From Nitrosomonas sp. (lineage in GTDB: Bacteria; Pseudomonadota; Gammaproteobacteria; Burkholderiales; Nitrosomonadaceae): a stretch of 64,000 bases of DNA. Shown piece after piece: positions 1-64,000 of this stretch. Both the position numbers and the translations under genes were made by a program. The stretch covers positions 50,985-114,984 of the forward strand of contig JAHBZZ010000011.1 of NCBI GenBank assembly GCA_019635215.1. The letters run 5' to 3'. Under the pieces are notes generated by a model. That model was given only the letters and a program-made list of their open reading frames with translations. It was not told the origin of the DNA and ran no database searches. Numbering within the stretch: position 1 is the first letter of the stretch; every line of letters begins with the position of its first letter.

Positions 1-720
1 GATGTGGCGCGCAAACAGGCCGTGCTGGAAGGTTATAAGCTGCTGGCGCGCACGCTGGAATTGTCCGCGGAATTGCGTGTGCAGATTAATTCCACCGGCG
101 TGTTCCAGGTGCTGGAGCTTGCCGATCTGTTGCCGGATGAATTACGGGATGACCATATCCAGCTCGATCCGACGAAAGTGACTGTGGATATTTCGCGTTG
201 CGGATTGACCGTAGAAGAGCTGATCCGGGAATTGTTTGAGCACTACAACATTCAAGTGGAAAAATCAACATTTAACACGCTTACATTATTGCTTACAATC
301 GGAACCACGCGCAGCAAGGTTTCACGGCTGTACGATGCACTGATGCGCATTGCGCGTAAAAATCGCGCGCCGCGCCGCATTTACCGGACTGTGGAAATAC
401 CGCGCTTTACAGCGCTTTACTATTTGCCGCGCGATGCTTTTTATTGTGGTGGCGAATTGATGCCGCTATTGGATGAAAAGGATAGTGTGAATTCGGATCT
501 GAATAGCCGGGTGTGCGCGGATCAGATCACACCGTATCCCCCCGGAATTCCGGTGCTGGTTCCCGGTCAGCTCATTACGCGTGAAATAACGCATTATTTG
601 GCCGGTATGTTGCGTTCACAAAAACGCATCGCAGTGCATGGCATTGTTTATGATGGTTATTTGCCCTGCATCCGGTTGTTGACTGCAGAGGAAGAAAGAA
701 GTCTGAAAAGACTGGTTTAA
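1..720 (+). CDS. Orn/Lys/Arg decarboxylase, C-terminal part (5' end outside window)
   Basis: The reading frame is open from base 1, so the gene is cut by the window edge and only about the last 239 residues are present. The sequence resembles the C-terminal domain of fold-type-I, PLP-dependent ornithine/lysine/arginine decarboxylases (SpeA/LdcI/AdiA class). The diagnostic stretch ITPYPPGIPVLVPGQ lies around residue 175, and the end of the protein follows the usual domain boundary. The PLP lysine lies upstream and cannot be seen, so substrate choice (Arg, Lys or Orn) is open. A GTG at base 4 is an internal codon rather than the start. Function would be amino acid decarboxylation for polyamine synthesis or acid resistance (family knowledge). 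A second, unrelated decarboxylase of fold type III lies at 41242-42423. Confidence 0.85.
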   Translation, partial: DVARKQAVLEGYKLLARTLELSAELRVQINSTGVFQVLELADLLPDELRDDHIQLDPTKVTVDISRCGLTVEELIRELFEHYNIQVEKSTFNTLTLLLTIGTTRSKVSRLYDALMRIARKNRAPRRIYRTVEIPRFTALYYLPRDAFYCGGELMPLLDEKDSVNSDLNSRVCADQITPYPPGIPVLVPGQLITREITHYLAGMLRSQKRIAVHGIVYDGYLPCIRLLTAEEERSLKRLV

Positions 721-750
721 AAACATAAATGGATTAAAAGAGTCGACAGC

Positions 751-1683
751 GTGATCGTTAAAGATAAAGTTGCCTGGCCGCGGCTTCTGTTCTATTTCAG
801 GGGAACCAGTCTGGAAAGAACCTGGCCGCGTGTGTTGGTCGTGACGGTTGTATCCGTGGTCGTGACTTATGTGGAACTGTACTATAACATCGAGAAGTAC
901 ACGTTGACGACGACGCCGTTTACGCTGATCGGTATCGCGCTGGGTATTTTTCTGGGTTTCCGTAACAACGCGGCTTATGATCGGTTCTGGGAGGGGCGCA
1001 AACTATGGGGGGCGCTGGTCAACACCGCGCGTACACTTGCACGGCAGGCGTATTCCCTGATTGATGGTGCGCATGATGACAAGGCATTGCAACAGTTTCG
1101 TGAGGCTTTTGTCCGCCGTGTAATCGCCTTTGTGCATGCCATGCGTTGTCATTTGCGCCATGAGGATCCGGCAGCGGAGATTCAGAAATTTCTGTCCGCC
1201 GCGGATTGCTCGGCTGTACTCGCGTCAACCCACCGTCCGTTAACCATTTTGCAGCAACTGGGCCGCGATCTGGCCTATGCACGCAATCAGGGCTGGCTGC
1301 ATGAACTGAATCTTCCGTTTATCGATGCGCAGCTGGTCGAACTGTCCAATATTCTCGGCGCGTGCGAACGCATCAACAATACACCGATTCCGTTTACGTA
1401 TAGCATATTGATTCATCGCATCGTTGCAGTGTATTGTCTTTTCCTGCCGTTCGGTCTGGTTGAAATCAGCGGCGTCCTGACACCGATTGTTGTGCTATTC
1501 ATTTCCTACGCATTTTTTGAACTCGATGCGATCGGTGACGAAATTGAGAACCCTTTCGGCAAGGATCCCAATGATCTGCCGCTATCCACCATTTCACGCA
1601 CCATAGAGATCAATCTTCTGGAGTTGATTAACAGCCCGGAAAAACCGGAGCCGCTCAAACCCAAGAATAATATTCTGCTATGA
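751..1683 (+). CDS. Bestrophin-like (UPF0187) membrane channel protein
   Basis: 310 residues starting at GTG 751, 30 bp after the decarboxylase stop. The start gives the family N-terminus (MIVKDKVAWPRLLFYF), and no better start lies nearby. The pattern GIALGIFLGFRNNAAYDRFWEGR around residues 61-83 is typical of bacterial bestrophin homologues. Hydrophobic segments sit near residues 25-45, 57-72, 222-240 and 245-260. Bacterial members studied so far form pentameric ion channels; ion selectivity cannot be read from the sequence. It may be cotranscribed with the upstream decarboxylase given the short gap, although no strong Shine-Dalgarno is visible. Family assignment is firm, physiological role unknown. 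Confidence 0.85.
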   Translation: MIVKDKVAWPRLLFYFRGTSLERTWPRVLVVTVVSVVVTYVELYYNIEKYTLTTTPFTLIGIALGIFLGFRNNAAYDRFWEGRKLWGALVNTARTLARQAYSLIDGAHDDKALQQFREAFVRRVIAFVHAMRCHLRHEDPAAEIQKFLSAADCSAVLASTHRPLTILQQLGRDLAYARNQGWLHELNLPFIDAQLVELSNILGACERINNTPIPFTYSILIHRIVAVYCLFLPFGLVEISGVLTPIVVLFISYAFFELDAIGDEIENPFGKDPNDLPLSTISRTIEINLLELINSPEKPEPLKPKNNILL

Positions 1684-1881
1684 TGACAGGGCCGGAAGCT
1701 GTAAAGCATTGCGGCGGCGCTTGAATCTGAACCCGTATTTGTGACCGTACGGGTAGCGATAAGATTGGTATTACGATGAACTGCCGTTAACAGCCTGTTA
1801 ATGCGCTGCCATGAGTTTGTCATACTTCGGAAGAATGCCTGTGAATCGTTATTTTAACGCACCCAGTGCAAAGGAGATGAA

Positions 1882-2121
1882 ATGAAACCCGAAAAACATG
1901 ATTTGCATCACGAGTTTCCTGAACACCATGATCGCATCCATGCGTTGAAATTGAGCAATGCGCATTTCTCGCGCCTGTTTGATGAATACCATGATGTCAA
2001 TCGTGAAGTGCGCCGGATTGAAGAAGGCGTAGAGAATACTTCCGATGATTATCTTGAGCATTTAAAGAAAAAGCGGCTGATGTTGAAAGATCAATTGCTT
2101 GACATGATCATACACGCCTGA
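1882..2121 (+). CDS. YdcH/DUF465 family small protein
   Basis: 79 residues preceded by a good ribosome binding site (AAGGAG six bases upstream of the ATG). It is highly charged, with a His-rich N-terminus (HDLHHEFPEHHDRIH) and a C-terminal helical region containing the DUF465 signature of a short Leu/Lys helix (LKKKRLMLKDQLL). Such proteins are short helical hairpins of unknown function, common in Proteobacteria. It stands alone, with about 200 bp of non-coding sequence upstream and 150 bp downstream. A frame on the opposite strand here is a shadow with no family resemblance. Confidence 0.85.
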   Translation: MKPEKHDLHHEFPEHHDRIHALKLSNAHFSRLFDEYHDVNREVRRIEEGVENTSDDYLEHLKKKRLMLKDQLLDMIIHA

Positions 2122-2275
2122 TGCGCATCATAGGGCCGCATTGTGTGCATTGATCATGTGCAAGTTGTTTAAATGGCAGGAGCGGATGTCATGCGCAGCA
2201 CACAATAGGTGTGTATGCAACCGGAATCCGCCATACAATGTTTTCTTGATTTAACCAGACGGATAAGGAGTTGAA

Positions 2276-2818
2276 ATGATGCGTAGTCTTTTGATTTTGA
2301 TAATGACTGGATTTGTTTTCCCGGCATGGGGCTGCAACAGTGCGCTGCTCGATCAGGATTTCCGCAAGCTGGCGCAGACCGATACGGTGAACTTATGCGA
2401 GGCCTATTCCGGCAAAGTATTGCTGGTGGTGAATACTGCGAGTAAATGCGGCTACACGCCACAATATGAAGGATTGGAACAGCTTTACCGGAAATACGAA
2501 CAACAGGGATTGGTCGTACTCGGGTTTCCGTCCAATGATTTCATGGGGCAGGAACCAGGTGCCGAAACCGAAATTCAGGATTTCTGCCGTATGAATTATG
2601 GCGTGCAATTCCCGATGTTTGAGAAAATCGCCGTGAAGAATGTGCAAGCACATCCTTTCTATGTTCAGCTGGCTGAATTGTCGGGCACCTACCCGACCTG
2701 GAATTTCCACAAATACCTGATCGGCCGCGACGGTAAGCTGATCACGCAATTCAGTCCGCATACCGCGCCGTTTGATCCGGCCGTTGTGACCGCTATTGAA
2801 CAGGCGTTAAAGCTTTAA
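2276..2818 (+). CDS. Glutathione peroxidase family protein, exported
   Basis: 180 residues with two adjacent ATG codons; the AAGGAG at about 2264-2269 suits either. The first 19 residues are hydrophobic and end in AWGC, so the protein is probably exported; the match to a lipobox is poor. The peroxidatic site is NTASKCGYT with Cys58 in place of selenocysteine. The supporting motifs FPSNDFMGQEPG (Gln) and TWNFHKYL (Trp-Asn) complete the catalytic tetrad. Non-animal Cys-type members usually reduce peroxides with thioredoxin rather than glutathione (family knowledge). A periplasmic location fits protection of the envelope from lipid peroxides. The gene looks monocistronic. Confidence 0.88.
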   Translation: MMRSLLILIMTGFVFPAWGCNSALLDQDFRKLAQTDTVNLCEAYSGKVLLVVNTASKCGYTPQYEGLEQLYRKYEQQGLVVLGFPSNDFMGQEPGAETEIQDFCRMNYGVQFPMFEKIAVKNVQAHPFYVQLAELSGTYPTWNFHKYLIGRDGKLITQFSPHTAPFDPAVVTAIEQALKL

Positions 2819-2891
2819 ACGGTAAGAAATAGCCCGGTGCAGTAATCGAGCACGATCCGGGTCGTACTCGTTCGTTGGTGCATCCATGAAA

Positions 2892-4934
2892 TCAGTGCGC
2901 ATGTTCGCCTGGCGGCGGCATGATTTCATCTTCCGCGTTCAGCATACCGAGTTGTTGTGTCAACGCGTTGATATTCTGATAGCCGAATCCTTCAAATTGG
3001 GCATTCCAACGCGCGCGCAGATATCCGAAACGGTCAATAATGAATTCAATGTGCTCGGGCTTGAGGCCCGGGCCGTTCAGATCCGGCACTGTTCTGACAC
3101 GGCGGTAGAGCCTGTAGGTGTCGCTGATTTCCGACCAGCCGTCGGTGATTACCGGGAACGGGACAAGTTCGCTGACAGCCTGCAATTCCTGTTCGCTGAG
3201 TGGCTGCATCGGGACCGCCAGAATGGCCGTGTTGTATTCGTTGTAGATACGGTCATAGGTATGTTTCAGTTGAAGCAGGCGCGGCTGGGACTGTGGCCAG
3301 CTGAATAACACCAGAACCACGTTCCGGTCGTAGCGGAAATCCTTCAAATCGCCACTCGAACCGTCATTGGTGGAATAATAGAACACGGGTGCGCTGACCG
3401 CGGGCATTTGCGGAGCAATCATGCTGCCGAGCAGGCGCGCATCGAAGCCGCGCGACAAAGTGTGCAGGAAATTGACGATGTCCCAGATATCTTCTTCGTT
3501 CAATTTATCGCCGAAACCGGGCATTGAGGTGTCAGGGACACCGAAAGTGATCTGGTGATAAAGATTGCCCACTGTGTGTCGGGCCGTATGCGGTTCGGTC
3601 AGCAGATCAGTCGGTGGTGTGGACAGCGTATCGGCCAGTCTGCCATTGCCTTTACCCTGTGGACCGTGACAGTCGGCGCAGTGCGTGGCAAACAGTTGCG
3701 CGCCATGTGCGATCGAAATGGCGTCAAGTGGCACCTCGGGTTTCATATAGGTTTCAGGATAGGCTTCAATGGTGATCGGCGGCAGCGCGATAGCCAGCGC
3801 AGCGGCTGCCAGCGCGCCGGGCGCCATGACGGCTTTTTTCCAATGCCAGTCATACTTCAGACTGAACCAGACCATAAAAACGGCAACGCAGAACAGTGCA
3901 GTGCCCAGCCAGAACATGGCCTCGACGCCGGTTTCTTCCCAGTTGGCATCAATCGAAAAACGGAACGGAAAAGGCCAGTTATCGATCATGGCGTGTTTTC
4001 CTGGCAGTGTGTTGGCCAGGATGGTCGCCAGCAGAATCAGCAGCAGCGCGAGTAAGAATTCTATGCGCACCCATTTTCCGAGATACAGACTGCTCCCGGT
4101 GGTGCGGTAATTGTCGAAGCGATCGCGATCAGTGCTTTGTGCCAGCATAGGAAGCCATTTGTGCCGCGCTTTGTACGCAATGACCAAAATAGCCGCGAGC
4201 AAAGCGATTTTGAGCGTGAGCAACCCGCCATAAGCGCTTGCAGCCAGCGTGTGATAATAATTGCCGATCATGCGATCGGTCACGATCAGCCCTGTTACCA
4301 TGAGCAGCAGCATGGCCGGCAGCGCGATGGTTGAAAAAATTTCCAGGCTTGAGGTATTGGTGGAACGTTTATTTTTGTCGGTTTCATGATGATTGCTGGA
4401 GAGGATCAGCAGAAATACCGGCAACGCGCCAAACCATATGCCCGCAAACAGAAGGTGCAGCACAAAAGGTGCAATGGCCGCAAACGACATTTCGTCCGCG
4501 CTCGAATGACTGACGAAAGCGCCCGCAATCAACGGCAAAGCGGCCGTAAAAGCCAGAAACGCGTAACGGCCGCGCGAACGTGTCTTGCCTAGGGTATAAA
4601 TGACGACCGCAAACAAAAACACAGCCAGCACAATACGGATCAACGCGATTTTCCCGACCTGGGCATGGTGAATGAACTGCAACCAAGCCTGAGGCATCCA
4701 GGCATTGGTTTCATTGCCTGTTGCATTGCCGGTTGTCGTGGCCAGTAAGCCGATCAATCCCAGTACAATCAGAATCGCGAGCCACGGAAACATTTTTTCC
4801 ACGCGGGATACCCACGGCGCTTCGGATAAAACCTGTCGTGATCCGGTAACGATCAGAAAAAAACTGCTGCCAAACAAGATCAAATTTGCGGTCAATTGTG
4901 ACCAGTGTACAAAATTAGCAATGATATTAAGCAT
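2892..4934 (-). CDS. CopD-domain / cytochrome c / thioredoxin-like fusion membrane protein
   Basis: 680 residues in three parts. Residues 1-315 are a multi-helix membrane domain like the copper resistance protein CopD (hydrophobic segments near 10-30, 50-66, 97-115, 124-145, 155-177, 202-219, 235-253 and 292-308). After another one or two helices (340-390), residues 405-495 are a class I cytochrome c domain with heme motif CADCH at 419-423 and probable axial Met471 (DTSMPGF). Residues 515-665 resemble an AhpC/thioredoxin-like fold but show no CXXC. It is transcribed divergently from trxC and lies near copA/copZ, suggesting copper or redox handling at the periplasmic face. Its exact role is not known to me; an electron-transfer or copper-uptake role is inference. 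Confidence 0.8.
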   Translation of the reverse strand: MLNIIANFVHWSQLTANLILFGSSFFLIVTGSRQVLSEAPWVSRVEKMFPWLAILIVLGLIGLLATTTGNATGNETNAWMPQAWLQFIHHAQVGKIALIRIVLAVFLFAVVIYTLGKTRSRGRYAFLAFTAALPLIAGAFVSHSSADEMSFAAIAPFVLHLLFAGIWFGALPVFLLILSSNHHETDKNKRSTNTSSLEIFSTIALPAMLLLMVTGLIVTDRMIGNYYHTLAASAYGGLLTLKIALLAAILVIAYKARHKWLPMLAQSTDRDRFDNYRTTGSSLYLGKWVRIEFLLALLLILLATILANTLPGKHAMIDNWPFPFRFSIDANWEETGVEAMFWLGTALFCVAVFMVWFSLKYDWHWKKAVMAPGALAAAALAIALPPITIEAYPETYMKPEVPLDAISIAHGAQLFATHCADCHGPQGKGNGRLADTLSTPPTDLLTEPHTARHTVGNLYHQITFGVPDTSMPGFGDKLNEEDIWDIVNFLHTLSRGFDARLLGSMIAPQMPAVSAPVFYYSTNDGSSGDLKDFRYDRNVVLVLFSWPQSQPRLLQLKHTYDRIYNEYNTAILAVPMQPLSEQELQAVSELVPFPVITDGWSEISDTYRLYRRVRTVPDLNGPGLKPEHIEFIIDRFGYLRARWNAQFEGFGYQNINALTQQLGMLNAEDEIMPPPGEHAH

Positions 4935-5152
4935 AATGAATACAAATAGGCTGTTGATGGGTCAACTGCGAATCATACGGCTGAAATATGGTGGATTTCA
5001 GAAAAATCCTGAAGCCGGAGTGCGTGACATTTTACCGTGCGCGGAAGGATATTCAAGTCAGTGATATGTTTATGTTACTTGACCGCTGTCTGCGTTATTT
5101 GAGCCGTACAAGTTATAATATGCGGCTTTCAACGACCTGAATAGATATCATC

Positions 5153-5593
5153 ATGAGTGAGTCGATACATCTGGTTTGTCCGCAGTGTGAAGCGATTAAC
5201 CGTATTCCGTCTGCCCGGCTGCGCGATCAGCCGAAATGCGGCAAGTGCCATCAGCCACTGTTTAACGGCCAGCTGGTGGAGTTAACGGTATCTGCTTTTC
5301 AGAAACATGTTCAGCATAATGACATTCCGGTACTCGTTGATTTCTGGGCGCCGTGGTGCGGGCCGTGCAGGGTGATGGCGCCGCAGTTTGCGCAGGCAGC
5401 GGCGCAGCTCGAACCCCGGGTGCGTTTCGCAAAAGTAAATACCGATGCTGAACAGGTGCTCGGTGCACAGTATGGTATTCGCAGCATTCCGACGCTGGTG
5501 TTGTTTCAGGATGGCCGTGAGGCGGCGCGGCAGCCAGGCGCGATGAGCGCTGCGGATATTGTGCGGTGGGTATCCGGTAAAATGACCGCCTGA
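5153..5593 (+). CDS. trxC: Thioredoxin 2 (zinc-ribbon thioredoxin)
   Basis: 146 residues. The N-terminal zinc ribbon has the paired cysteines CPQC (9-12) and CGKC (29-32), and the thioredoxin fold carries the active site WCGPC at 68-72. This two-part build is diagnostic for TrxC, a cytosolic disulfide reductase linked to oxidative stress. The cis-proline region (SIPTLVLF) is present. It is read divergently from the CopD fusion gene and ends five bases before the convergent copZ stop. A TATAAT at 5114-5119 lies upstream, but I see no well-spaced -35 box. Confidence 0.93.
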   Translation: MSESIHLVCPQCEAINRIPSARLRDQPKCGKCHQPLFNGQLVELTVSAFQKHVQHNDIPVLVDFWAPWCGPCRVMAPQFAQAAAQLEPRVRFAKVNTDAEQVLGAQYGIRSIPTLVLFQDGREAARQPGAMSAADIVRWVSGKMTA

Positions 5594-5597
5594 CGCG

Positions 5598-5807
5598 TTA
5601 GTCGGCTATGTCAAATCCGGCGTCGCTGATCGCTGCCTTTAACCGGTCGATGCCGGTGTGGACCGGGTCATGCTGTATGACTGCTTCAGCGTTTTCGAGC
5701 GATACATCCACCTGACCGACGCCCGGTAGTTTCTCAAGTACGGTTCTGACGCTGTTGACGCAACCGCCGCAGGTCATGCCCTGGATTTTAAGGGTGGTTG
5801 TCTGCAT
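5598..5807 (-). CDS. copZ: Copper chaperone, heavy-metal-associated domain
   Basis: 69 residues forming a single HMA ferredoxin-like domain with the metal site GMTCGGC (Cys13 and Cys16). It lies 29 bp downstream of copA on the same strand, so the pair is probably one transcript. The chaperone would carry Cu(I) in the cytosol to the N-terminal domains of the CopA ATPase (established for CopZ/CopA pairs). Its end almost abuts the convergent trxC gene. Confidence 0.9.
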   Translation of the reverse strand: MQTTTLKIQGMTCGGCVNSVRTVLEKLPGVGQVDVSLENAEAVIQHDPVHTGIDRLKAAISDAGFDIAD

Positions 5808-5836
5808 TCGGTATTTTCCTTTCTGTAGTATGTTGT

Positions 5837-8230
5837 TTATTGATTGGGATGCCAGCGTTTCAGCAGCAACGAGTTGCTGACCACGGAGACTGAGCTCATC
5901 GCCATGGCCGCGCCTGCGATGACGGGATTCAGCATGCCGACTGCGGCCAGCGGAATACCCAGCACATTATAGATAAAAGCAAAGAACAGGTTCTGGCGGA
6001 TTTTTCTGAGCGTTGCGCGCGACAGCGAAATTGCATCCGCGACGCTCATCAGGTCGTTGCGGATCAGCGTAATGTCCGCTGCCTCGATGGCAACATCGGA
6101 ACCCGCGCCGATGGCGAAGCTGACATCGGCTGCGGCAAGTGCCGGCGCATCGTTGATGCCGTCGCCGACCATGCCGGTGACTGTGCCGTTTTCCTTGAGT
6201 TTCTTGACTTCCGCTGCTTTGTCCTGCGGCAGTACTTCGGCGCGGTAGATCATGATGCCGGTGCGTTTGGCGATGGCGGCGGCGGTTAAAGGATTGTCGC
6301 CGGTGAGCATGACGACTTCGATGCCCATATCTTGCAAGCGTTGTACCGCTTTGACCGATGTGTCGCGCAGGCGGTCGGCGATGGCAAGATAACCCAGAAT
6401 CCGGGCGCTGTCATTGTCCAGCGCTGCTACGCCGATAACCGTTTTACCCTCGGATTGCAGGACTGTAATTTTATCGTTGTTCAGCGTTGCGCCATGTTGT
6501 GCAAGGAATTGCGGCGAACCGAGCAGGTATGGTGTGGCATCGATGCGGGCTTTGATGCCGCTGCCGGTGACGGCTGTGAAATCAGTGGCCGGTTTGAGCG
6601 TAACATTCATTTTTTCCGCACGATCCATGACGGCGCGGGCCAGCGGGTGTTCGGAGCCTTGTTCCAGCGAAGCCGCGATTTGTATGAATGTTTGTTCATC
6701 GAGCGTATCGGCGGGAATGATATCGGTGACTTGCGGTTTGCCTTCGGTCAGCGTGCCGGTTTTATCGACAATCACAGTCTGGATTTTTTCAGCGTGTTCA
6801 AGCGCGGCGGCGTTCTTGACCAGCACGCCAGCCTGTGCGCCACGGCCGGTGCCGACCATGATGGCGGTTGGTGTGGCTAGTCCCAGCGCGCACGGGCAGG
6901 CAATGACCAGCACCGCGACGGCGTTGATCAGCGCGGTGACGAAATCGGCGGTCAGCCACCAGGTTATGCCAAGTGTGAAAATACTGATGACGACCACGAC
7001 AGGTACGAAGATACCGGATACAGTGTCGGCCATGCGTTGAATCGGCGCTTTTGAGCCTTGCGCTTCTTCGACCAGACGAATAATGGCGGCGAGCTGGGTG
7101 CGCGCGCCGACACTGGTCGCGCGGCATTTGAGCAGACCCTGCTGATTGGTCGTGGCAGCGAAGACTTCTGTACCGGGTTGTTTGCCGACAGGCAGGCTTT
7201 CACCGGTCAGCATGGCCTCGTTGACGCTTGAAGCACCCTCGATCACCACGCCATCGACGGGCAGATTTTCGCCCGGCCGCACGATAAAAATGTCACCGGC
7301 TTTCAGACTGTCGGCGGGTACTTCAACGATTCTGCCGTCGCGTTCGATACGGGCGGTTTTCGGTTGCAGTTTGATGAGTGCTTCGATGGCTTCGGATGTC
7401 CTGTCTTTGGCGCGCGCTTCCATCAGCTTGCCGAGCAGTACCAGCGTGATGATCGCGGCGCTGGCTTCAAAATAGACATGCTGGTCGAGTGAAAAGACAG
7501 TGACGGCCGCGCTGAAAAAATAAGCCATACTGGTGCCCAACGCGACCAGAACATCCATGTTGGCGCCGCCGCCGCGCAGTGCATGCCATGCGCCGATATA
7601 AAAACGCTTGCCGATCCAGAACTGTACCGGCGTGGCCAGCAGCCATTGCAGCCAATGCGGCAGCAGATCCATGCCGTGACCGGTAAACATCCCGACCATT
7701 TGTACTACCAGTGGCAGCGTGAGTATGGCGGAAATCCAGAACAAACGCAGTTCAGCCCGGTAGGCGGCCTGACGGCGCGCTTTTTCTTCGGCATGGCTGG
7801 TCTCGCTGATTTCGGTTGCGCCATAACCGGCATCGACCACTGCCGCGATCAGACGGTCAACGGTCATTGTGCCGGGAACAAAACGGATTTTTGCGGTTTC
7901 GGTGGCGACATTGACGCTGGCAGTAACGCCGGGCAATCTGTTCAGCGCTTTTTCGATATGCGTGCCGCAGGCGGCACAGGTCATTTTATGCAGCTGCAAC
8001 TGCACGGTTTGCGGCGTAATGTGAAAACCTGCTTTTTCGATGGCTTCGATCAGCGTGCCGGTTTTGATTTGCCGGTCGTCATAGTGTATGCGCGCTTTTT
8101 CGCTGGCGAAATTAACCGCGGCTTCAACGCCAGGCAGCTTGTTCAGGTTCTTCTCGATACGTGTCGCGCAGGCGGCGCAGGTCATGCCCTCAATGGGTAA
8201 TTCGATGTGCTTCTGTGTCGCCGTATTCAT
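5837..8230 (-). CDS. copA: Cu(I)-exporting P1B-type ATPase
   Basis: 797 residues. Two N-terminal HMA domains carry GMTCAAC (Cys18/21) and KMTCAAC (Cys85/88). The intramembrane metal site is CPC at 445-447, the phosphorylation site is DKTGT with Asp489, and the ATP hinge GDGINDAP is present. The C-terminal helices hold the P1B-1 pattern of Tyr-Asn and Met-Ser-Ser residues ([20 protein letters not shown]), which indicates Cu(I) specificity. The start is supported by an AGGAAA ribosome binding site. It pumps excess copper from cytosol to periplasm. The integron remnant lies directly upstream. No CueR-type operator was recognised in the 5' region. Confidence 0.95.
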
Positions 8231-8299
8231 TGCTATTTTTCCTCATGGTGACGCGGGTCGGTCTGCCGCCGGATCGATGTGCAAGCCGGTAATACCCAT

Positions 8300-8783
8300 C
8301 ATATGGCGACCGGCGCATAAAAATCAACCATGTTGTGCAGTGTGGTGCTGATATGGGGGCAGGGGTTGCAGATTGCTTGCCCGGACGTCGCCACATCATA
8401 CCTTCCCGGACAATGATTTCATGGCGGGGAATTCGATATTCTTGATCCGTAAGTGTACACACTCCGTTAACAGGTTGTGCACTTCTTGAACGGTTAGTAC
8501 TACCGGCAATCGTACTGGATGTTTGGCACGTTACATCGATGCCAGCTATGTACCGTCTTGTATAAAAACAGCAGAACGCACAAAGCCTGATTCTGAATAG
8601 ACGCAGCCACATTGCGTTTAACGGCGAGATGAGTCAGAAACGATTCAATCTCCCTTTCTCCCATCGTGTTCGGATGCTGCTTATCGTGAAAGAAAATAAA
8701 GCGATCCAGGCACTATAATAATGCCTGAATCTGTCCCGTACCTGATCCAAAAGCCGAGGCTTGTTTTCTATGGGTCTATTCAT
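8300..8783 (-). pseudogene. intI: Integron integrase intI pseudogene (multiple frameshifts and deletions)
   Basis: On the minus strand I can follow an IntI-type tyrosine recombinase in pieces. The pieces are: an ATG at 8783 with residues ending in RDRFRHYY; a 52-codon block at 8706-8551 in another frame, containing FIFFHDKQHP, ESFLTHLAV, NVAASIQNQAL and LLFLYKTV (the SAM-like N-terminal domain of integron integrases); PVVLTVQEVHNLL at 8506-8462; and RHEIIVREG at 8426-8400. A doubtful piece near 8300-8370 reads like SLQ-PL-HH. Box I with the catalytic Arg, the IntI-specific insertion and the catalytic Tyr region are missing. Normal IntI is about 320-340 residues. It is divergent from the cassettes, the standard integron layout. 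The call rests on family memory of IntI motifs but several independent blocks agree. Confidence 0.82.
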
Positions 8784-8938
8784 CGGGCTTGTTTGTGGAT
8801 CTAACAAAGTTTGATATGATGAAACCTAAATCGGTGTATTGTCATAATATTGAAGGAGATAGCATGCAACTTTCCGTGTTAGGTTTCATTCTTGACGTAA
8901 ACTATTGCGTCATTTCGGACGTATAATTCTAGTTAGGC
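8784..8938 (+). other. attI-like region between intI remnant and first cassette
   Basis: No gene. The interval between the intI start and the first cassette ends in a consensus recombination core GTTAGGC (8932-8938; cleavage expected after the G). A second core-like GTTAGGT lies at 8878-8884. An 11-bp inverted repeat, ATGAAACCTAA (8819-8829) with TTAGGTTTCAT (8879-8889), brackets about 50 bp. TTGACG (8892-8897) and TATAAT (8922-8927) resemble promoter hexamers but are 24 bp apart, too far for a standard Pc promoter. The attI role is inferred from position. Confidence 0.6.
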
Positions 8939-8983
8939 CTCGTAACCTACCGACTGCGGCCACTCCACTGCTGCCGGTCTCCC

Positions 8984-9391
8984 GTGCCAATCCCAATGTC
9001 CGCCAAACCTTACCCATTCTCAGCAGTCATCTACGCCAAAGATGCTCAATGCCTTGCCAGCTTTTACGAAGACATGCTGTCTTTGTCTCGGGTGGAAGAA
9101 GGACCAGGGTTCATCTTTCTAGCTTCCGAAGGCCTTGAACTGAGTGTTGTTCAAGCACCCGCAGCAATCGCTGAGTCCATCAGGCTTACCGACCCACCGG
9201 AAGTGCGTGAAGTAACGCCGATCAAGCTGTCGTTCCAGGTAGCTGACATTAAACGCACGAGAATCACGGTTCAACGCTTGGGCGGAGGCCTTAAAGAACC
9301 CGAAGCTACTTGGTCGTGGCGTGGCGCTTTGCATCTTGATGGCTTCGACCCCGAAGGCAATGTCTTCCAGTTGCGGCAAAGCGAGGCCTAA
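8984..9391 (+). CDS. VOC (glyoxalase/bleomycin-resistance fold) protein, integron cassette 1
   Basis: 135 residues from GTG 8984; an in-frame ATG at 8996 is an equally good start. The fold is a single VOC unit: YPFSAVIYAKDAQCLASFYEDMLSL at the N-terminus, the central beta-strand block (IKLSFQVADI), and a C-terminal HLDGFDPEGNVFQL strand whose Asp-Pro-Glu-Gly-Asn is typical. VOC proteins act as metal-dependent lyases, dioxygenases or antibiotic-binding proteins, and the substrate cannot be named here. Small VOC genes are frequent integron cargo. The TAA stop overlaps the attC core that follows. Confidence 0.8.
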   Translation: MPIPMSAKPYPFSAVIYAKDAQCLASFYEDMLSLSRVEEGPGFIFLASEGLELSVVQAPAAIAESIRLTDPPEVREVTPIKLSFQVADIKRTRITVQRLGGGLKEPEATWSWRGALHLDGFDPEGNVFQLRQSEA

Positions 9392-9451
9392 CCCATCGGT
9401 CAACCGGACAGGCCCCTTGCCGCAGCGTGCCGGTTACCTCGAACGTTAGAA
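9386..9451 (+). repeat. attC site 1 (after VOC cassette)
   Basis: 66 bp. The 1R core is GCCTAAC (9386-9392) and the other end is GTTAGAA (9445-9451), one mismatch from GTTRRRY. Inside, GGTCAACCGG pairs with CCGGTTACC, leaving one unpaired G, the extrahelical-base asymmetry expected of a folded attC bottom strand. The VOC stop codon lies in the core. Confidence 0.75.
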
Positions 9452-9464
9452 TAGGAAAAATATA

Positions 9465-10238
9465 ATGGCATCACCACGAATAGTTGCAAAAATAGAATCA
9501 GAAGAGCCAACTATGCGATTGGCTGTTTTAATTGATGCCGATAATGCACAAGCGGCAGTTATAGAGAATCTTCTAGCGGAAGTTGCACTTTACGGTGAGG
9601 CTACTGTAAAAAGAATTTACGGAGACTTTACTTCTCCAACAAGTGCTTCATGGAAAAGGGTTTTACAAAAATTTGCAATAAAACCTGTGCAGCAATTTGC
9701 CTATACTACTGGAAAAAATGCTACTGATAGTACACTCATCATTGACGCAATGGACTTGCTATATACACGTAAATTTGATGGTTTCTGCTTGGTCACAAGC
9801 GACAGTGATTTTACAGGGTTGGCAATGAGAATTCGCGAAGAAGGCTTAACTGTTTATGGTTTTGGCGAAAAGAAAACACCAGAAGCATTTAAAAGTTCTT
9901 GCCATAAATTCTTCTTTACCGAGGTGCTTCGTCCGGAAAAAGATCAAGCAATAGAGTCCGCAAGTATTGCTTTGCCTGTATCTGCTTCTAAAACAATCTC
10001 AGAAGAGGCTATCTCATTCCCTAAAAAGCTCGTTCTCGCGGCGCTAGAGCAAGCTGGAGATGATTCTGGTTGGTCTCAGCTGGGAACATTTGGCAGCTAT
10101 CTTACCAAGTTGCTTCCTGAATTTGATCCAAGAAATTATGGATATAAAAAGCTATCAACTTTGGTTAAATCTGAATCAACCCTATTTGAAACTGAAGAAA
10201 GATCAAATCAACTGTATGTTCGTGCAAAAAAATTCTAA
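9465..10238 (+). CDS. NYN-domain ribonuclease-like protein with LOTUS/OST-HTH domain, integron cassette 2
   Basis: 257 residues. The N-terminal NYN (PIN-like, LabA/DUF88) domain shows the acidic metal-site residues Asp24 and Asp26 (LIDADN), Asp94 (LIIDAMDLLY) and Asp113/Asp115 (TSDSDF). Residues about 185-255 resemble an OST-HTH/LOTUS RNA-binding domain (SQLGTFGSYLTKLLPEFDPRNYGYKKL). Translation may start at ATG 9465 or at Met17 (9513), the latter directly before the domain. NYN proteins are predicted RNases, and the bacterial NYN-LOTUS pairing is known but functionally unclear. The gene is visibly A+T richer than the flanking genome, a sign of transfer, and sits between two attC-like sites. 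Confidence 0.82.
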   Translation: MASPRIVAKIESEEPTMRLAVLIDADNAQAAVIENLLAEVALYGEATVKRIYGDFTSPTSASWKRVLQKFAIKPVQQFAYTTGKNATDSTLIIDAMDLLYTRKFDGFCLVTSDSDFTGLAMRIREEGLTVYGFGEKKTPEAFKSSCHKFFFTEVLRPEKDQAIESASIALPVSASKTISEEAISFPKKLVLAALEQAGDDSGWSQLGTFGSYLTKLLPEFDPRNYGYKKLSTLVKSESTLFETEERSNQLYVRAKKF

Positions 10239-10416
10239 CAAATCGCTCAAGCTCGCACACTTCGTGTGCTGGACAGGGCCGTAGGCTAGGTTGGAGTATC
10301 ACGGAAATCCAGCAAGTCCGCTGCATGAAAGTAGGTATGTCTCGGGTATACATCTGGCCTAACATGGCGCTGCACCGGACTCCGCTACGCGCGGCGGCTT
10401 AACTCCAGCATTAGGT
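10233..10416 (+). repeat. attC-like region 2 (degenerate, possibly two sites)
   Basis: The NYN stop overlaps TTCTAAC (10233-10239, one mismatch to RYYYAAC), followed by CGCTCAAG and an ACAC-TTCG-GTGT hairpin. A clearer site starts with GCCTAAC (10357-10363), passes through CACCGGAC and GCGCGGCGGC, and ends in ATTAGGT (10410-10416), one mismatch from GTTRRRY. Between them GTTGGAG (10290-10296) is a further near-core. Either one long eroded attC or two attC sites around a 100-bp gene-less cassette would explain this. Confidence 0.55.
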
Positions 10417-10456
10417 TCTATTTCCATGAATACACCTTACGTGTATCATGTAAAAA

Positions 10457-10687
10457 ATGAGTCCAACAGTTTTCCGTGAAGCAGGCTTCCGATTTTACTT
10501 CTTTTCTCGGGAAGAGCCGAGGATGCATGTCCATGTTCAAGGAAAAAATGGCGAAGCCAAATACTGGCAAAATTGAGCTTGCTCAATCTGTGGGTCTTTC
10601 CCGGCGTGAAATCAATGAGGCACTTCGTCTTGTAAGGAGCATGAGCATGACATCCGCAACGCTTGGCACAAGCATTTCCCCAGTTGA
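10457..10687 (+). pseudogene. DUF4160 family gene with two compensating frameshifts, integron cassette 3
   Basis: ATG 10457 opens a DUF4160 protein (PTVFREAGFRFYFFSREEPR, then MHVHVQGKNGEAKYW) but hits TGA at 10574. The family continuation IELAQSVGLSRREINEALRLV is in a second frame from about 10568. The family C-terminus EHEHDIRNAWHKHF is back in the first frame from about 10636 and ends at TGA 10685. So one net +1 and one net -1 shift lie about 70 bp apart. The original product, about 76 residues, is usually encoded beside DUF2442, and such pairs look toxin-antitoxin-like, which is unproven. A sequencing error at both points is possible, for example in the A-run at 10569-10572. Confidence 0.7.
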
Positions 10688-10916
10688 GGTTACCAACATC
10701 TCTCAATACGGCTTCTGGCTACTATTGGGGGATGAAGAGCTTTTCCTGCCCTTCTCCGAATTTCCATGGTTTCGGAATGCTGCTGTTGGAAAGATCTTGC
10801 ATGTCGAACACTCATCTTCGAATCACCTCTACTGGCCCGAACTAGATATCGACTTAGCTATTGAGTCAATTCGCCAGCCCGTACAGTTCCCGCTTGTGAG
10901 TCAGATTAATGCCTAA
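10647..10916 (+). CDS. DUF2442 family protein, integron cassette 3
   Basis: About 89 residues from ATG 10647, chosen because AAGGAG (10634-10639) is seven bases upstream; the ATG at 10641 is too close to it. The core GFWLLLGDEELFLPF followed by FPWF and LYWPELDIDLAIESI is the DUF2442 signature. It overlaps the 3' end of the DUF4160 gene by about 40 bp. The frame is open much further upstream only because it coincides with the shifted part of DUF4160. The TAA stop lies within the attC core. No biochemical function is established that I know of. Confidence 0.78.
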   Translation: MTSATLGTSISPVEVTNISQYGFWLLLGDEELFLPFSEFPWFRNAAVGKILHVEHSSSNHLYWPELDIDLAIESIRQPVQFPLVSQINA

Positions 10917-11032
10917 CACAGCGGTCAAAGGGATGCACCGCCCGCGGGCGGTTTGCAGATTTGTTTTTAAAATGGGTTCGGCGGTTTCGTTTAGCGTCCT
11001 TCCGCGGCACGCCCCTTACCTTTACGTTGAGC
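10911..11032 (+). repeat. attC site 3 (after DUF2442), end of cassette array
   Basis: 122 bp. The 1R core GCCTAAC (10911-10917) and the final GTTGAGC (11026-11032) both fit the attC consensus RYYYAAC / GTTRRRY. GGTCAAAGGG near the left end faces CCCCTTACC near the right end with a bulge, as expected for attC arms. GCGGGCGG and CCGCGGC segments give further pairing. No additional cassette is visible to the right; the 190 bp up to the SlyB-like gene show nothing I recognise. Confidence 0.72.
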
Positions 11033-11226
11033 GCTATATACAAAATGCGGTGAGGTCTTTCAATAATACATTAATTCCCTTTCGCCCTTTGGCCAAGGTA
11101 TAGCGCGAATTGACGCTGTCGACGAAACGTTGATGCTGCTGGAATCTATGACCAGATGGATGGTATTTCGGGACTTGGTCGGCGATATGGAAGTTGCGAT
11201 TCAAAATATTTGCCTTCCGGAGTCGC

Positions 11227-11880
11227 TTAATAGCCGCCGTATTCAGGTGTCAGAACGCCGTTTTTAAGTTGAATGAAGTCACCGCGATGCAGGCCGGTAA
11301 TGTCCGGGACCATGATAATTTGCCGGCTGCCGTCCTGCATGGTGACGCCGACATGATAATGCTGCTGTCCCTGTCCCTGTCCCTGTCCCTGGTGAGCGTG
11401 TCTGCCGGGTGTGTGATCGGTATGCGGATGAGCGCCATGTTCACCGATTTTCCGCGCGATGGTTCCGGCGACGATGCCGTTGGCCATGGCATTGATGGCA
11501 TTGCCCTGGGCGATATTGATGAAATCAATGATGCCGCAGTTGATACAGCTTGATCCTGACTGCGGCAGCGGTGATAACGGTACGGATGGTGCTGCGGGGC
11601 GATGAATGATGCCGGCATCGGTGCTTTTGATGCTAATGCTGTTTCTTGCGCCGATGATGGCTGTGCCGGTTCTCTGCATGGTTCTGACCGGCATGTGCGA
11701 GTCGGGCTTGATGCCGGGTCTGGGTGGCAGCGAGGATGTGGCATGTGTTTGTTGCTGCGGTGATTCATTATGCGTGTGTATATCGCCGGATTGTGCGGCG
11801 GTATGCTGACTGGCGAAAAAAATAACCATGCTGATCAAGGCAGCAGGAATAGGGCATGCTTTATCGTTACTGAATAACAT
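11227..11880 (-). CDS. SlyB-like exported protein with glycine-zipper-type segment
   Basis: 217 residues with an N-terminal hydrophobic signal (residues 10-29, ending FASQHTAAQS). A low-complexity His/Gln/Pro/Ser-rich linker follows. Then comes CINCGIIDFINI around residue 111 with a short glycine/alanine-rich segment (NAMANGIVAGTIARKIG), and a C-terminal beta region (VTMQDGSRQIIMV, then FIQLKNGVL). The C-terminal half matches the layout of SlyB/PcpA outer-membrane lipoproteins, but the glycine zipper is weak and no lipobox is seen. A GQGQGQG tract at about residue 168 comes from a hexanucleotide repeat. Function unknown; an envelope protein is inferred. Confidence 0.6.
   Translation of the reverse strand: MLFSNDKACPIPAALISMVIFFASQHTAAQSGDIHTHNESPQQQTHATSSLPPRPGIKPDSHMPVRTMQRTGTAIIGARNSISIKSTDAGIIHRPAAPSVPLSPLPQSGSSCINCGIIDFINIAQGNAINAMANGIVAGTIARKIGEHGAHPHTDHTPGRHAHQGQGQGQGQQHYHVGVTMQDGSRQIIMVPDITGLHRGDFIQLKNGVLTPEYGGY
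11365..11390. repeat. Hexanucleotide tandem repeat (ctgtcc x4)
   Basis: Four and a partial copy of ctgtcc inside the SlyB-like gene, encoding alternating Gly-Gln on the minus strand. Six-base units keep the frame, so copy-number slippage would change only linker length. Confidence 0.9.
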
Positions 11881-12124
11881 GGATAGTCCTTGTGATCGTG
11901 TGAGTACGTTGTTCTGCTATTGCTGATAACGTCACAAACGTTCTGTTTTGAACCCGTAAACAGATTTTGGTTTCATGGAATAGCTGCAAAAAGGGAGGTT
12001 GATTGTCTTCTTATCAATCGCAGTCAATATGAAGTCCGCTGTTGCGTCAGAATAGTCACAACGTATATCTGGATGCGTAATGATGTTGATATTTAGAGGA
12101 AAAATGAGCGACTAACTATTTGAG

Positions 12125-12543
12125 CTATTGTTCCCATGGATTGATTACGGATACCCCGGCGGCTACAAAAGGTGCGACGTCCCGTGTTGCTATAGTAAAA
12201 CCATGAACGTTTGCGATTGCAGCGATCTGTCCATCGGCTACTGAGATGGATCGACCATTAAGTTTGGCACAACCGATCAAAGGTGCGTATGCTATGGCGG
12301 CTTGCTGATCGAATGGTAAGATACGTGAGCCGAAAAGCTTTATGATTAATTCTTTCAATGCAGCATTCAATTCCTGTTTACGTTTGCCATCTGGCAGGAT
12401 TTCAATTCCAACCAACAATTCAGAGAAACTCGTTGCCGTCAGATAAAGTGTTTCAGCCAATTGCCGATCAAGCCAGGCAATTACTGCCGGATTGCCGTTC
12501 GGTTTCATTGGTTCGGAATGACATTTGTATCCAGAATGATCAT
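12125..12543 (-). pseudogene. vapC: VapC/FitB-type PIN-domain toxin, frameshifted near the N-terminus
   Basis: The frame starting at ATG 12543 overlaps the antitoxin stop as ATGA and encodes MIILDTNVIPN, including the catalytic Asp5, then stops at 12505-12507. The rest of the PIN domain (NPAVIAWLDRQ, LTATSFSELLVGIE, SVADGQIAAIA, TRDVAPF) continues in another frame down to 12125. A single-base deletion around 12511 explains the break. A 127-residue product could start at ATG 12508 but would lack the first beta-strand and its Asp. Unless this is a sequencing error, the toxin RNase should be inactive while its antitoxin is intact. Confidence 0.75.
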
Positions 12544-12779
12544 TCGAATACAGCAGGCTCTGTCGGCGTTTTATCCCGGGTATCGTCTAGATTAACTCCC
12601 TCAAGTTGTTGTCCAAAGGCTGCAAGTTCTGAACCGATTTTGACTCGCTTTTCAGGACGCACCGCTTCTTCCAGGATTTTCCGGATCTCAGCTTCTGTGC
12701 TGCGTCCATGCTGAGCGGCCCGTAGCTTGAGCGCACGGTGTATTTCTTCAGGTAAATTTCGAACTGTAACAACAGACAT
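12540..12779 (-). CDS. vapB: VapB/FitA-type antitoxin (ribbon-helix-helix)
   Basis: 79 residues. The N-terminal ribbon-helix-helix is clear (SVVTVRNLPEEIHRALKLRA, with AQHGRSTEAEIRKIL following), as in FitA/VapB antitoxins paired with PIN toxins. The C-terminal tail (about residues 45-79) would bind the toxin. Its stop codon overlaps the start of the following vapC by four bases, the usual translational coupling. The dimer normally represses its own promoter. Here it is intact while the toxin frame is broken. Confidence 0.85.
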   Translation of the reverse strand: MSVVTVRNLPEEIHRALKLRAAQHGRSTEAEIRKILEEAVRPEKRVKIGSELAAFGQQLEGVNLDDTRDKTPTEPAVFE

Positions 12780-12936
12780 TTGACTTCATTCCTCTCATTT
12801 GAATTCAATGATAGCATGTCAGTAAAATTGATATCGTTTCTTTTATGTTATGTGCACAATACACTGTTTAGGCAATAAAGGCCATATCAATGCAATTGGT
12901 ATCCTGCCGGGATGTGATGGCGTCACTGTGCAATTA

Positions 12937-13725
12937 CTATTTGTTCAATTCGTCGTTTTCAGTGGCTGCTTTAGCGCCGGATTCAGCGGATTCAGTTTTT
13001 GTGTTTTCTTTTGCGGTTTTTTTGAGTGTTACATTCGCAATGATGATGCCGACTTCGTAGAGCAGGCATAACGGTACGGCCAGCATGAATTGCGAAACCA
13101 CGTCCGGCGGGGTGACAATGGCGGCGATGACAAATGCGCCGACGATGACATAAGGACGGATTTCACGGAGTTTTTCAATGCTGATGAGATTTGTTCTGAC
13201 CAGAACCATGACGATAACGGGTACTTCGAAGGTCATGCCGAATGCCATGAACATCGATAATACGAAACTCAGGTATTTGTTGATGTCGGTCATCACCGCG
13301 ACACCTTCCGGCGCGAAATAGGTAATGAATTCGAACACCAGTGGCAGCGCGGCGAAGTAGGCGAACAACATGCCGGAAAAGAATAGTAGGCTGCTGCCGA
13401 TGACCAGCGGTAGCGCCAGGCGTTTTTCATGCGAATAGAGGCCGGGGGCGATAAATGCCCAGGCCTGATAAAGCGTATGCGGCAAGGTAATGACGAACGC
13501 GAGCATCAAGGCGACTTTCATCGGTACGAAAAAGGGAGTCGCGACATCGGTCGCGATCATCTGCCCGCCCTGGGGTAGTTTTTCCAGCAGCGGTTGCGCC
13601 AGGATGGTGTACAGTTCACGTGCGTAGAACGCGCAGGGAATAAAACCGATCATCAGGCCGCTGATGATGCGGATCAGGCGTATGCGCAGCTCCAATAAAT
13701 GCGATAAAAGCGAGCCTTCGATCAT
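12937..13725 (-). CDS. tatC: Sec-independent protein translocase TatC
   Basis: 262 residues with six predicted membrane segments. The N-terminus SLLSHLLELRIRLI is the conserved TatC cytosolic motif that contacts twin-arginine signal peptides, and the periplasmic loop contains the FYARELY region. The C-terminus is charged and low complexity (KKTAKENTKTESAESG). TatC with TatB forms the receptor for folded Tat substrates. It is the last gene of the tatABC group and of the larger his-hinT-tat cluster, 82 bp after tatB. Confidence 0.95.
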   Translation of the reverse strand: MIEGSLLSHLLELRIRLIRIISGLMIGFIPCAFYARELYTILAQPLLEKLPQGGQMIATDVATPFFVPMKVALMLAFVITLPHTLYQAWAFIAPGLYSHEKRLALPLVIGSSLLFFSGMLFAYFAALPLVFEFITYFAPEGVAVMTDINKYLSFVLSMFMAFGMTFEVPVIVMVLVRTNLISIEKLREIRPYVIVGAFVIAAIVTPPDVVSQFMLAVPLCLLYEVGIIIANVTLKKTAKENTKTESAESGAKAATENDELNK

Positions 13726-13807
13726 GGGGCTGTAAGGATTAATATCAGTATGGACAGGGCGATAAGATTGGAATGTATCCGCTTTTTCAGGCCAGTATTT
13801 GCAGAAG

Positions 13808-14209
13808 TCATCGGGAAGGCGGTTGTTCGTTATCGGGCGACTTTGGCTGGGCGGTTCCCGAATCGGCCGATTTTTCAGAAGAATCAGCCAATTGCCGGGT
13901 ATTGCCGGCAGATGTGTTCGGTGTATCAGTGCGTGGATCCAGCTGTGTTGCCGATTTTATTTCATTGATTTCCTCGCGTACGGTGCTTTCGATGGAGTGC
14001 ATGGTTTCCTGCATCGTATTGTGCATGTTTTTCAGTTCTTCCATGCGGAGCTCATTATGGATATCGGTTTTGATGCTGTAAACCAACTGTCGGCATCGGC
14101 CTATCAGGTGGCCTAGAGTACGCGCCACCTGTGGCAGCCGTTCCGGACCGATGACGATTAATGCAACGATCGCGATGATCATGATTTCAAAAAAACTGAT
14201 ATCGAACAT
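13808..14209 (-). CDS. tatB: Sec-independent protein translocase TatB
   Basis: 133 residues. One N-terminal membrane helix precedes the hinge (FEIMIIAIVALIVIGPERLP), and then an amphipathic helix (VARTLGHLIGR) and a long charged coiled region to about residue 90 follow. The Gly-Pro-Glu-Arg-Leu-Pro hinge separates TatB from TatA. It works with TatC in substrate recognition. It sits 48 bp after tatA and 82 bp before tatC. Confidence 0.94.
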   Translation of the reverse strand: MFDISFFEIMIIAIVALIVIGPERLPQVARTLGHLIGRCRQLVYSIKTDIHNELRMEELKNMHNTMQETMHSIESTVREEINEIKSATQLDPRTDTPNTSAGNTRQLADSSEKSADSGTAQPKSPDNEQPPSR

Positions 14210-14257
14210 GATGCTGCGTATTCGTGGATGACGTTATACTTTCGTTGGTGTATTTTC

Positions 14258-14635
14258 TTACGCTGTTTTATCCGCAGAAGAACCATTGTTGCCGCTTTTT
14301 TGTGTATCTTCTTTTACGGGAGTGGCTTCTACAGTAATGGTTGTTTGTTTGCTGGTTGTTGATGCAGCGGCAGACGTTGTTTCCTGTGATTGAATACCTT
14401 CCTTGAAGGTATTAGCCGTTGCTGCGGTGTTTTTGATTTCTTCCTCAAATGCCAGGTTACCGGTTCCGGGGGACTGCGTTGCATTGCTGTCGGTGCTAGC
14501 ATCTTTCATGCCGTCTTTGAATCCTTTAATGGCACTACCTAAGTCGCCACCCAGATTACGCAGTTTTTTGGTGCCAAAGACTAAAACAACAATAACTAAT
14601 ACAACCAGCCAATGCCAAATACTAAATGTGCCCAT
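14258..14635 (-). CDS. tatA: Sec-independent protein translocase TatA
   Basis: 125 residues, longer than usual because of a Thr/Ala-rich C-terminal tail. The N-terminal helix ([16 protein letters not shown]) and following amphipathic segment ([20 protein letters not shown]) are textbook TatA, including the Phe-Gly hinge. TatA oligomers form the translocation pathway. The preceding AGGAGA ribosome site is well placed. About 180 bp separate it from hinT, so an internal promoter for tatABC is possible. Confidence 0.95.
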
Positions 14636-14813
14636 TACGTTCTCCTGTTGGTGTGGAACACGTCAAGTATAACCTGATATTAATACAAGGGTATTACCGT
14701 GGATTAAAATAGTTGCCGGATGTTTTGTGGTTTGTGCATCATTGACTATGCGGTTCTGAGCAGACTGATATTCCGTCATGCGGCTTGCCCTGCAAGGTTC
14801 AAACTTACTATTC

Positions 14814-15164
14814 CTATGTTTTATGAATCATTCCGGGCAGACGATACTTTCCGCCGAGGACATGAATATGCAGATGGAACACTTCCTGGCCACCTACCTG
14901 ACCCGTATTGATAATGGTACGGAAACCATCGGTACAGCCTTGTTCTTTCGCAATTTCTGGCGCCAATAATAGTATTTTTCCTAATATCGTCTGATGCGTT
15001 TCCGCGCAGTCGAGCAGTGATTCGATGTGTATTCTGGGAATAATCAGGAAGTGTACCGGTGCAGCCGGATTGATATCGTTGAACGCAATGACATCATCAT
15101 CCTCATAAATTTTCTGAGCCGGAATTTCATTCCGCACAATTTTACAGAAAATACAGTTTTCCAT
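14814..15164 (-). CDS. hinT: HIT family nucleotide-binding protein (HinT-like)
   Basis: 116 residues. The histidine triad is FHLHIHVLGG with His97, His99 and His101, and the N-terminal CIFCKIVRNEIPA strand is characteristic. HinT proteins hydrolyse purine nucleoside phosphoramidates and acyl-adenylates in the cytosol; the biological need is poorly defined. It lies 6 bp after hisE, as in many Betaproteobacteria, so it is probably cotranscribed with the his genes. Confidence 0.93.
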   Translation of the reverse strand: MENCIFCKIVRNEIPAQKIYEDDDVIAFNDINPAAPVHFLIIPRIHIESLLDCAETHQTILGKILLLAPEIAKEQGCTDGFRTIINTGQVGGQEVFHLHIHVLGGKYRLPGMIHKT

Positions 15165-15170
15165 AGGTGT

Positions 15171-15506
15171 TCATCCTGTTTTTTTCATGCTGCGCGCGGC
15201 TTTCTCAGTAATGCCCGAGAGGCCCTCGCGCTTTTCCAGTTCCTGGAGTACATCGTCAGGCGATAAGCCATGGTGCGACAGCAATACCAGACAGTGAAAC
15301 CAGAGGTCTGCGGTTTCGCGTACCACATGTTGGGCATCGCCATCTTTCGATGCCATGATGGTTTCGGCGGATTCTTCGGCAATTTTTTTGAGAATTTTGT
15401 CCTGTCCGCTCTGCAGCAATTTTGCGACATACGAACTACCGGCATCCGCTTGCTTGCGTGTTTCAATCGTTTCGGCCAGACGGTGCAGAATGGTGGGTGA
15501 CGTCAT
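15171..15506 (-). CDS. hisE: Phosphoribosyl-ATP pyrophosphatase
   Basis: 111 residues. The MazG-like all-alpha fold is recognised by [18 protein letters not shown] and the downstream [13 protein letters not shown] helix, which carry the acidic Mg2+ ligands. It removes pyrophosphate from PR-ATP in step 2 of histidine synthesis. It overlaps hisI by 4 bp and is separate from it, unlike the HisIE fusion of enteric bacteria. Confidence 0.94.
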
Positions 15507-15892
15507 TTTTTGTAAATGGTATCCGGATTTTTAAGAACAGGGGAGGTGATCATCCATTTGTCATTTTCGAGTTTCCTGAAAAAGCAATTGTGCCGTCCGG
15601 TATGGCAGGCGATGCCACCGATTTGCTCGACGGTCAGCAGTACGACATCGCCATCGCAGTCCATACGGATTTCTTTAACTTTTTGCGTATGTCCTGATTC
15701 TTCACCCTTGTGCCAGAGTTTCTTGCGCGAACGTGACCAGTATACAGCTTCACCGCTTTCAGCCGTGAGCCGGAGCGCCTCGGGATTCATCCAGGCGACC
15801 ATCAGAATTTTGCCGCTGCCCGCCTCTTGGGCAATGGCGGGAATCAGTCCGTCATCAGACCAGTTGATTTCATTCAGCCATGTCGTGGCCAT
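15503..15892 (-). CDS. hisI: Phosphoribosyl-AMP cyclohydrolase
   Basis: 129 residues. The metal-binding motifs MDCDGDVV and [13 protein letters not shown], with three conserved cysteines for zinc, and the central [18 protein letters not shown] block are all present. It opens the adenine ring of PR-AMP (step 3 of histidine synthesis). Length is normal for the monofunctional enzyme. Its end overlaps the hisE start, indicating translational coupling. Confidence 0.95.
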
Positions 15893-15934
15893 TGTGTTCC
15901 AGGTTGTAAAATTGTAAGAAATGCTATTCTAGCA

Positions 15935-16708
15935 CTACAAACGGACTTCGATGCCATGTTCTGCCATGCGCTGTTTGGCTTGCTGGATGGTGTACTCGCC
16001 ATAATGGAAAATACTTGCGGCCAGTACGGCATCGGCATGCCCTTGCAGAATGCCGTCGACGAGATGATCCAGATTGCCGACGCCGCCGCTGGCGATGACG
16101 GGGATGTCAACGGCATCGGAGACGGCGCGTGTGAGTGGTATATCAAAGCCGTTTTTGGTGCCGTCTTTGTCCATGCTGGTCAATAGGATTTCGCCTGCGC
16201 CGAGTTCCTGCATTTTTTGCGCCCAGTCGATCACTTCGAGTCCGGTCGATTTACGGCCGCCATGCGTAAAAACTTCCCAGCGCGGCCTGTCATCCGGTGA
16301 TTCGACACGTTTGGCGTCAATGGCGACGACTATGCACTGCGCGCCATAATGGCCGGAAGCATCGGCGACAAGTTGCGGATTGAGTACAGCGGATGTGTTG
16401 ATGCTGACCTTATCCGCGCCGGCATTCAGCAATCTGCGCACGTCCTCGACCTGTCTGACGCCGCCGCCGACGGTCAATGGGATAAAAACCTGTGAAGCGA
16501 CATCTTCGATAATGTGCAGAATCAGGTCGCGGTTATCCGAACTGGCGGTAATGTCCAGAAAGGTGAGCTCATCAGCGCCTTGATCGTTATACCGGCGCGC
16601 AATTTCTACCGGATCACCCGCATCGCGCAGTTCAACAAAATTGACGCCTTTAACGACACGTCCGTTGGTGACATCCAGACAGGGAATAATACGTTTAGCA
16701 AGGCTCAT
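15935..16708 (-). CDS. hisF: Imidazole glycerol phosphate synthase, cyclase subunit
   Basis: 257 residues from the ATG at 16708, chosen because [13 protein letters not shown] is the universal HisF start; an in-frame ATG 18 bp upstream would add six non-family residues. The TIM barrel carries the catalytic Asp of PCLDV and the second one in VVAIDAKRV, and phosphate-binding loops GGGVR and ASGGVGN. With HisH it converts PRFAR and ammonia to IGP and AICAR. Direct neighbours are hisA and hisI. Confidence 0.95.
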
Positions 16709-16747
16709 TTTTTTAAAGCCTGTCATAAAGCAGGTGTGGGAAAATAA

Positions 16748-17500
16748 TCAGATCCCATTTTCATCGTGCAGCTTGTCGGCGAATGTCTGTGCCTCTTTGA
16801 AATTCAGCGTGCCTTCATAAATGGCACGGCCGGTTATTGCGCCCATAATCCCTTCCGATTCGTTTTCGCACAGGATCCTGACATCATCGAGATTGCTGAT
16901 ACCACCGCTGGCGATGACCGGTATGGTCAGTTTTCTGGCCAGTTCCACGGTGGCTTGGATATTGATCCCTGAAAGCATACCATCACGCCCGATATCGGTA
17001 TAAATAATGGCCTCAACGCCATAATCCTCAAATTTTATCGCCAGATCCACAACGTCATGACCGGTTACTTTGGACCAGCCATCGACGGCGACTTTGCCTT
17101 CCTTTGCGTCCAGTCCGACCAGAATCTGACCGGGAAACGCGTTGCAGGCGTCATGCAGAAAACCGGGTATTTTGACAGCGGCGGTACCGATGATGACGTA
17201 GGATACGCCTTCGTCAAGATAACCTTCGATCGTGTCCAGATCGCGAATACCGCCGCCCAGTTGGATTGGAATTTCATTATTGATCGCCTGTACGATTTCG
17301 CGGATCGCGGTTTTGTTTTTCGGTTTGCCGGCAAATGCACCGTTGAGATCCACCAGATGCAGACGCCGCGCACCTTGTTCAAGCCAATGTGTTGCCATCT
17401 CACCTGGGTTTTCCGAGAAAACCGTTGCATCTTCCATAATGCCCTGTTTCAAACGGACACAGTGCCCATCTTTGATATCTATTGCAGGAATAATCAGCAT
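16748..17500 (-). CDS. hisA: ProFAR isomerase
   Basis: 250 residues, a TIM barrel paralogous to HisF. It starts [20 protein letters not shown], with the catalytic Asp8 in PAIDIK, and carries the second Asp in [10 protein letters not shown] and phosphate loops GGGIRDL and ASGGISN. It catalyses the Amadori rearrangement at step 4 of histidine synthesis. Start and length match the family exactly. Confidence 0.95.
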
Positions 17501-17597
17501 AGCCTAATTGAGATTGATAATTGGGTTAAAAACTGTTGTTTATGCTTTAGTTTATTCTGTCTTTATTTTAATGGAAAAATATTTTCCCGGACTGAAT

Positions 17598-18242
17598 TCA
17601 GGTGTCAGGCGACCATTCTGAGAAGTTGCGCAAAAGTGTTAATCCAGCGGTATGACTTTTTTCAGGGTGAAACTGTACCGCGAAAAGATTGTTTTTTGCA
17701 ATCGCGCAGGTAAACGCGAAGGGGTATTCGCTCTGTGCGGCGACACAGTGTTTATCGGGTGTTTCGACATAGTAGCTGTGCACGAAATAAAAACGCGCGT
17801 CTTTGGCAATTCCCCGCCACAGGGGGTGATCTATCGTCTGATAGACCTGATTCCAGCCCATGTGCGGCACTTTGAGTTTGTGTCCTTCGGGCGTGGTCAT
17901 GGCATCGACGGGAAAATGCATAACCTTGCCAGGGAGGAGATTAAGTCCTGGAACATGACCCTCTTCGCTTTCTTCAAAAAGCATTTGTAATCCGATGCAG
18001 ATACCCAGAAAGGGCTTACTTTGGGCTGACTGTATGACCGCATTCTGCAGCCCGCGTGCTTTAAGTTCGTGCATGCAGTTCGGCATAGCCCCCTGACCGG
18101 GTACAACAACACGTGCCGCTTTGTCGACAACCGAAGGATCACTGGTCACCACTACAGAAGCACCGGGTGCAACATATTCAAGTGCTTTGTGTACGGAACG
18201 CAGGTTTCCCATGCCGTAATCAATGATTGCAATATCAGTCAT
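17598..18242 (-). CDS. hisH: Imidazole glycerol phosphate synthase, glutaminase subunit
   Basis: 214 residues, a class I glutamine amidotransferase. The nucleophile elbow is GICIGLQ with Cys82, and the His192/Glu194 pair completes the triad (VQFHPEKS). The N-terminal IIDYGMGNLRSV and oxyanion strand PGQGAM are typical. It supplies ammonia to HisF. A 97-bp gap follows before hisA, larger than the other spacings in the cluster. Confidence 0.95.
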   Translation of the reverse strand: MTDIAIIDYGMGNLRSVHKALEYVAPGASVVVTSDPSVVDKAARVVVPGQGAMPNCMHELKARGLQNAVIQSAQSKPFLGICIGLQMLFEESEEGHVPGLNLLPGKVMHFPVDAMTTPEGHKLKVPHMGWNQVYQTIDHPLWRGIAKDARFYFVHSYYVETPDKHCVAAQSEYPFAFTCAIAKNNLFAVQFHPEKSHTAGLTLLRNFSEWSPDT

Positions 18243-18269
18243 GCTTGTCCGATGAGAAACGGTGTTTGC

Positions 18270-18857
18270 TTATAGCGTGCCTTTGGTAGAAGGAATCATG
18301 TCTGCAGCTATCGGATCGGTTTCAAGCGCCATGCGTAATGCACGTCCAAACGCTTTGAATATGGTTTCAGCCTGATGGTGAGCGTTGTTTCCGGTCAGAT
18401 TGTCGATGTGCAGCGTAATCAGCGCATGGTTGACGAATCCCTGGAAGAATTCATGGATGAGATCGACGTCAAAATCACCGATGCGCGCGCGTGTAAATTC
18501 GACATTCATGGCCAGTCCCGGACGTCCGGATAAATCGATTACCACACGTGATAATGCTTCGTCGAGCGGTACGTAAGCATGGCCATAACGGCGTATGCCT
18601 TTTTTGTCCCCGGCGGCTTTGGCAAATGCCTGACCGAGTGTGATACCGATATCTTCAACGGTATGGTGTGCATCAATATGTAAATCGCCTTTTGCTTTGA
18701 TTTCGAAATCCAGCATGCCATGGCGTGCGATTTGATCAAGCATGTGTTCAAGGAAGGGAACGCCGGTATTCTGAGCGGCTTTTCCCTTGCCGTCCAGATT
18801 CAGGCTGACTGTGATCTGGGTTTCCAGGGTGTTACGTGTGATCTGGGCCTGACGCAT
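18270..18857 (-). CDS. hisB: Imidazoleglycerol-phosphate dehydratase
   Basis: 195 residues comprising only the dehydratase domain, without the N-terminal phosphatase fused in enteric HisB. Both Mn-binding His clusters are seen: [13 protein letters not shown] with [11 protein letters not shown], and the second repeat [10 protein letters not shown] with [10 protein letters not shown] separate histidinol-phosphatase must therefore be encoded elsewhere. It lies 27 bp upstream of hisH. Confidence 0.95.
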
Positions 18858-18925
18858 AAAACTGAAAGGAACGTGTTGTTAAGGTGGGTGTTGTTAAAGT
18901 TATGAATCAATGATATCAGTGAATT

Positions 18926-20011
18926 TTAGTGCTTTTCGTTCAACAAATTTTGTAGTGTTGCAATAAATTGTGTATTTTCTTCAGATGTACCCACGGTAAC
19001 GCGTAAGCAATTATCCAACAAGGTATGCGTGCGATCAAGGTTTTTAATCAAAATGCCTTTTTCTTTAAGTATCTGAAATATCCGGGTTGCATTGTTGACA
19101 CGGAAAAGAATGAAATTGGCGTCGGATGGAAAAACTTCAAGTGCATTCATTGCAGTCAGTTGTGCGTACATTCTTGCGCGTTCCGCTTTGATCTGCCCGG
19201 CCTGTTGTAGTAAGACATCGATATGACGAAGCGCGATTTGCGTGATATGTTGTGTCAGTACGTTGACATTGTACGGCAGGCGTATTTTTTCAAATTCGTT
19301 GAGCCAGACTGAGCGGCCGGCCATCAACCCCAAACGCAAACCCGCGAGTCCCAGTTTCGACAGCGTCCGCATGAGCAGTAAATTGGGATGCTGCTCCAAC
19401 TGATCGATTACGCTGGTGTCCGCAAAGGCATGATAGGCTTCATCGATGACTACGATGCCCGGCGTGACCCGGATGATCTGCATAAGCACGTTTTTGTCGA
19501 ACAGATTGCCTGTAGGATTATTGGGATAGGCCAGAAAGACGACCGCGGGTTTATGTTGCTCGATGGCCTGGAGCATTGCCTCGGCATCGAGCGAAAAATC
19601 CGTTTTTAACGGTACACCCACATAGCGCATATTGGCAAATGTCGCGATCATGCGGAACATGACAAATGCGGGTTCTACACTCAGCAGAACAGCGCCGGGT
19701 TTTGCAGTGGCCATTGCGATGATTTGAATGATTTCATCCGAACCATTGCCGAGCATAATCGACATGGATTCCGGTATGCCAAGCGTCTGCCGCAGTGCCG
19801 ATTTCAATTCGACTGCGTTTGGGTCAGGGTACCGGTTGATCGGCGCTTGTGCGGCAAGTTGCGCAATTTCGCTTTGCAGGGTTTCCGGCAGAGTATATGG
19901 ATTTTCCATGGCATCCAGCTTGATCATGCCGGTGGCCGGGGGTACATGATAGGCCTTCAGTTCAAGTATTTCAGGCCGGATAATGTCAGTAGGTTGGTAT
20001 GAATACGTCAT
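18926..20011 (-). CDS. hisC: Histidinol-phosphate aminotransferase
   Basis: 361 residues, a fold-type-I PLP aminotransferase. The PLP lysine is Lys219 in [23 protein letters not shown] (phosphate/PLP loop), AYPNNPTG and VIDEAYHAF are the other hallmarks. It makes histidinol phosphate. It is the first gene of the visible cluster: the 162 bp upstream hold no gene, and yicC, on the same strand, lies beyond. hisG and hisD, often the first genes of beta-proteobacterial his operons, are absent from the window. Confidence 0.94.
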
Positions 20012-20173
20012 TTGATTATTCTAACCCGGATAACGCCTGATTGTTGGGCTTTTAATCGAGCATTCCGCTTTCCAGGTGCTGTTGTGCGAATGAACGAAGG
20101 CTCAATCATGCAAATCGTGGCGATGATTGTGTCTGTTAATATCGTTTTCAATTCAAATGGACTGTTTGAAAGA

Positions 20174-21040
20174 TTATTCGATGTTTTGAATCTGTTCACG
20201 CATTTGTTCGATCAATACTTTCAAGGTCATCGACATTTTGGATATCACAATATCAACCGATTTGGAGCCGATGGTATTGGCCTCACGGTTGAGTTCCTGC
20301 ATCAGAAAATCAAGCCGTTTGCCGACGGCACCACCTTTGCTCAGGACATGCTCGACCTCGTCGAGATGGGTTTGCAGGCGGGAAAGTTCTTCATCAATAT
20401 CAATCTTTGATGCAAAAAAGATGATTTCCTGACGGATGCGATCTTCGTCGAGCGTGTCGAGTGCTTCCCGGACGCGTGTTTTAAGCTTCTCTTCGAAAGC
20501 AGTGATGAGCACCGGAATACGGGGTGCCGCTAAATCCAGCTGCTGACGGATAAGATTAAGGCGTTCCAGCAGGATGCCTTTTAATTTTTCACCTTCGCGA
20601 TTCCGGGTCGTCTGAAAATCTTCCAGTGTTGCACGCAAGAGTGTCATCGCGTATTCACGCAATTCGTCGACCGGCAATGTCGTGTTGCCAAGCATGCCGG
20701 GCCAGTTAAGTATGCTGTCGACTGACAGGCTTTGCGCTTCAGGAAGCACGGAGCGGACTGTGTGGTCAAGCTCCAGCAGCTTGTGCAGCAGAACATGATT
20801 GAGCTGCCGGGGATCGTCGATACTGTCCAGTGGCGTGAAGTTCAGCCGGCATTCCACTTTGCCGCGATGGAGTTTTTGCGTGATGACTTCCCGTATGCCG
20901 GGTTCCAGTGGGCGGAAATCGTCCGGTAAACGCAGTTGTACATCCAGATAACGATTGTTGACGGCGCGCAGCTCCAGATTCAGCGTGCCATAAGGTGTCG
21001 TCTGCGTGTGTGTGGCATAACCGGTCATGCTGTTGATCAT
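20174..21040 (-). CDS. yicC: YicC family endoribonuclease-like protein
   Basis: 288 residues from the ATG at 21040, chosen because MINSMTGYA is the family start and an AGGAG lies 11 bases upstream; a GTG three codons earlier is possible. Conserved YicC blocks are NRYLDVQLRLPDDFRPLE, GKVECRLNF, and the C-terminal GKRLDFLMQELNREANTI followed by SVDIVISKMS (DUF1732). YicC proteins are reported RNases affecting small-RNA turnover. The gene reads in the same direction as the his cluster but is separated by 162 bp. Confidence 0.93.
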   Translation of the reverse strand: MINSMTGYATHTQTTPYGTLNLELRAVNNRYLDVQLRLPDDFRPLEPGIREVITQKLHRGKVECRLNFTPLDSIDDPRQLNHVLLHKLLELDHTVRSVLPEAQSLSVDSILNWPGMLGNTTLPVDELREYAMTLLRATLEDFQTTRNREGEKLKGILLERLNLIRQQLDLAAPRIPVLITAFEEKLKTRVREALDTLDEDRIRQEIIFFASKIDIDEELSRLQTHLDEVEHVLSKGGAVGKRLDFLMQELNREANTIGSKSVDIVISKMSMTLKVLIEQMREQIQNIE

Positions 21041-21095
21041 TAAATGCACCGCTCCTGTGAAGGATTGTTAAAAGTATCGCGTATTGTGGGCATGT

Positions 21096-22697
21096 TTATT
21101 GTGTCTGGAAAACGAGGCCGGCATGTTCGCGCATTTTATGAAACTGGATTGATGGCCAGTTTTCTTCAGCCACACTGATTTCCGCGCCGTATGAAGCCAG
21201 GAAAGTCGGTGCATCGACCGCATCATAGGCAATGCGGTGCGCGTTGGCTTCTATGAAACGTTGCAATTCCCGCTGGTCTTTTGCGGTTACCCAGCGTGCC
21301 AGTTGGTATTTTGCGGGCGCTATGCGTGCGTCGACAGCGTATTCGTGTTTTAACCGGTGTGTGACTACTTCGAATTGAAGCACGCCAACTGCGCCGAGCA
21401 GCAGCGTGCTGCCCAAGTGGGGTCTGAATACCTGAATGGCGCCCTCCTCGCCGAGTTGAGTGAGGCCCAGTTTGAGTTGTTTGCTGCGCAGTGGGTCGGC
21501 AATTTCAACCGTACGGAAGATTTCGGGTGCAAAAAAAGGCAGGCCGGTAAACTGTAAGGATTCGCCTTCGGTCAGGGTGTCGCCGAGCTGTAATGTGCCG
21601 TGATTGGGAATGCCGATAATGTCGCCTGGGTAAGCTTCTTCCAGAATGTCGCGGCGTTGCGACAGGAAGGATACGACTGAATTGGTACGGACGTCCTTAC
21701 CATTCCGCACGACTTTTAAATTCATGCCGCGCCTGAACTGGCCGGAGCAAATACGCAGAAAGGCAATGCGGTCACGATGCGCAGGATTCATATTGGCCTG
21801 TATTTTGAATACGACACCGGAAAAGTTTCTTTCGTCCGGTAATACTTTACGTTGCAATGCATGGCGTGATTCCGGCGAAGGCGCAAGGTTGACCAGGGCA
21901 TCCAGGATTTCGCGAACGCCGAAATTATTAATGGCGGAACCGAAAAAAACCGGTGTCTGGCAGCCTGCGAGAAATTCTTCCTGAGCGAATGCCGGTGTGA
22001 CACCGGCGATGAGCTCTATTTCTTGCTGCGCTTCGCTGAGGCTGATGCCAAAACGCGCCTGTATCGAAGGATCATCAAGCTGCGTGATGAATTCTTCGTC
22101 GGCGCTGGCACGATCGGCACCAGGTCTGAATACGCGCATGCCTTTGTTGCGTAAGTCGAAAACGCCGTAAAAATGGCGGCCCATGCCGATGGGCCAGGTG
22201 AAGGGAACCGCGTTCATGCTCAGCGTGCGTTCAATTTCGTCAATGAGATCCAGTGGCGGCTGTACTTCCCTGTCCATTTTGTTGACAAAGGTCAGAATGG
22301 GGGTGTTGCGCGCACGGCAGACTTCCAGCAGGCGTAATGTCTGCGCTTCAACGCCGTTAGCGGCGTCTATGACCATGAGTGCGGCATCAACAGCGGTCAG
22401 CACACGATAGGTGTCCTCGGAGAAATCCTGGTGGCCGGGTGTGTCAAGCAGATTGATGACGCAGTCGCGGTATTCCATTTGCATGACTGAGCTCGCGACA
22501 GAAATGCCGCGCTGCTTTTCGATTTCCATCCAGTCCGAAGTGGCGTGCCGGCTGGCTTTACGCGCCTTGACGCTGCCTGCAATGTGGATAGCGCCGGCAT
22601 ACAATAATAACTTCTCGGTTAGCGTCGTTTTACCGGCATCCGGGTGGGAAATAATGGCGAAAGTACGGCGGCGCGCCACTTCATGTTGAATGCTCAT
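21096..22697 (-). CDS. prfC: Peptide chain release factor 3
   Basis: 533 residues, a translational GTPase. G1 is SHPDAGKTTLTE near residue 20, G3 DTPGHQDFSEDTYRVL, and G4 NKMDRE. Domains 2 and 3 carry the RF3-typical FRTVEIADPLRSKQL. It recycles RF1/RF2 after termination. Its first 17 bases overlap the end of the upstream ABC ATPase gene, so the two are probably translationally coupled although functionally unrelated. No separate ribosome site outside the upstream gene is available. Confidence 0.95.
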   Translation of the reverse strand: MSIQHEVARRRTFAIISHPDAGKTTLTEKLLLYAGAIHIAGSVKARKASRHATSDWMEIEKQRGISVASSVMQMEYRDCVINLLDTPGHQDFSEDTYRVLTAVDAALMVIDAANGVEAQTLRLLEVCRARNTPILTFVNKMDREVQPPLDLIDEIERTLSMNAVPFTWPIGMGRHFYGVFDLRNKGMRVFRPGADRASADEEFITQLDDPSIQARFGISLSEAQQEIELIAGVTPAFAQEEFLAGCQTPVFFGSAINNFGVREILDALVNLAPSPESRHALQRKVLPDERNFSGVVFKIQANMNPAHRDRIAFLRICSGQFRRGMNLKVVRNGKDVRTNSVVSFLSQRRDILEEAYPGDIIGIPNHGTLQLGDTLTEGESLQFTGLPFFAPEIFRTVEIADPLRSKQLKLGLTQLGEEGAIQVFRPHLGSTLLLGAVGVLQFEVVTHRLKHEYAVDARIAPAKYQLARWVTAKDQRELQRFIEANAHRIAYDAVDAPTFLASYGAEISVAEENWPSIQFHKMREHAGLVFQTQ

Positions 22698-24762
22698 GGT
22701 GATTCGAACTGTGCTCCTGTGAATAAAGATGACAATGGGTGGTGTGTGTAGGGCTGATTGTACTGGTTTCGGGATAAGATTGGCGGCATACCGGCATAAC
22801 TTGGGGGCAGCGCGGATGAAAGTGGCATCCCTGCGGCGGTGAAGCCGGTGAAGGTATGTCGCCTTTAAGCCTGATCATTTCCGCTGCGGCTGCCTTGTCG
22901 ATTTGCGGTACAGCGGATAGTAGCGCCTGTGTATAAGGGTGTCTGGGGTTGCTGATCACTTCATCAATGAGACCCTGTTCGACAATCCGGCCCAAATACA
23001 TGACGGCAATTTCATCGGCAAGATACTCCACGACCGAGATATTATGGGTGATAAATAAATATGCCAGTCCAAGCTCATTTTGCAGCGATTTCAACAGGTT
23101 CAGAATCTGCGCCTGGACGGATACATCGAGTGCGCTTGTGGGTTCGTCACAAATCAATAATCTGGGATTGACGGCCAGGGCACGTGCGATGGCAATCCTC
23201 TGACGCTGGCCGCCTGAAAATTCATGCGGATAGCGCCACTTGGTTTCTTTCGGTAAGCCGACACATTCCAACAGCGCATCGACGGCCGCTTCATGTGGAA
23301 AAGCGAGTGCAGCGGAAGTTTTTTCAGACATCGCGGGAGCGGTGGTTGTAACATTCAGTGCATGCATGCCTTCCTGAATGATCTCAATGGTGCGCATTCT
23401 CGGATTTAGGGATGAATATGGGTCCTGGAAGACAAATTGCAGTTGCGATCGTAACGGCCGTAACCGTTGCCTTTCCAGCCCCACCAGTTCCTGCTGGTTA
23501 TAGCGTACGCTGCCTGCCGTCGGCTGGATTAATTGCAGAATACTTTTCCCTACAGTGGTTTTGCCGCAACCGGATTCACCAACAAGCGCCAGCGTTTTTC
23601 CTGCGAAAATACGCAGTGAAACACCATCAACCGCTTTGACTTGTCCAACTATTCGTTTAAAGATGCCTTTGCGGACTGGAAAATGCACTTTCAAGCCGGA
23701 GACCTGCAGCAACGGATTTTGGTTTTGTTGCAGCACGGCAGGTAGCGTTAGAGCAGGTGCCGCTTTGTGGGCATGCATGACATTGAGCGACGCTGAAGAC
23801 GGACCATAAAGATGACAGCGTACCTTGTGGCCATCGGAAATAGGATGCCATTGAGGAACAGTGTCATGACATTGAGGCATCGCATAATTACAGCGATCGG
23901 AGAAACGGCAGCCGCTGAATGCCTGTGTCAGCGGGGGAACGGTTCCGTCGATTACCGCCAGTTCCCGGTAGCGTTTTTGTTTATTGGGTAACGAGGCAAA
24001 GAGCTGTTGGGAGTACGGGTGAGCGGCGTGCGCGAAAAAATTTTTACGCGGTGATTGTTCGACAATTTCTCCGGCGTACATGACGGCAACGTGTTGTGCC
24101 ATTTCGCTGACCACACCGAGATCATGCGTGATCAGTAAAATGGCCATATGATTCTGCCGCTGGATTTCACGCATGAGATCGAGAACCTGTGCCTGTATCG
24201 TTACATCAAGCGCAGTGGTGGGTTCGTCCGCAATGAGCAATTCGGGTTCACCGGCCAGCGCCATAGCGATCATGGCACGCTGTTTCATACCGCCGGAAAA
24301 TTGAAATGCATATTCATGCATGCGGCGTTCCGCGTCTGGAATGCCGACCTGATCAAGTAACTGGAGGATTCTTTTTTGCGCCGTTGTTTTGTCCAGTCTG
24401 AAATGTTGCGTCAGAACTTCCGTAATTTGTTCAGCAATGGTCATTACGGGATTAAGGCTGAGCATGGGTTCCTGAAAAATCATACTGATTTGTTTGCCAC
24501 GGACCCGACGCATGGTCGATTCCGGTAATTGGAGCAGATCCGTGCCATTCAGGTTTATGTTACCTGACAGAATTTCTCCGGCATCAGGCAATAAGCGCAT
24601 AATCGATAACGCTGTCATCGATTTGCCGCAACCGGATTCGCCGAGCAGCGCGAAGGTTTCGCCCTTGTTGATTTTGAGTGAGAGTCCATCGACCGCGCGT
24701 ACTGGAAATTTTCCGGTATGCAATATGGTGTGTAAGTTGTCAATTTCCAGTAAAGCGTTCAT
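22681..24762 (-). CDS. Peptide ABC transporter, duplicated ATP-binding protein (YejF/OppDF-like)
   Basis: About 693 residues from the ATG at 24762, which overlaps the permease stop as ATGA; the longer open frame upstream lies inside the permease gene and has no family resemblance. Two full ABC modules are present: Walker A GESGCGKSMTAL and GESGCGKTTVGKS, signatures FSGGMKQR and FSGGQRQR, and Walker B LLIADEPTTALD and LLICDEPTSALD. Each is followed by an oligopeptide-transporter C-terminal domain with Cys-rich motifs (CRFSDRCNYAMPQC; CHFHPRCPQVMPVC). It energises peptide uptake with the adjacent permease. The partner permease (YejB) and binding protein (YejA) are not in the window. Confidence 0.9.
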   Translation of the reverse strand: MNALLEIDNLHTILHTGKFPVRAVDGLSLKINKGETFALLGESGCGKSMTALSIMRLLPDAGEILSGNINLNGTDLLQLPESTMRRVRGKQISMIFQEPMLSLNPVMTIAEQITEVLTQHFRLDKTTAQKRILQLLDQVGIPDAERRMHEYAFQFSGGMKQRAMIAMALAGEPELLIADEPTTALDVTIQAQVLDLMREIQRQNHMAILLITHDLGVVSEMAQHVAVMYAGEIVEQSPRKNFFAHAAHPYSQQLFASLPNKQKRYRELAVIDGTVPPLTQAFSGCRFSDRCNYAMPQCHDTVPQWHPISDGHKVRCHLYGPSSASLNVMHAHKAAPALTLPAVLQQNQNPLLQVSGLKVHFPVRKGIFKRIVGQVKAVDGVSLRIFAGKTLALVGESGCGKTTVGKSILQLIQPTAGSVRYNQQELVGLERQRLRPLRSQLQFVFQDPYSSLNPRMRTIEIIQEGMHALNVTTTAPAMSEKTSAALAFPHEAAVDALLECVGLPKETKWRYPHEFSGGQRQRIAIARALAVNPRLLICDEPTSALDVSVQAQILNLLKSLQNELGLAYLFITHNISVVEYLADEIAVMYLGRIVEQGLIDEVISNPRHPYTQALLSAVPQIDKAAAAEMIRLKGDIPSPASPPQGCHFHPRCPQVMPVCRQSYPETSTISPTHTTHCHLYSQEHSSNHHEHST

Positions 24763-26255
24763 GGATGCTGAACCGGTTTGTTGGCTGGGGAGGGTGCCGG
24801 TATATGGGCCGAATTGTTGTTTTGTGTGCTGTTGCGGTTTTGTGCGTATGTCTTGATGCGTGGATCCAATGCTTTCTGTACTGCGTCTGCAAATAGGTTT
24901 GCACTGAGCACTAGGATAAACATGAAACTGAAGGCTGACAGCAGTGTCCACCAGACCATCGGTTCGCGCGCCATTTCCAGCCGCGCAGCGTTAATCATGG
25001 TGCCAAAACTGATCATGGATGGATCAACGCCCACGCCGACATACGACAATACCGCTTCAGCCAGAACCAGTCCGCTGAAGTCCATGACGGTGGCGATGAG
25101 TACGATATACATGACATTGGGCAAAATGTGGCGGCTGATGATGCGCCAGTGTGACACACCAAAGGCATGCGCGGCCTGGATATATTCCATCTCACGCAGT
25201 TTGAGCGTTTCGCCGCGCAGCAGCCGGCATAAACTGGTCCAGCTAGTGATGCCAAGAATCAGACAAAGGCATAGCAAACGAACATCAGCGCGTGCGGCGG
25301 TTGTTTCAAAACTCTCGGTATGTGTTTCGATATAAACCTGCATCATGAGTATGGTGGCCGCGATAAGCAGAACGCTGGGTATCGAATTCAGCGTGGTATA
25401 AATGTATTGGATGATATCGTCGATCCAGCCGCGGAAATAGCCTGCCGTAATCCCCAGCAGCAGTGCAAAAGGCAGCATGATTAATGTCGTCAACGTGCCG
25501 ATGATCAGCGCGACACGAATGCTTTTCAGGGAAAGATAAAGTATATCCTGTCCAACCTTGTCGGTGCCCAGAACGTGATAATGTGTGGCCAGCATGAATA
25601 CCATGCCGGACAGGGCGAGAATGATAGCCAATGTGATTAAAATGGCATGCCAGGGAATCTCCGTTGTGCGTCGCCATATGGATTGGAAGCATACGGTAAA
25701 ACGCTGTTTCGTGCGGTGGGCCATGATCAGACACAAAATGGCGTGCAATATGATCCAGAAAAATAACCCCAGTCCGATGCCTTTGACAATACGATCGTTG
25801 ATGTCTGATTGATATTCTGAATCCGGGTCTATCAGATGCGAGCCGCCGAATTCCAGTCTTGCAAATGCGCGTATCTGGTTGCCATCGGGTAATTCGAAGG
25901 TTTCTTTTGTATATAAATGTGTGGCGAGTGGCGCTGAATAGGTTTTTTCAACATGGGTGCGCAGGGGTGTGAGCAATAGATCCAGGACACTTAATACTTC
26001 GACGCTGTAGACGGTTTCACCGTGAATGTTCTTATGTTCAAGTGCTGGCCTGAAATGCAACGTATCCAATAAGCCTACGATGATAAAGAATAACAAAACG
26101 GTCAGTGCGGACATACCGCTGGCGCTATGACCAATCCGCCGCCAGGGTGTCAGCAAGTGTTCATTGTCACGGACATACCAGATAAAGATTGACGTCAGGA
26201 ACACTAAAAGGAAGATGAGTGCATCGGTCCAGAGAATGACGGGGGTAAAGGGCAT
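24759..26255 (-). CDS. Peptide ABC transporter permease (YejE/OppC-like)
   Basis: 498 residues. Two helices (about 10-30 and 45-65) flank a periplasmic segment, and further helices lead to the binding-protein-dependent permease domain at about 230-460. The EAA-like loop is seen at MEYIQAAHAFGVSHWRIISRH, where it contacts the ATPase. The C-terminal tail is Asn/Pro-rich. It is longer than most OppC proteins because of the N-terminal extension, as is YejE. It is coupled to the ATPase gene by an ATGA overlap. Confidence 0.86.
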   Translation of the reverse strand: MPFTPVILWTDALIFLLVFLTSIFIWYVRDNEHLLTPWRRIGHSASGMSALTVLLFFIIVGLLDTLHFRPALEHKNIHGETVYSVEVLSVLDLLLTPLRTHVEKTYSAPLATHLYTKETFELPDGNQIRAFARLEFGGSHLIDPDSEYQSDINDRIVKGIGLGLFFWIILHAILCLIMAHRTKQRFTVCFQSIWRRTTEIPWHAILITLAIILALSGMVFMLATHYHVLGTDKVGQDILYLSLKSIRVALIIGTLTTLIMLPFALLLGITAGYFRGWIDDIIQYIYTTLNSIPSVLLIAATILMMQVYIETHTESFETTAARADVRLLCLCLILGITSWTSLCRLLRGETLKLREMEYIQAAHAFGVSHWRIISRHILPNVMYIVLIATVMDFSGLVLAEAVLSYVGVGVDPSMISFGTMINAARLEMAREPMVWWTLLSAFSFMFILVLSANLFADAVQKALDPRIKTYAQNRNSTQNNNSAHIPAPSPANKPVQHP

Positions 26256-26577
26256 GCTTATATAAAGTTAAAAGTGGATAGCATTAATGTGGGATATCAG
26301 CGGTCTTCTTATAGCATAAATGTGTTTGGTGTGTTGGCGAAATCTGCTTAATTCCGCCGCATTTTTTGACAGGAATAGCCATCGATGCGTTGAACATGCT
26401 GTAGCTTGACAGTAATGAATAGGTCTTTATTGCGATAGCGAGCGAATGGGTTAAAAATCCGGATGATGCTTGGACGTGTACATCAGAAAGGGATACGGGT
26501 GTTGCGGTTTTATGGGATTGATTCTTCAGCCGGAAAAACCGAGTGTAAATGGCGGTAAGCTCACCTTGAAGTTTATT
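26256..26577. other. Intergenic stretch, no gene recognised
   Basis: 322 bp between two minus-strand genes. No ORF with family resemblance, no terminator-like hairpin with a T-run and no clear operator was found. It should hold the promoter of the yejE-yejF-prfC group. Confidence 0.5.
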
Positions 26578-27210
26578 TTAATCCAATAAATGATTATTGA
26601 TGGCATAACGAATCAGCTGCGCATTATTTTTGATTTTCATTTTTTCCAGAACGCGTGTACGGTAGGTACTGACGGTTTTGACGCTCAGTGACAGTTTGTC
26701 TGCAATCGCAGTCAATGATTCGCCTGTTGCAATCGCTTTGAAAACGATCAGTTCCCGATTGGAGAGTTTCGTATGAAGTGGTTCCTGTAGCGCCGATTGC
26801 GGTTCAAATAAAAATTTCTCCGCCAGATCCGGGTTGACATATTTTCCGCCGGCAGCCAGGCGCCGTATGACTGTGATCAGTTGATCCGCCGGACTGTCTT
26901 TGGCAAGATACCCGGATGCGCCTAGACGAATGGCACGGATGGCATATTCATCTTCGGGGTACATGCTTAAGATCAGTACCTTGTGTGACAGTTTTTCGGT
27001 TGACAGCCGTTTGAGTATCGTAAGTCCGTTTATGTCGGGAAGATTGATGTCCAGCAGGATAAGATCAAACTCGGTATCGCGGATTTTCTTTAAGGTTTCT
27101 TTACCACTTGCAGCTTCGGCAACGATAGCAATATCATGCGTTTCACCAATAATTCTTTTTAAGCCATCGCGAAACATGGCGTGATCTTCTGCGACGATAA
27201 CCTTGATCAT
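26578..27210 (-). CDS. NarL/FixJ-type response regulator
   Basis: 210 residues. The receiver domain has the acidic pair Glu8-Asp9, phospho-acceptor Asp54 (LILLDINLP) and Lys in LAKDSPAD. The C-terminal LuxR-type helix-turn-helix is at about 145-205 (LSNRELIVFKAIATGESLTAIADKL read in two parts, then SVKTVSTYRTRVLEKM). The gene lies 31 bp after the kinase gene on the same strand, so they form a cognate pair. Targets are unknown. Confidence 0.92.
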   Translation of the reverse strand: MIKVIVAEDHAMFRDGLKRIIGETHDIAIVAEAASGKETLKKIRDTEFDLILLDINLPDINGLTILKRLSTEKLSHKVLILSMYPEDEYAIRAIRLGASGYLAKDSPADQLITVIRRLAAGGKYVNPDLAEKFLFEPQSALQEPLHTKLSNRELIVFKAIATGESLTAIADKLSLSVKTVSTYRTRVLEKMKIKNNAQLIRYAINNHLLD

Positions 27211-27241
27211 GAGCCCAATAACCTCATAAATAGATAGTGTA

Positions 27242-28666
27242 TTATTTTTTCAGTATCGGAATTTTTACAATAACTACGGTGCCTTTGGAAGATGCACCTT
27301 CAATGATTAATTTTCCGCCGAGTTGCTGGGCGCGTTCACGCATACCCATAATTCCAAACGATCTGTGGTCAGTCTGCTGGCTTTTGCTTATTCCTTTTCC
27401 ATTATCCTTAATTTTAAAATAAAAAGCATCATGCGTTTCGGTTAAGTATATTTCAACCGAGGTTGCTGCGGCATGCTGGGCTATATTGATCAATGCTTCT
27501 TGAAGAATTCTGAAAATCGATGTCTCTTTATCTTTCGTCAGATCAGGAAAATCGAGATAATCCAGATTCAGATTGCAGCAGATTCCCATGCGTTTCTCAA
27601 AGTCACGCGCCAGCCATTCAATCGCATCGACAAGCCCAAGGTTGTCGAGTACATTAGGCCTTAGATTCTGTGAAATGCTGCGGACCGTGTCAATGGCTTC
27701 ACCGGTCAGTTGATGCAAGAGAAGAATGCGCTCATTGAGCGCATTCTCGGTTACTTTCTTGGACAACCAGTCTAATTCCAGTTTTATTACCGCCAGATTG
27801 CCGCCTATGACATCATGCACTTCCCGTCCTATGCGAATACTTTCTTCTTCCCGGATGTTCTGCAGATGCATGGTTAGATCCCTCAGATTGGTGAGCATGC
27901 GTTTATGTTCGGTAACATCTTCTATCATGCAGACGTAACAGGCCTGGTCTTCATAAATAATCTCGAATGGTGCGAATGTCATTTCCACCCAGATGGTAGA
28001 ACCTTTTGCGTGGATGATTCTTCGGCATGTTTTCCAGTTGTCCGGTTTGTTTTTTTTCAGAAACATCATATCGCATGCATAGGCTGCGGCGTCATCCGGA
28101 TGGATAAGTTCTTTTTGCTTAAGTTGCATCAGTGCGTCGATCGTTCTGCCGGTAATATAGGCATATCTTGGGTTGATATCGATAAAGGTCTCTTTTTTGA
28201 GATTAATATGTGCGATACCCAAAGGCGCTTTTTCAAATATAGTTTGAAACCGTTGTTCGATTTTCTGCGTGCGTTCTTCTGCGCGTTGCCTTTCAAGCGT
28301 ATAGCGGACCAGCCGGGTGAGTGAGCTTTCGGATAAGATGTCTTTCTGAAGATAATCCTGTGCGCCGGCATTGATACACTGGATAGCAAGTTGTTCGTTT
28401 CTACTTACTGTAAGAACGGCGATAGGGATGTTGGTGACTGTTTTTAGTTTCGTGATTGTTTCTACGCCATTGCTGTCCGGTAAATGAAGGTCGGATAAAA
28501 TCAGATCAAAATGCTGTTGATTGATCAGGAGCAGTGCTTCGGATAAAGATTCGGCATGCGTCAGCTGGATCTGGTTTTTTAACCCCTGGAGCAATCGATG
28601 CTGAATGAGTAACGCATCGAACGCATTGTCTTCAATTATTAAGATATGAATTTTTGTTTTTCCCAT
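27242..28666 (-). CDS. Receiver-PAS-histidine kinase (HisKA_3 type)
   Basis: 474 residues with an N-terminal receiver domain (acidic residues 12-13, Asp59 in LILSDLHLPDSNG), a PAS/PAC domain at about 135-255 (FEKAPLGIAHI; IHPDDAAAYA; PAC motif EDVTEHKR), then HisKA_3 with His284 (GREVHDVIGGNLAVIKLELDW) and an HATPase at about 370-472 (DNGKGIS, FGIMGMRERAQ). It has no membrane segments, so it is a soluble kinase whose own receiver may tune activity. The partner is the NarL-type regulator downstream. The signal is unknown; PAS could bind a cofactor or small ligand. Confidence 0.9.
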   Translation of the reverse strand: MGKTKIHILIIEDNAFDALLIQHRLLQGLKNQIQLTHAESLSEALLLINQQHFDLILSDLHLPDSNGVETITKLKTVTNIPIAVLTVSRNEQLAIQCINAGAQDYLQKDILSESSLTRLVRYTLERQRAEERTQKIEQRFQTIFEKAPLGIAHINLKKETFIDINPRYAYITGRTIDALMQLKQKELIHPDDAAAYACDMMFLKKNKPDNWKTCRRIIHAKGSTIWVEMTFAPFEIIYEDQACYVCMIEDVTEHKRMLTNLRDLTMHLQNIREEESIRIGREVHDVIGGNLAVIKLELDWLSKKVTENALNERILLLHQLTGEAIDTVRSISQNLRPNVLDNLGLVDAIEWLARDFEKRMGICCNLNLDYLDFPDLTKDKETSIFRILQEALINIAQHAAATSVEIYLTETHDAFYFKIKDNGKGISKSQQTDHRSFGIMGMRERAQQLGGKLIIEGASSKGTVVIVKIPILKK

Positions 28667-29108
28667 ATGATCTTTAATTTCAATATGCCATGGAAATTCA
28701 GTATGCGCCGGAAAATCTGATGAGCTTGCCGGTTATTCTGTAACAACTTGAACCAATAAGATAAGTCTTTCTGCTATATGTTTTGATGGCCATTATTCAG
28801 TTGCTGATCAGGGCCGGTTGCCAGATGCTGTGCAGGAGATGTTTATTCCTATAATTAAGTAGGACAATACCTACAGATATGTAATTATTTTATGTGTGAT
28901 TGATGTCAATATGCCGTTGAATAATTCGTGGTTGTAAGAAAAGATTTACATCAATGTTCGAAATAACTCTGAAAAGTGTCGTTTATTGGTGTAATTAAAG
29001 TCATATTCACATTCTATACTTTTCCAACTATTGACCAAAAGGGAAGACTAAAAATGAGAATTAATGAGCCTGTTACGCAATGAGATATGGGGATGGATCA
29101 TCATACTG
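28667..29108. other. Intergenic stretch with possible decayed gene start
   Basis: A+T-rich and without a gene of convincing length. At 29054 an ATG follows a purine-rich GGGAAGA and encodes only MRINEPVTQ before a stop. That peptide resembles the N-terminus of Aer-like PAS chemoreceptors (for example MR-N-PVTQRE), so it could be the stump of a lost receptor gene. This is weak, based on nine residues. Confidence 0.3.
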
Positions 29109-29149
29109 AAGTTAAATTACCTCCGGCTTTGCCGGAGGTAATTTAACTT
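29109..29149. repeat. 19-bp perfect inverted repeat with 3-base loop
   Basis: The left arm 29109-29127 and right arm 29131-29149 are exact reverse complements around the loop TTT; the core reads CCTCCGGC-TTT-GCCGGAGG flanked by A+T-rich arms. There is no T-run beyond the arm beyond the native TTAACTT, so it is not a classical intrinsic terminator. It lies directly before a start-less open frame, suggesting a recombination scar or the end of a small mobile element. Only this copy was noticed in the window. Confidence 0.9.
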
Positions 29150-29414
29150 ACTTGAACAAGCGCCTGATCACTTAAGACAGCGATTAGAGCAGCAACAGTG
29201 GCAGATCGATCAAATTCGCAGACAAACCGCTAACCCGCTCGAAGCCTGTATTCAGATTTCGCAAAGAATGTGGCACAGTGCTCATGGTGAGCAAGGATTA
29301 TTGATGGCGCTACAAGAACCAGGGAAGCTATTATTGCAATCAATAAGTAACAATAATACTGGCAAAATTGTCAGTCTAGGAGAATTCAGAACGATCAAAA
29401 ATGAAGGTCCGTGA
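29142..29414 (+). pseudogene. Open frame without start, fragment of an unrecognised gene
   Basis: About 90 codons are open from within the hairpin to TGA 29412. The peptide is Gln-rich and helical (HLRQRLEQQQWQIDQIRRQ), then ANPLEACIQISQRM, and ends GKIVSLGEFRTIKNEGP. There is no start codon near its left end; ATG 29268 would give 48 residues. A second small ORF (ATG 29401 to 29520, 39 codons) overlaps its end. I do not recognise a family. The coherent composition suggests a genuine but 5'-truncated gene. Confidence 0.35.
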
Positions 29415-29628
29415 ATTAAATAATGCTGAGCTGTCGGTGGACGTGCAGCTTTATACTGGAAGTGTAGTGCCCGCATTTCCCGAATCTTTTTTAAATCATT
29501 TGTTTGTTAGGAGTACATAACACACATTTCTTAGGTATTTTCAGACTACATAAAGTCATTTCCTCAAATGCCGATAGCTGTTTCTAGTTAGCTTTGAAGC
29601 TTTGTGATTTAACCGGGGTCGGGTATTT

Positions 29629-30486
29629 ATGGGTGAAATGATGGATTATGACAGTGAATTCATGGATGCGTCGCGTGAATATAAATTCACTACTCAGGAT
29701 TTTGAGCGTGTAAAAAAATTAATCTATAACCGTGCTGGTATTTCGCTCTCATCAAGTAAGCAGAATATGGTATACAGTCGTCTTGTCAGACGGCTGCGCG
29801 CAAACGGTTATGATTCATTCAAAGCTTATCTGGATTCCTTGGAAAGCCCCAATAACCCCGAGTGGGAAGCATTTACCAACGCGCTGACTACAAACCTGAC
29901 AGCCTTTTTTCGTGAGCAGCATCATTTTCCCACGCTTGAGCAACATGCGGAAAAACGCAGGAACAAAGGTAAAATTCATCTCTGGTGCAGTGCTTCATCA
30001 ACCGGTGAAGAGCCCTATTCAATGGCGATGTCAATGGTTCAAACATTCAAGACGTTTACACCACCGGTCCATATTCTTGCAACGGATTTGGATACTCATG
30101 TCCTGGCTAAAGCGAAGGCGGGTATTTATTCTTTAGAGAAGCTCGACAAGCTGCCAAAAGAAAAGTTAAGAAAGTTCTTTTTGAAAGGTAAAGGCGTGCA
30201 CTCAGGGTATGCCATGGTGCGTCCCGAACTGCGGGAGATGATTACATTCCGGCAATTGAATCTGCTGGATAATAACTGGCCTGTTCGAGGTCCTTTTGAT
30301 GCAATATTTTGCCGTAATGTGATGATTTACTTTGATAAACAGACACAATATAAAATTCTGCAAAAATTTGTACCCTTACTTGCACCAGATGGCCTGTTAT
30401 TTGCCGGACATTCTGAGAGCTTTCAACATGCAGCCGATTTGTTCAGATTGCGAGAAAAAACAGTGTATGAGCTTGTCAATAAATAA
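29629..30486 (+). CDS. cheR: Chemotaxis protein methyltransferase
   Basis: 285 residues (ATG 29629; ATGs at 29638 and 29641 are alternatives). The N-terminal helical CheR domain is followed by the SAM-binding domain with LWCSASSTGEEPYSMAM, HILATDLDTHVLAKA and FDAIFCRNVMIYFD. It methylates glutamates on chemoreceptors. It is first of cheR-cheD-cheB, 12 bp before cheD. No cheA, cheW, cheY or intact receptor gene is present in the window. Confidence 0.94.
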   Translation: MGEMMDYDSEFMDASREYKFTTQDFERVKKLIYNRAGISLSSSKQNMVYSRLVRRLRANGYDSFKAYLDSLESPNNPEWEAFTNALTTNLTAFFREQHHFPTLEQHAEKRRNKGKIHLWCSASSTGEEPYSMAMSMVQTFKTFTPPVHILATDLDTHVLAKAKAGIYSLEKLDKLPKEKLRKFFLKGKGVHSGYAMVRPELREMITFRQLNLLDNNWPVRGPFDAIFCRNVMIYFDKQTQYKILQKFVPLLAPDGLLFAGHSESFQHAADLFRLREKTVYELVNK

Positions 30487-30498
30487 CAGGAGAATCGC

Positions 30499-31122
30499 AT
30501 GATTGAACTTATCGATGAACATACGGCGACAAATTTATATTTTGACAACACTTTCAATACACAGGCTGTAAAGCTTTTGCCAGGAGAGTATTTCGTCACA
30601 CGCAAGGATATGCTGCTCGTGACAGTGCTGGGCTCCTGCGTTGCCGCCTGCATCCGTGACAGGCAGAACGGAATCGGTGGCATGAATCATTTTATGCTGC
30701 CAGACGGTGGTGGCTCCGATACAAATTCACCGATGAATCCGTCTGCGCGATATGGCGCATATGCGATGGAGATTTTAATCAATCAATTACTGAAACTGGG
30801 TGCACGCCGTTCGAATCTGGAAGCAAAGGTTTTTGGCGGGGGTAATGTGATCAGCGGTTTGACACAAGCCAATATTGGGCAGCGTAATGCGGAATTTGTG
30901 CTGCAATTTTTGAACACGGAAGATATTCCAATCACTGCACAGGATTTAATCGATATCTATCCCCGTAAAGTCTATTTCTTTCCAAAAACTAATAAAGTTT
31001 TGGTTAAGAAGCTGAAAAATATGCACAATGATACGATCAAAAAACGCGAGAAAGATTACGGCAGAAGATTGAACAAATCCACCAGTGCCGATAAATGCAG
31101 TGTAGTGGAGCTTTTCTCCTGA
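30499..31122 (+). CDS. cheD: Chemoreceptor glutamine deamidase
   Basis: 207 residues. The catalytic Cys47 in [10 protein letters not shown] and His64 in GGMNHFMLP fit the CheD Cys-His-Thr triad, and [11 protein letters not shown] is the conserved glycine loop. It deamidates receptor glutamines to glutamate, creating sites for CheR and CheB. The C-terminus is Lys-rich and longer than average. AGGAG precedes the start. Confidence 0.93.
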
Positions 31123-31158
31123 TTCACATTTTCTTAGACGATTACAGTTTATTTTATT

Positions 31159-32244
31159 ATGAAAAAAATTAACGTACTGGTCATCGATGACTCAGCGCTG
31201 ATCCGTAAGTTGCTTACCGAAATTATAAACAATCAACGCGACATGGCAGTAATCGGTACAGCTTCAGATCCTTTAATGGCGCGCGAGATGATTCGTGAAA
31301 TGAATCCGGATGTACTTACGCTGGATGTTGAAATGCCAAAAATGGATGGGTTGGATTTTTTGGAGCGGTTAATGCGTCTTCGGCCCATGCCCGTAGTCAT
31401 GGTATCAACATTGACGGAAAAAGGATCCGACATTACTTTTCGTGCGCTTGAGCTTGGCGCGGTCGACTTTGTGGCTAAACCCAAAATTGATATTGCGAGC
31501 GGGCTTAAAGAATACAGCGATGTTATCGCCAGTAAAATAAGAACAGCTTATTCTGCGCGTGTGCGGAAACTTGTTTCGGATAAAACGGTGACAAAAAGTT
31601 TATCCGCGGATAGCGTGTTACCCGTAGCATTTTCTAAAACCTCTTTTTCTACTGAAAAACTGATCATCGTCGGTGCCTCAACAGGCGGTACAGAAGCCAT
31701 TAAAGAATTTCTGATTCAACTGCCGGCAAATTGTCCGGGTATTCTGATTACGCAACACATGCCGGAAGGATTTACAAAATCATTTGCAAATCGTTTAAAC
31801 AGTCTTTGTAAAATATCAGTGCACGAAGCACAAGGCGGAGAACGTGTTTTGCCGGGGCATGCTTTTATTGCGCCGGGGCATTCACATTTGCTGTTAAAAA
31901 GGAATGGGGCGAATTATGTCACTGAATTGAACCAGGGTGAATTGGTAAGCCGTCATCGTCCTTCGGTGGATGTGCTTTTCCGTTCAGCGGCAAATTATGC
32001 CGGTAAAAATGCAATCGGTGTTATCTTGACGGGTATGGGTAAAGATGGCGCTGCCGGTATGCTTGAGATGCATCAAGCCGGTGCTTATAATTTTGCCCAA
32101 GATGAAGCGAGCTGTGTCGTTTATGGTATGCCGAAAGAAGCTGTGGCTGCGGGGGCGGTGGATGAGATTGTGCCGTTGAGAGATATGGCGCGCAAAGTGC
32201 TGGCTAAAATAACAAGCATGGGTGCGCAGCATATTCGGGTATAA
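31159..32244 (+). CDS. cheB: Chemotaxis response regulator, protein-glutamate methylesterase
   Basis: 361 residues. The receiver domain has Asp10/Asp11 and phospho-acceptor Asp56 ([13 protein letters not shown]). A linker at about 120-160 leads to the methylesterase domain with triad Ser174 ([10 protein letters not shown]), His200 (ITQHMPEGF) and Asp296 (GMGKDGAAG). It removes methyl groups from receptors when phosphorylated by CheA. It ends the che trio. Confidence 0.95.
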
Positions 32245-32361
32245 TGTCATATTTCATATTAACTCATGATTATAACTGGCTGTTTAAAAGATATTTTGCT
32301 TTGCCCTGTAGTTTGATATCATGTATTTCTGTCTTTTTACAACTCAGATCAAGTATAGGTT

Positions 32362-32871
32362 ATGCGGTACAAAAGAACGATATACTTTGGTTTAACCAGT
32401 ATTTTATGCATGTTTCTGATTGTTGGTTGCGGTTCTTTATCTGATAAGAATCAAAGCAGTTATCAACTAAAGTCAAAACAGATCACAAAAAAGCCTGGAG
32501 CACGGGATTCAGTTGTTAACGAACTCTATCAACAGCATCAGGAATGGCAGGGAGTGCGCTATCACCTCGGTGGCATGAATAAGTCAGGTATTGATTGCTC
32601 GGCATTTGTCCAATTGACATATAAATCAAGACTGGGTATCCACTTACCCAGGACAGCACGCCAGCAATCCAGACTGGGGACCACAATCCGAAAACATCAG
32701 CTGGAACCGGGTGATCTGGTTTTTTTTAGAACCGGACCGACATCTAAGCATGTTGGCATTTATCTTGAGAAAAACAAATTTCTGCATGCATCGCAGCGTA
32801 AAGGTGTCACGATATCCCGTTTAGATAATGTTTACTGGCAATCCAAATACTGGAAGTCTGTACGTCCTTGA
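32362..32871 (+). CDS. NlpC/P60 family lipoprotein (predicted peptidoglycan endopeptidase)
   Basis: 169 residues. The signal peptide ends in the lipobox IVGC with lipidated Cys23. The NlpC/P60 domain at about 52-165 shows catalytic Cys79 (SGIDCSAFV), His130 (TSKHVGIYL) and the third polar residue His142 (FLHAS). It resembles MepS/Spr and probably cleaves cross-links in peptidoglycan at the outer membrane. Four-base overlap with the next gene if that starts at TTG 32868. Confidence 0.9.
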   Translation: MRYKRTIYFGLTSILCMFLIVGCGSLSDKNQSSYQLKSKQITKKPGARDSVVNELYQQHQEWQGVRYHLGGMNKSGIDCSAFVQLTYKSRLGIHLPRTARQQSRLGTTIRKHQLEPGDLVFFRTGPTSKHVGIYLEKNKFLHASQRKGVTISRLDNVYWQSKYWKSVRP

Positions 32872-33347
32872 TTCGACAGAGCCAGATGGCGAGGTCGGCG
32901 CTATTGATACCTCCTGTTGTTGTGCTGATGTTATGTGCCGCAGTCATGTGGTATATGGCCAGGTATTTTCCATTTTTCACACTGGAATTTGAACTGTCTC
33001 CTGCCGTATCTTTATTAGTTGCGGCATCAGGATTACTGCTAATACTCGTTAGTAGCATTACTTTTTACCAGCATAATACAACATTAAATCCGCTTAAACC
33101 TGAATTGGCCTCAACACTGATCAGAACAGGACCGTATCGTTATAGTCGTAACCCGATTTATGGCGGTTTTGTATTGATACTTTTAGGCTGGGGTGGTTAT
33201 TTGCATAACCTGGCGTCCATGCTCTGTGTGATACTATTTGTGCTTTATATGAATCGGTTCCAGATCATACCTGAAGAAAAATCACTCGAACAAAAATTCG
33301 GTGCTGAATTTGAGGCTTATAAACGCATTGTCAATCGATGGCTGTAA
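32868..33347 (+). CDS. Isoprenylcysteine carboxyl methyltransferase-like membrane protein
   Basis: 159 residues from TTG 32868, which overlaps the preceding stop; ATG 32886 is an equally good start. Four or five hydrophobic segments surround the family signature GPYRYSRNPIYGGFVLILLG and the C-terminal EEKSLEQKFGAEFEAYKRIVNRWL, as in ICMT/PEMT family bacterial proteins. SAM-dependent methylation of a lipid or small molecule is likely; the substrate is unknown. Confidence 0.82.
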   Translation: MIRQSQMARSALLIPPVVVLMLCAAVMWYMARYFPFFTLEFELSPAVSLLVAASGLLLILVSSITFYQHNTTLNPLKPELASTLIRTGPYRYSRNPIYGGFVLILLGWGGYLHNLASMLCVILFVLYMNRFQIIPEEKSLEQKFGAEFEAYKRIVNRWL

Positions 33348-33373
33348 CAATTTATTCGATATTTGGAAAACAG

Positions 33374-33700
33374 ATGGAAAAGGAAATTAAGCAAATTAAC
33401 CAGCAATTACAGAAACATAAAATGCTGTTGCGCAGTCTTTATATGCTTTTTTTTATTGTGGTTTATAGCGTTTCTAAATTTCTTATTATCGGATTGGCGT
33501 TATTCCAGCTGATCACAATAATCGTGACAGAAAAACCGAATGACCCCATACTCAGACTCGCCCAGGGTCTGAGTACTTATATTTACCAGATCATTCAGTT
33601 CATGACATTCAACAGTGAAATGAAACCGTTCCCGTTCAGTGCATGGCCCAATAATAAGCATGAATCAAATCACGATAGCGATAGCAGTAAACCGGATTAG
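33374..33700 (+). CDS. DUF4389 domain protein
   Basis: 108 residues from ATG 33374; an upstream in-frame ATG at 33338 would overlap the previous gene and add twelve residues. A single hydrophobic hairpin (LLRSLYMLFFIVVYSVSKFL, then IIGLALFQLITIIV) is followed by QGLSTYIYQIIQFMTFNSEMKPFPFSAWP, the conserved DUF4389 block, and a Ser/Asp/Lys tail. Membrane protein of unknown role. It probably belongs to the same transcript as the two genes before it. Confidence 0.8.
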   Translation: MEKEIKQINQQLQKHKMLLRSLYMLFFIVVYSVSKFLIIGLALFQLITIIVTEKPNDPILRLAQGLSTYIYQIIQFMTFNSEMKPFPFSAWPNNKHESNHDSDSSKPD

Positions 33701-33712
33701 CCGGTGATTTTT

Positions 33713-34669
33713 TTAGTGATCGAGCCAGTGTTCCAGACCTAATGTATTCAGACGGATATCTGAACGCAACAAATTTGTAATATCCTCTTCGGACATAACG
33801 CAGCCATGTAATCTGATACGCTGTAGCAGCAGCGTTTCCAATGCCGCATGGATTGTATCGAATCTGCTGATTGTGGCTGATGTAGTGCCATCCTGTGCAT
33901 TCCGTGCAATGCTGACATGTGCATCTATCAGTTCGTGCATCGATGCTGCATGCCGTTCCAGGTGGCGGATACGGCTGTAATGTGTCAGAAAAGCATATTC
34001 CGGATTAAATTGCATGATGCGGTCGACTGAGGCATGTGCCGCTTCGGGGTCGAACTGAACCGGCGTGGTGGTAGGAAAAATAAATTCCACACCGTTAACA
34101 TCCAGTTCACGGTAGGAAACGCCAAATGTGTCACCCGTAAAAAATGAATTGCTCTTTTCGTCATATATACAGTTATGATGGCGCGCATGCCCCGGTGTAT
34201 CAAGAAACAGCAATGAACGGCCATTGAGTTCAATTCTGCTTGTATCCGTTGCCTCAATAATACGTTTCTCGTCTATGGGATAGATCTCACCGTAGGTACG
34301 CCTGAATTCAGTTTCGCCATAGACGGCTATTGCACTGGCAATCAATTTCCCGGGATCAGCCATGTGGTGGGCGCCGCGTGGATGCACCACCAGCCTGGCG
34401 TTAGGGAAAATCCGCATGCATTCGCTTGCGCCGCCGGCATGATCCAGATGGATGTGGGTAAGAATGATATAGTCGACATCTTCAATCGCCAGATTCTTTT
34501 CTTTAAGGGCACTGATAACCCCCGGGATTGAGAAAGTTGTGCCGGTATCGACAAGCGCCGTTTTTCCATTCTCTACAATGAGATGAATCGCGGCACGTTT
34601 GGGGCGATGAAATTGAGCATCAATTGCGCTGATGCCATTGGGATAATCAGTAACGAGGGAAGTTGTCAT
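33713..34669 (-). CDS. Metallo-beta-lactamase fold hydrolase
   Basis: 318 residues. The zinc motif THIHLDHAGG gives His72, His74, Asp76 and His77; a further ligand His is in DTPGHARHHNCIY, Asp in FTGDTFGVS and His in AFLTHYSRI. The C-terminal 80 residues are helical and not part of the core fold. It resembles the glyoxalase-II-like/ lactonase branch; the substrate is not deducible. It lies 37 bp downstream of acsA on the same strand. Confidence 0.85.
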   Translation of the reverse strand: MTTSLVTDYPNGISAIDAQFHRPKRAAIHLIVENGKTALVDTGTTFSIPGVISALKEKNLAIEDVDYIILTHIHLDHAGGASECMRIFPNARLVVHPRGAHHMADPGKLIASAIAVYGETEFRRTYGEIYPIDEKRIIEATDTSRIELNGRSLLFLDTPGHARHHNCIYDEKSNSFFTGDTFGVSYRELDVNGVEFIFPTTTPVQFDPEAAHASVDRIMQFNPEYAFLTHYSRIRHLERHAASMHELIDAHVSIARNAQDGTTSATISRFDTIHAALETLLLQRIRLHGCVMSEEDITNLLRSDIRLNTLGLEHWLDH

Positions 34670-34706
34670 GGGAGGTTGATTGATTTTCTGATCTTGAAAA
34701 GATAGA

Positions 34707-36674
34707 TTAGTTGGTCTGTTTTAACTGATCCAGGATTGCAGGGTTTTCAAGCGTGGAAACATCCTGGGTAATTTCTTCCCCTTTGGCCAGTGCGCGTAAA
34801 AGGCGGCGCATGATTTTACCGGATCGTGTTTTTGGTAAATTTTCGCCAAATCGTATTTCTTCCGGTTTTGCAATCGGGCCGATTTCCCGAGCTACCCATT
34901 CACGTAATTCATGGATTATCCGGTTTATTTCTTCGCCTTTAGGATAATCGCCTTTCAGCACGACAAATGCGACAACGACCTCACCCTTGACATCATGCGG
35001 TTTGCCGACGACAGCCGCTTCAGCGACCAAGGGATTGGCGACCAGCGCGGATTCAATTTCCATCGTACCCAAGCGGTGTCCGGAGACATTGAGCACATCA
35101 TCAATGCGCCCCATAATCCAGAAATATCCGTCTTCATCACGGTACGCAGAATCTCCCGCCAGATAGTATTTGCCGTTGCCAATATCCTCGGGGAAGTAAG
35201 CTTTCTTGAAACGTTCCGGATCACCCCACAGCGTGCGGATCTGTGATGGAAATGGCTTCTTGATGACCAGAAAACCGCCTTTTCCTTTTTCGACATCGTG
35301 ACCGGCCTCATCAACGATTGCTGTAAAAATACCTGGCAACGGCAATGTGCACGAGCCGGGTTTGAGCGGCGCAACACCCGGAAGCGGTGCGATCATATGG
35401 CTGCCGGTTTCTGTTTGCCACCATGTATCCACGATCGGGCAGCGCGAACGCCCCACTTTCTCATAAAACCACATCCAAGCTTCAGGGTTGATGGGTTCAC
35501 CAACCGAGCCCAGCAGTCGCAGCGATGCTAAACTGTACGTTTCTGGCAGATCCGCGCCCAATTTGATCAGTGAACGAATGGCCGTGGGTGCCGTATAAAA
35601 CGTCGTAACCTTGTGTTTATCGATGATTTCCCAGAATCTTCCAGCGTGCGGATAAGTAGGAACACCTTCAAAGATGACCTGCGTCGCACCCATGGCAAGC
35701 GGTCCATAGGTGACATAGGTGTGGCCGGTAATCCAGCCGACATCGGCGGTACACCAGAAAATATCAGATGGTTTGTAGTCGAAAACCCAATCCATACTGA
35801 CCATGGCGCCCAGCAAATAGCCGGCGCTGGAATGTTGTACGCCTTTCGGTTTGCCGGTTGATCCTGAAGTATAAAGCGTAAACAGTGGATGCTCGGCATC
35901 AACCCATTCCGGCTCGCATTGCGTACCTGCATTTCCGGTAATCTCATGCCACCAGACGTCGCGTTCAGGGTTAAAAGGAATTTTCGAGCCTGATCGCTGG
36001 TAAATCACAACTGTCTTTACCGATTCAGTGCCACCCATGTTGATGGCCTCGTCAACGGTTGCTTTGAGTGCGTTATGTTTTCCGCCACGCATTTGTTCAT
36101 CAGCAGTGATTACGGCTTTCGCACCGGCATCGACAATGCGTTCATGCAGGCTTTTGGATGAAAATCCGCCGAATACGACGGAATGAATTGCACCAATCCG
36201 TGCGCACGCCTGCATGGCAACGACAGCTTCGATACGCATCGGCATATAGATGATGACGCAATCGTCTTTCTGGATATTTTGTGCTTTCAGCGCATTAGCC
36301 AGCTTGCATACGCGCAGATGAAGGTCGTGGTAAGTGATGTATGTTGTTTCACCTTCATCAGATTCAAAAATAATGGCGATTTTGTCGGATTGAGTCTTTA
36401 AATGGCGATCGAGGCAATTGTAAGAAATGTTTAATTCACCGTCGCCGAACCATTTAAAAAATGGTGCATTACTATCATCCAGAATCTGGGTGAACGGTTT
36501 ATGCCAAACCAAATGCGTTCTGGCTTGTTGTGCCCAGAACGACTGATAGTCCACCTGAGCCTGATGGCATAGCGCTTGATACGATGCCATGCCGGATATA
36601 TTGGCTTGTTGAATGAAATCCTCGGCTGGCGGAAAAATGCGTGATTCGTGTAAAACAGATTCAATGGTTGGCAT
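34707..36674 (-). CDS. acsA: Acetyl-coenzyme A synthetase
   Basis: 655 residues, normal for Acs. The ATP-binding motif is [18 protein letters not shown], the adenylate motif is [13 protein letters not shown], and the hinge is [16 protein letters not shown]. The C-terminal [11 protein letters not shown] contains the lysine acetylated by Pat-type enzymes. It activates acetate to acetyl-CoA via acetyl-AMP in the cytosol. The start at 36674 gives the family N-terminus. Confidence 0.95.
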
Positions 36675-36887
36675 GGTGTGATTCCCGTGAATCGCAAGTT
36701 TGCGGTTTTTTTATGCTATGTTTTGCAGATTAGGTATTAAATTTTTTAAGTTTTGTGATAATGGATACGTTAAATAATCCGAATTAGAATTATCTTGTGA
36801 AAAATAGCGTTACCTTGAGTATGATTGTACCATTGACCTTCAGTCTCGCCATTGAAATCTAATTTTGAGAATGATTTTCTGGAGCTT

Positions 36888-38081
36888 ATGATAAAAAAGA
36901 TCGCTATCAGTGAAGTGCGTTTGGGTATGTATATCCATAAAATAAGCGAGAACTGGATGCAACACCCATTTTGGAAAAGCACTTTCTTGTTGTCTGAACA
37001 AGCGGATCTGGAGAAACTGAAACACTGCAATTTGGAAGAGTTGTGGATTGATACATCCAAAGGACTGGATGTGCTGTGTTTGGATTCCAAAGCGGCGAAT
37101 AACGTACCGATAGCGCCAGAGCCCGTTCTGTCTTTACCGGCTGAAAAGAGAATTCAGAAGACAGCACTGGTCGATGAATTGGTTACAGCCAGAAAGGTAC
37201 ATGCTAAAACCAGATCTGCAGTCGTTTCGATGTTCAGTGAAGCGCGTATGGGCAAATCGATTCAGGTGGAGGAGGCGGTCATCCTGGTCGATGAAATCAA
37301 TATGTCTATGGAGCGGAATGCAAACGCATTGCTGAGTCTGATACGGCTAAAAACGGCGGATGAATATACTTATCTGCATTCCGTGGCGGTATGCGTGCTG
37401 ATGGTAGCGCTCGGCAAACAGTTGGGACTGTATGGAGAGGAACTAAAGCAGATCGGTGTGGCAGGATTGTTGCATGATATCGGTAAAATGGCTGTACCCA
37501 ATGAAATACTGAATAAGCCGGACAAACTGACGGATAAAGAATTTGAAATCATCAAAACCCACCCTCGCAGAGGCTGGGAAATTCTGAAAAAGGTATATCA
37601 GGCCGATGAACCGGCGCTCGATGTATGCTTGCACCATCATGAGCGCGTGGATGGAAAAGGTTATCCGGAGAAACTCTCAGCCGATACTTTGACATTGCAT
37701 GCACGTATGGGCGCTGTTTGCGATGTGTATGATGCCATAACTTCAGATCGGTGTTACAAGAAAGGTTGGGAGCCGGCTGAGGCCATCAGAAGAATGACTT
37801 CATGGAAAGATGGTCATTTTGATGAAACCGTTTTTCGCGCTTTCGTTAAAACGATTGGCATTTATCCCATTGGAACACTGCTAAAACTGAGGTCCGGGCG
37901 CTTGGGGCTGGTTATCGAGCAATCTGAAAAGAGTCTTTTGACGCCGCTGGTCAAAGTGTTTTTTTCAACGCGTACGAATGGTCACATTCCTGTTGAAATA
38001 ATCGACATGTCAAAATCGGAGGACAGTATTGTGAGCGCAGAAAGTCCTGAGCAATGGGGACTTGATCTTGGAAGAATCTAG
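36888..38081 (+). CDS. HD-GYP domain cyclic-di-GMP phosphodiesterase-like protein (DUF3391)
   Basis: 397 residues from ATG 36888 with GGAG just upstream; a TTG at 36852 is possible but adds residues outside the family. The N-terminal DUF3391 domain (VRLGMYIHKISENWMQHPFW) precedes the HD-GYP domain, with LHDIGKMAVP (metal His/Asp) and HHHERVDGKGYP. Full HD, HHE and GYP motifs predict activity against cyclic-di-GMP. It is read divergently from acsA. Confidence 0.9.
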   Translation: MIKKIAISEVRLGMYIHKISENWMQHPFWKSTFLLSEQADLEKLKHCNLEELWIDTSKGLDVLCLDSKAANNVPIAPEPVLSLPAEKRIQKTALVDELVTARKVHAKTRSAVVSMFSEARMGKSIQVEEAVILVDEINMSMERNANALLSLIRLKTADEYTYLHSVAVCVLMVALGKQLGLYGEELKQIGVAGLLHDIGKMAVPNEILNKPDKLTDKEFEIIKTHPRRGWEILKKVYQADEPALDVCLHHHERVDGKGYPEKLSADTLTLHARMGAVCDVYDAITSDRCYKKGWEPAEAIRRMTSWKDGHFDETVFRAFVKTIGIYPIGTLLKLRSGRLGLVIEQSEKSLLTPLVKVFFSTRTNGHIPVEIIDMSKSEDSIVSAESPEQWGLDLGRI

Positions 38082-38103
38082 CGCACATTTCAGTTTCAGT
38101 GAT

Positions 38104-39564
38104 TTATAACTGAGCGAGCAGTTCAATCGCCCAGTTGACGCCGAAACCGGTAACTTCACTGCCGACAGCGCCAAGTCCTTCCTTGTGGTTACTGGCTGAA
38201 AGATCCATATGTATCCAGGGCGTGTCTTTAACGAATTTATTTAGAAAACAGGCGGCAAGAATATGATCAAATTCGCCGCCAATAGTGCATTGTTTGATAT
38301 CGGCGATATCACTTTCCAGGCTTTCACCATAATCTGAATCCATGGGAAAGACGCAAACCCGTTCGCCACTTTTTTTACCTGCAGCGATTGCTTTCTGGGC
38401 AAGGTTTTCCTGGTTGCTGAAAATGCCGCAATATCTTGAACCCAGCGCTGTATGCATGCTGCCGGTCAATGTTGCAAAGTCGATAATAATATCGGGTTTT
38501 TGTTTTTCCGCGAGCGTCAATGTGTCCGCCAGAACCATGCGGCCTTCCGCATCGGTATGCACGATTTCTATCGTCAGACCATTCAATGCAGTTATTACGT
38601 CATTTTGCTTGTAAGCATGCGGGCTGATATGGTTCTGTGCGATAGCCAGCCAGCAATCAATCTCAAGCGGCAGACCGGCACGTGTTGCTGCCAGTAAAAT
38701 ACCTAATGCCACAGCCGATCCGTTCATGTCTTCATGCATGCCCTGCATGTAACGCGCCGGTTTCAAATTATGTCCGCCGGTATCAAAACAAATCCCTTTT
38801 CCGACGAGAGCGATATGTCTTGCCGCTTTGTTTTTTCCCGAATAGTGCAGGTGTACGATTGCAGCATCATCGGTGTCGCTGCCCTGGGCAACCGCCACAA
38901 AAGCTCCTGCGCCCATTTTTCTGAGTTGATTCAGTGCATATTCCTGATAAACCCATCCTTCGTTGCCGGACAATTTCTGGATCTGCTCACGATAAGTTGC
39001 CGGGGTCAATTCATTGGGCGGTAACACAGTCAGGCCGCGCGCCAGCAAATTACCTTCGGCAACAGCACGCTGCAATGTAAAGTTTTCGTCATCTCTATAG
39101 CCGTAGAGGTGTATATGTGTCAGTGAAGTTCTTTCCGGTTTTTGCTTGCGAACTGGCAATGCTGCGCCGTTAATCCAGGCGATGTACACCGCAATTTCAG
39201 AAAAATAGCGTTTCTGGCTGTTATTGCCAAAAATAGCCAGATGTATTTCGGTGGGATTTTCCGAGAGCAGATGCTGTATCGCTTTGCGCATGACAGTATG
39301 TTGATCAAACACAGGTTTATGGGTATCGACCATCACCCATGTGCATAATGCGCCATTATCCAGATTGGCGCTGACAGGTGTTTCACTGATTTTATCCAGC
39401 GTCATGCTGAGTCTGTTCAGTGTTTTTTTTAACGTATCTTCTCCAGGGATGCGATTCTTCTGTGGCAATTTCTCCTGCTTTGGAAGTACAACGAGTATAT
39501 GATTTGCGTTAGCGTTAACTGTCGAGTCAAATAAAGAAGAATTCTGGGTAAGTGTAGCCAGCAT
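38104..39564 (-). CDS. M17 family leucyl aminopeptidase
   Basis: 486 residues. Metal and active-site motifs are GKGICFDTGGHNLKPARYM, EDMNGSAVALG and HTDAEGRMVLADTL; the last is the PepA signature with His in place of the usual Asn. The N-terminal 170 residues are divergent. It removes N-terminal amino acids from peptides in the cytosol with two metal ions. It overlaps nothing and is convergent with the HD-GYP gene. Confidence 0.88.
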   Translation of the reverse strand: MLATLTQNSSLFDSTVNANANHILVVLPKQEKLPQKNRIPGEDTLKKTLNRLSMTLDKISETPVSANLDNGALCTWVMVDTHKPVFDQHTVMRKAIQHLLSENPTEIHLAIFGNNSQKRYFSEIAVYIAWINGAALPVRKQKPERTSLTHIHLYGYRDDENFTLQRAVAEGNLLARGLTVLPPNELTPATYREQIQKLSGNEGWVYQEYALNQLRKMGAGAFVAVAQGSDTDDAAIVHLHYSGKNKAARHIALVGKGICFDTGGHNLKPARYMQGMHEDMNGSAVALGILLAATRAGLPLEIDCWLAIAQNHISPHAYKQNDVITALNGLTIEIVHTDAEGRMVLADTLTLAEKQKPDIIIDFATLTGSMHTALGSRYCGIFSNQENLAQKAIAAGKKSGERVCVFPMDSDYGESLESDIADIKQCTIGGEFDHILAACFLNKFVKDTPWIHMDLSASNHKEGLGAVGSEVTGFGVNWAIELLAQL

Positions 39565-39842
39565 TGATTGCTTTCCTGTTGAATATGAGATTTTGAAAGG
39601 CGCGTATAGTCACATTAAAGTGTCGGGTGCTGTTTCTATCAGTGATGGTCGCATGGGTGCTATAGCGCTATTCTTATTAGGAAATTCTAAAGACAGATGG
39701 AGACGGCCTATCAAGCCATAGTCGCCACTGATTCGTGTAGTAAAAACTGATATTATATTACGGTTAGCTTGGTTATGTAGCTAATTTGTCTGTTTTATCA
39801 TTGATCGTCCGGTAGCCGTTCTCGTTTTTTTAATAATAGCGC

Positions 39843-40637
39843 ATGCAACAATATCTTCAATTAATGCAACATGTTTTGATGCATGGCTGCAAAAAATCAG
39901 ATCGTACAGGAACCGGTACATTGTCTGTTTTTGGCTACCAAATGCGTTTTAATCTGGCAGACGGTTTTCCGCTCGTCACGACGAAGAAATGTCATCTTAA
40001 ATCAATTATCCACGAGCTGCTGTGGTTTCTTCGCGGTGAAACCAATATTCATTATCTGAGGGAGAATGGCGTGTCGATCTGGGATGAATGGGCTGACGAA
40101 CACGGTAACCTCGGACCTGTTTATGGGCATCAATGGCGTGCATGGCTTGCGCCGAACGGGCAATCCATCGATCAGATCAAGCAGGTGATTGAACAGATAA
40201 GCAGCACTCCGGACTCCAGACGCATGATTGTATCGGCCTGGAATGTCGGTGATCTGGATAAAATGAAACTGCAACCTTGCCATGTTTTATTCCAGTTCTA
40301 TGTAACGGAAGGCAGGTTGTCCTGCCAACTATACCAAAGGAGTGCCGATATTTTTTTAGGCGTACCGTTTAACATCGCCTCTTACGCTTTGCTGACCATG
40401 ATGATCGCGCAGGTCTGTGATTTGAAAGCGGGTGAGTTTATTCATACCTTCGGAGATGCGCATCTCTATCTGAATCATTTGGAGCAGGCAAAAGAACAGC
40501 TAAACCGGAAACCGAGGCAGTTACCCGCAATGCATCTTAACCCGACAGTTTCGGATATTTTTGCATTCAGATACGAAGACTTTACCTTGAGAGACTATCA
40601 GCCCTATCCTGCGATTAAGGCGCCGGTGGCCGTATGA
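39843..40637 (+). CDS. thyA: Thymidylate synthase
   Basis: 264 residues, the same length as the E. coli enzyme. Catalytic Cys146 is in [33 protein letters not shown] and [19 protein letters not shown]-type folate and dUMP sites are present. It makes dTMP from dUMP with methylene-tetrahydrofolate. It is coupled to folA by an ATGA overlap, which fits because the reaction yields dihydrofolate. Confidence 0.96.
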
Positions 40638-41152
40638 AGCCGGTTCGCTTGTCAATTCTGGCTGCCGTAGCCCGGAACGGCGTAATAGGAAAGTGCAATA
40701 CACTGCCATGGCATTTGACTGAAGATTTGAAACATTTCAGGTCATTGACCATGGGGCATACCATCATCATGGGGCGCAAGACTTACGCATCCATAGGGCG
40801 GGTATTGCCGGGGCGCGTCAATGTAATCGTGACCAGTCAGCCGGATTTCCGTGTGCCGGATGCCATTGTCGTCCATACGCTGGAGGCTGCATTGCAGCAA
40901 CGTGAATCCGGTGTTTTGTCCACGCAGAAAGACGAACTATTCATTATAGGGGGGGGGCGGCTTTATGAACAAACGCTCGGACTGGCGCAACGTCTGTATC
41001 TCACCGAAATACAACAGGATTTTGACGGCGATGCTTTTTTTCCTGAATTTGACCGGTGCGAATGGTCTGAGATATCACGTGAACGGCATATATCGGATGG
41101 AAAAACCGGCATACCGCTGGAATATCATTTTGTGATTCTTGATCGAAAATAA
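40634..41152 (+). CDS. folA: Dihydrofolate reductase
   Basis: 172 residues. [23 protein letters not shown] contains the active-site loop, [12 protein letters not shown] is the NADPH-binding strand, and [13 protein letters not shown] is the glycine-rich loop. It regenerates tetrahydrofolate after ThyA. The start overlaps the thyA stop. The acidic substrate residue is in [10 protein letters not shown]. Confidence 0.95.
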
Positions 41153-41190
41153 GGTGCGAATCGCCGTTGGGCCTGTGAATAATTAAATCC

Positions 41191-41224
41191 GGCGGGACGA
41201 ACGCGGTACCTGGTTCGTTCCGCC
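41191..41224. terminator. Terminator-like hairpin between convergent genes
   Basis: GGCGGGACGAAC (41191-41202) pairs with GTTCGTTCCGCC (41213-41224) with one G-U, giving a 12-bp stem and a 10-base loop. It lies between folA (+) and the decarboxylase gene (-), where a two-way terminator would be expected. There is no strong T-run on either side, so efficiency is doubtful. Confidence 0.5.
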
Positions 41225-41241
41225 TGGAATCAATCAGAAGA

Positions 41242-42423
41242 TTAAATCACATCAACATCGGGCAGCGGAAATCCATTGAAATTGCTGGCATATGCTGTTG
41301 TATATGCGCCTGTATTGGGAATATAAATCAGATCGCCTTCCTGGATGTCAGCCGGAAGCATGATGTCGTGCATCAGGATATCCACTGAGTCGCAAGTCGG
41401 GCCTGCGACAGACCAGGGTACGCACTGGCCTGTGCGGTCAGTCAGTATTTCGTAGGCCAATCCTTCCGTGACTTCGATGATACCGCCAAACATACCTGCA
41501 TCCCAGTACATCCAGCGTTTACCGTTACGTGTTGCGGTGCCGACAACCTGACAGACAAAATAAGCGGAGTCGGAAACCAGATAGCGTCCGGGTTCCGCGA
41601 TAATCTGAATATCCCCGGGCAGTTTGGCGATTGCCGCATTAATGACTTCCGCAATGACCTCAATGGCAGGGATCGGTTTCAGATGACGTACCGGATAACC
41701 GCCGCCTATATTGAGCAAACGTGGATTCAGTCCCTTTTCCCGCATATCGGCAAAAACCTTGACAGCACGTTCAATGCCTACCCGCCAGTTCTGCGGATTG
41801 CGACACTGGGAGCCCACATGAAAGGTGACGCCGGCCAGATCTGCGTTAAGCCTGGCAGCTTCATCGATAATATGATGAATATCGGCCAAGTGGGTACCGA
41901 ATTTTCCCGCCAGCGGCCAGTCGCTGCCGATATTCGGTGTATCGATGCGCAGGTACATTTTTGCATCTGGTTTTACGCTGACGATTTTACGTAGCTCCTC
42001 AATACTATCCAGAACATACCATTCGACGCCCTTGGAAGCCGCATATTCGAGGTAAGCGCGTGATTTCATCGGGTTGCTGTAGAAAATTTCCGCAGCAGGC
42101 ACGCCTAATTCAAGTAACAGATCAAGCTCTGCAATCGAAGCGATTTCAAAACCAGCGCCTTCTTCAATCAGCGTTTTAAGAACATGGCGATCCGGATTGG
42201 CTTTGACGGCATAATGCGGTCGCACGCGCGGCATGGCATTCATGAAACGCCGGGTCTTTTGACGGATAATATTACTGTCGACAAGCAAAAACGGCTTGTC
42301 ATATCCATGTAATAATTTTTCTTTAATATGATTGAAATCAAGACTGATTTCAGGGTGGGTGTCAAACAGAACTTCTGATTCGGATGGCTTCTGAAAAGCG
42401 GTGGAAGAGATGGGTATGAGCAT
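41242..42423 (-). CDS. Ornithine/lysine decarboxylase-like enzyme (fold type III)
   Basis: 393 residues in the alanine-racemase-fold decarboxylase family. PLP is bound by Lys74 in RPHYAVKANPD; the phosphate loop GGGYPV, EPGRYLV and the cross-subunit Cys motif GPTCDSVD are present. It makes putrescine or cadaverine; residues seen do not settle which. It is unrelated in fold to the partial decarboxylase at the window start. A purine-rich GAGGATA precedes the ATG. Confidence 0.9.
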   Translation of the reverse strand: MLIPISSTAFQKPSESEVLFDTHPEISLDFNHIKEKLLHGYDKPFLLVDSNIIRQKTRRFMNAMPRVRPHYAVKANPDRHVLKTLIEEGAGFEIASIAELDLLLELGVPAAEIFYSNPMKSRAYLEYAASKGVEWYVLDSIEELRKIVSVKPDAKMYLRIDTPNIGSDWPLAGKFGTHLADIHHIIDEAARLNADLAGVTFHVGSQCRNPQNWRVGIERAVKVFADMREKGLNPRLLNIGGGYPVRHLKPIPAIEVIAEVINAAIAKLPGDIQIIAEPGRYLVSDSAYFVCQVVGTATRNGKRWMYWDAGMFGGIIEVTEGLAYEILTDRTGQCVPWSVAGPTCDSVDILMHDIMLPADIQEGDLIYIPNTGAYTTAYASNFNGFPLPDVDVI

Positions 42424-42968
42424 GATGTGAATATCCTCTTAAAGAAAGCTATGTGACAGGGATGTGAACGTTGGTTAATTCAATGGATAAATAGGTATTA
42501 CTGATCGAAGTCATGGTGTTTTCCTCATGGTTACCAAAAATTAAATTGCCCGCATTATAGTCTGCATATTTTTGAAATCAAGTTTTTTTTGCACCCCATA
42601 AAAAAATTTGCTCAGGTAATGTGAAAATGCAGAAAACACAATCGCTGCATACAAAAAATACGTATATTTTTACTGCGTAATACCGCTTTCTATCCACAGC
42701 GATGATTCCAAATACATGTATGCGTTTTCTTCGCATAACCTCAACAATTGCAACTAAGATTCCTCGAAGAATAAAAAGTTTATCCAGGCAAAATTTTTTA
42801 TAGCCGGTAACAAAACCGGCAGCAAAGCGATGATTACTACACGCGTGCACAAATGTTAGATGCTGTTTAATGCTTATCTGGAAAAAATAACCAGTTGCTT
42901 AATCTTCCAAGATATACGGCTGAGTTGTGCTTTGAAGGTATGATTTTGTGCCCGGCCATTGTATTGCT
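42424..42968. other. Intergenic stretch, no gene recognised
   Basis: 545 bp between two minus-strand genes. It is A+T rich with several A-runs and T-runs and small inverted repeats (for example AAATACGTATATTT near 42656), but no conserved ORF, RNA gene or terminator that I can support. It should include the promoter of the decarboxylase gene. Confidence 0.5.
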
Positions 42969-45359
42969 TCACGGAACAAGTTCAAGCACATATTCTGTTT
43001 TACCCGGCATAAAGGGTGTCGGTTTACCCGATACCCAGTCGGCATGTCCGCTGCCGTAATAGGGTGATAACGGATGGCCGCTTTGGCCCCCGGGCATATC
43101 GAAATAGCCTTCTTCTTCCTTGCCGGGTGCAACGACCGAGCGCTGCGAAGCGCCGAAATTCGGTGTCTGAATGCGCGGCATATGCATATCGCCGGGTAGT
43201 GGGTCGGTAGGCATGTCCAGATATTGCGCGAGCCATTTGGGCAAATGCTGGCTCAGCGGATGGCTGATATGTGCTGCGTTGTCTTCTCCCCAGGTGCGTG
43301 CAGTGATATCGCCGGATTGTTTTTGCAGTGCAACGATGGCCTGGTCAACGCTATGCAAGAGAAAATCATCCCAGTTGCTGTAGCTTGTGGGCAGCAGGTG
43401 CGCGGGGCGTTCTTCCAATATCCGCCAAACGGCGTGTTCGGCCTGGTTTAGCCGTGGCAATTGAAACGCTGGATGATGTTGCCTAACGTCAACGGTCAAT
43501 GCGGTGAGGATGGATCGAATGACTTCATGACGGAAGCTGCGCACAATCCGGTAAGCCACTGAGTCCACTGCTGCGCGGCCATCCCAGTTTTGCAGAATCT
43601 GTTCCAACTGTTCAGGCGCTCCGGTTTTCTCGGAACGTTTGAGTATATCGATCAGCAAGGCATACCAGTGCGTAAAAAATACGGCGCGGTAATCGAGTTG
43701 AATCGAAAACAAATCATCAGCGGTGAATTGTTCCTGCATAAGCAGATTATCGCGTATCTGTCTCGAGCGTGCGCCGAGATCGTAACCGCCGTCACCGATG
43801 ATGCGCAAGGTATCCGGGTCAACGGTGCGCGTATTCGCGGTCCATAAACGCCCGTTATCCGGATTGCGGATCAGCGGATAATCGGCGGAGTTCAGCCAAC
43901 CCAGCCATCCAGTATCGGGAGTGCTCCAGTCCGCCGGCAAGCGCGGGTCAAAATTGTCTGAGCGCAATGGAATGCGTCCGGCGATCGTCCAGAGAATATT
44001 ACCCCGCTTATCACCGACGATAAAGTTCTGCGCAGGCATGCCGGTTTGCTGTGCAATCGCGGCTGCTTCATCAACCGTCCGCGCCTGTTCGAGCTCAACC
44101 AGATTCAGATTAACACCGCCAGGCTGAAAGGCTGTCCAGACAATAGCCAGCGGTACACCGTCATGATCGCGCGCGACGATCGGTCCCCATTCGGTTTCGT
44201 GCACGGTAATCATTTTGTCAGGTGCATTGCGCACGTGAATGGTTTCCCGGAATGTCAGAACAGACTGCCAACCGGGTGTGCCAAGGTAGCGTGATTGGTC
44301 ATCCGGATCAAGCGTAACGCGCACCCAATCGATAAAGTCGCCATAACTGTTGGTGAAGCTCCAGGCAATATGCCGGTTGGAGCCCATGACAATCGAGGGC
44401 ACACCCGGCAAAGTGATGCCGGTAATATCGAGTGGTTGTTGTGTGAGGTTTTTGCCTTCAGGAATGTTGATCAACCGTGTGCGGAACCACAGATTCGGCA
44501 CGCGCAGCGTCAAATGCATGTCATTGGCAACCAGCGCAGCGCCGTCCGTGAATGTAGTCAGGGCACCCGCAACCGCAAAATTGTTACTGCCCGGTATCGA
44601 TTCGTCTAACACCGGCATGTTGGCAAGCTGTGGTACATCTTTTGTTTTGAGATCAAAATCATCGGCAGACGGTACCGGTGGCCATTCGAGCGGCCCGCCA
44701 GTTAGTGGCGCGTCCCACGGTCCGCCACTGGCGGTTAAAAATCGGAATAAAGTATCCGGCAGTGCAGCGCGTAGAACCGACAATCCCAGCTCGCGCTTGC
44801 CGCTGGATTCATTGAGCGTGACAAACATCGAAAAAATCACCAGTACGGTATCTTCCTCAAGCCATTCGGCAGGCTGTGTACGGGTCAGCAGATAGGGGTA
44901 AGGGCGTACCGTTAGCGCATTGAGCCCTGCATTCACACCGGCGCGATAAGCCATAAGTAATTGCCGCTGATCTTCCGGCAGTCGCTCGAGAATCTGCCGG
45001 GCACGGGCGCGCATGCGGTATTTGCGGGATTCCATATCCAACGCCAATGCGCTTTCTCCGAAAATGGCTGCTAACTCGCCAGCCGCCTGACGGCGCATCA
45101 GATCCATTTCAAAAAAACGCTCCTGCGCATGCACAAAACCGAGTGCGTAAGTGATATCCACCCGGTTCCGGGCGGTGATTGTCACGCTGCCCAGCGTATC
45201 GCGCTCAACGATAACCGGTGCGCCGAGACTGGGTAATCGTGTCTTGCCGTCGTACTGCGGTAGGCTGCCGTATAACAGCAGTCCGGCTGACATCATGAGC
45301 AGCAGAATTAGACCGGGAAACAGGATGAGAGAATTGCGGATAAATGTAGTGCGTATCAT
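42969..45359 (-). CDS. Penicillin acylase family protein (Ntn hydrolase)
   Basis: 796 residues. An N-terminal hydrophobic segment at about 10-30 anchors or exports it. The alpha-chain region is about 45-240. The autoprocessing site is PGSNNFAVAG with nucleophile Ser258, which becomes the beta-chain N-terminus after cleavage; ALVANDMHL and the C-terminal GQSGHPLSPYYGSGHADWV are family hallmarks. Members hydrolyse amide bonds of beta-lactams or acyl-homoserine lactones; which applies here is not visible. It stands alone. Confidence 0.9.
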   Translation of the reverse strand: MIRTTFIRNSLILFPGLILLLMMSAGLLLYGSLPQYDGKTRLPSLGAPVIVERDTLGSVTITARNRVDITYALGFVHAQERFFEMDLMRRQAAGELAAIFGESALALDMESRKYRMRARARQILERLPEDQRQLLMAYRAGVNAGLNALTVRPYPYLLTRTQPAEWLEEDTVLVIFSMFVTLNESSGKRELGLSVLRAALPDTLFRFLTASGGPWDAPLTGGPLEWPPVPSADDFDLKTKDVPQLANMPVLDESIPGSNNFAVAGALTTFTDGAALVANDMHLTLRVPNLWFRTRLINIPEGKNLTQQPLDITGITLPGVPSIVMGSNRHIAWSFTNSYGDFIDWVRVTLDPDDQSRYLGTPGWQSVLTFRETIHVRNAPDKMITVHETEWGPIVARDHDGVPLAIVWTAFQPGGVNLNLVELEQARTVDEAAAIAQQTGMPAQNFIVGDKRGNILWTIAGRIPLRSDNFDPRLPADWSTPDTGWLGWLNSADYPLIRNPDNGRLWTANTRTVDPDTLRIIGDGGYDLGARSRQIRDNLLMQEQFTADDLFSIQLDYRAVFFTHWYALLIDILKRSEKTGAPEQLEQILQNWDGRAAVDSVAYRIVRSFRHEVIRSILTALTVDVRQHHPAFQLPRLNQAEHAVWRILEERPAHLLPTSYSNWDDFLLHSVDQAIVALQKQSGDITARTWGEDNAAHISHPLSQHLPKWLAQYLDMPTDPLPGDMHMPRIQTPNFGASQRSVVAPGKEEEGYFDMPGGQSGHPLSPYYGSGHADWVSGKPTPFMPGKTEYVLELVP

Positions 45360-45784
45360 GCCAGTTAAACGGGATAGTGCGACAAACCTGAGATTGGTAA
45401 CTGTAGCGCAAAGTTTCTGGAATGGCTACTGCAGTGTGGGGAGAAGTGGATTCGGATATTTAGATACCAGAGAATCAATGCTCAGGAGTTATTTCAGAAA
45501 ATAAACGCAGAAATCATTCATCGGAATTTAAATCAAAAAATTGTGTTGACGGCGATCAAAAGCGATAAGACACTGACTGAAATCGTTATTGTTGATTTGG
45601 CTAAATTGATGGGATTCTTTTGCATAGAGATTGATTGAAATTCAGTGCAATGGGATTACTACGGGGTATGACCCAGGACACAATTATCCGATTTCTTGAG
45701 GATACAGCCAATTGCCGCAGTTCGCATTTTTGGGAACGGCATGATGCCGGTCGAATGAATTAATTGTGCAGCATAATGTAAAAA
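45360..45784 (+). other. Intergenic stretch with an IS3-type orfA remnant
   Basis: No intact gene. At about 45524-45588 the plus strand reads EFKSK and, one frame over, IVLTAIKSDKTLTEI. This is the start of the helix-turn-helix protein (OrfA) of IS3-family elements, broken by one extra base in an A-run. The remaining transposase and inverted ends are absent. A 32-codon ORF at 45668-45763 is unsupported. Confidence 0.4.
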
Positions 45785-46082
45785 AAGCTGGCCGATAAGC
45801 CGGATTCTGTCGTGGACAGTCATTCATCTAGATGCACAGTTACCTGTACATTCAAGCAACCCACCCGCAGGCTCCGCGAGCCGCCTCACCGCCTGCCTAT
45901 TTGGTCTTGCTCCGGATGGAGGTTACCGCGTTTCACCGTAACTCAATACGCTCGTCTCTGTGGCCCTATTCCTCGCCTCGCGGCGTTCGGCTGTTAGCCG
46001 ACATCCTGCTCTATGGAGTCCGGACTTTCCTCTCCCCGTTGTTCCGGGAGGAACAACCGGCAGCGACTGTCTGGCCAGCTTC
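45785..46082 (-). ncRNA. rnpB: RNase P RNA (class A)
   Basis: The minus strand starts GAAGCTGGCCAGACAGTCGC, contains the hallmark GAGGAAAGTCCGGACTCC, and ends with ACAGAATCCGGCTTATCGGCC followed by AGCTTTTTTT. The first and last segments (GCTGGCC / GGCCAGC) pair as helix P1. About 298 nt is somewhat short but within the bacterial A-type range. It is the catalytic RNA that matures tRNA 5' ends. The final T-run with P1 may act as terminator. Confidence 0.95.
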
Positions 46083-46198
46083 AATGATATTTTATCATTC
46101 CAGGAAGGATGTAATCTGTGATTTCTGAATTGTGAATGAACAGACGACCAATTCCGGTTCTGCGTAGAAATGACATACGTAAGCTGATTACTGACCGG

Positions 46199-47527
46199 TC
46201 AACCTCGCAGCATGTCATTAATCTGCTGCAATATCTGTTCATCAAGCTCACCTGCTTCCGCGCTTAAACGCAGTCTGGACATCAGATAACCATGGTAAGC
46301 TTTGGCCAGATCGCGGCGGGCTGAATAGAATTGCTGCTGAGCGTTCAATACATCGACTTCGGTTCGGACACCGACCTCTTGTCCAAGCATAGTTGAGTCC
46401 AATTGTGTCTTGCTGGAAACAAGTGCTTGTGTCAACGCTTTTACCTGAGCAATGCCATTGGTGACATTAAGATAGTGCTGGCGCACCTGCAGCACTGTAT
46501 TGCGGCGAGCGTTTTCCAGATCATGTTGCGCTTTTTCCTGATTGGCGATTGCTTCACGTACCCGTGATTGTGTGCTTCCTCCCTGGAATATCGGAAGATT
46601 CAGTTGCACGCCGATGGATTTGGAAGTCAGATCAATCCCGCGCCCTGTAATCGCCCCGCCGACGCCGGTCTGATCACTGTACTGCGCAACCAGATCAACT
46701 GTCGGGTAATGCTGTACCCACGCTTTTCTGACTTCCTTGGCGGCCAGCTCATAAGCAGCTTGCTGAACTTTCAGCGCAAAATTTTGCGCTTCAGCCACTG
46801 TTACCCATTCATCCATGCCGCCATAGCGCAGACTGGGCAGATCCGAAGCAATGTCGTGAGTACGGGCAAGCTGCTCAGGAAAACGGTTGATAATGCCCTG
46901 CAATGCGCGCTTACTGATTTCCAGTGCATTACGTGCTGCAATTTCCTGCGATATCGTCAGATCAAAACGCGCCTGTGCTTCATTGGTATCAACAATAGTT
47001 GCAATGCCGACTTCAAAATTGCGTTTGGCTTGTTCCAGCTGCTTGAGGATGGCGCCTTTCTGCGCTTCCGCGACTTCGACATCGGTCTGTGCATCGAGTA
47101 CGTCAAAATAAGCCTGTGCGACACGCAGGATCAGATCTTGCGCAGCAATGACAAATTGTGACTCGGCTTGAGACACCTGCGTTTTGGCTTGCGCATAAAT
47201 AATGAAGTTTTCAAAACGTACAATGGGCTGGGTTGCAGAAAGAACAACACCGCGGTTTTGAATCGTTACAGCCGGCCCTAATGTGGTATCAACTTCCTGT
47301 ACCTGACGGGTAAATGACAGATTAATGTTCGGTAGGAATCCAGCCCTGCCCTGTGCTATTTTTTCCTGTGTGGCCTGATAGGCTGCGCGGGCAGACTGGT
47401 ATTGCGCATCTTTTTCCAGCGCTTCATGATAGATATCCATCAGATTCGAAGCACTTGATGCAGCACTGCAAGCAAAACCGGTCGAAAAAGCAAGCCATAA
47501 GCATGCGTTGCGCATGATTTTAATCAT
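46199..47527 (-). CDS. tolC: TolC family outer membrane efflux channel
   Basis: 442 residues with a signal peptide (about 1-22, ending CSAAS). Two repeats of the outer membrane efflux protein domain with long coiled coils are evident (LMDIYHEALEKDAQYQSARA start; LNLPIFQGGSTQSRVREA at the second repeat; TEVDVLNAQQQFYSARRDLAKAYHGYLMSRLRL near the end). It forms a trimeric exit duct for type I secretion and RND efflux. It lies 71 bp after the PCMT-like gene, an order common in Betaproteobacteria. Confidence 0.92.
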   Translation of the reverse strand: MIKIMRNACLWLAFSTGFACSAASSASNLMDIYHEALEKDAQYQSARAAYQATQEKIAQGRAGFLPNINLSFTRQVQEVDTTLGPAVTIQNRGVVLSATQPIVRFENFIIYAQAKTQVSQAESQFVIAAQDLILRVAQAYFDVLDAQTDVEVAEAQKGAILKQLEQAKRNFEVGIATIVDTNEAQARFDLTISQEIAARNALEISKRALQGIINRFPEQLARTHDIASDLPSLRYGGMDEWVTVAEAQNFALKVQQAAYELAAKEVRKAWVQHYPTVDLVAQYSDQTGVGGAITGRGIDLTSKSIGVQLNLPIFQGGSTQSRVREAIANQEKAQHDLENARRNTVLQVRQHYLNVTNGIAQVKALTQALVSSKTQLDSTMLGQEVGVRTEVDVLNAQQQFYSARRDLAKAYHGYLMSRLRLSAEAGELDEQILQQINDMLRG

Positions 47528-47598
47528 GATTGCTGATACGGTTCTTTTAATAAAAGTACTGACATTGTATAGCTGTCTAATTTTAAGAGGTTTTATGA

Positions 47599-48276
47599 TT
47601 AGAATACGAATTTCTCCGCCTGTGCTGCATTAATCAGGGCAGGTATGCTGGTTTCGAATACCAGGGTTTCGGTAAATTCACCCGGCGCCACGCAGGTGAT
47701 CAATTTGGCTTCCATGACAGGATCCTCGCCAATAACGGCAAACAGACGGCCGCCAACGTTAAGACTGTTTTTGAAGCTATCGGGCAATACCGGCGTGGAA
47801 GCCGTAATGACAATCACATCATAAGGCGCATGCGCGGACCAGCCGTGTGCGGCATCCCCTTGTTCGAGCGTGATGTTATCAAGATTATGTGCACTCAGAT
47901 TGGCTGCAGCGATATTTTTAAACTCGGGTATGATCTCTACACTGTAGACATGCGCTCCCAGTTTCGCCAGCAACGCGGTCATATAACCGCTCCCGGTGCC
48001 GACTTCAAGGATTTTATCCGTTTTTTTGATATGCAGTTCCTGCAGGATGCGTGCCTCCATTTTCGGCTCGAGCATCACTTGTCCTTGTTCCAGCGGAATT
48101 TTCATATCGACAAAAGCGGCTTGGCGATAGGCTTGTGGAACGAATTCTTCGCGACGAATTTCATACAACAGATCAAGCACTTCATCATTAAACACGTACC
48201 ATGGGCGAATTTGCTGGACAACCATGTTGTACCGCGTTTTTTCAAGCATTTGTTCAGGATTCGTTTCAATGTTCAT
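47599..48276 (-). CDS. Protein-L-isoaspartate O-methyltransferase family protein
   Basis: 225 residues from ATG 48276 (an in-frame ATG 15 bp upstream is possible). SAM-binding motif I is ILEVGTGSGYMTALLAKLG, and motif YSVEIIPEF follows; the N-terminal MVVQQIRPW and VPQAYRQAAFVDMKIPLEQGQ blocks are PCMT-like. The branch found next to tolC often lacks proven isoaspartate activity. It is transcribed away from thiC. Confidence 0.85.
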   Translation of the reverse strand: MNIETNPEQMLEKTRYNMVVQQIRPWYVFNDEVLDLLYEIRREEFVPQAYRQAAFVDMKIPLEQGQVMLEPKMEARILQELHIKKTDKILEVGTGSGYMTALLAKLGAHVYSVEIIPEFKNIAAANLSAHNLDNITLEQGDAAHGWSAHAPYDVIVITASTPVLPDSFKNSLNVGGRLFAVIGEDPVMEAKLITCVAPGEFTETLVFETSIPALINAAQAEKFVF

Positions 48277-48341
48277 AAGCTTTCGTTTCAAAAAAATAAT
48301 ATACTTGCAATTATTTCATATTTCTATTAGCTTCACAGCAT

Positions 48342-50370
<2,029 letters not shown>

Positions 50371-50534
50371 CAGGTCCGAGCGAATCAACGATGCCGTTGC
50401 GGTGTTAAAAACAGGTTCAGAATGTGCGGTGTCTATGTACCGATTCCGCTTTTCTTTGTCTGTTTCTACCGGACAACAGCCTGCTAATTAGGCCGATCAC
50501 TATTCGGATTTCATAAGCGTCAAAATCAATTGAC

Positions 50535-51362
50535 ATGGATCTCATTTTATTATTCAAAGCGTTAATCCTCGGTATTGTCGAGGGGTTGACCGAATTTCTG
50601 CCTATTTCCTCAACCGGTCATCTGATTTTGGTCGGCGATTTGCTTGATTTCAACAGTGATCGGGAAAAGGTGTTCATGATCGCCATCCAGCTCGGCGCGA
50701 TTCTGGCTGTTTGCTGGGAATACCGCCGGAAAATCGCCGATGTCATCATGGGCATAGGTTCGGAAAAATCGGCGCAGCGCTTTGTGCTGAATCTGCTCAT
50801 TGCATTCATGCCCGCAGCCATACTGGGCCTGCTGTTTATCGACATAATCAAGCAGTATCTGTTTAATCCGTTATCCGTGGCCACGGCGCTGGTGATCGGT
50901 GGCGTTGTAATTTTATGGGCGGAGCGGCGCGATCATCGGATTGAAGTCGAACAGGTCGATGACATGGATTGGAAACGTGCACTGAAAGTAGGCTGCGCGC
51001 AATGCCTGGCGTTGATTCCGGGTACTTCCCGTTCGGGCGCGACCATCATCGGCGGTTTGCTTTTCGGCCTGTCGCGCAAAGCCGCTGCTGAGTTTTCCTT
51101 TTTTCTCGCCATTCCGATCATGTTTGCCGCGACGTTTTACGATGTCTACAAAAACCGCGCCATTCTGGAATTTGATGACATCGGCATATTCGCTGTCGGT
51201 TTCATTGCTGCTTTCTTCAGCGCGCTCCTCGCCGTGCGTGGTTTGATCCGTTTCATCAGCAATCACGATTTTACGGTATTTGCGTGGTACCGGATTGTTT
51301 TTGGCTGCATTGTTCTGCTGACAGCTTATATGGGGATTGTGGAGTGGTCGGAGCTTCCTTGA
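50535..51362 (+). CDS. uppP: Undecaprenyl-diphosphatase
   Basis: 275 residues with about eight membrane segments. The active-site motifs are [16 protein letters not shown] near residue 17 and [10 protein letters not shown] near 163. It recycles undecaprenyl pyrophosphate to the monophosphate carrier for cell wall synthesis (formerly BacA, bacitracin resistance). It is convergent with the membrane kinase-like gene at 51637. Confidence 0.95.
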
Positions 51363-51636
51363 GGAATTGTATCGTTTTTAACCGATGAAGCTGATTTGTG
51401 CACTATGCGATATTGTGTATCTTTCATTGTAATTTCATTGTAATGAATGCCTTGATCACCTGCGTAACTCGTGTTCCATATGCAAAAGGCGGCCAGACAA
51501 GTAGTAAGATAAAAGAAAAGCCAGATTCCCAGAAAAATCTCTGCTCACGTGTTTCGCCGTAGTTTTGCCCGCAATTTATCGCAGGTAGATTATGAATATT
51601 CTACGATCCATGGGTACTCACGTATTCAACAGCCCG

Positions 51637-52398
51637 TCATCCGAGCCAGTGCACGCCGATTAGCGCAATACCACCGACACTATAGATCAGCGGGCTATCC
51701 CAGGTATGCGGCGAGAACGCTTCAGCCAGCGTGATCAGCAGCGGTATTGTCAGCAGTGCGGCAGTGAGCTGAACAGCATTGAAATGCGACTGGAATACCA
51801 GGATGGATATGAATGTCGCGCCAAAAACACATGCGCTGCCGGCATAACTGCGCTCATATTTTTTCCGGGTAAACAGTGCGTAAGTGGTATATTTCCGTTT
51901 TCCGAACCGCACCCCGACCGGTTCAGCAAGACCGTCGCCAATACCATTGGCTAAAAGAATGATCATGATCAGCGGCAATATATCCTGTTGCGCGAAATAG
52001 CCCAGCAATGGAATCAGCACCAGATAACTGGCCAGAAACTGCGTATAGAGCCATGTCAGTGTAAGCGGCCTGTCCTCGGGCCGGTCTATGGAATGGAACA
52101 TAACGGCCACCGGCTTGAACCGGTTCCGGATAGGCGCTATAAATAGGGTCAGAAAGACAAATACGAACACGATATCCATCAGGAATGTCGCTGCACTATA
52201 GGAATACGCAATTACCGATTGCAGTGACACCGGCAGAAAGAAGAAGGCAAAGTGATTGATTTTTCTTGTGTAATTGACTTTGACATCATGGTTGATAACC
52301 AGCAGTCCGCATATCCAATGAATCGACACAAGTAATGTGTAAAACAACGCATGATGCAGCCAGTATTCGAGCGGAATATTCATAGTGGACCTTTGCAA
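51637..52398 (-). CDS. Dolichol/diacylglycerol kinase-like membrane protein
   Basis: 253 residues with six or seven hydrophobic segments. The motif GIGDGLAEPVGVRFGKRKY followed by KKYERSYAGSACVF resembles the CTP- or ATP-dependent lipid kinase / phosphatidate cytidylyltransferase superfamily (SEC59, DGK1, VTE5 relatives). The substrate could be a polyprenol, phytol or diacylglycerol. Met6 is an alternative start. It is convergent with uppP, another polyprenyl-lipid enzyme. Confidence 0.72.
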   Translation of the reverse strand: MQRSTMNIPLEYWLHHALFYTLLVSIHWICGLLVINHDVKVNYTRKINHFAFFFLPVSLQSVIAYSYSAATFLMDIVFVFVFLTLFIAPIRNRFKPVAVMFHSIDRPEDRPLTLTWLYTQFLASYLVLIPLLGYFAQQDILPLIMIILLANGIGDGLAEPVGVRFGKRKYTTYALFTRKKYERSYAGSACVFGATFISILVFQSHFNAVQLTAALLTIPLLITLAEAFSPHTWDSPLIYSVGGIALIGVHWLG

Positions 52399-52564
52399 AA
52401 CCCTTGGTTCATAAAAATCCAGTAAAAAATGTGCGATTTCAATCGGGTTTATTCAGTTTTTTATGGATTTTTACAAAAGAATAACAGCAATCCCGGATAG
52501 ATGGGTGGCCTGTCGCGTCGGATACGGGCGCATAGTACTACGAGATTTTTACAAACATCTTACC

Positions 52565-52611
52565 AAATGATAATAATTATCATTTACAATTTGCTCGATA
52601 TCGTTTATACT
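52565..52611 (+). promoter_or_regulatory. Fur box overlapping a sigma-70 promoter
   Basis: TGATAAT-A-ATTATCA (52568-52582) is an exact 7-1-7 Fur operator, extended to a 21-bp perfect palindrome at 52565-52585. Directly adjoining are -35 TTTACA (52583-52588) and, after 17 bp, -10 TATACT (52606-52611). Iron-loaded Fur should block this promoter. Predicted start of transcription is about 52618, plus strand. The reverse direction shows no equally good promoter. Confidence 0.85.
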
Positions 52612-52617
52612 GCCGTT

Positions 52618-52797
52618 TCAACATTAAGTACTTTTTCTCAGTAAAGTACTTAACCGCACCAACCAGCGTACAGCAATGTGCGTAGCCGGATGGTTGGAAC
52701 GATTTGATATGATTCAACATACCCCAGCACATCAATTGATAGCTCTCATCTTTCCTTTGCCCATTCTTGGGTCTTATTAGATGTGCTGGTTTTTTTT
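52618..52797 (+). ncRNA. Candidate Fur-regulated small RNA with intrinsic terminator
   Basis: About 180 nt from the predicted start to the end of the T-run. Hairpin 1: TTAAGTACTTT (52624-52634) with AAAGTACTTAA (52643-52653). Hairpin 2: CCAACCA (52659-52665) with TGGTTGG (52691-52697). Terminator: CCAGCACATC (52724-52733) with GATGTGCTGG (52780-52789), then eight T, with a small CCCA/TGGG hairpin in its loop. There is no ORF of convincing length on this strand between the promoter and terminator. By analogy with RyhB, PrrF and NrrF it could repress iron-using proteins when iron is scarce; sequence similarity to those RNAs was not seen. Confidence 0.75.
52724..52797 (+). terminator. Rho-independent terminator of the candidate small RNA
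   Basis: A 10-bp perfect G+C-containing stem (arms 52724-52733 and 52780-52789) is followed at once by eight T (52790-52797). It works only for plus-strand transcription; on the other strand no T-run follows. The T-run overlaps the stop codon of the convergent LprI/MliC-like gene. Confidence 0.85.
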
Positions 52798-53776
52798 AAT
52801 TGACTGAGATTTTTTTTCTGCAGCGCATTTCCGATGCGCCGTAACCCCAGATGATTAAAACCTCACCCTGATGTTCCCAGAAACTTTCGTTGCGGCCTTG
52901 ATATCTGGCTCCACTACCGCTGGGTTGCACGTACATCAGTGAGACACTGTTTCCATATTCGGCAATCAGTGTGGCCGGGTCGGTGTGGAAGAAAGTCGCA
53001 ACAACTTCCTTGGTAGGGATGTTGTCGCAGATAAAGTGTACCGGTCCGATGCTTGGAACGAGGTGATATCGGGCCTGAAGTTCAGCGATGCGATGCAGGT
53101 ATTCCGTCTTGACGCATTCTCTTTTGTTGTCGGCTTTCCAGCAGTCGTTGCGCCCTTTGAGCCAACCCTTTTGTTCAGCTTTAAGCAGTGGCAAGTGCTT
53201 GTTTTTCGCTTTATGGGATGCCGCGACATAAATATCCGAGAGCGTGCGATCGAGCATGGATAACTGTTCGTCATCGCAAATGATCGCTTCGATGCTTCCG
53301 GTTTTGGTCGCGCCGCAGGGGAATGAAGGACCCGCAGGCTTTGATACTTGAACAGTATTCCCGATTGCGGTGGAAGCGTTGCGATGATTCTGGACCATTT
53401 GATGGATATGATGGCACCAGGCTTCGCTGTCTCTACTTGGGGTATCCGGTTTGCCGCGTATACCCATTCTGAACTCGATAACGGATTTCCATTCATCTGA
53501 GCCTATGTCCGGCCCGTGACCTTGATCGTCAGCGGTAGGCATTTTTTCTTCTATGATTCGATACCATGCGTCAGTACAAAGCGTCTTCGTTTCCGGAGTG
53601 GAATGCGTAACATTGCTTGCTGCCACGGAGACGGATGTTGTTACGAGTAATATTGTCAGGCATCTCTTCAGCAGATTCGCTTTAAGATTACGGACCGGTT
53701 TATTCGGAATCGGGTTGAATCTTGTATTTGTTGCCACCGGTCTCCTCCAATGAATTGACACTCGCATTGAGAACAT
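52796..53776 (-). CDS. Exported LprI-like / MliC-like (lysozyme inhibitor type) protein
   Basis: 326 residues. A positively charged N-region of about 37 residues leads to a signal-like helix (RCLTILLVTTSVSVAASN), so export is likely; the true start may be an unusual codon nearer the signal. Residues about 150-240 form a DUF1311/LprI domain (ICDDEQLSMLDRTLSDIYVAA; AEQKGWLKGRNDCW). The last 75 residues match MliC-type lysozyme inhibitors (FICDNI, VSLMYVQPSGSGARYQGRNESFWEH, EMRC). It may guard against host or predator lysozyme. It is convergent with the candidate small RNA. Confidence 0.75.
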   Translation of the reverse strand: MFSMRVSIHWRRPVATNTRFNPIPNKPVRNLKANLLKRCLTILLVTTSVSVAASNVTHSTPETKTLCTDAWYRIIEEKMPTADDQGHGPDIGSDEWKSVIEFRMGIRGKPDTPSRDSEAWCHHIHQMVQNHRNASTAIGNTVQVSKPAGPSFPCGATKTGSIEAIICDDEQLSMLDRTLSDIYVAASHKAKNKHLPLLKAEQKGWLKGRNDCWKADNKRECVKTEYLHRIAELQARYHLVPSIGPVHFICDNIPTKEVVATFFHTDPATLIAEYGNSVSLMYVQPSGSGARYQGRNESFWEHQGEVLIIWGYGASEMRCRKKISVN

Positions 53777-54115
53777 GAAATAAGTCGTTGGATATTCCTT
53801 TTATCATGCAGGAGATTCATGCGTTGATTGAGGAATCATCGTCAATGACGGCAAAAGCAGCAATTCGCGATACTACCTGAAATTTTCCCGGCAGAAAAAC
53901 GGGCAATCCGTCCCGAAGTGATAAACCATAACCCATGTACCGCATAGTGCTGTAAAAATAGCTGCATACCGATTATTCCCGGTATCCGGCTATTTTAAAA
54001 TGAGTTCCATGCATTTACTGGTAGTGAAAAAACGGATACCCTAAACGGGAAACCGGGATGAATGAAATGCTTATGAATCGGAGAAACCGGAGAATTTATA
54101 AAAAGGAATCTCATT
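53777..54115. other. Intergenic stretch, divergent promoters expected
   Basis: 339 bp between divergent genes (LprI/MliC-like on minus, CBS protein on plus). No ORF, RNA gene or operator is supported. An AAAGGAA ribosome site lies just before the CBS gene start. Confidence 0.5.
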
Positions 54116-54556
54116 ATGAAAACTACCAAACAGTTGCTGCAGGAAAAGGGACATGCCGTGATTACGATCAGTCCGGAAGCCTCGGTCTTTGATGCTATGC
54201 AGTTAATGGCGGCTAACAATATCGGGGCTTTAGTGGTTATGAAGCATGATAAATTGATCGGCATTCTGACCGAAAGAGATTTTTCCCGCAAATCCTATCT
54301 GCTGAACAAACCTGTCAAAGAAATGTCTGTCAAAGACATCATGACGCGGCAGGTAGCCTATGTGGAAGCGGAAAATACGAATGAAGACTGCATGGCGCTG
54401 ATTACCGAGATGCGTGTGCGCCATTTGCCGGTTATAGACAAAGGCAAAATAATCGGACTACTTTCGATCGGCGATCTGGTCAAGGATGCCATTTCAGAGC
54501 ATCAGTTTGTTATTAAGCAGCTCGAACGCTATATCTACGATACACCTGAGATATAA
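54116..54556 (+). CDS. CBS-domain pair protein
   Basis: 146 residues made of two CBS motifs: VFDAMQLMAANNIGALVVM and LIGILTERDF for the first, and EDCMALITEMRVRHLPVI with IIGLLSIGDLVKD for the second. Such stand-alone pairs bind adenine nucleotides (AMP, ATP, SAM, NADH) and sense energy state; the partner is unknown. It lies about 190 bp upstream of nqrA and is on the same strand, but a regulatory link is only inference. Confidence 0.9.
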   Translation: MKTTKQLLQEKGHAVITISPEASVFDAMQLMAANNIGALVVMKHDKLIGILTERDFSRKSYLLNKPVKEMSVKDIMTRQVAYVEAENTNEDCMALITEMRVRHLPVIDKGKIIGLLSIGDLVKDAISEHQFVIKQLERYIYDTPEI

Positions 54557-54749
54557 GTCATTCCGTACTCCTGCTGGAGTCGTGGGTTGATCGGAAATGC
54601 GTTTTTCCCCCGCGTGCCGAAGCGATTCTGGGGTGGACATTCTGATGGTCCCGGCAGCAAGCGGTGGCTGGTTTGATCATCGTAATCGCACAATCTTTAT
54701 ATTTCTGGTAATGGGAATGATATCAAGACAAGAATCCGGACATTCTGAT

Positions 54750-56123
54750 GTGCTGATAAGGATTAAGCGAGGGCTTGACCTGCCGATCGGTGGTCGAGCG
54801 GATCAGACAATCGAAAATGCGCGACCCGCCTGTCATGTGGCCGTTCTGGGGCCGGATTATATCGATCTCAAACCGGTTTTGCACGTCAGCGAAGGCGATA
54901 CGGTAAAACTTGGCCAGGCATTGTTTGCGCACAGAAAATTGCCCGATATTGTGTTTACGGCACCCGGAGCAGGCAAGGTTATCGCCATTCATCGCGGCGT
55001 ACAGCGGAAACTTTTATCCGTGGTCATTCAGCTTGCATCGCAAGCAGAACAGGAAGAACAGCAGGAAACATTCGCGGCTTATGCCCCAGACCAGCTTCCC
55101 AGCCTGACGACGGATCAGGTCATGGAAAATCTTCTCGCTTCGGGCTTGTGGACCGCATTGCGCACACGACCCTACAGCAAAATACCCGATCCGGCCATAC
55201 GCCCTGCAGCGATTTTTATCAGTGCCATGGATACCAATCCACTCGCTGCCGATCCCGTACCTGTTATCAAAGCAGAGGCGGAATGTTTTGGTTATGGCCT
55301 CAATGTACTGGCGCATTTAACGTCCGGATCACTGTGGGTGTGTAAAGCGCCCGGAGCCGATTTTCCTTTGCCCCGGAATCTGCCGCAATTGTGCGTGGCC
55401 AGTTTCGCAGGGCCGCATCCGGCTGGCCTGGCGGGTACGCACATCCATTTCCTGGCGCCCGTCGATGCGCGTAAAAGCGTCTGGTATCTCAATTATCAGG
55501 AGGTCATTGCAATTGGCAAACTGTTTACCACAGGCCGATTGTGGACCGAGCGTGTCATCGCGCTGGGCGGGCCGCAGATTAGGCATCCGCGTCTGTTGCG
55601 TACGCGTCTGGGCGTTTCGCTGGATGAGTTGCTGGAAAATGAGCTTGTGGAATCCAAAGAAAGCCGTGCTATTTCCGGCTCAGTGTGGTCGGGCCGCCAT
55701 GCTGCGGGGTGGTCAGCCTATCTGGGGAGACATCATTTGCAGATCAGTGTCATCCGGGAAAAACCCGAACGGGAATTTCTGGGTTGGCTTAAACCCGGGC
55801 GCAGAAAGTTTTCGCAAATGAACGTCATGCTGTCGAGTTTTTTCCGTAAACGCAATGAGACATTCGATTTTACTGCCGGTCAGAATGGCAGTCCCCGCGC
55901 CATGATACCCACCGGCAGTTTTGAAGAAGTCATGCCGCTCGATATTCTGCCGACGCAATTACTACGTTCCCTGCTGGTTGGCGATACCGACATGGCCCAG
56001 AAACTGGGGTGTCTCGAGCTGGATGAAGAGGATCTCGCGCTGTGCTCGTTCGTTTGTGTTGGTAAACACGATTACGGTACGATATTGCGCGAGAACTTGA
56101 GACAGATCGAGAAAGAAGGCTGA
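54750..56123 (+). CDS. nqrA: Na+-translocating NADH:quinone oxidoreductase subunit A
   Basis: 457 residues from GTG 54750, chosen because it gives the family start [14 protein letters not shown]; the frame is open to ATG 54597, and ATG 54717 with GGGA upstream is an alternative. Conserved blocks are [35 protein letters not shown] and [23 protein letters not shown]. NqrA is the peripheral cytosolic subunit near the quinone site. It begins the six-gene nqr operon. Confidence 0.93.
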
Positions 56124-56131
56124 GGGCCGGG

Positions 56132-57331
56132 ATGCGCCGCTGGCTTGAATCCATAAAACCCATGTTCTCCAAGGGAGGACGGTTCGAGAATTATCATGCG
56201 TTGTATGAGATGGTGGATACTTTTTTGTATACACCGGCCAATGCTACGCGTGCCGCACCGCATGTCCGTGATGCGGTCGACCTGAAGCGTCTGATGAGCT
56301 ATGTCGTGATTGCGTTGATTCCGTGCATTCTCTGGAGCTGGTTCAATACCGGTTACCAGGCTAATCTCGCCCTGCAAGAGCTTTCCATCATCAAGCATGA
56401 CTGGCGGGGTGTATTGCTGCAAACCTTGGGTATCGGCTTCGATCCGGGTAGTATTCCGGCCAATATGGCGCATGGCTTGTTATATTTCCTGCCGATTTAT
56501 CTGACCACATTAATCGTCGGTGGCTTTTGGGAAATGCTTTTTGCCATTGTGCGCAAACATAACATTAACGAAGGTTTTTTGGTGACTTCCATGCTGTTTG
56601 CATTGACGCTGCCACCGGACATGCCGTTATGGATGGTCGCATTAGGGATCAGCTTCGGCGTGGTAATCGGTAAGGAGGTTTTTGGCGGTACGGGTAAGAA
56701 TTTCCTCAATCCTGCGCTGGTCGGCCGCGCTTTTCTGTATTTCGCTTATCCTGCGGAAATCACTGGCGATCAGGTGTGGGTGGCTGTCGATGGTTATTCA
56801 AGTGCGACACCGCTGGGGTTGGGTGCACTGGGTGGAATGGACGCTATTACCATTGCCGGATATACCTGGTGGCAGGCGTTCATCGGTCTGATGCCGGGTT
56901 CACTGGGTGAAACCTCGACGCTGGCCTGTCTGATCGGTGCTGTTTTCCTGATTTACACCAAAGTCGCGTCCTGGCGCATCATCGCCGGTGTTTTTCTGGG
57001 CATGGTAGGGACAGTGTGGCTGTTCAATGCGCTGGCCAGCGAGGCTAACCCGATGATGGCGATGCCGTGGCACTGGCATCTGGTGCTGGGCGGTTTCGCT
57101 TTCGGTATGGTATTTATGGCGACCGACCCGGTTTCCGCCGCGATGACGACCGCAGGCCGCTGGGTTTTCGGTATTCTGATCGGATTCATGACGGTATTGA
57201 TACGCGTGATGAATCCGGCTTTTCCGGAAGGTATCATGCTGGCCATTTTGTTTGCCAATATTTTCGCGCCATTGATTGATTACGTGGTGATTCAACTTAA
57301 TATCCGCCGGAGGTTGCGCCGTCATGGCTGA
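56132..57331 (+). CDS. nqrB: Na+-translocating NADH:quinone oxidoreductase subunit B
   Basis: 399 residues with about ten membrane segments. The covalent FMN site is in [11 protein letters not shown] with Thr226, matching the ApbE target pattern (Asp then Ser-x-Ala-Thr). [17 protein letters not shown] and [22 protein letters not shown] are hallmarks, and [12 protein letters not shown] is near the end. NqrB carries FMN and riboflavin and the sodium path. It ends overlapping nqrC by 8 bp. Confidence 0.96.
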
Positions 57332-58130
57332 GCCTGATACTGATACGCCCCGCGTCGCACACAGCAGTACCAAAACACTGCTGGTGGCTTTTGCCGTCTG
57401 TCTGGTCTGTTCATTGATCGTCGCCGGTGCCGCCGTATTGCTCAAACCGATTCAGACCGCCAATCAGAGTATCGAGCGCAAACGCATTATTGTCGAGATC
57501 GCCGGACTGATGAAACCGGGGCTTACCGTTGCACAGGCTTACCGGCAGATCGATGTTTTCATGATAGAACTCAATAGTGGCGGTGTAGTCGATACGCTTG
57601 ATCCGGAGAATTTTGATATCACCAGGGTGGCCAAGGATGTGCATCTGACGGTTCCGTTAACACGCAGCGCGGATCTGGCGCAGATCCGGCGTAAACCCCG
57701 ATACCTGCCGGTCTACCGAGTCAATGACGACAATGGGCGGTTCAAGACCCTGATTCTGCCGGTTTACGGGTATGGCTTGTGGTCAACGCTGTATGGTTAT
57801 ATCGCACTGCAGGAAGACATACGGACAATACAGGGCCTGCGTTTTTATCAGCATGGCGAAACGCCGGGGCTCGGCGGAGAAGTCGATAATCCCAGGTGGC
57901 TTGACTTGTGGGAAGGAAAAATTGCTTTTAACGATAACGGGGAGCCGCATATCGAATTGATCAGGGGAGCAGTGGGAACCGCGACGCCTGACAGTGATCA
58001 TAAAGTGGACGGGTTGTCGGGCGCGACACTGACTTCCCGTGGCGTGACACAATTATTGCATTTCTGGCTGGGGCGGGAGGGTTTTGGTCCTTATCTGGCC
58101 CGCCTGCGTGAAGAAAGAGAAAGGAGTTGA
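57324..58130 (+). CDS. nqrC: Na+-translocating NADH:quinone oxidoreductase subunit C
   Basis: 268 residues. One N-terminal helix (about 18-40) anchors a periplasmic domain whose covalent FMN site is [13 protein letters not shown] with Thr235. [14 protein letters not shown] and [11 protein letters not shown] are typical. FMN is attached by ApbE, encoded downstream as part of a fusion. Start overlaps nqrB. Confidence 0.96.
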
Positions 58131-58134
58131 CGCT

Positions 58135-58800
58135 ATGACCTATCCTGTCCGCAAGATTCTGTTTTCACCGGTTATTGATAATAATCCGATCATTCTGCAG
58201 GTTCTGGGTATCTGTTCCGCGCTCGCGGTGACAACGCAGCTATCGACGGCGATTACCATGAGTATCGCACTGACGTTGGTCGTGGCTTGTTCCAGTGCGG
58301 CCATCAGCCTGATTCGCTATCATATACCGGCCAATATCCGGATTATCGTGCAGATGACGATCATTGCTTCGCTGGTGATCGTGGTTGATCAGTTTTTACG
58401 TGCTTTTGCCTACGAACTCAGTAAGGAGTTGTCCGTTTTTGTCGGCCTGATCATTACCAACTGCATCGTGATGGGCCGAGCGGAAGCCTTCGCCATGAAA
58501 AATCCGCCATGGCCCAGTTTTCTCGACGGACTGGGGAACGGGCTCGGGTTCAGCGCCGTTCTGGTAACCGTCGGCGTGATCCGCGAACTGTTCGGGTTGG
58601 GGACATTGCTGGGTTATACGGTTCTGCCGCTGGCCAGAGACGGTGGCTGGTATGTTCCCAATGGTTTTTTGTTGCTGCCACCGAGCGCGTTTTTCCTGAT
58701 CGGATTGATCATCTGGGCGGTGCGTTCGTGGAAGACGACACAGGTCGAACAGGCTGAATTCCGTATCCGGGAAATGCGCAAACCTGCCGAGACTGCCTGA
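58135..58800 (+). CDS. nqrD: Na+-translocating NADH:quinone oxidoreductase subunit D
   Basis: 221 residues from ATG 58135, with AAGGAG at 58121-58126; an upstream in-frame ATG lies inside nqrC. Six membrane helices, [20 protein letters not shown] and [15 protein letters not shown] are conserved. The cysteine in TNCIVMGR is one of the ligands of the intramembrane iron centre shared with NqrE. Its TGA overlaps the nqrE ATG. Confidence 0.96.
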
Positions 58801-59408
58801 TGGATACGCTTGTCAATCTGTTCATTACCGCTGTTTTTGTTGAAAACCTGGCACTTTCCTTTTTTCTGGGTATGTGTACTTTTCTGGCGATCTCAAAGAA
58901 AATCGAGACAGCACTGGGTCTGGGTATCGCGGTCATCGTTGTCCAGGTACTGACAGTGCCGATCAATAATCTGATTTATCGCTATCTGCTGCGTGACGGT
59001 GCACTGGAATGGGTCGGGCTATCCAGTGTCGATCTCAGCTTTCTGGGTTTTGTCAGTTATATCGGGGTCATCGCCGCAATAGTGCAGATTCTTGAAATGT
59101 TTCTGGACCGTTTCGTGCCCGCGCTGTATAACGCACTGGGCATCTTTCTGCCGCTGATCACCGTCAACTGCGCTATTCTGGGCGGTACACTGTTTATGGT
59201 GGAGCGCGATTATACCTTTGCGGAGAGCGTCACTTACGGGCTCGGTTCCGGTTTCGGCTGGGCGCTAGCGATTACAGCCATGGCAGGGGTACGCGAAAAA
59301 CTCAAATATTCGGATGTTCCCGACGGCCTGCAGGGACTGGGCATTACGTTCATCAGCGCGGGATTGATGGCGCTGGGTTTCATGGCTTTTTCCGGTATCC
59401 GGCTGTGA
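58800..59408 (+). CDS. nqrE: Na+-translocating NADH:quinone oxidoreductase subunit E
   Basis: 202 residues with six helices. Iron-centre cysteines lie in [10 protein letters not shown] and [21 protein letters not shown] and [15 protein letters not shown] are conserved. It forms the antiparallel pair with NqrD around the 2Fe-2S/Fe centre that needs NqrM for assembly. The stop is followed by nqrF after 18 bp. Confidence 0.96.
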
Positions 59409-59426
59409 CATGAGAAAAGCGCGTCT

Positions 59427-60647
59427 ATGCTGGAAATAGCTCTGGGTGTATTTTTTTTCACTTCAATCGTCATCGTACTGGTTTTCCTGATTCTGGGCGC
59501 ACGTTCCGTGCTGCTGGCGCAAGGCAATGTCAGGATTGTCGTCAACGACCAGCGTACCATTCAAGCGCCGGCAGGCGGAAAACTCCTTGGCACGCTGGCT
59601 GAGGCGGGCATATTCGTCAGTTCTCCGTGCGGGGGTGGTGGTTCCTGCGGCCAGTGCCGGGTCAGAGTTTTCGAAGGCGGCGGTGCCATTCTGTCCACCG
59701 AAACCGCGCATATCAATAAACGCGATGCGCGCATCGGCTATCGCCTGTCCTGCCAGGTGGCGGTCAAGCAGGATATGAAAGTTGCTGTGCCCGATGAAGT
59801 TTTTGGCGTCAGGAAATGGGAATGCACAGTACGTTCCAACCATAACGTCGCCACCTTTATCAAGGAATTGATCTTGGAGCTTCCCGCCGGGGAAAATGTC
59901 GCATTTCGTGCGGGCGGCTATATCCAGATTGTATGTCCGCCGCATCGCTGTGCCTTCAAGGATTTTGACATTGCGGAATGGTTCCGGAAGGACTGGGATC
60001 GTTTCAATCTCTGGCAATATGTTTCAGAAACACAGGAAACTGTTACGCGCGCGTACTCGATGGCGAATTACCCGGAGGAACGTGGCATCATCACGTTGAA
60101 CGTGCGCATTGCCACCCCGCCACCCAGAACAGACGGTATTCCCCCCGGCCAGGGTTCATCGTATATATTTACGCTCAAACCCGGCGATAAAGTGACCATC
60201 ATGGGGCCATTCGGCGATTTCTTTGCGCGTGAAACCAACAACGAAATGGTTTTCATCGGTGGCGGTGCGGGTATGGCGCCAATGCGTTCGCATATTTTTG
60301 ATCAGCTGTGCCGACTCAACAGCAAACGCAAGATAACATTCTGGTATGGCGCACGCTCCAGGAATGAGATGTTCTACGCTGAGGATTTTGACAGGCTTGC
60401 GCGTGAGCACGAAAATTTCGCATGGCATGTGGCGCTGTCGGAACCCTTACCCGAAGACGGCTGGAAAGGTTACACCGGCTTCATTCACCAGGTGTTGTAT
60501 GATGAGTACCTGGAAAATCACCCTGCACCGGAAGATTGCGAGTATTATTTATGCGGTCCGCCGATGATGAGCAAGGCGGTCATTGCAATGCTGTTGGATC
60601 AGGGCGTCGAACAGGACAATATTCTGTTCGACGATTTTGGCGGTTGA
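59427..60647 (+). CDS. nqrF: Na+-translocating NADH:quinone oxidoreductase subunit F
   Basis: 406 residues. An N-terminal helix (about 5-25) precedes a 2Fe-2S ferredoxin domain with Cys68, Cys74, Cys77 ([12 protein letters not shown]) and Cys109. The FAD site is RAYSMANYP and the NADH site is [14 protein letters not shown], with LCGPPMM near the C-terminus. It takes electrons from NADH at the cytosolic face. Nitrogen-oxidising bacteria could use the complex in reverse to make NADH; that is inference. Confidence 0.97.
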
Positions 60648-60671
60648 TTATTGATTTTCATTGATCAGGCT

Positions 60672-61928
60672 ATGCTTCGACCATTGACACCATCGCGCAT
60701 ACTTAGCATTTCCGTTGCTGCGATTATCTTTTTTATGATCATTGCGGTCATTTCCGGCCGATCTTCTTCACCGCCGGTATTATTGCATCTTACCGGCAGC
60801 ACGATGGGCACCGTTTATGCTGTCAAATACCGTCATGTGCCCGAGAGCTCTTCTGTAAGCGAAATGCAGTTGGAAATCGAGCGGCAGCTTGCGGAAATTA
60901 ATCAGACCATGTCCACGTATGATCCAGAATCGGAACTGTCGCGTTTCAATCGTTCCGGATCAACGGATTGGATACCTGTTTCAGCTCCGCTTTATACCGT
61001 TCTCAAGGCTGCGCTCGAAATTGGCAGTCAGAGCAAGGGTGCTTTTGATATTACCGTCGGTCCGTTGGTCAATCTCTGGGGGTTTGGGCCGCAAGACCGG
61101 ACAAAGCGCATTCCAGATGCAGCGGAAATTGCCGCGGTGCTGGAACGTACCGGGCACGACAAGCTTATACTGCATGATACCGTATCGGCTGTGCGCAAAA
61201 CCCGTGCCGATGTCTATGCCGATCTTTCCGGAATTGCCAAGGGATACGCAGTCGATCAAATTGCCGTAATGCTTGAACGTTATGGCATCGCGCACTATAT
61301 GGTCGAAATCGGCGGGGAAATCCGGGCGCGTGGAACCAATGCGCAGCAAATGCCCTGGCAGATCGGTATTGACAAACCGCAAACGCATGGCCGTATGGTG
61401 CAGAAGGTGTTGCCGCTCAATAATACCGCGCTGGCCACTTCAGGGAATTATCGCAACTACTTTATGATCGATAACCGGCGTTACATGCATATCATTGATC
61501 CCGCGACGGGCTGGCCGGCGGAAAGCCGCCTGGCTTCAGTTACCGTACTGGCCGAGACTTGCATGCTGGCCGATGCCTGGGCGACTGCTTTGCTGGTATT
61601 GGGTTTTGAACGCGGCATGGCAATGGCCGAACGGCTTGGTTTGCAGGCGCTGTTCATCGCCGATCGGGACGGCATTTTTACCGAGCACGCCACCAGCCAT
61701 TTCGAGTCAAACGATACGCAAAGTTTCGCCGCCACTTTTCTGATGGCTTTTCTGGTCATGGGCATTGCCATTGCTGCCATGGCGATTGGCGTGATGATGG
61801 GCCGCAAGCCGATTGCCGGCAGCTGCGGCGGACTCGGGCGGCTGGGGCTGGGATGTGACGGTGGTTGTAGCAGGCCCTGCTTATCCGGTGAGGACCACAA
61901 GTCTTCCGTGGATAAGCCAGGGCCGTGA
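60672..61928 (+). CDS. apbE: FMN transferase ApbE fused to NqrM maturation factor
   Basis: 418 residues from ATG 60672; a TTG at 60651 would add seven. A signal/anchor helix leads to the ApbE domain (TGSTMGTVYAVKY, DVYADLSGIAKGYAVDQI, VEIGGEIRARG, IDPATGWPAE, DAWATALLVLG), ending near residue 345 in the TTG numbering. Residues 358-412 of that numbering are a complete NqrM: membrane helix FLMAFLVMGIAIAAMAIGV, then GRKPIAGSCGG and Cys392, Cys402, Cys406 and Cys410. ApbE attaches FMN to NqrB and NqrC; NqrM is needed for the iron centre in NqrD/E. The genes are usually separate neighbours. Confidence 0.9.
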   Translation: MLRPLTPSRILSISVAAIIFFMIIAVISGRSSSPPVLLHLTGSTMGTVYAVKYRHVPESSSVSEMQLEIERQLAEINQTMSTYDPESELSRFNRSGSTDWIPVSAPLYTVLKAALEIGSQSKGAFDITVGPLVNLWGFGPQDRTKRIPDAAEIAAVLERTGHDKLILHDTVSAVRKTRADVYADLSGIAKGYAVDQIAVMLERYGIAHYMVEIGGEIRARGTNAQQMPWQIGIDKPQTHGRMVQKVLPLNNTALATSGNYRNYFMIDNRRYMHIIDPATGWPAESRLASVTVLAETCMLADAWATALLVLGFERGMAMAERLGLQALFIADRDGIFTEHATSHFESNDTQSFAATFLMAFLVMGIAIAAMAIGVMMGRKPIAGSCGGLGRLGLGCDGGCSRPCLSGEDHKSSVDKPGP

Positions 61929-61999
61929 GCGCCGGACTACTCCTTTTGTCATATTGCAATATTCTGAATGGATGATGACAAATGGAGGTGCTCAGGCTT

Positions 62000-62794
62000 T
62001 TATTTGTTGGACAATATGGCGCGTCCATTTACATCCTGCGCCGGGCGTGCATTATTTGTGTAAAAACTTTTAAATTGCTCAAGTTGTGCTTCTGAAATTG
62101 TTATCGGATCTGCCAGAAGGTACCATTGCACACCTTCACTGCAAGGTGGCGTGGTTAAAGAGCCCGCCAGAGTGAAATATTCCAGATTGTTGTGACTCTG
62201 TTGCTGTGGAAGAAATACGGCCGGATCGATCTGAATGCCCGTATCTGCATTGCTTTCTCCTCCTTGAGTGGGCATGTTATCCAAAACTGTCTGAAAAGCC
62301 GGATGTTCCTCCCCGAGTTCTATGGCAACCGCCAGAACTGCAATTCTACCGTCTTCATTAATGTGTACAAAATGTAATTCGGCCGGAAAGTGATCGCCAT
62401 TGATCACATGTTCGCTGGGCTCATGGAAATGAAATTGAATCAGCGGGATGGTTTCTTCTCCCACCTTCAGTCCGCCGGAATAACCAATCGAAGTATTGAC
62501 CTGCACGGCGTGCCCACTATTGAAGAAAGTCGCCGTATCGGCGCCGTATAAAGCCGCCAGCTGATTTAACGGCTTGGAAGTTAATTGTACGGCAGCAAGA
62601 TCAACCGGTGATTGATGCTGGCCTACACCGCATTCCGCATAAGGGTAGGATCGCGGTGCCGGTTGTGTTGTATCCTCGATAGCCCACCAGGGAGTCGGGT
62701 CATCATAATCCCAGTGAGGTGAGGCTGAGGTGGCAGTGGTCGTGTGATACAAGAAAAACAGGACAGGTAAACTTTTCAAAATTTTTGATTCCAT
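62000..62794 (-). CDS. Alpha-type carbonic anhydrase, exported
   Basis: 264 residues with a signal peptide of about 24. Zinc ligands are His122 and His124 (QFHFHEPSEH) and His141 (ELHFVHI). Cys55 and the cysteine in TTPPCSEGVQW form the conserved disulfide, and HWDYDDP and GQHQSPVDL are family landmarks. It interconverts CO2 and bicarbonate in the periplasm, useful to an autotroph. It is convergent with the apbE-nqrM gene. Confidence 0.94.
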   Translation of the reverse strand: MESKILKSLPVLFFLYHTTTATSASPHWDYDDPTPWWAIEDTTQPAPRSYPYAECGVGQHQSPVDLAAVQLTSKPLNQLAALYGADTATFFNSGHAVQVNTSIGYSGGLKVGEETIPLIQFHFHEPSEHVINGDHFPAELHFVHINEDGRIAVLAVAIELGEEHPAFQTVLDNMPTQGGESNADTGIQIDPAVFLPQQQSHNNLEYFTLAGSLTTPPCSEGVQWYLLADPITISEAQLEQFKSFYTNNARPAQDVNGRAILSNK

Positions 62795-62823
62795 GCTGAA
62801 CTCCGATTATTAAAACGAATGAA

Positions 62824-63072
62824 TTAACAGGTGTGTTTTCTACAGTAATCAATCATTGATGGTTTTTGATCCGTATTTGAATCTTGCTGTTGTGCAGCTG
62901 AATTTTGTTTCTGATTGGATAAGATTGATTTCAATCGCGATTGCGGCGCTGCATCAACCGAAGGTTGGTTTTGTTGAGTGGGAATAGGAGATGGTTCCAG
63001 TCCTTTATCCGGCTCGGCAAAACTTAACATACTTACGCTCAGTAGCGCGGCAAAAAAAAGTTTTTTAAACAT
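62824..63072 (-). CDS. Small exported protein of unknown function
   Basis: 82 residues with a clear signal peptide (KKLFFAALLSVSMLSFA) and a GGAGGAAA ribosome site. The mature part is Gln/Ser/Pro-rich and ends DYCRKHTC with two cysteines. No family recognised. It lies 29 bp upstream of the carbonic anhydrase gene on the same strand, so cotranscription is likely. Confidence 0.65.
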   Translation of the reverse strand: MFKKLFFAALLSVSMLSFAEPDKGLEPSPIPTQQNQPSVDAAPQSRLKSILSNQKQNSAAQQQDSNTDQKPSMIDYCRKHTC

Positions 63073-63380
63073 AATTTTTCCTCCTTAAAACAAAAATCAA
63101 GATTGAGATTTTGAATAGGTTCTTAAGCTACATTTTTGACTGTAGCACACCGAATGTTAAGAAAATCTAAACTAAACAATAATAATTATTAGAACTATTT
63201 TTGGTTCAAGCAGCGGAGATACTGTTGAGTGGATTTGTGAGCGCGGTATACTGAGTGGCCGGCAAGAAGGATTGCAAGGAAAACGGTTATTCCGCTGTGC
63301 CCCATTGTTCTGTCACTATCGGTGGATTTTGCCGGCAGGCAAAACATTTTTGTGCCTTGAAAAGGAAAAAGGAGAAAAAT

Positions 63381-63743
63381 ATGAATCGCTACATTGATGG
63401 ATTTATCATTCCCGTACCGACAGCGCGTATTGACGACTACCGTAATATGGCTGAAAAGGCGGCGCAGATCTGGAAAGAACATGGTGCCCTCGATTACTGG
63501 GAATGCATTGGTGACGATATGGATGTACAGGACACCTTATCATTTCCACAGCTTGCTAATATAAAACCGGGTGAAACGGTAATATTTGCGTGGGTGGTGT
63601 TCGAATCCCGGGAAGCCCGGGATTCGGCGAATGTAAAAATATTCGAAGATCCTCGCGTAAAAGAGATGATGGATTCATCGGATCAGATATTTGACTGTAA
63701 ACGAATGGCATATGGCGGTTTCAAGCCATTAGTGCATGCATAA
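63381..63743 (+). CDS. DUF1428 family protein
   Basis: 120 residues from ATG 63381 with AAAAAGGAG upstream; the longer open frame to 63255 has no family resemblance. MNRYIDGFIIPVPTARIDDYR, GALDYWECIGDDM, IFAWVVFESREARD and FDCKRMAYGGF are DUF1428 blocks, a dimeric ferredoxin-like alpha/beta fold (relative of YbaA). Function is not established. Confidence 0.9.
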   Translation: MNRYIDGFIIPVPTARIDDYRNMAEKAAQIWKEHGALDYWECIGDDMDVQDTLSFPQLANIKPGETVIFAWVVFESREARDSANVKIFEDPRVKEMMDSSDQIFDCKRMAYGGFKPLVHA

Positions 63744-64000
63744 AAGATCTTACTGAAGAGTGCATTGCCGCGATTAAAATCGAATTTAAAGTGCTCACAT
63801 ACTGCAAGTATGCTCCTTTTTTTCGTTCCGTTTTGCCTTGCACCACACCCCTTGATCGAGATCTTGAACAGGTTTTCATAGAAAATATTTTCCGGAAATC
63901 CTGTGTATATACCCGGCTTCATTTCGTACATCATTCATTTTTCACTCTTATTTAGCCTTTATAGCGGCCCCATTTCTTGTACACTACCCCCATCTGATTA
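63744..64000. other. Non-coding end of window, weak hairpin
   Basis: 257 bp without a supported gene. CATACT (63798-63803) and AGTATG (63807-63812) form a small stem followed by seven T (63817-63823), a weak terminator for the DUF1428 gene. A frame on the minus strand (GCGARQNG, CEHFKFDFNRGNALF) looks like a sequence I associate with recurrent intergenic repeats rather than a protein; this is unverified. Confidence 0.4.

Follow-up and report, generated by a model that had tools for sequence, protein, structure and literature searches.

A predicted Fur-repressed small RNA of Nitrosomonas and the lineage-specific core-hairpin family to which it belongs

What does a 397-bp gap between two minus-strand ORFs (51637–52398 and 52796–53776) of a Nitrosomonas contig encode on its plus strand, where a Fur-like palindrome is followed by a promoter-like sequence and several hairpins? 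The first-pass annotation of the window, by which we mean the whole 64,000-nt stretch analysed, had read this gap as the gene of an iron-starvation small RNA (sRNA). Our analysis supports that interpretation at the sequence level and widens it into an RNA family. The gap very probably hosts a lineage-specific, Fur-repressed structured sRNA: a predicted Fur operator overlaps a sigma-70-type promoter, and the candidate is a stand-alone RNA with a terminator and without a conserved ORF (Table 1).

Table 1. Predicted features of the candidate small RNA locus, in window positions
Feature	Position	Strand	Remarks
Fur operator	52565–52585	neutral	AAATGATAATAATTATCATTT; perfect 10-1-10 palindrome, 21 bp; predicted site
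-35 element TTTACA	52583–52588	+	shares three bases with the Fur box; similar layout in Fur-type relatives
-10 element TATACT	52606–52611	+	17-bp spacing from the -35 element
Predicted small RNA	52618–52797	+	about 180 nt; limits deduced from the -10 element (start) and the T run (end)
5' hairpin	52624–52653	+	11 bp, perfect; 8-nt loop
CCG flank	52654–52656	+	conserved; could pair with CGG at 52687–52689 (possible pseudoknot)
Core hairpin of the family	52659–52697	+	two stems; conserved 3' bulge (7 nt)
UAGCCGGA segment of the core	52683–52690	+	nearly invariant; bulge, first base able to pair
ORF, 34 codons	52676–52780	+	overlaps core and terminator; probably not translated
Intrinsic terminator	52724–52797	+	predicted; 10-bp stem 52724–52733 with 52780–52789; T run 52790–52797
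UCCUUU, anti-Shine-Dalgarno-like	52753–52758	+	in the terminator loop; P(unpaired) 0.91–1.00

The elements originally described were recovered on the plus strand in the order Fur palindrome, -35/-10 pair, 11-bp hairpin, bulged hairpin and terminator, with the palindrome lying over the -35 element and the last of the three hairpins being the terminator. The exact 7-1-7 Fur operator that had been reported is present at 52568–52582, inside AAATGATAATAATTATCATTT; no second exact site occurs in the window, and the box as a whole matches the classical Fur consensus at 16 of 19 positions. Genome-wide (3.39 Mb), three exact sites were found, against 0.015 predicted by base composition, and tolerance of up to two mismatches yielded 47 sites versus 10 for the reversed pattern that served as control. 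Each of the other two exact sites precedes a DUF2325 gene; a site with one mismatch stands before a ferritin-like (bacterioferritin-type) gene. The genome encodes Fur itself (a strong match of 152 bits) and also Hfq. The sigma-70-type promoter with 17-bp spacing likewise stood up to inspection, its -35 hexamer being overlapped by the Fur box. It agrees with consensus at 10 of 12 positions, a level of match that occurs by chance (seven found versus 7.9 expected), so its weight comes from placement and conservation.

The segment 52618–52800 folds at -54.2 kcal/mol compared with -34.5 ± 3.7 kcal/mol in shuffled sequences (z = -5.4). Of the two perfect hairpins initially claimed, the 5' one is indeed perfect, whereas the second is interrupted by its bulge, and the statement that this strand carries no ORF was inexact, given the 34-codon frame listed in Table 1. 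The terminator has a perfect stem followed by eight T residues, though its loop spans 46 nt, which is why it was missing from a short-loop scan.

We then asked how far this RNA extends beyond its own locus. A DNA search of 125 genomes of the same bacterial family indicated that the widely conserved part is only a core of about 50 nt, present in 17 of them. A covariance model built from 21 cores (R1) recovered a core of about 52 nt 104 times in 40 of the 125 genomes; only one of the four genera is represented, with up to six copies per genome and a weakest match that is partial and scores 26 bits. A second model (R2), made from 104 aligned copies, found matches in 41 genomes and none in the remaining 84; the alignment comprises matches from 100 loci, one from Gallionella among them, and leaves out loci L085 and L151. 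The window copy scores 68.8 bits with R1 and 63.5 bits with R2, both of which include it, and fits the new family in its paired stems and UAGYCGGA bulge. At the level of the order, seven of 399 genomes matched; G453 (56 bits) and, weakly, G492 (31 bits) are the two that lie outside the genus. Among 369 genomes at class level only the window's own genome matched. A pattern scan across genomes of 84,980 species returned 21 stretches, 20 named Nitrosomonas and one from a Gallionella MAG. The lineage restriction suggested for the RNA was thus upheld in the genomes searched, and the members found to date come almost exclusively from Nitrosomonas, where a genome often has more than one copy and viruses of the genus sometimes carry the RNA. 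Rfam searches at gathering and lax thresholds placed no family on the window RNA, nor did Rfam match the core copies in eight loci of relatives, and annotated phage and plasmid records contained no DNA match to 52560–52805. No description of the core-hairpin family was found in the open-access literature searched, as far as its accessible text goes, which does not establish its absence from print.

The window's own genome carries three copies, the two paralogues lying on contigs C44 (L092 2001–2052) and C45 (L093 2001–2053), each with a Fur box and a terminator. These paralogues, the occurrence elsewhere of the core without a Fur box and the phage-borne relatives described below are findings that the first-pass annotation could not have seen. 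The nearest copies of the window RNA differ from one another: L005 (genome G047) keeps the Fur box and L006 (G070) has lost it, with no promoter seen in the latter. In the stretches examined, the genes flanking the window RNA stand beside neither of these two, and three of the four proteins encoded around it stand beside no other copy. The remaining one, uppP, is found beside two copies of a different subtype (L021 and L024). The vicinity of uppP, from which the window copy is about 1.2 kb distant, is a possible hot spot. The uppP product in L021 and L024 is 92 % identical to the protein encoded at 50535–51362 of the window and lies about 150 bp from the RNA copy.

Covariation supports the core hairpin as an RNA structure. 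Of 15 pairs, three of them those of a possible pseudoknot, 11 change on both sides among 101 distinct rows, in 193 cells compared with a shuffled mean of 36, and the covariation score is 0.389 versus 0.158 in shuffles (none of 500 as high) and no more than 0.088 in slid controls, in an alignment that was fitted to two stems and so favours them. A 21-row alignment made without a model agrees, with four of 12 pairs changing on both sides. Outside the stems, a 5' CCGC and the UAGYCGGA bulge are nearly invariant, and UAGYCGGA is kept in most of 104 rows. A possible pseudoknot would arise if the CCG paired, across the outer stem, with CGG. This helix is paired in 98.7 % of cells; its middle pair is invariant in 96 of 101 rows, and of the five that vary one is compensatory and four break the pair, while the only changes at the two outer pairs give wobble pairs. 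In the paralogue on C45 the minimum-energy fold does not form the core hairpin.

To assess Fur control, the classical 19-bp consensus was matched to the 140 bp that precede each copy. Scores of at least 14/19 were obtained for 35 of 106 copies compared with 14 of 794 control windows from the same loci and 2.1 % of 530 shuffles, and the three copies of the window's own genome scored 16, 14 and 14. As many as 63 of the 106 score below 13, indicating that the core on its own is no iron device. A score of 13, reached by 5.8 % of control windows, was attained or exceeded by 43 copies, from which L055, L060, L112 and L145 were excluded because the match was judged to be misplaced in a copy of another promoter subtype. 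The resulting set of 39 Fur-type copies, with the same order of parts, comes from 24 of the 125 genomes, and the conservation of promoter, hairpins and terminator on which the earlier reading had been staked is therefore evident at the level of the family. A promoter scan succeeded in 38 of the 39, versus 17 % of 216 control windows, a generous count since the scan reports the top-scoring pair and not always the one downstream of the box (the window copy included). The terminator scan succeeded in 34 of the 39 and in 11 % of the 216 control windows. In Fur-type relatives the box mostly lies 68–103 bp before the core.

Copies without a Fur box appeared by eye to fall under other promoters, some having a TGTTCG-CGAACA-like palindrome and others a 5' hairpin with a CUCUCC loop, subtype labels that rest on crude patterns. 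The different palindrome suggests that another regulator drives the same RNA module. By eye it was seen, as TGTTCG...CGAACA or relatives ending in CACAGA or TACAGA, in L010, L012, L016, L060, L110 and L115. A short subtype (L107, L117, L130, L133, L137 and L146) has, by eye, a 5' hairpin whose CUCUCCUU-like loop itself resembles an anti-Shine-Dalgarno (anti-SD) sequence, and often GGGAACCAAT upstream.

A second recurrent element follows the core. With the 16S anti-SD tail as reference, anti-SD matches were counted in the 100 nt after the core in 33 Fur-type copies (the 35 scoring at least 14, minus L060 and L112). A match of at least 6 nt was present in 26 of the 33 compared with 12 % of 231 control windows, and one of at least 7 nt in 18 compared with 2.2 %. 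Copies outside the Fur set also carried matches of at least 6 nt (38 of 73, versus 17 % of 498 control windows). The window copy's own stretch is only 6 nt long, a length reached by 12 % of control windows. By eye the stretch mostly occupies the loop of the terminator hairpin, preceding the hairpin in L007 and L009 and following it in L095. With L083, L085 and L151 excluded, the probability that the stretch is unpaired was computed for the Fur-type copies; in the 33 of these whose match reaches 5 nt it averaged 0.78 and exceeded 0.7 in 24. The paralogue on C44 has the loop ACCUCCUU with an 8-nt match (P(unpaired) 0.46–1.00), and that on C45 has only 5 nt, in part paired (0.20–1.00).

From what the sequence itself contains, namely operator, promoter, terminator, covariation in the core, exposure of the anti-SD-like stretch in the window copy and paralogues, we infer transcription, repression by Fur, pairing with mRNA and a role for the core. 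We consider it likely that the locus encodes a trans-acting base-pairing sRNA of about 180 nt, repressed by Fur, that would pair with ribosome-binding sites when iron is low. In iron-replete cells, iron-loaded Fur on the operator over the -35 element would block transcription; as iron falls, Fur would leave and the RNA would be made up to the intrinsic terminator. The C/U-rich stretch in the terminator loop would then pair with ribosome-binding sites, possibly with another seed in the 5' hairpin loop, and such pairing would lower the translation of some mRNAs, probably those of iron-using proteins. The core hairpin, CCG flank and UAGYCGGA bulge would constitute the shared module of the family. 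The core is constant while loops and promoters differ, and it is therefore more likely to serve stability or protein binding than targeting.

The terminator loop of the window copy was predicted to pair with the starts of sodB, sdhC, acnA and bfr no better than with those of 56 window genes, of which 48, 35, 50 and 33, respectively, were as good or better, in a comparison that rests on simple duplex energies and this small background and is weak either way. Across 25 combinations of five genes (sodB, sdhC, leuC, acnA and bfr) with five RNA segments, the best was leuC with the linker (one of 56 background genes as good or better, with a start chosen inside the ORF), followed by sdhC and leuC with the C44 loop (five of 56 each) and acnA with the linker (eight of 56). 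We took these best combinations as chance.

Several members of the family lie in phage early regions. Four copies without a Fur box (L025 1494–1547, L108 2001–2052, L119 2291–2342 and L132 576–627) start no more than about 40 nt after a CII-like gene (PF06892, phrog_101), with a YdaS/Cro-like gene further upstream in L025. A Gallionella-type copy without a Fur box (L083 1501–1546) has a YdaS-like gene on its upstream side and an O-like replication gene downstream. In L103 a tandem of two copies, one without and one with a Fur box, is followed by a phage replication-initiation gene, and a CII-like gene was looked for without success in the stretch examined; a similar tandem was seen by eye in L176. 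In IMG/VR, a strict pattern found nothing and a looser one returned 13 stretches, which come from 12 contigs. Nine of the 13 reach a Fur score of at least 13, one of which (L172) is by eye of another promoter type, and a CII-like gene is found in the stretch examined for seven of the nine (L171, L173, L175, L176, L177, L179 and L180), five of these being close relatives that score only 13, while L173 scores 14 and L176 scores 15. L171 and L178 are not independent, since their contigs are of the same lengths as genome contigs already in the set (G024:C22 and G020:C71). Terminase genes accompany L177 (large subunit) and L175 (small subunit), and the contig of L172 and L176 bears an integrase fragment. 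Among the 39 Fur-type copies from genomes, a CII-like gene was found in the stretch examined for three (L011, where it is about 1.1 kb away, L094 and L101), a count for which only a few hundred upstream bases were covered in several cases.

The copies with Fur-like boxes (scores 13 to 15) in prophage early regions represent a phage-borne small RNA that may be under Fur control. A tree of 44 Fur-type units, midpoint-rooted and with no support values read, gives only a hint in placing the window copy and its two own-genome paralogues with a set including L022, which is on a contig listed as viral by IMG/VR, and the CII-linked copies in its other part. A broader interpretation can be put forward tentatively: the core would be a new, possibly pseudoknotted module that occurs in Nitrosomonas as well as in the temperate phages of the genus and is combined with exchangeable promoters and anti-SD loops; in several phages a Fur-controlled copy directly behind the CII-like gene would let lysogens read host iron at the switch for lysis–lysogeny and replication, and chromosomal Fur-type copies, the window's included, would be relatives kept for host iron control. 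As a separate observation, about 15 nt separate the core in L025 from the start of an ORF, and the core may act in cis there for that reason.

An alternative that we regard as improbable is that the Fur-controlled RNA acts by binding a protein through its core bulge, as a sponge or decoy, instead of by pairing with mRNA. The most conserved part is indeed the core and not the loops, with a nearly invariant bulge; the possible CCG:CGG pseudoknot would form a compact recognition surface; and no mRNA target stood out. However, the C/U-rich stretch is independently enriched, and a single bulge per RNA differs from the repeated-site design of the known CsrA sponges. More doubtful still is the proposal that the conserved core (UAGYCGGAU) is itself the targeting seed of a Fur-controlled sRNA with family-wide common targets, the loops being incidental. 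The retention of UAGYCGGA across the alignment would accord with this, but the motif has a predicted probability of being unpaired of only about one half (mean 0.55 in 38 Fur-type copies), paralogues under different promoters would share all targets, and the energies of the bulge with a few candidate mRNAs were unremarkable. We give little credence to the idea that the Fur box serves the divergent gene 51637–52398, whose product is membrane-protein-like without a Pfam hit, and that the plus-strand RNA has decayed or has no use: the symmetry of the palindrome and its position, 166 bp before the earliest start available to that gene, speak for it, but no minus-strand promoter was found there and the box mostly keeps its distance from the core in relatives while the neighbouring genes differ. 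A small protein of 34 or 23 codons under Fur (52676–52780) is the least credible candidate and was rejected because, although the ORF exists, no related one was seen in the other 38 Fur-type copies beyond the shared core letters, 16 of 39 have no ATG/GTG ORF of at least 15 codons there, and the changes seen preserve RNA pairs.

The base-pairing sRNA that we favour resembles NrrF, RyhB and PrrF1/2 in having a Fur operator at its promoter, an intrinsic terminator and a stand-alone intergenic position, and its occurrence as several paralogues per genome recalls PrrF1/2, which are paralogues in one genome. It differs from all of them in that its core hairpin is also found in RNAs without a Fur box. 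RyhB and NrrF have Rfam families, and no covariance match to RyhB, PrrF or NrrF reached gathering thresholds at the locus; a lax PrrF match of 16.5 bits (E = 3, versus a 90-bit cut-off) lies on the other strand at 52474–52594. The lack of similarity to these and other Rfam families noted at the outset consequently holds at the thresholds used. NrrF of Neisseria, as portrayed in the accessible text of PMC5586341, is Fur-controlled and represses sdhCDAB and petABC, whereas sdhC is unremarkable as a target for the window copy. The alpha-r14, NfeR1 or cuckoo RNAs of Alphaproteobacteria have several hairpins whose anti-SD loops silence mRNAs (PMC10746234, in the portion available). In the same portion their loop motif CCUCCUCCC is conserved while stems vary, whereas in the Nitrosomonas family the core is conserved and the anti-SD stretch varies; the latter family also belongs to another class, includes predicted Fur control and has no Rfam match. 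CCUCCUCCC, identical in three hairpin loops of the cuckoo RNAs, is absent from the window RNA, which has UCCUUU in one loop. Within the genus, predicted sRNAs (psRNA candidates) of Nitrosomonas europaea have been put forward (Gvakharia et al. 2010, FEMS Microbiol Lett, as cited in PMC3927594), and the terms sRNA and small RNA do not occur in the accessible text of a paper on Fur in that species (PMC3050691). By its parts, the window RNA would appear to work like known Fur-controlled and anti-SD sRNAs, and by descent it seems to belong to none of the families tested.

These ammonia oxidisers possess many haem proteins and hence have a high need for iron, and some psRNAs of N. europaea reportedly responded to iron limitation. 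If our reading is correct, these ammonia oxidisers would own an iron-starvation RNA family unrelated to RyhB, PrrF and NrrF. What would set such a family apart is a constant core whose anti-SD stretch and promoter are exchanged (besides the Fur type, two or more other promoters were distinguished by eye), together with its presence on temperate phages, where some copies have a Fur box too. It would make both iron rationing by nitrifiers and RNA-based sensing of host iron by phages open to experiment.

Some further features of the window and genome were recorded alongside. The remaining exact Fur sites, before the two DUF2325 genes, belong to loci L153 (710–1318), L154 (1802–3013) and L155 (1726–2208); one DUF2325 gene adjoins the ferritin-like gene, which has a one-mismatch box of its own. 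The minus-strand ORF 52796–53776, convergent with the RNA and with a stop codon that abuts its T run, encodes 326 aa; an MliC lysozyme-inhibitor domain forms the C-terminal part, and LprI is matched weakly. Rfam also identified two ordinary RNAs in the window, the RNase P RNA at 45780–46082 on the minus strand and a TPP riboswitch at 48337–48442 on the plus strand, before the ORF 48475–50370.
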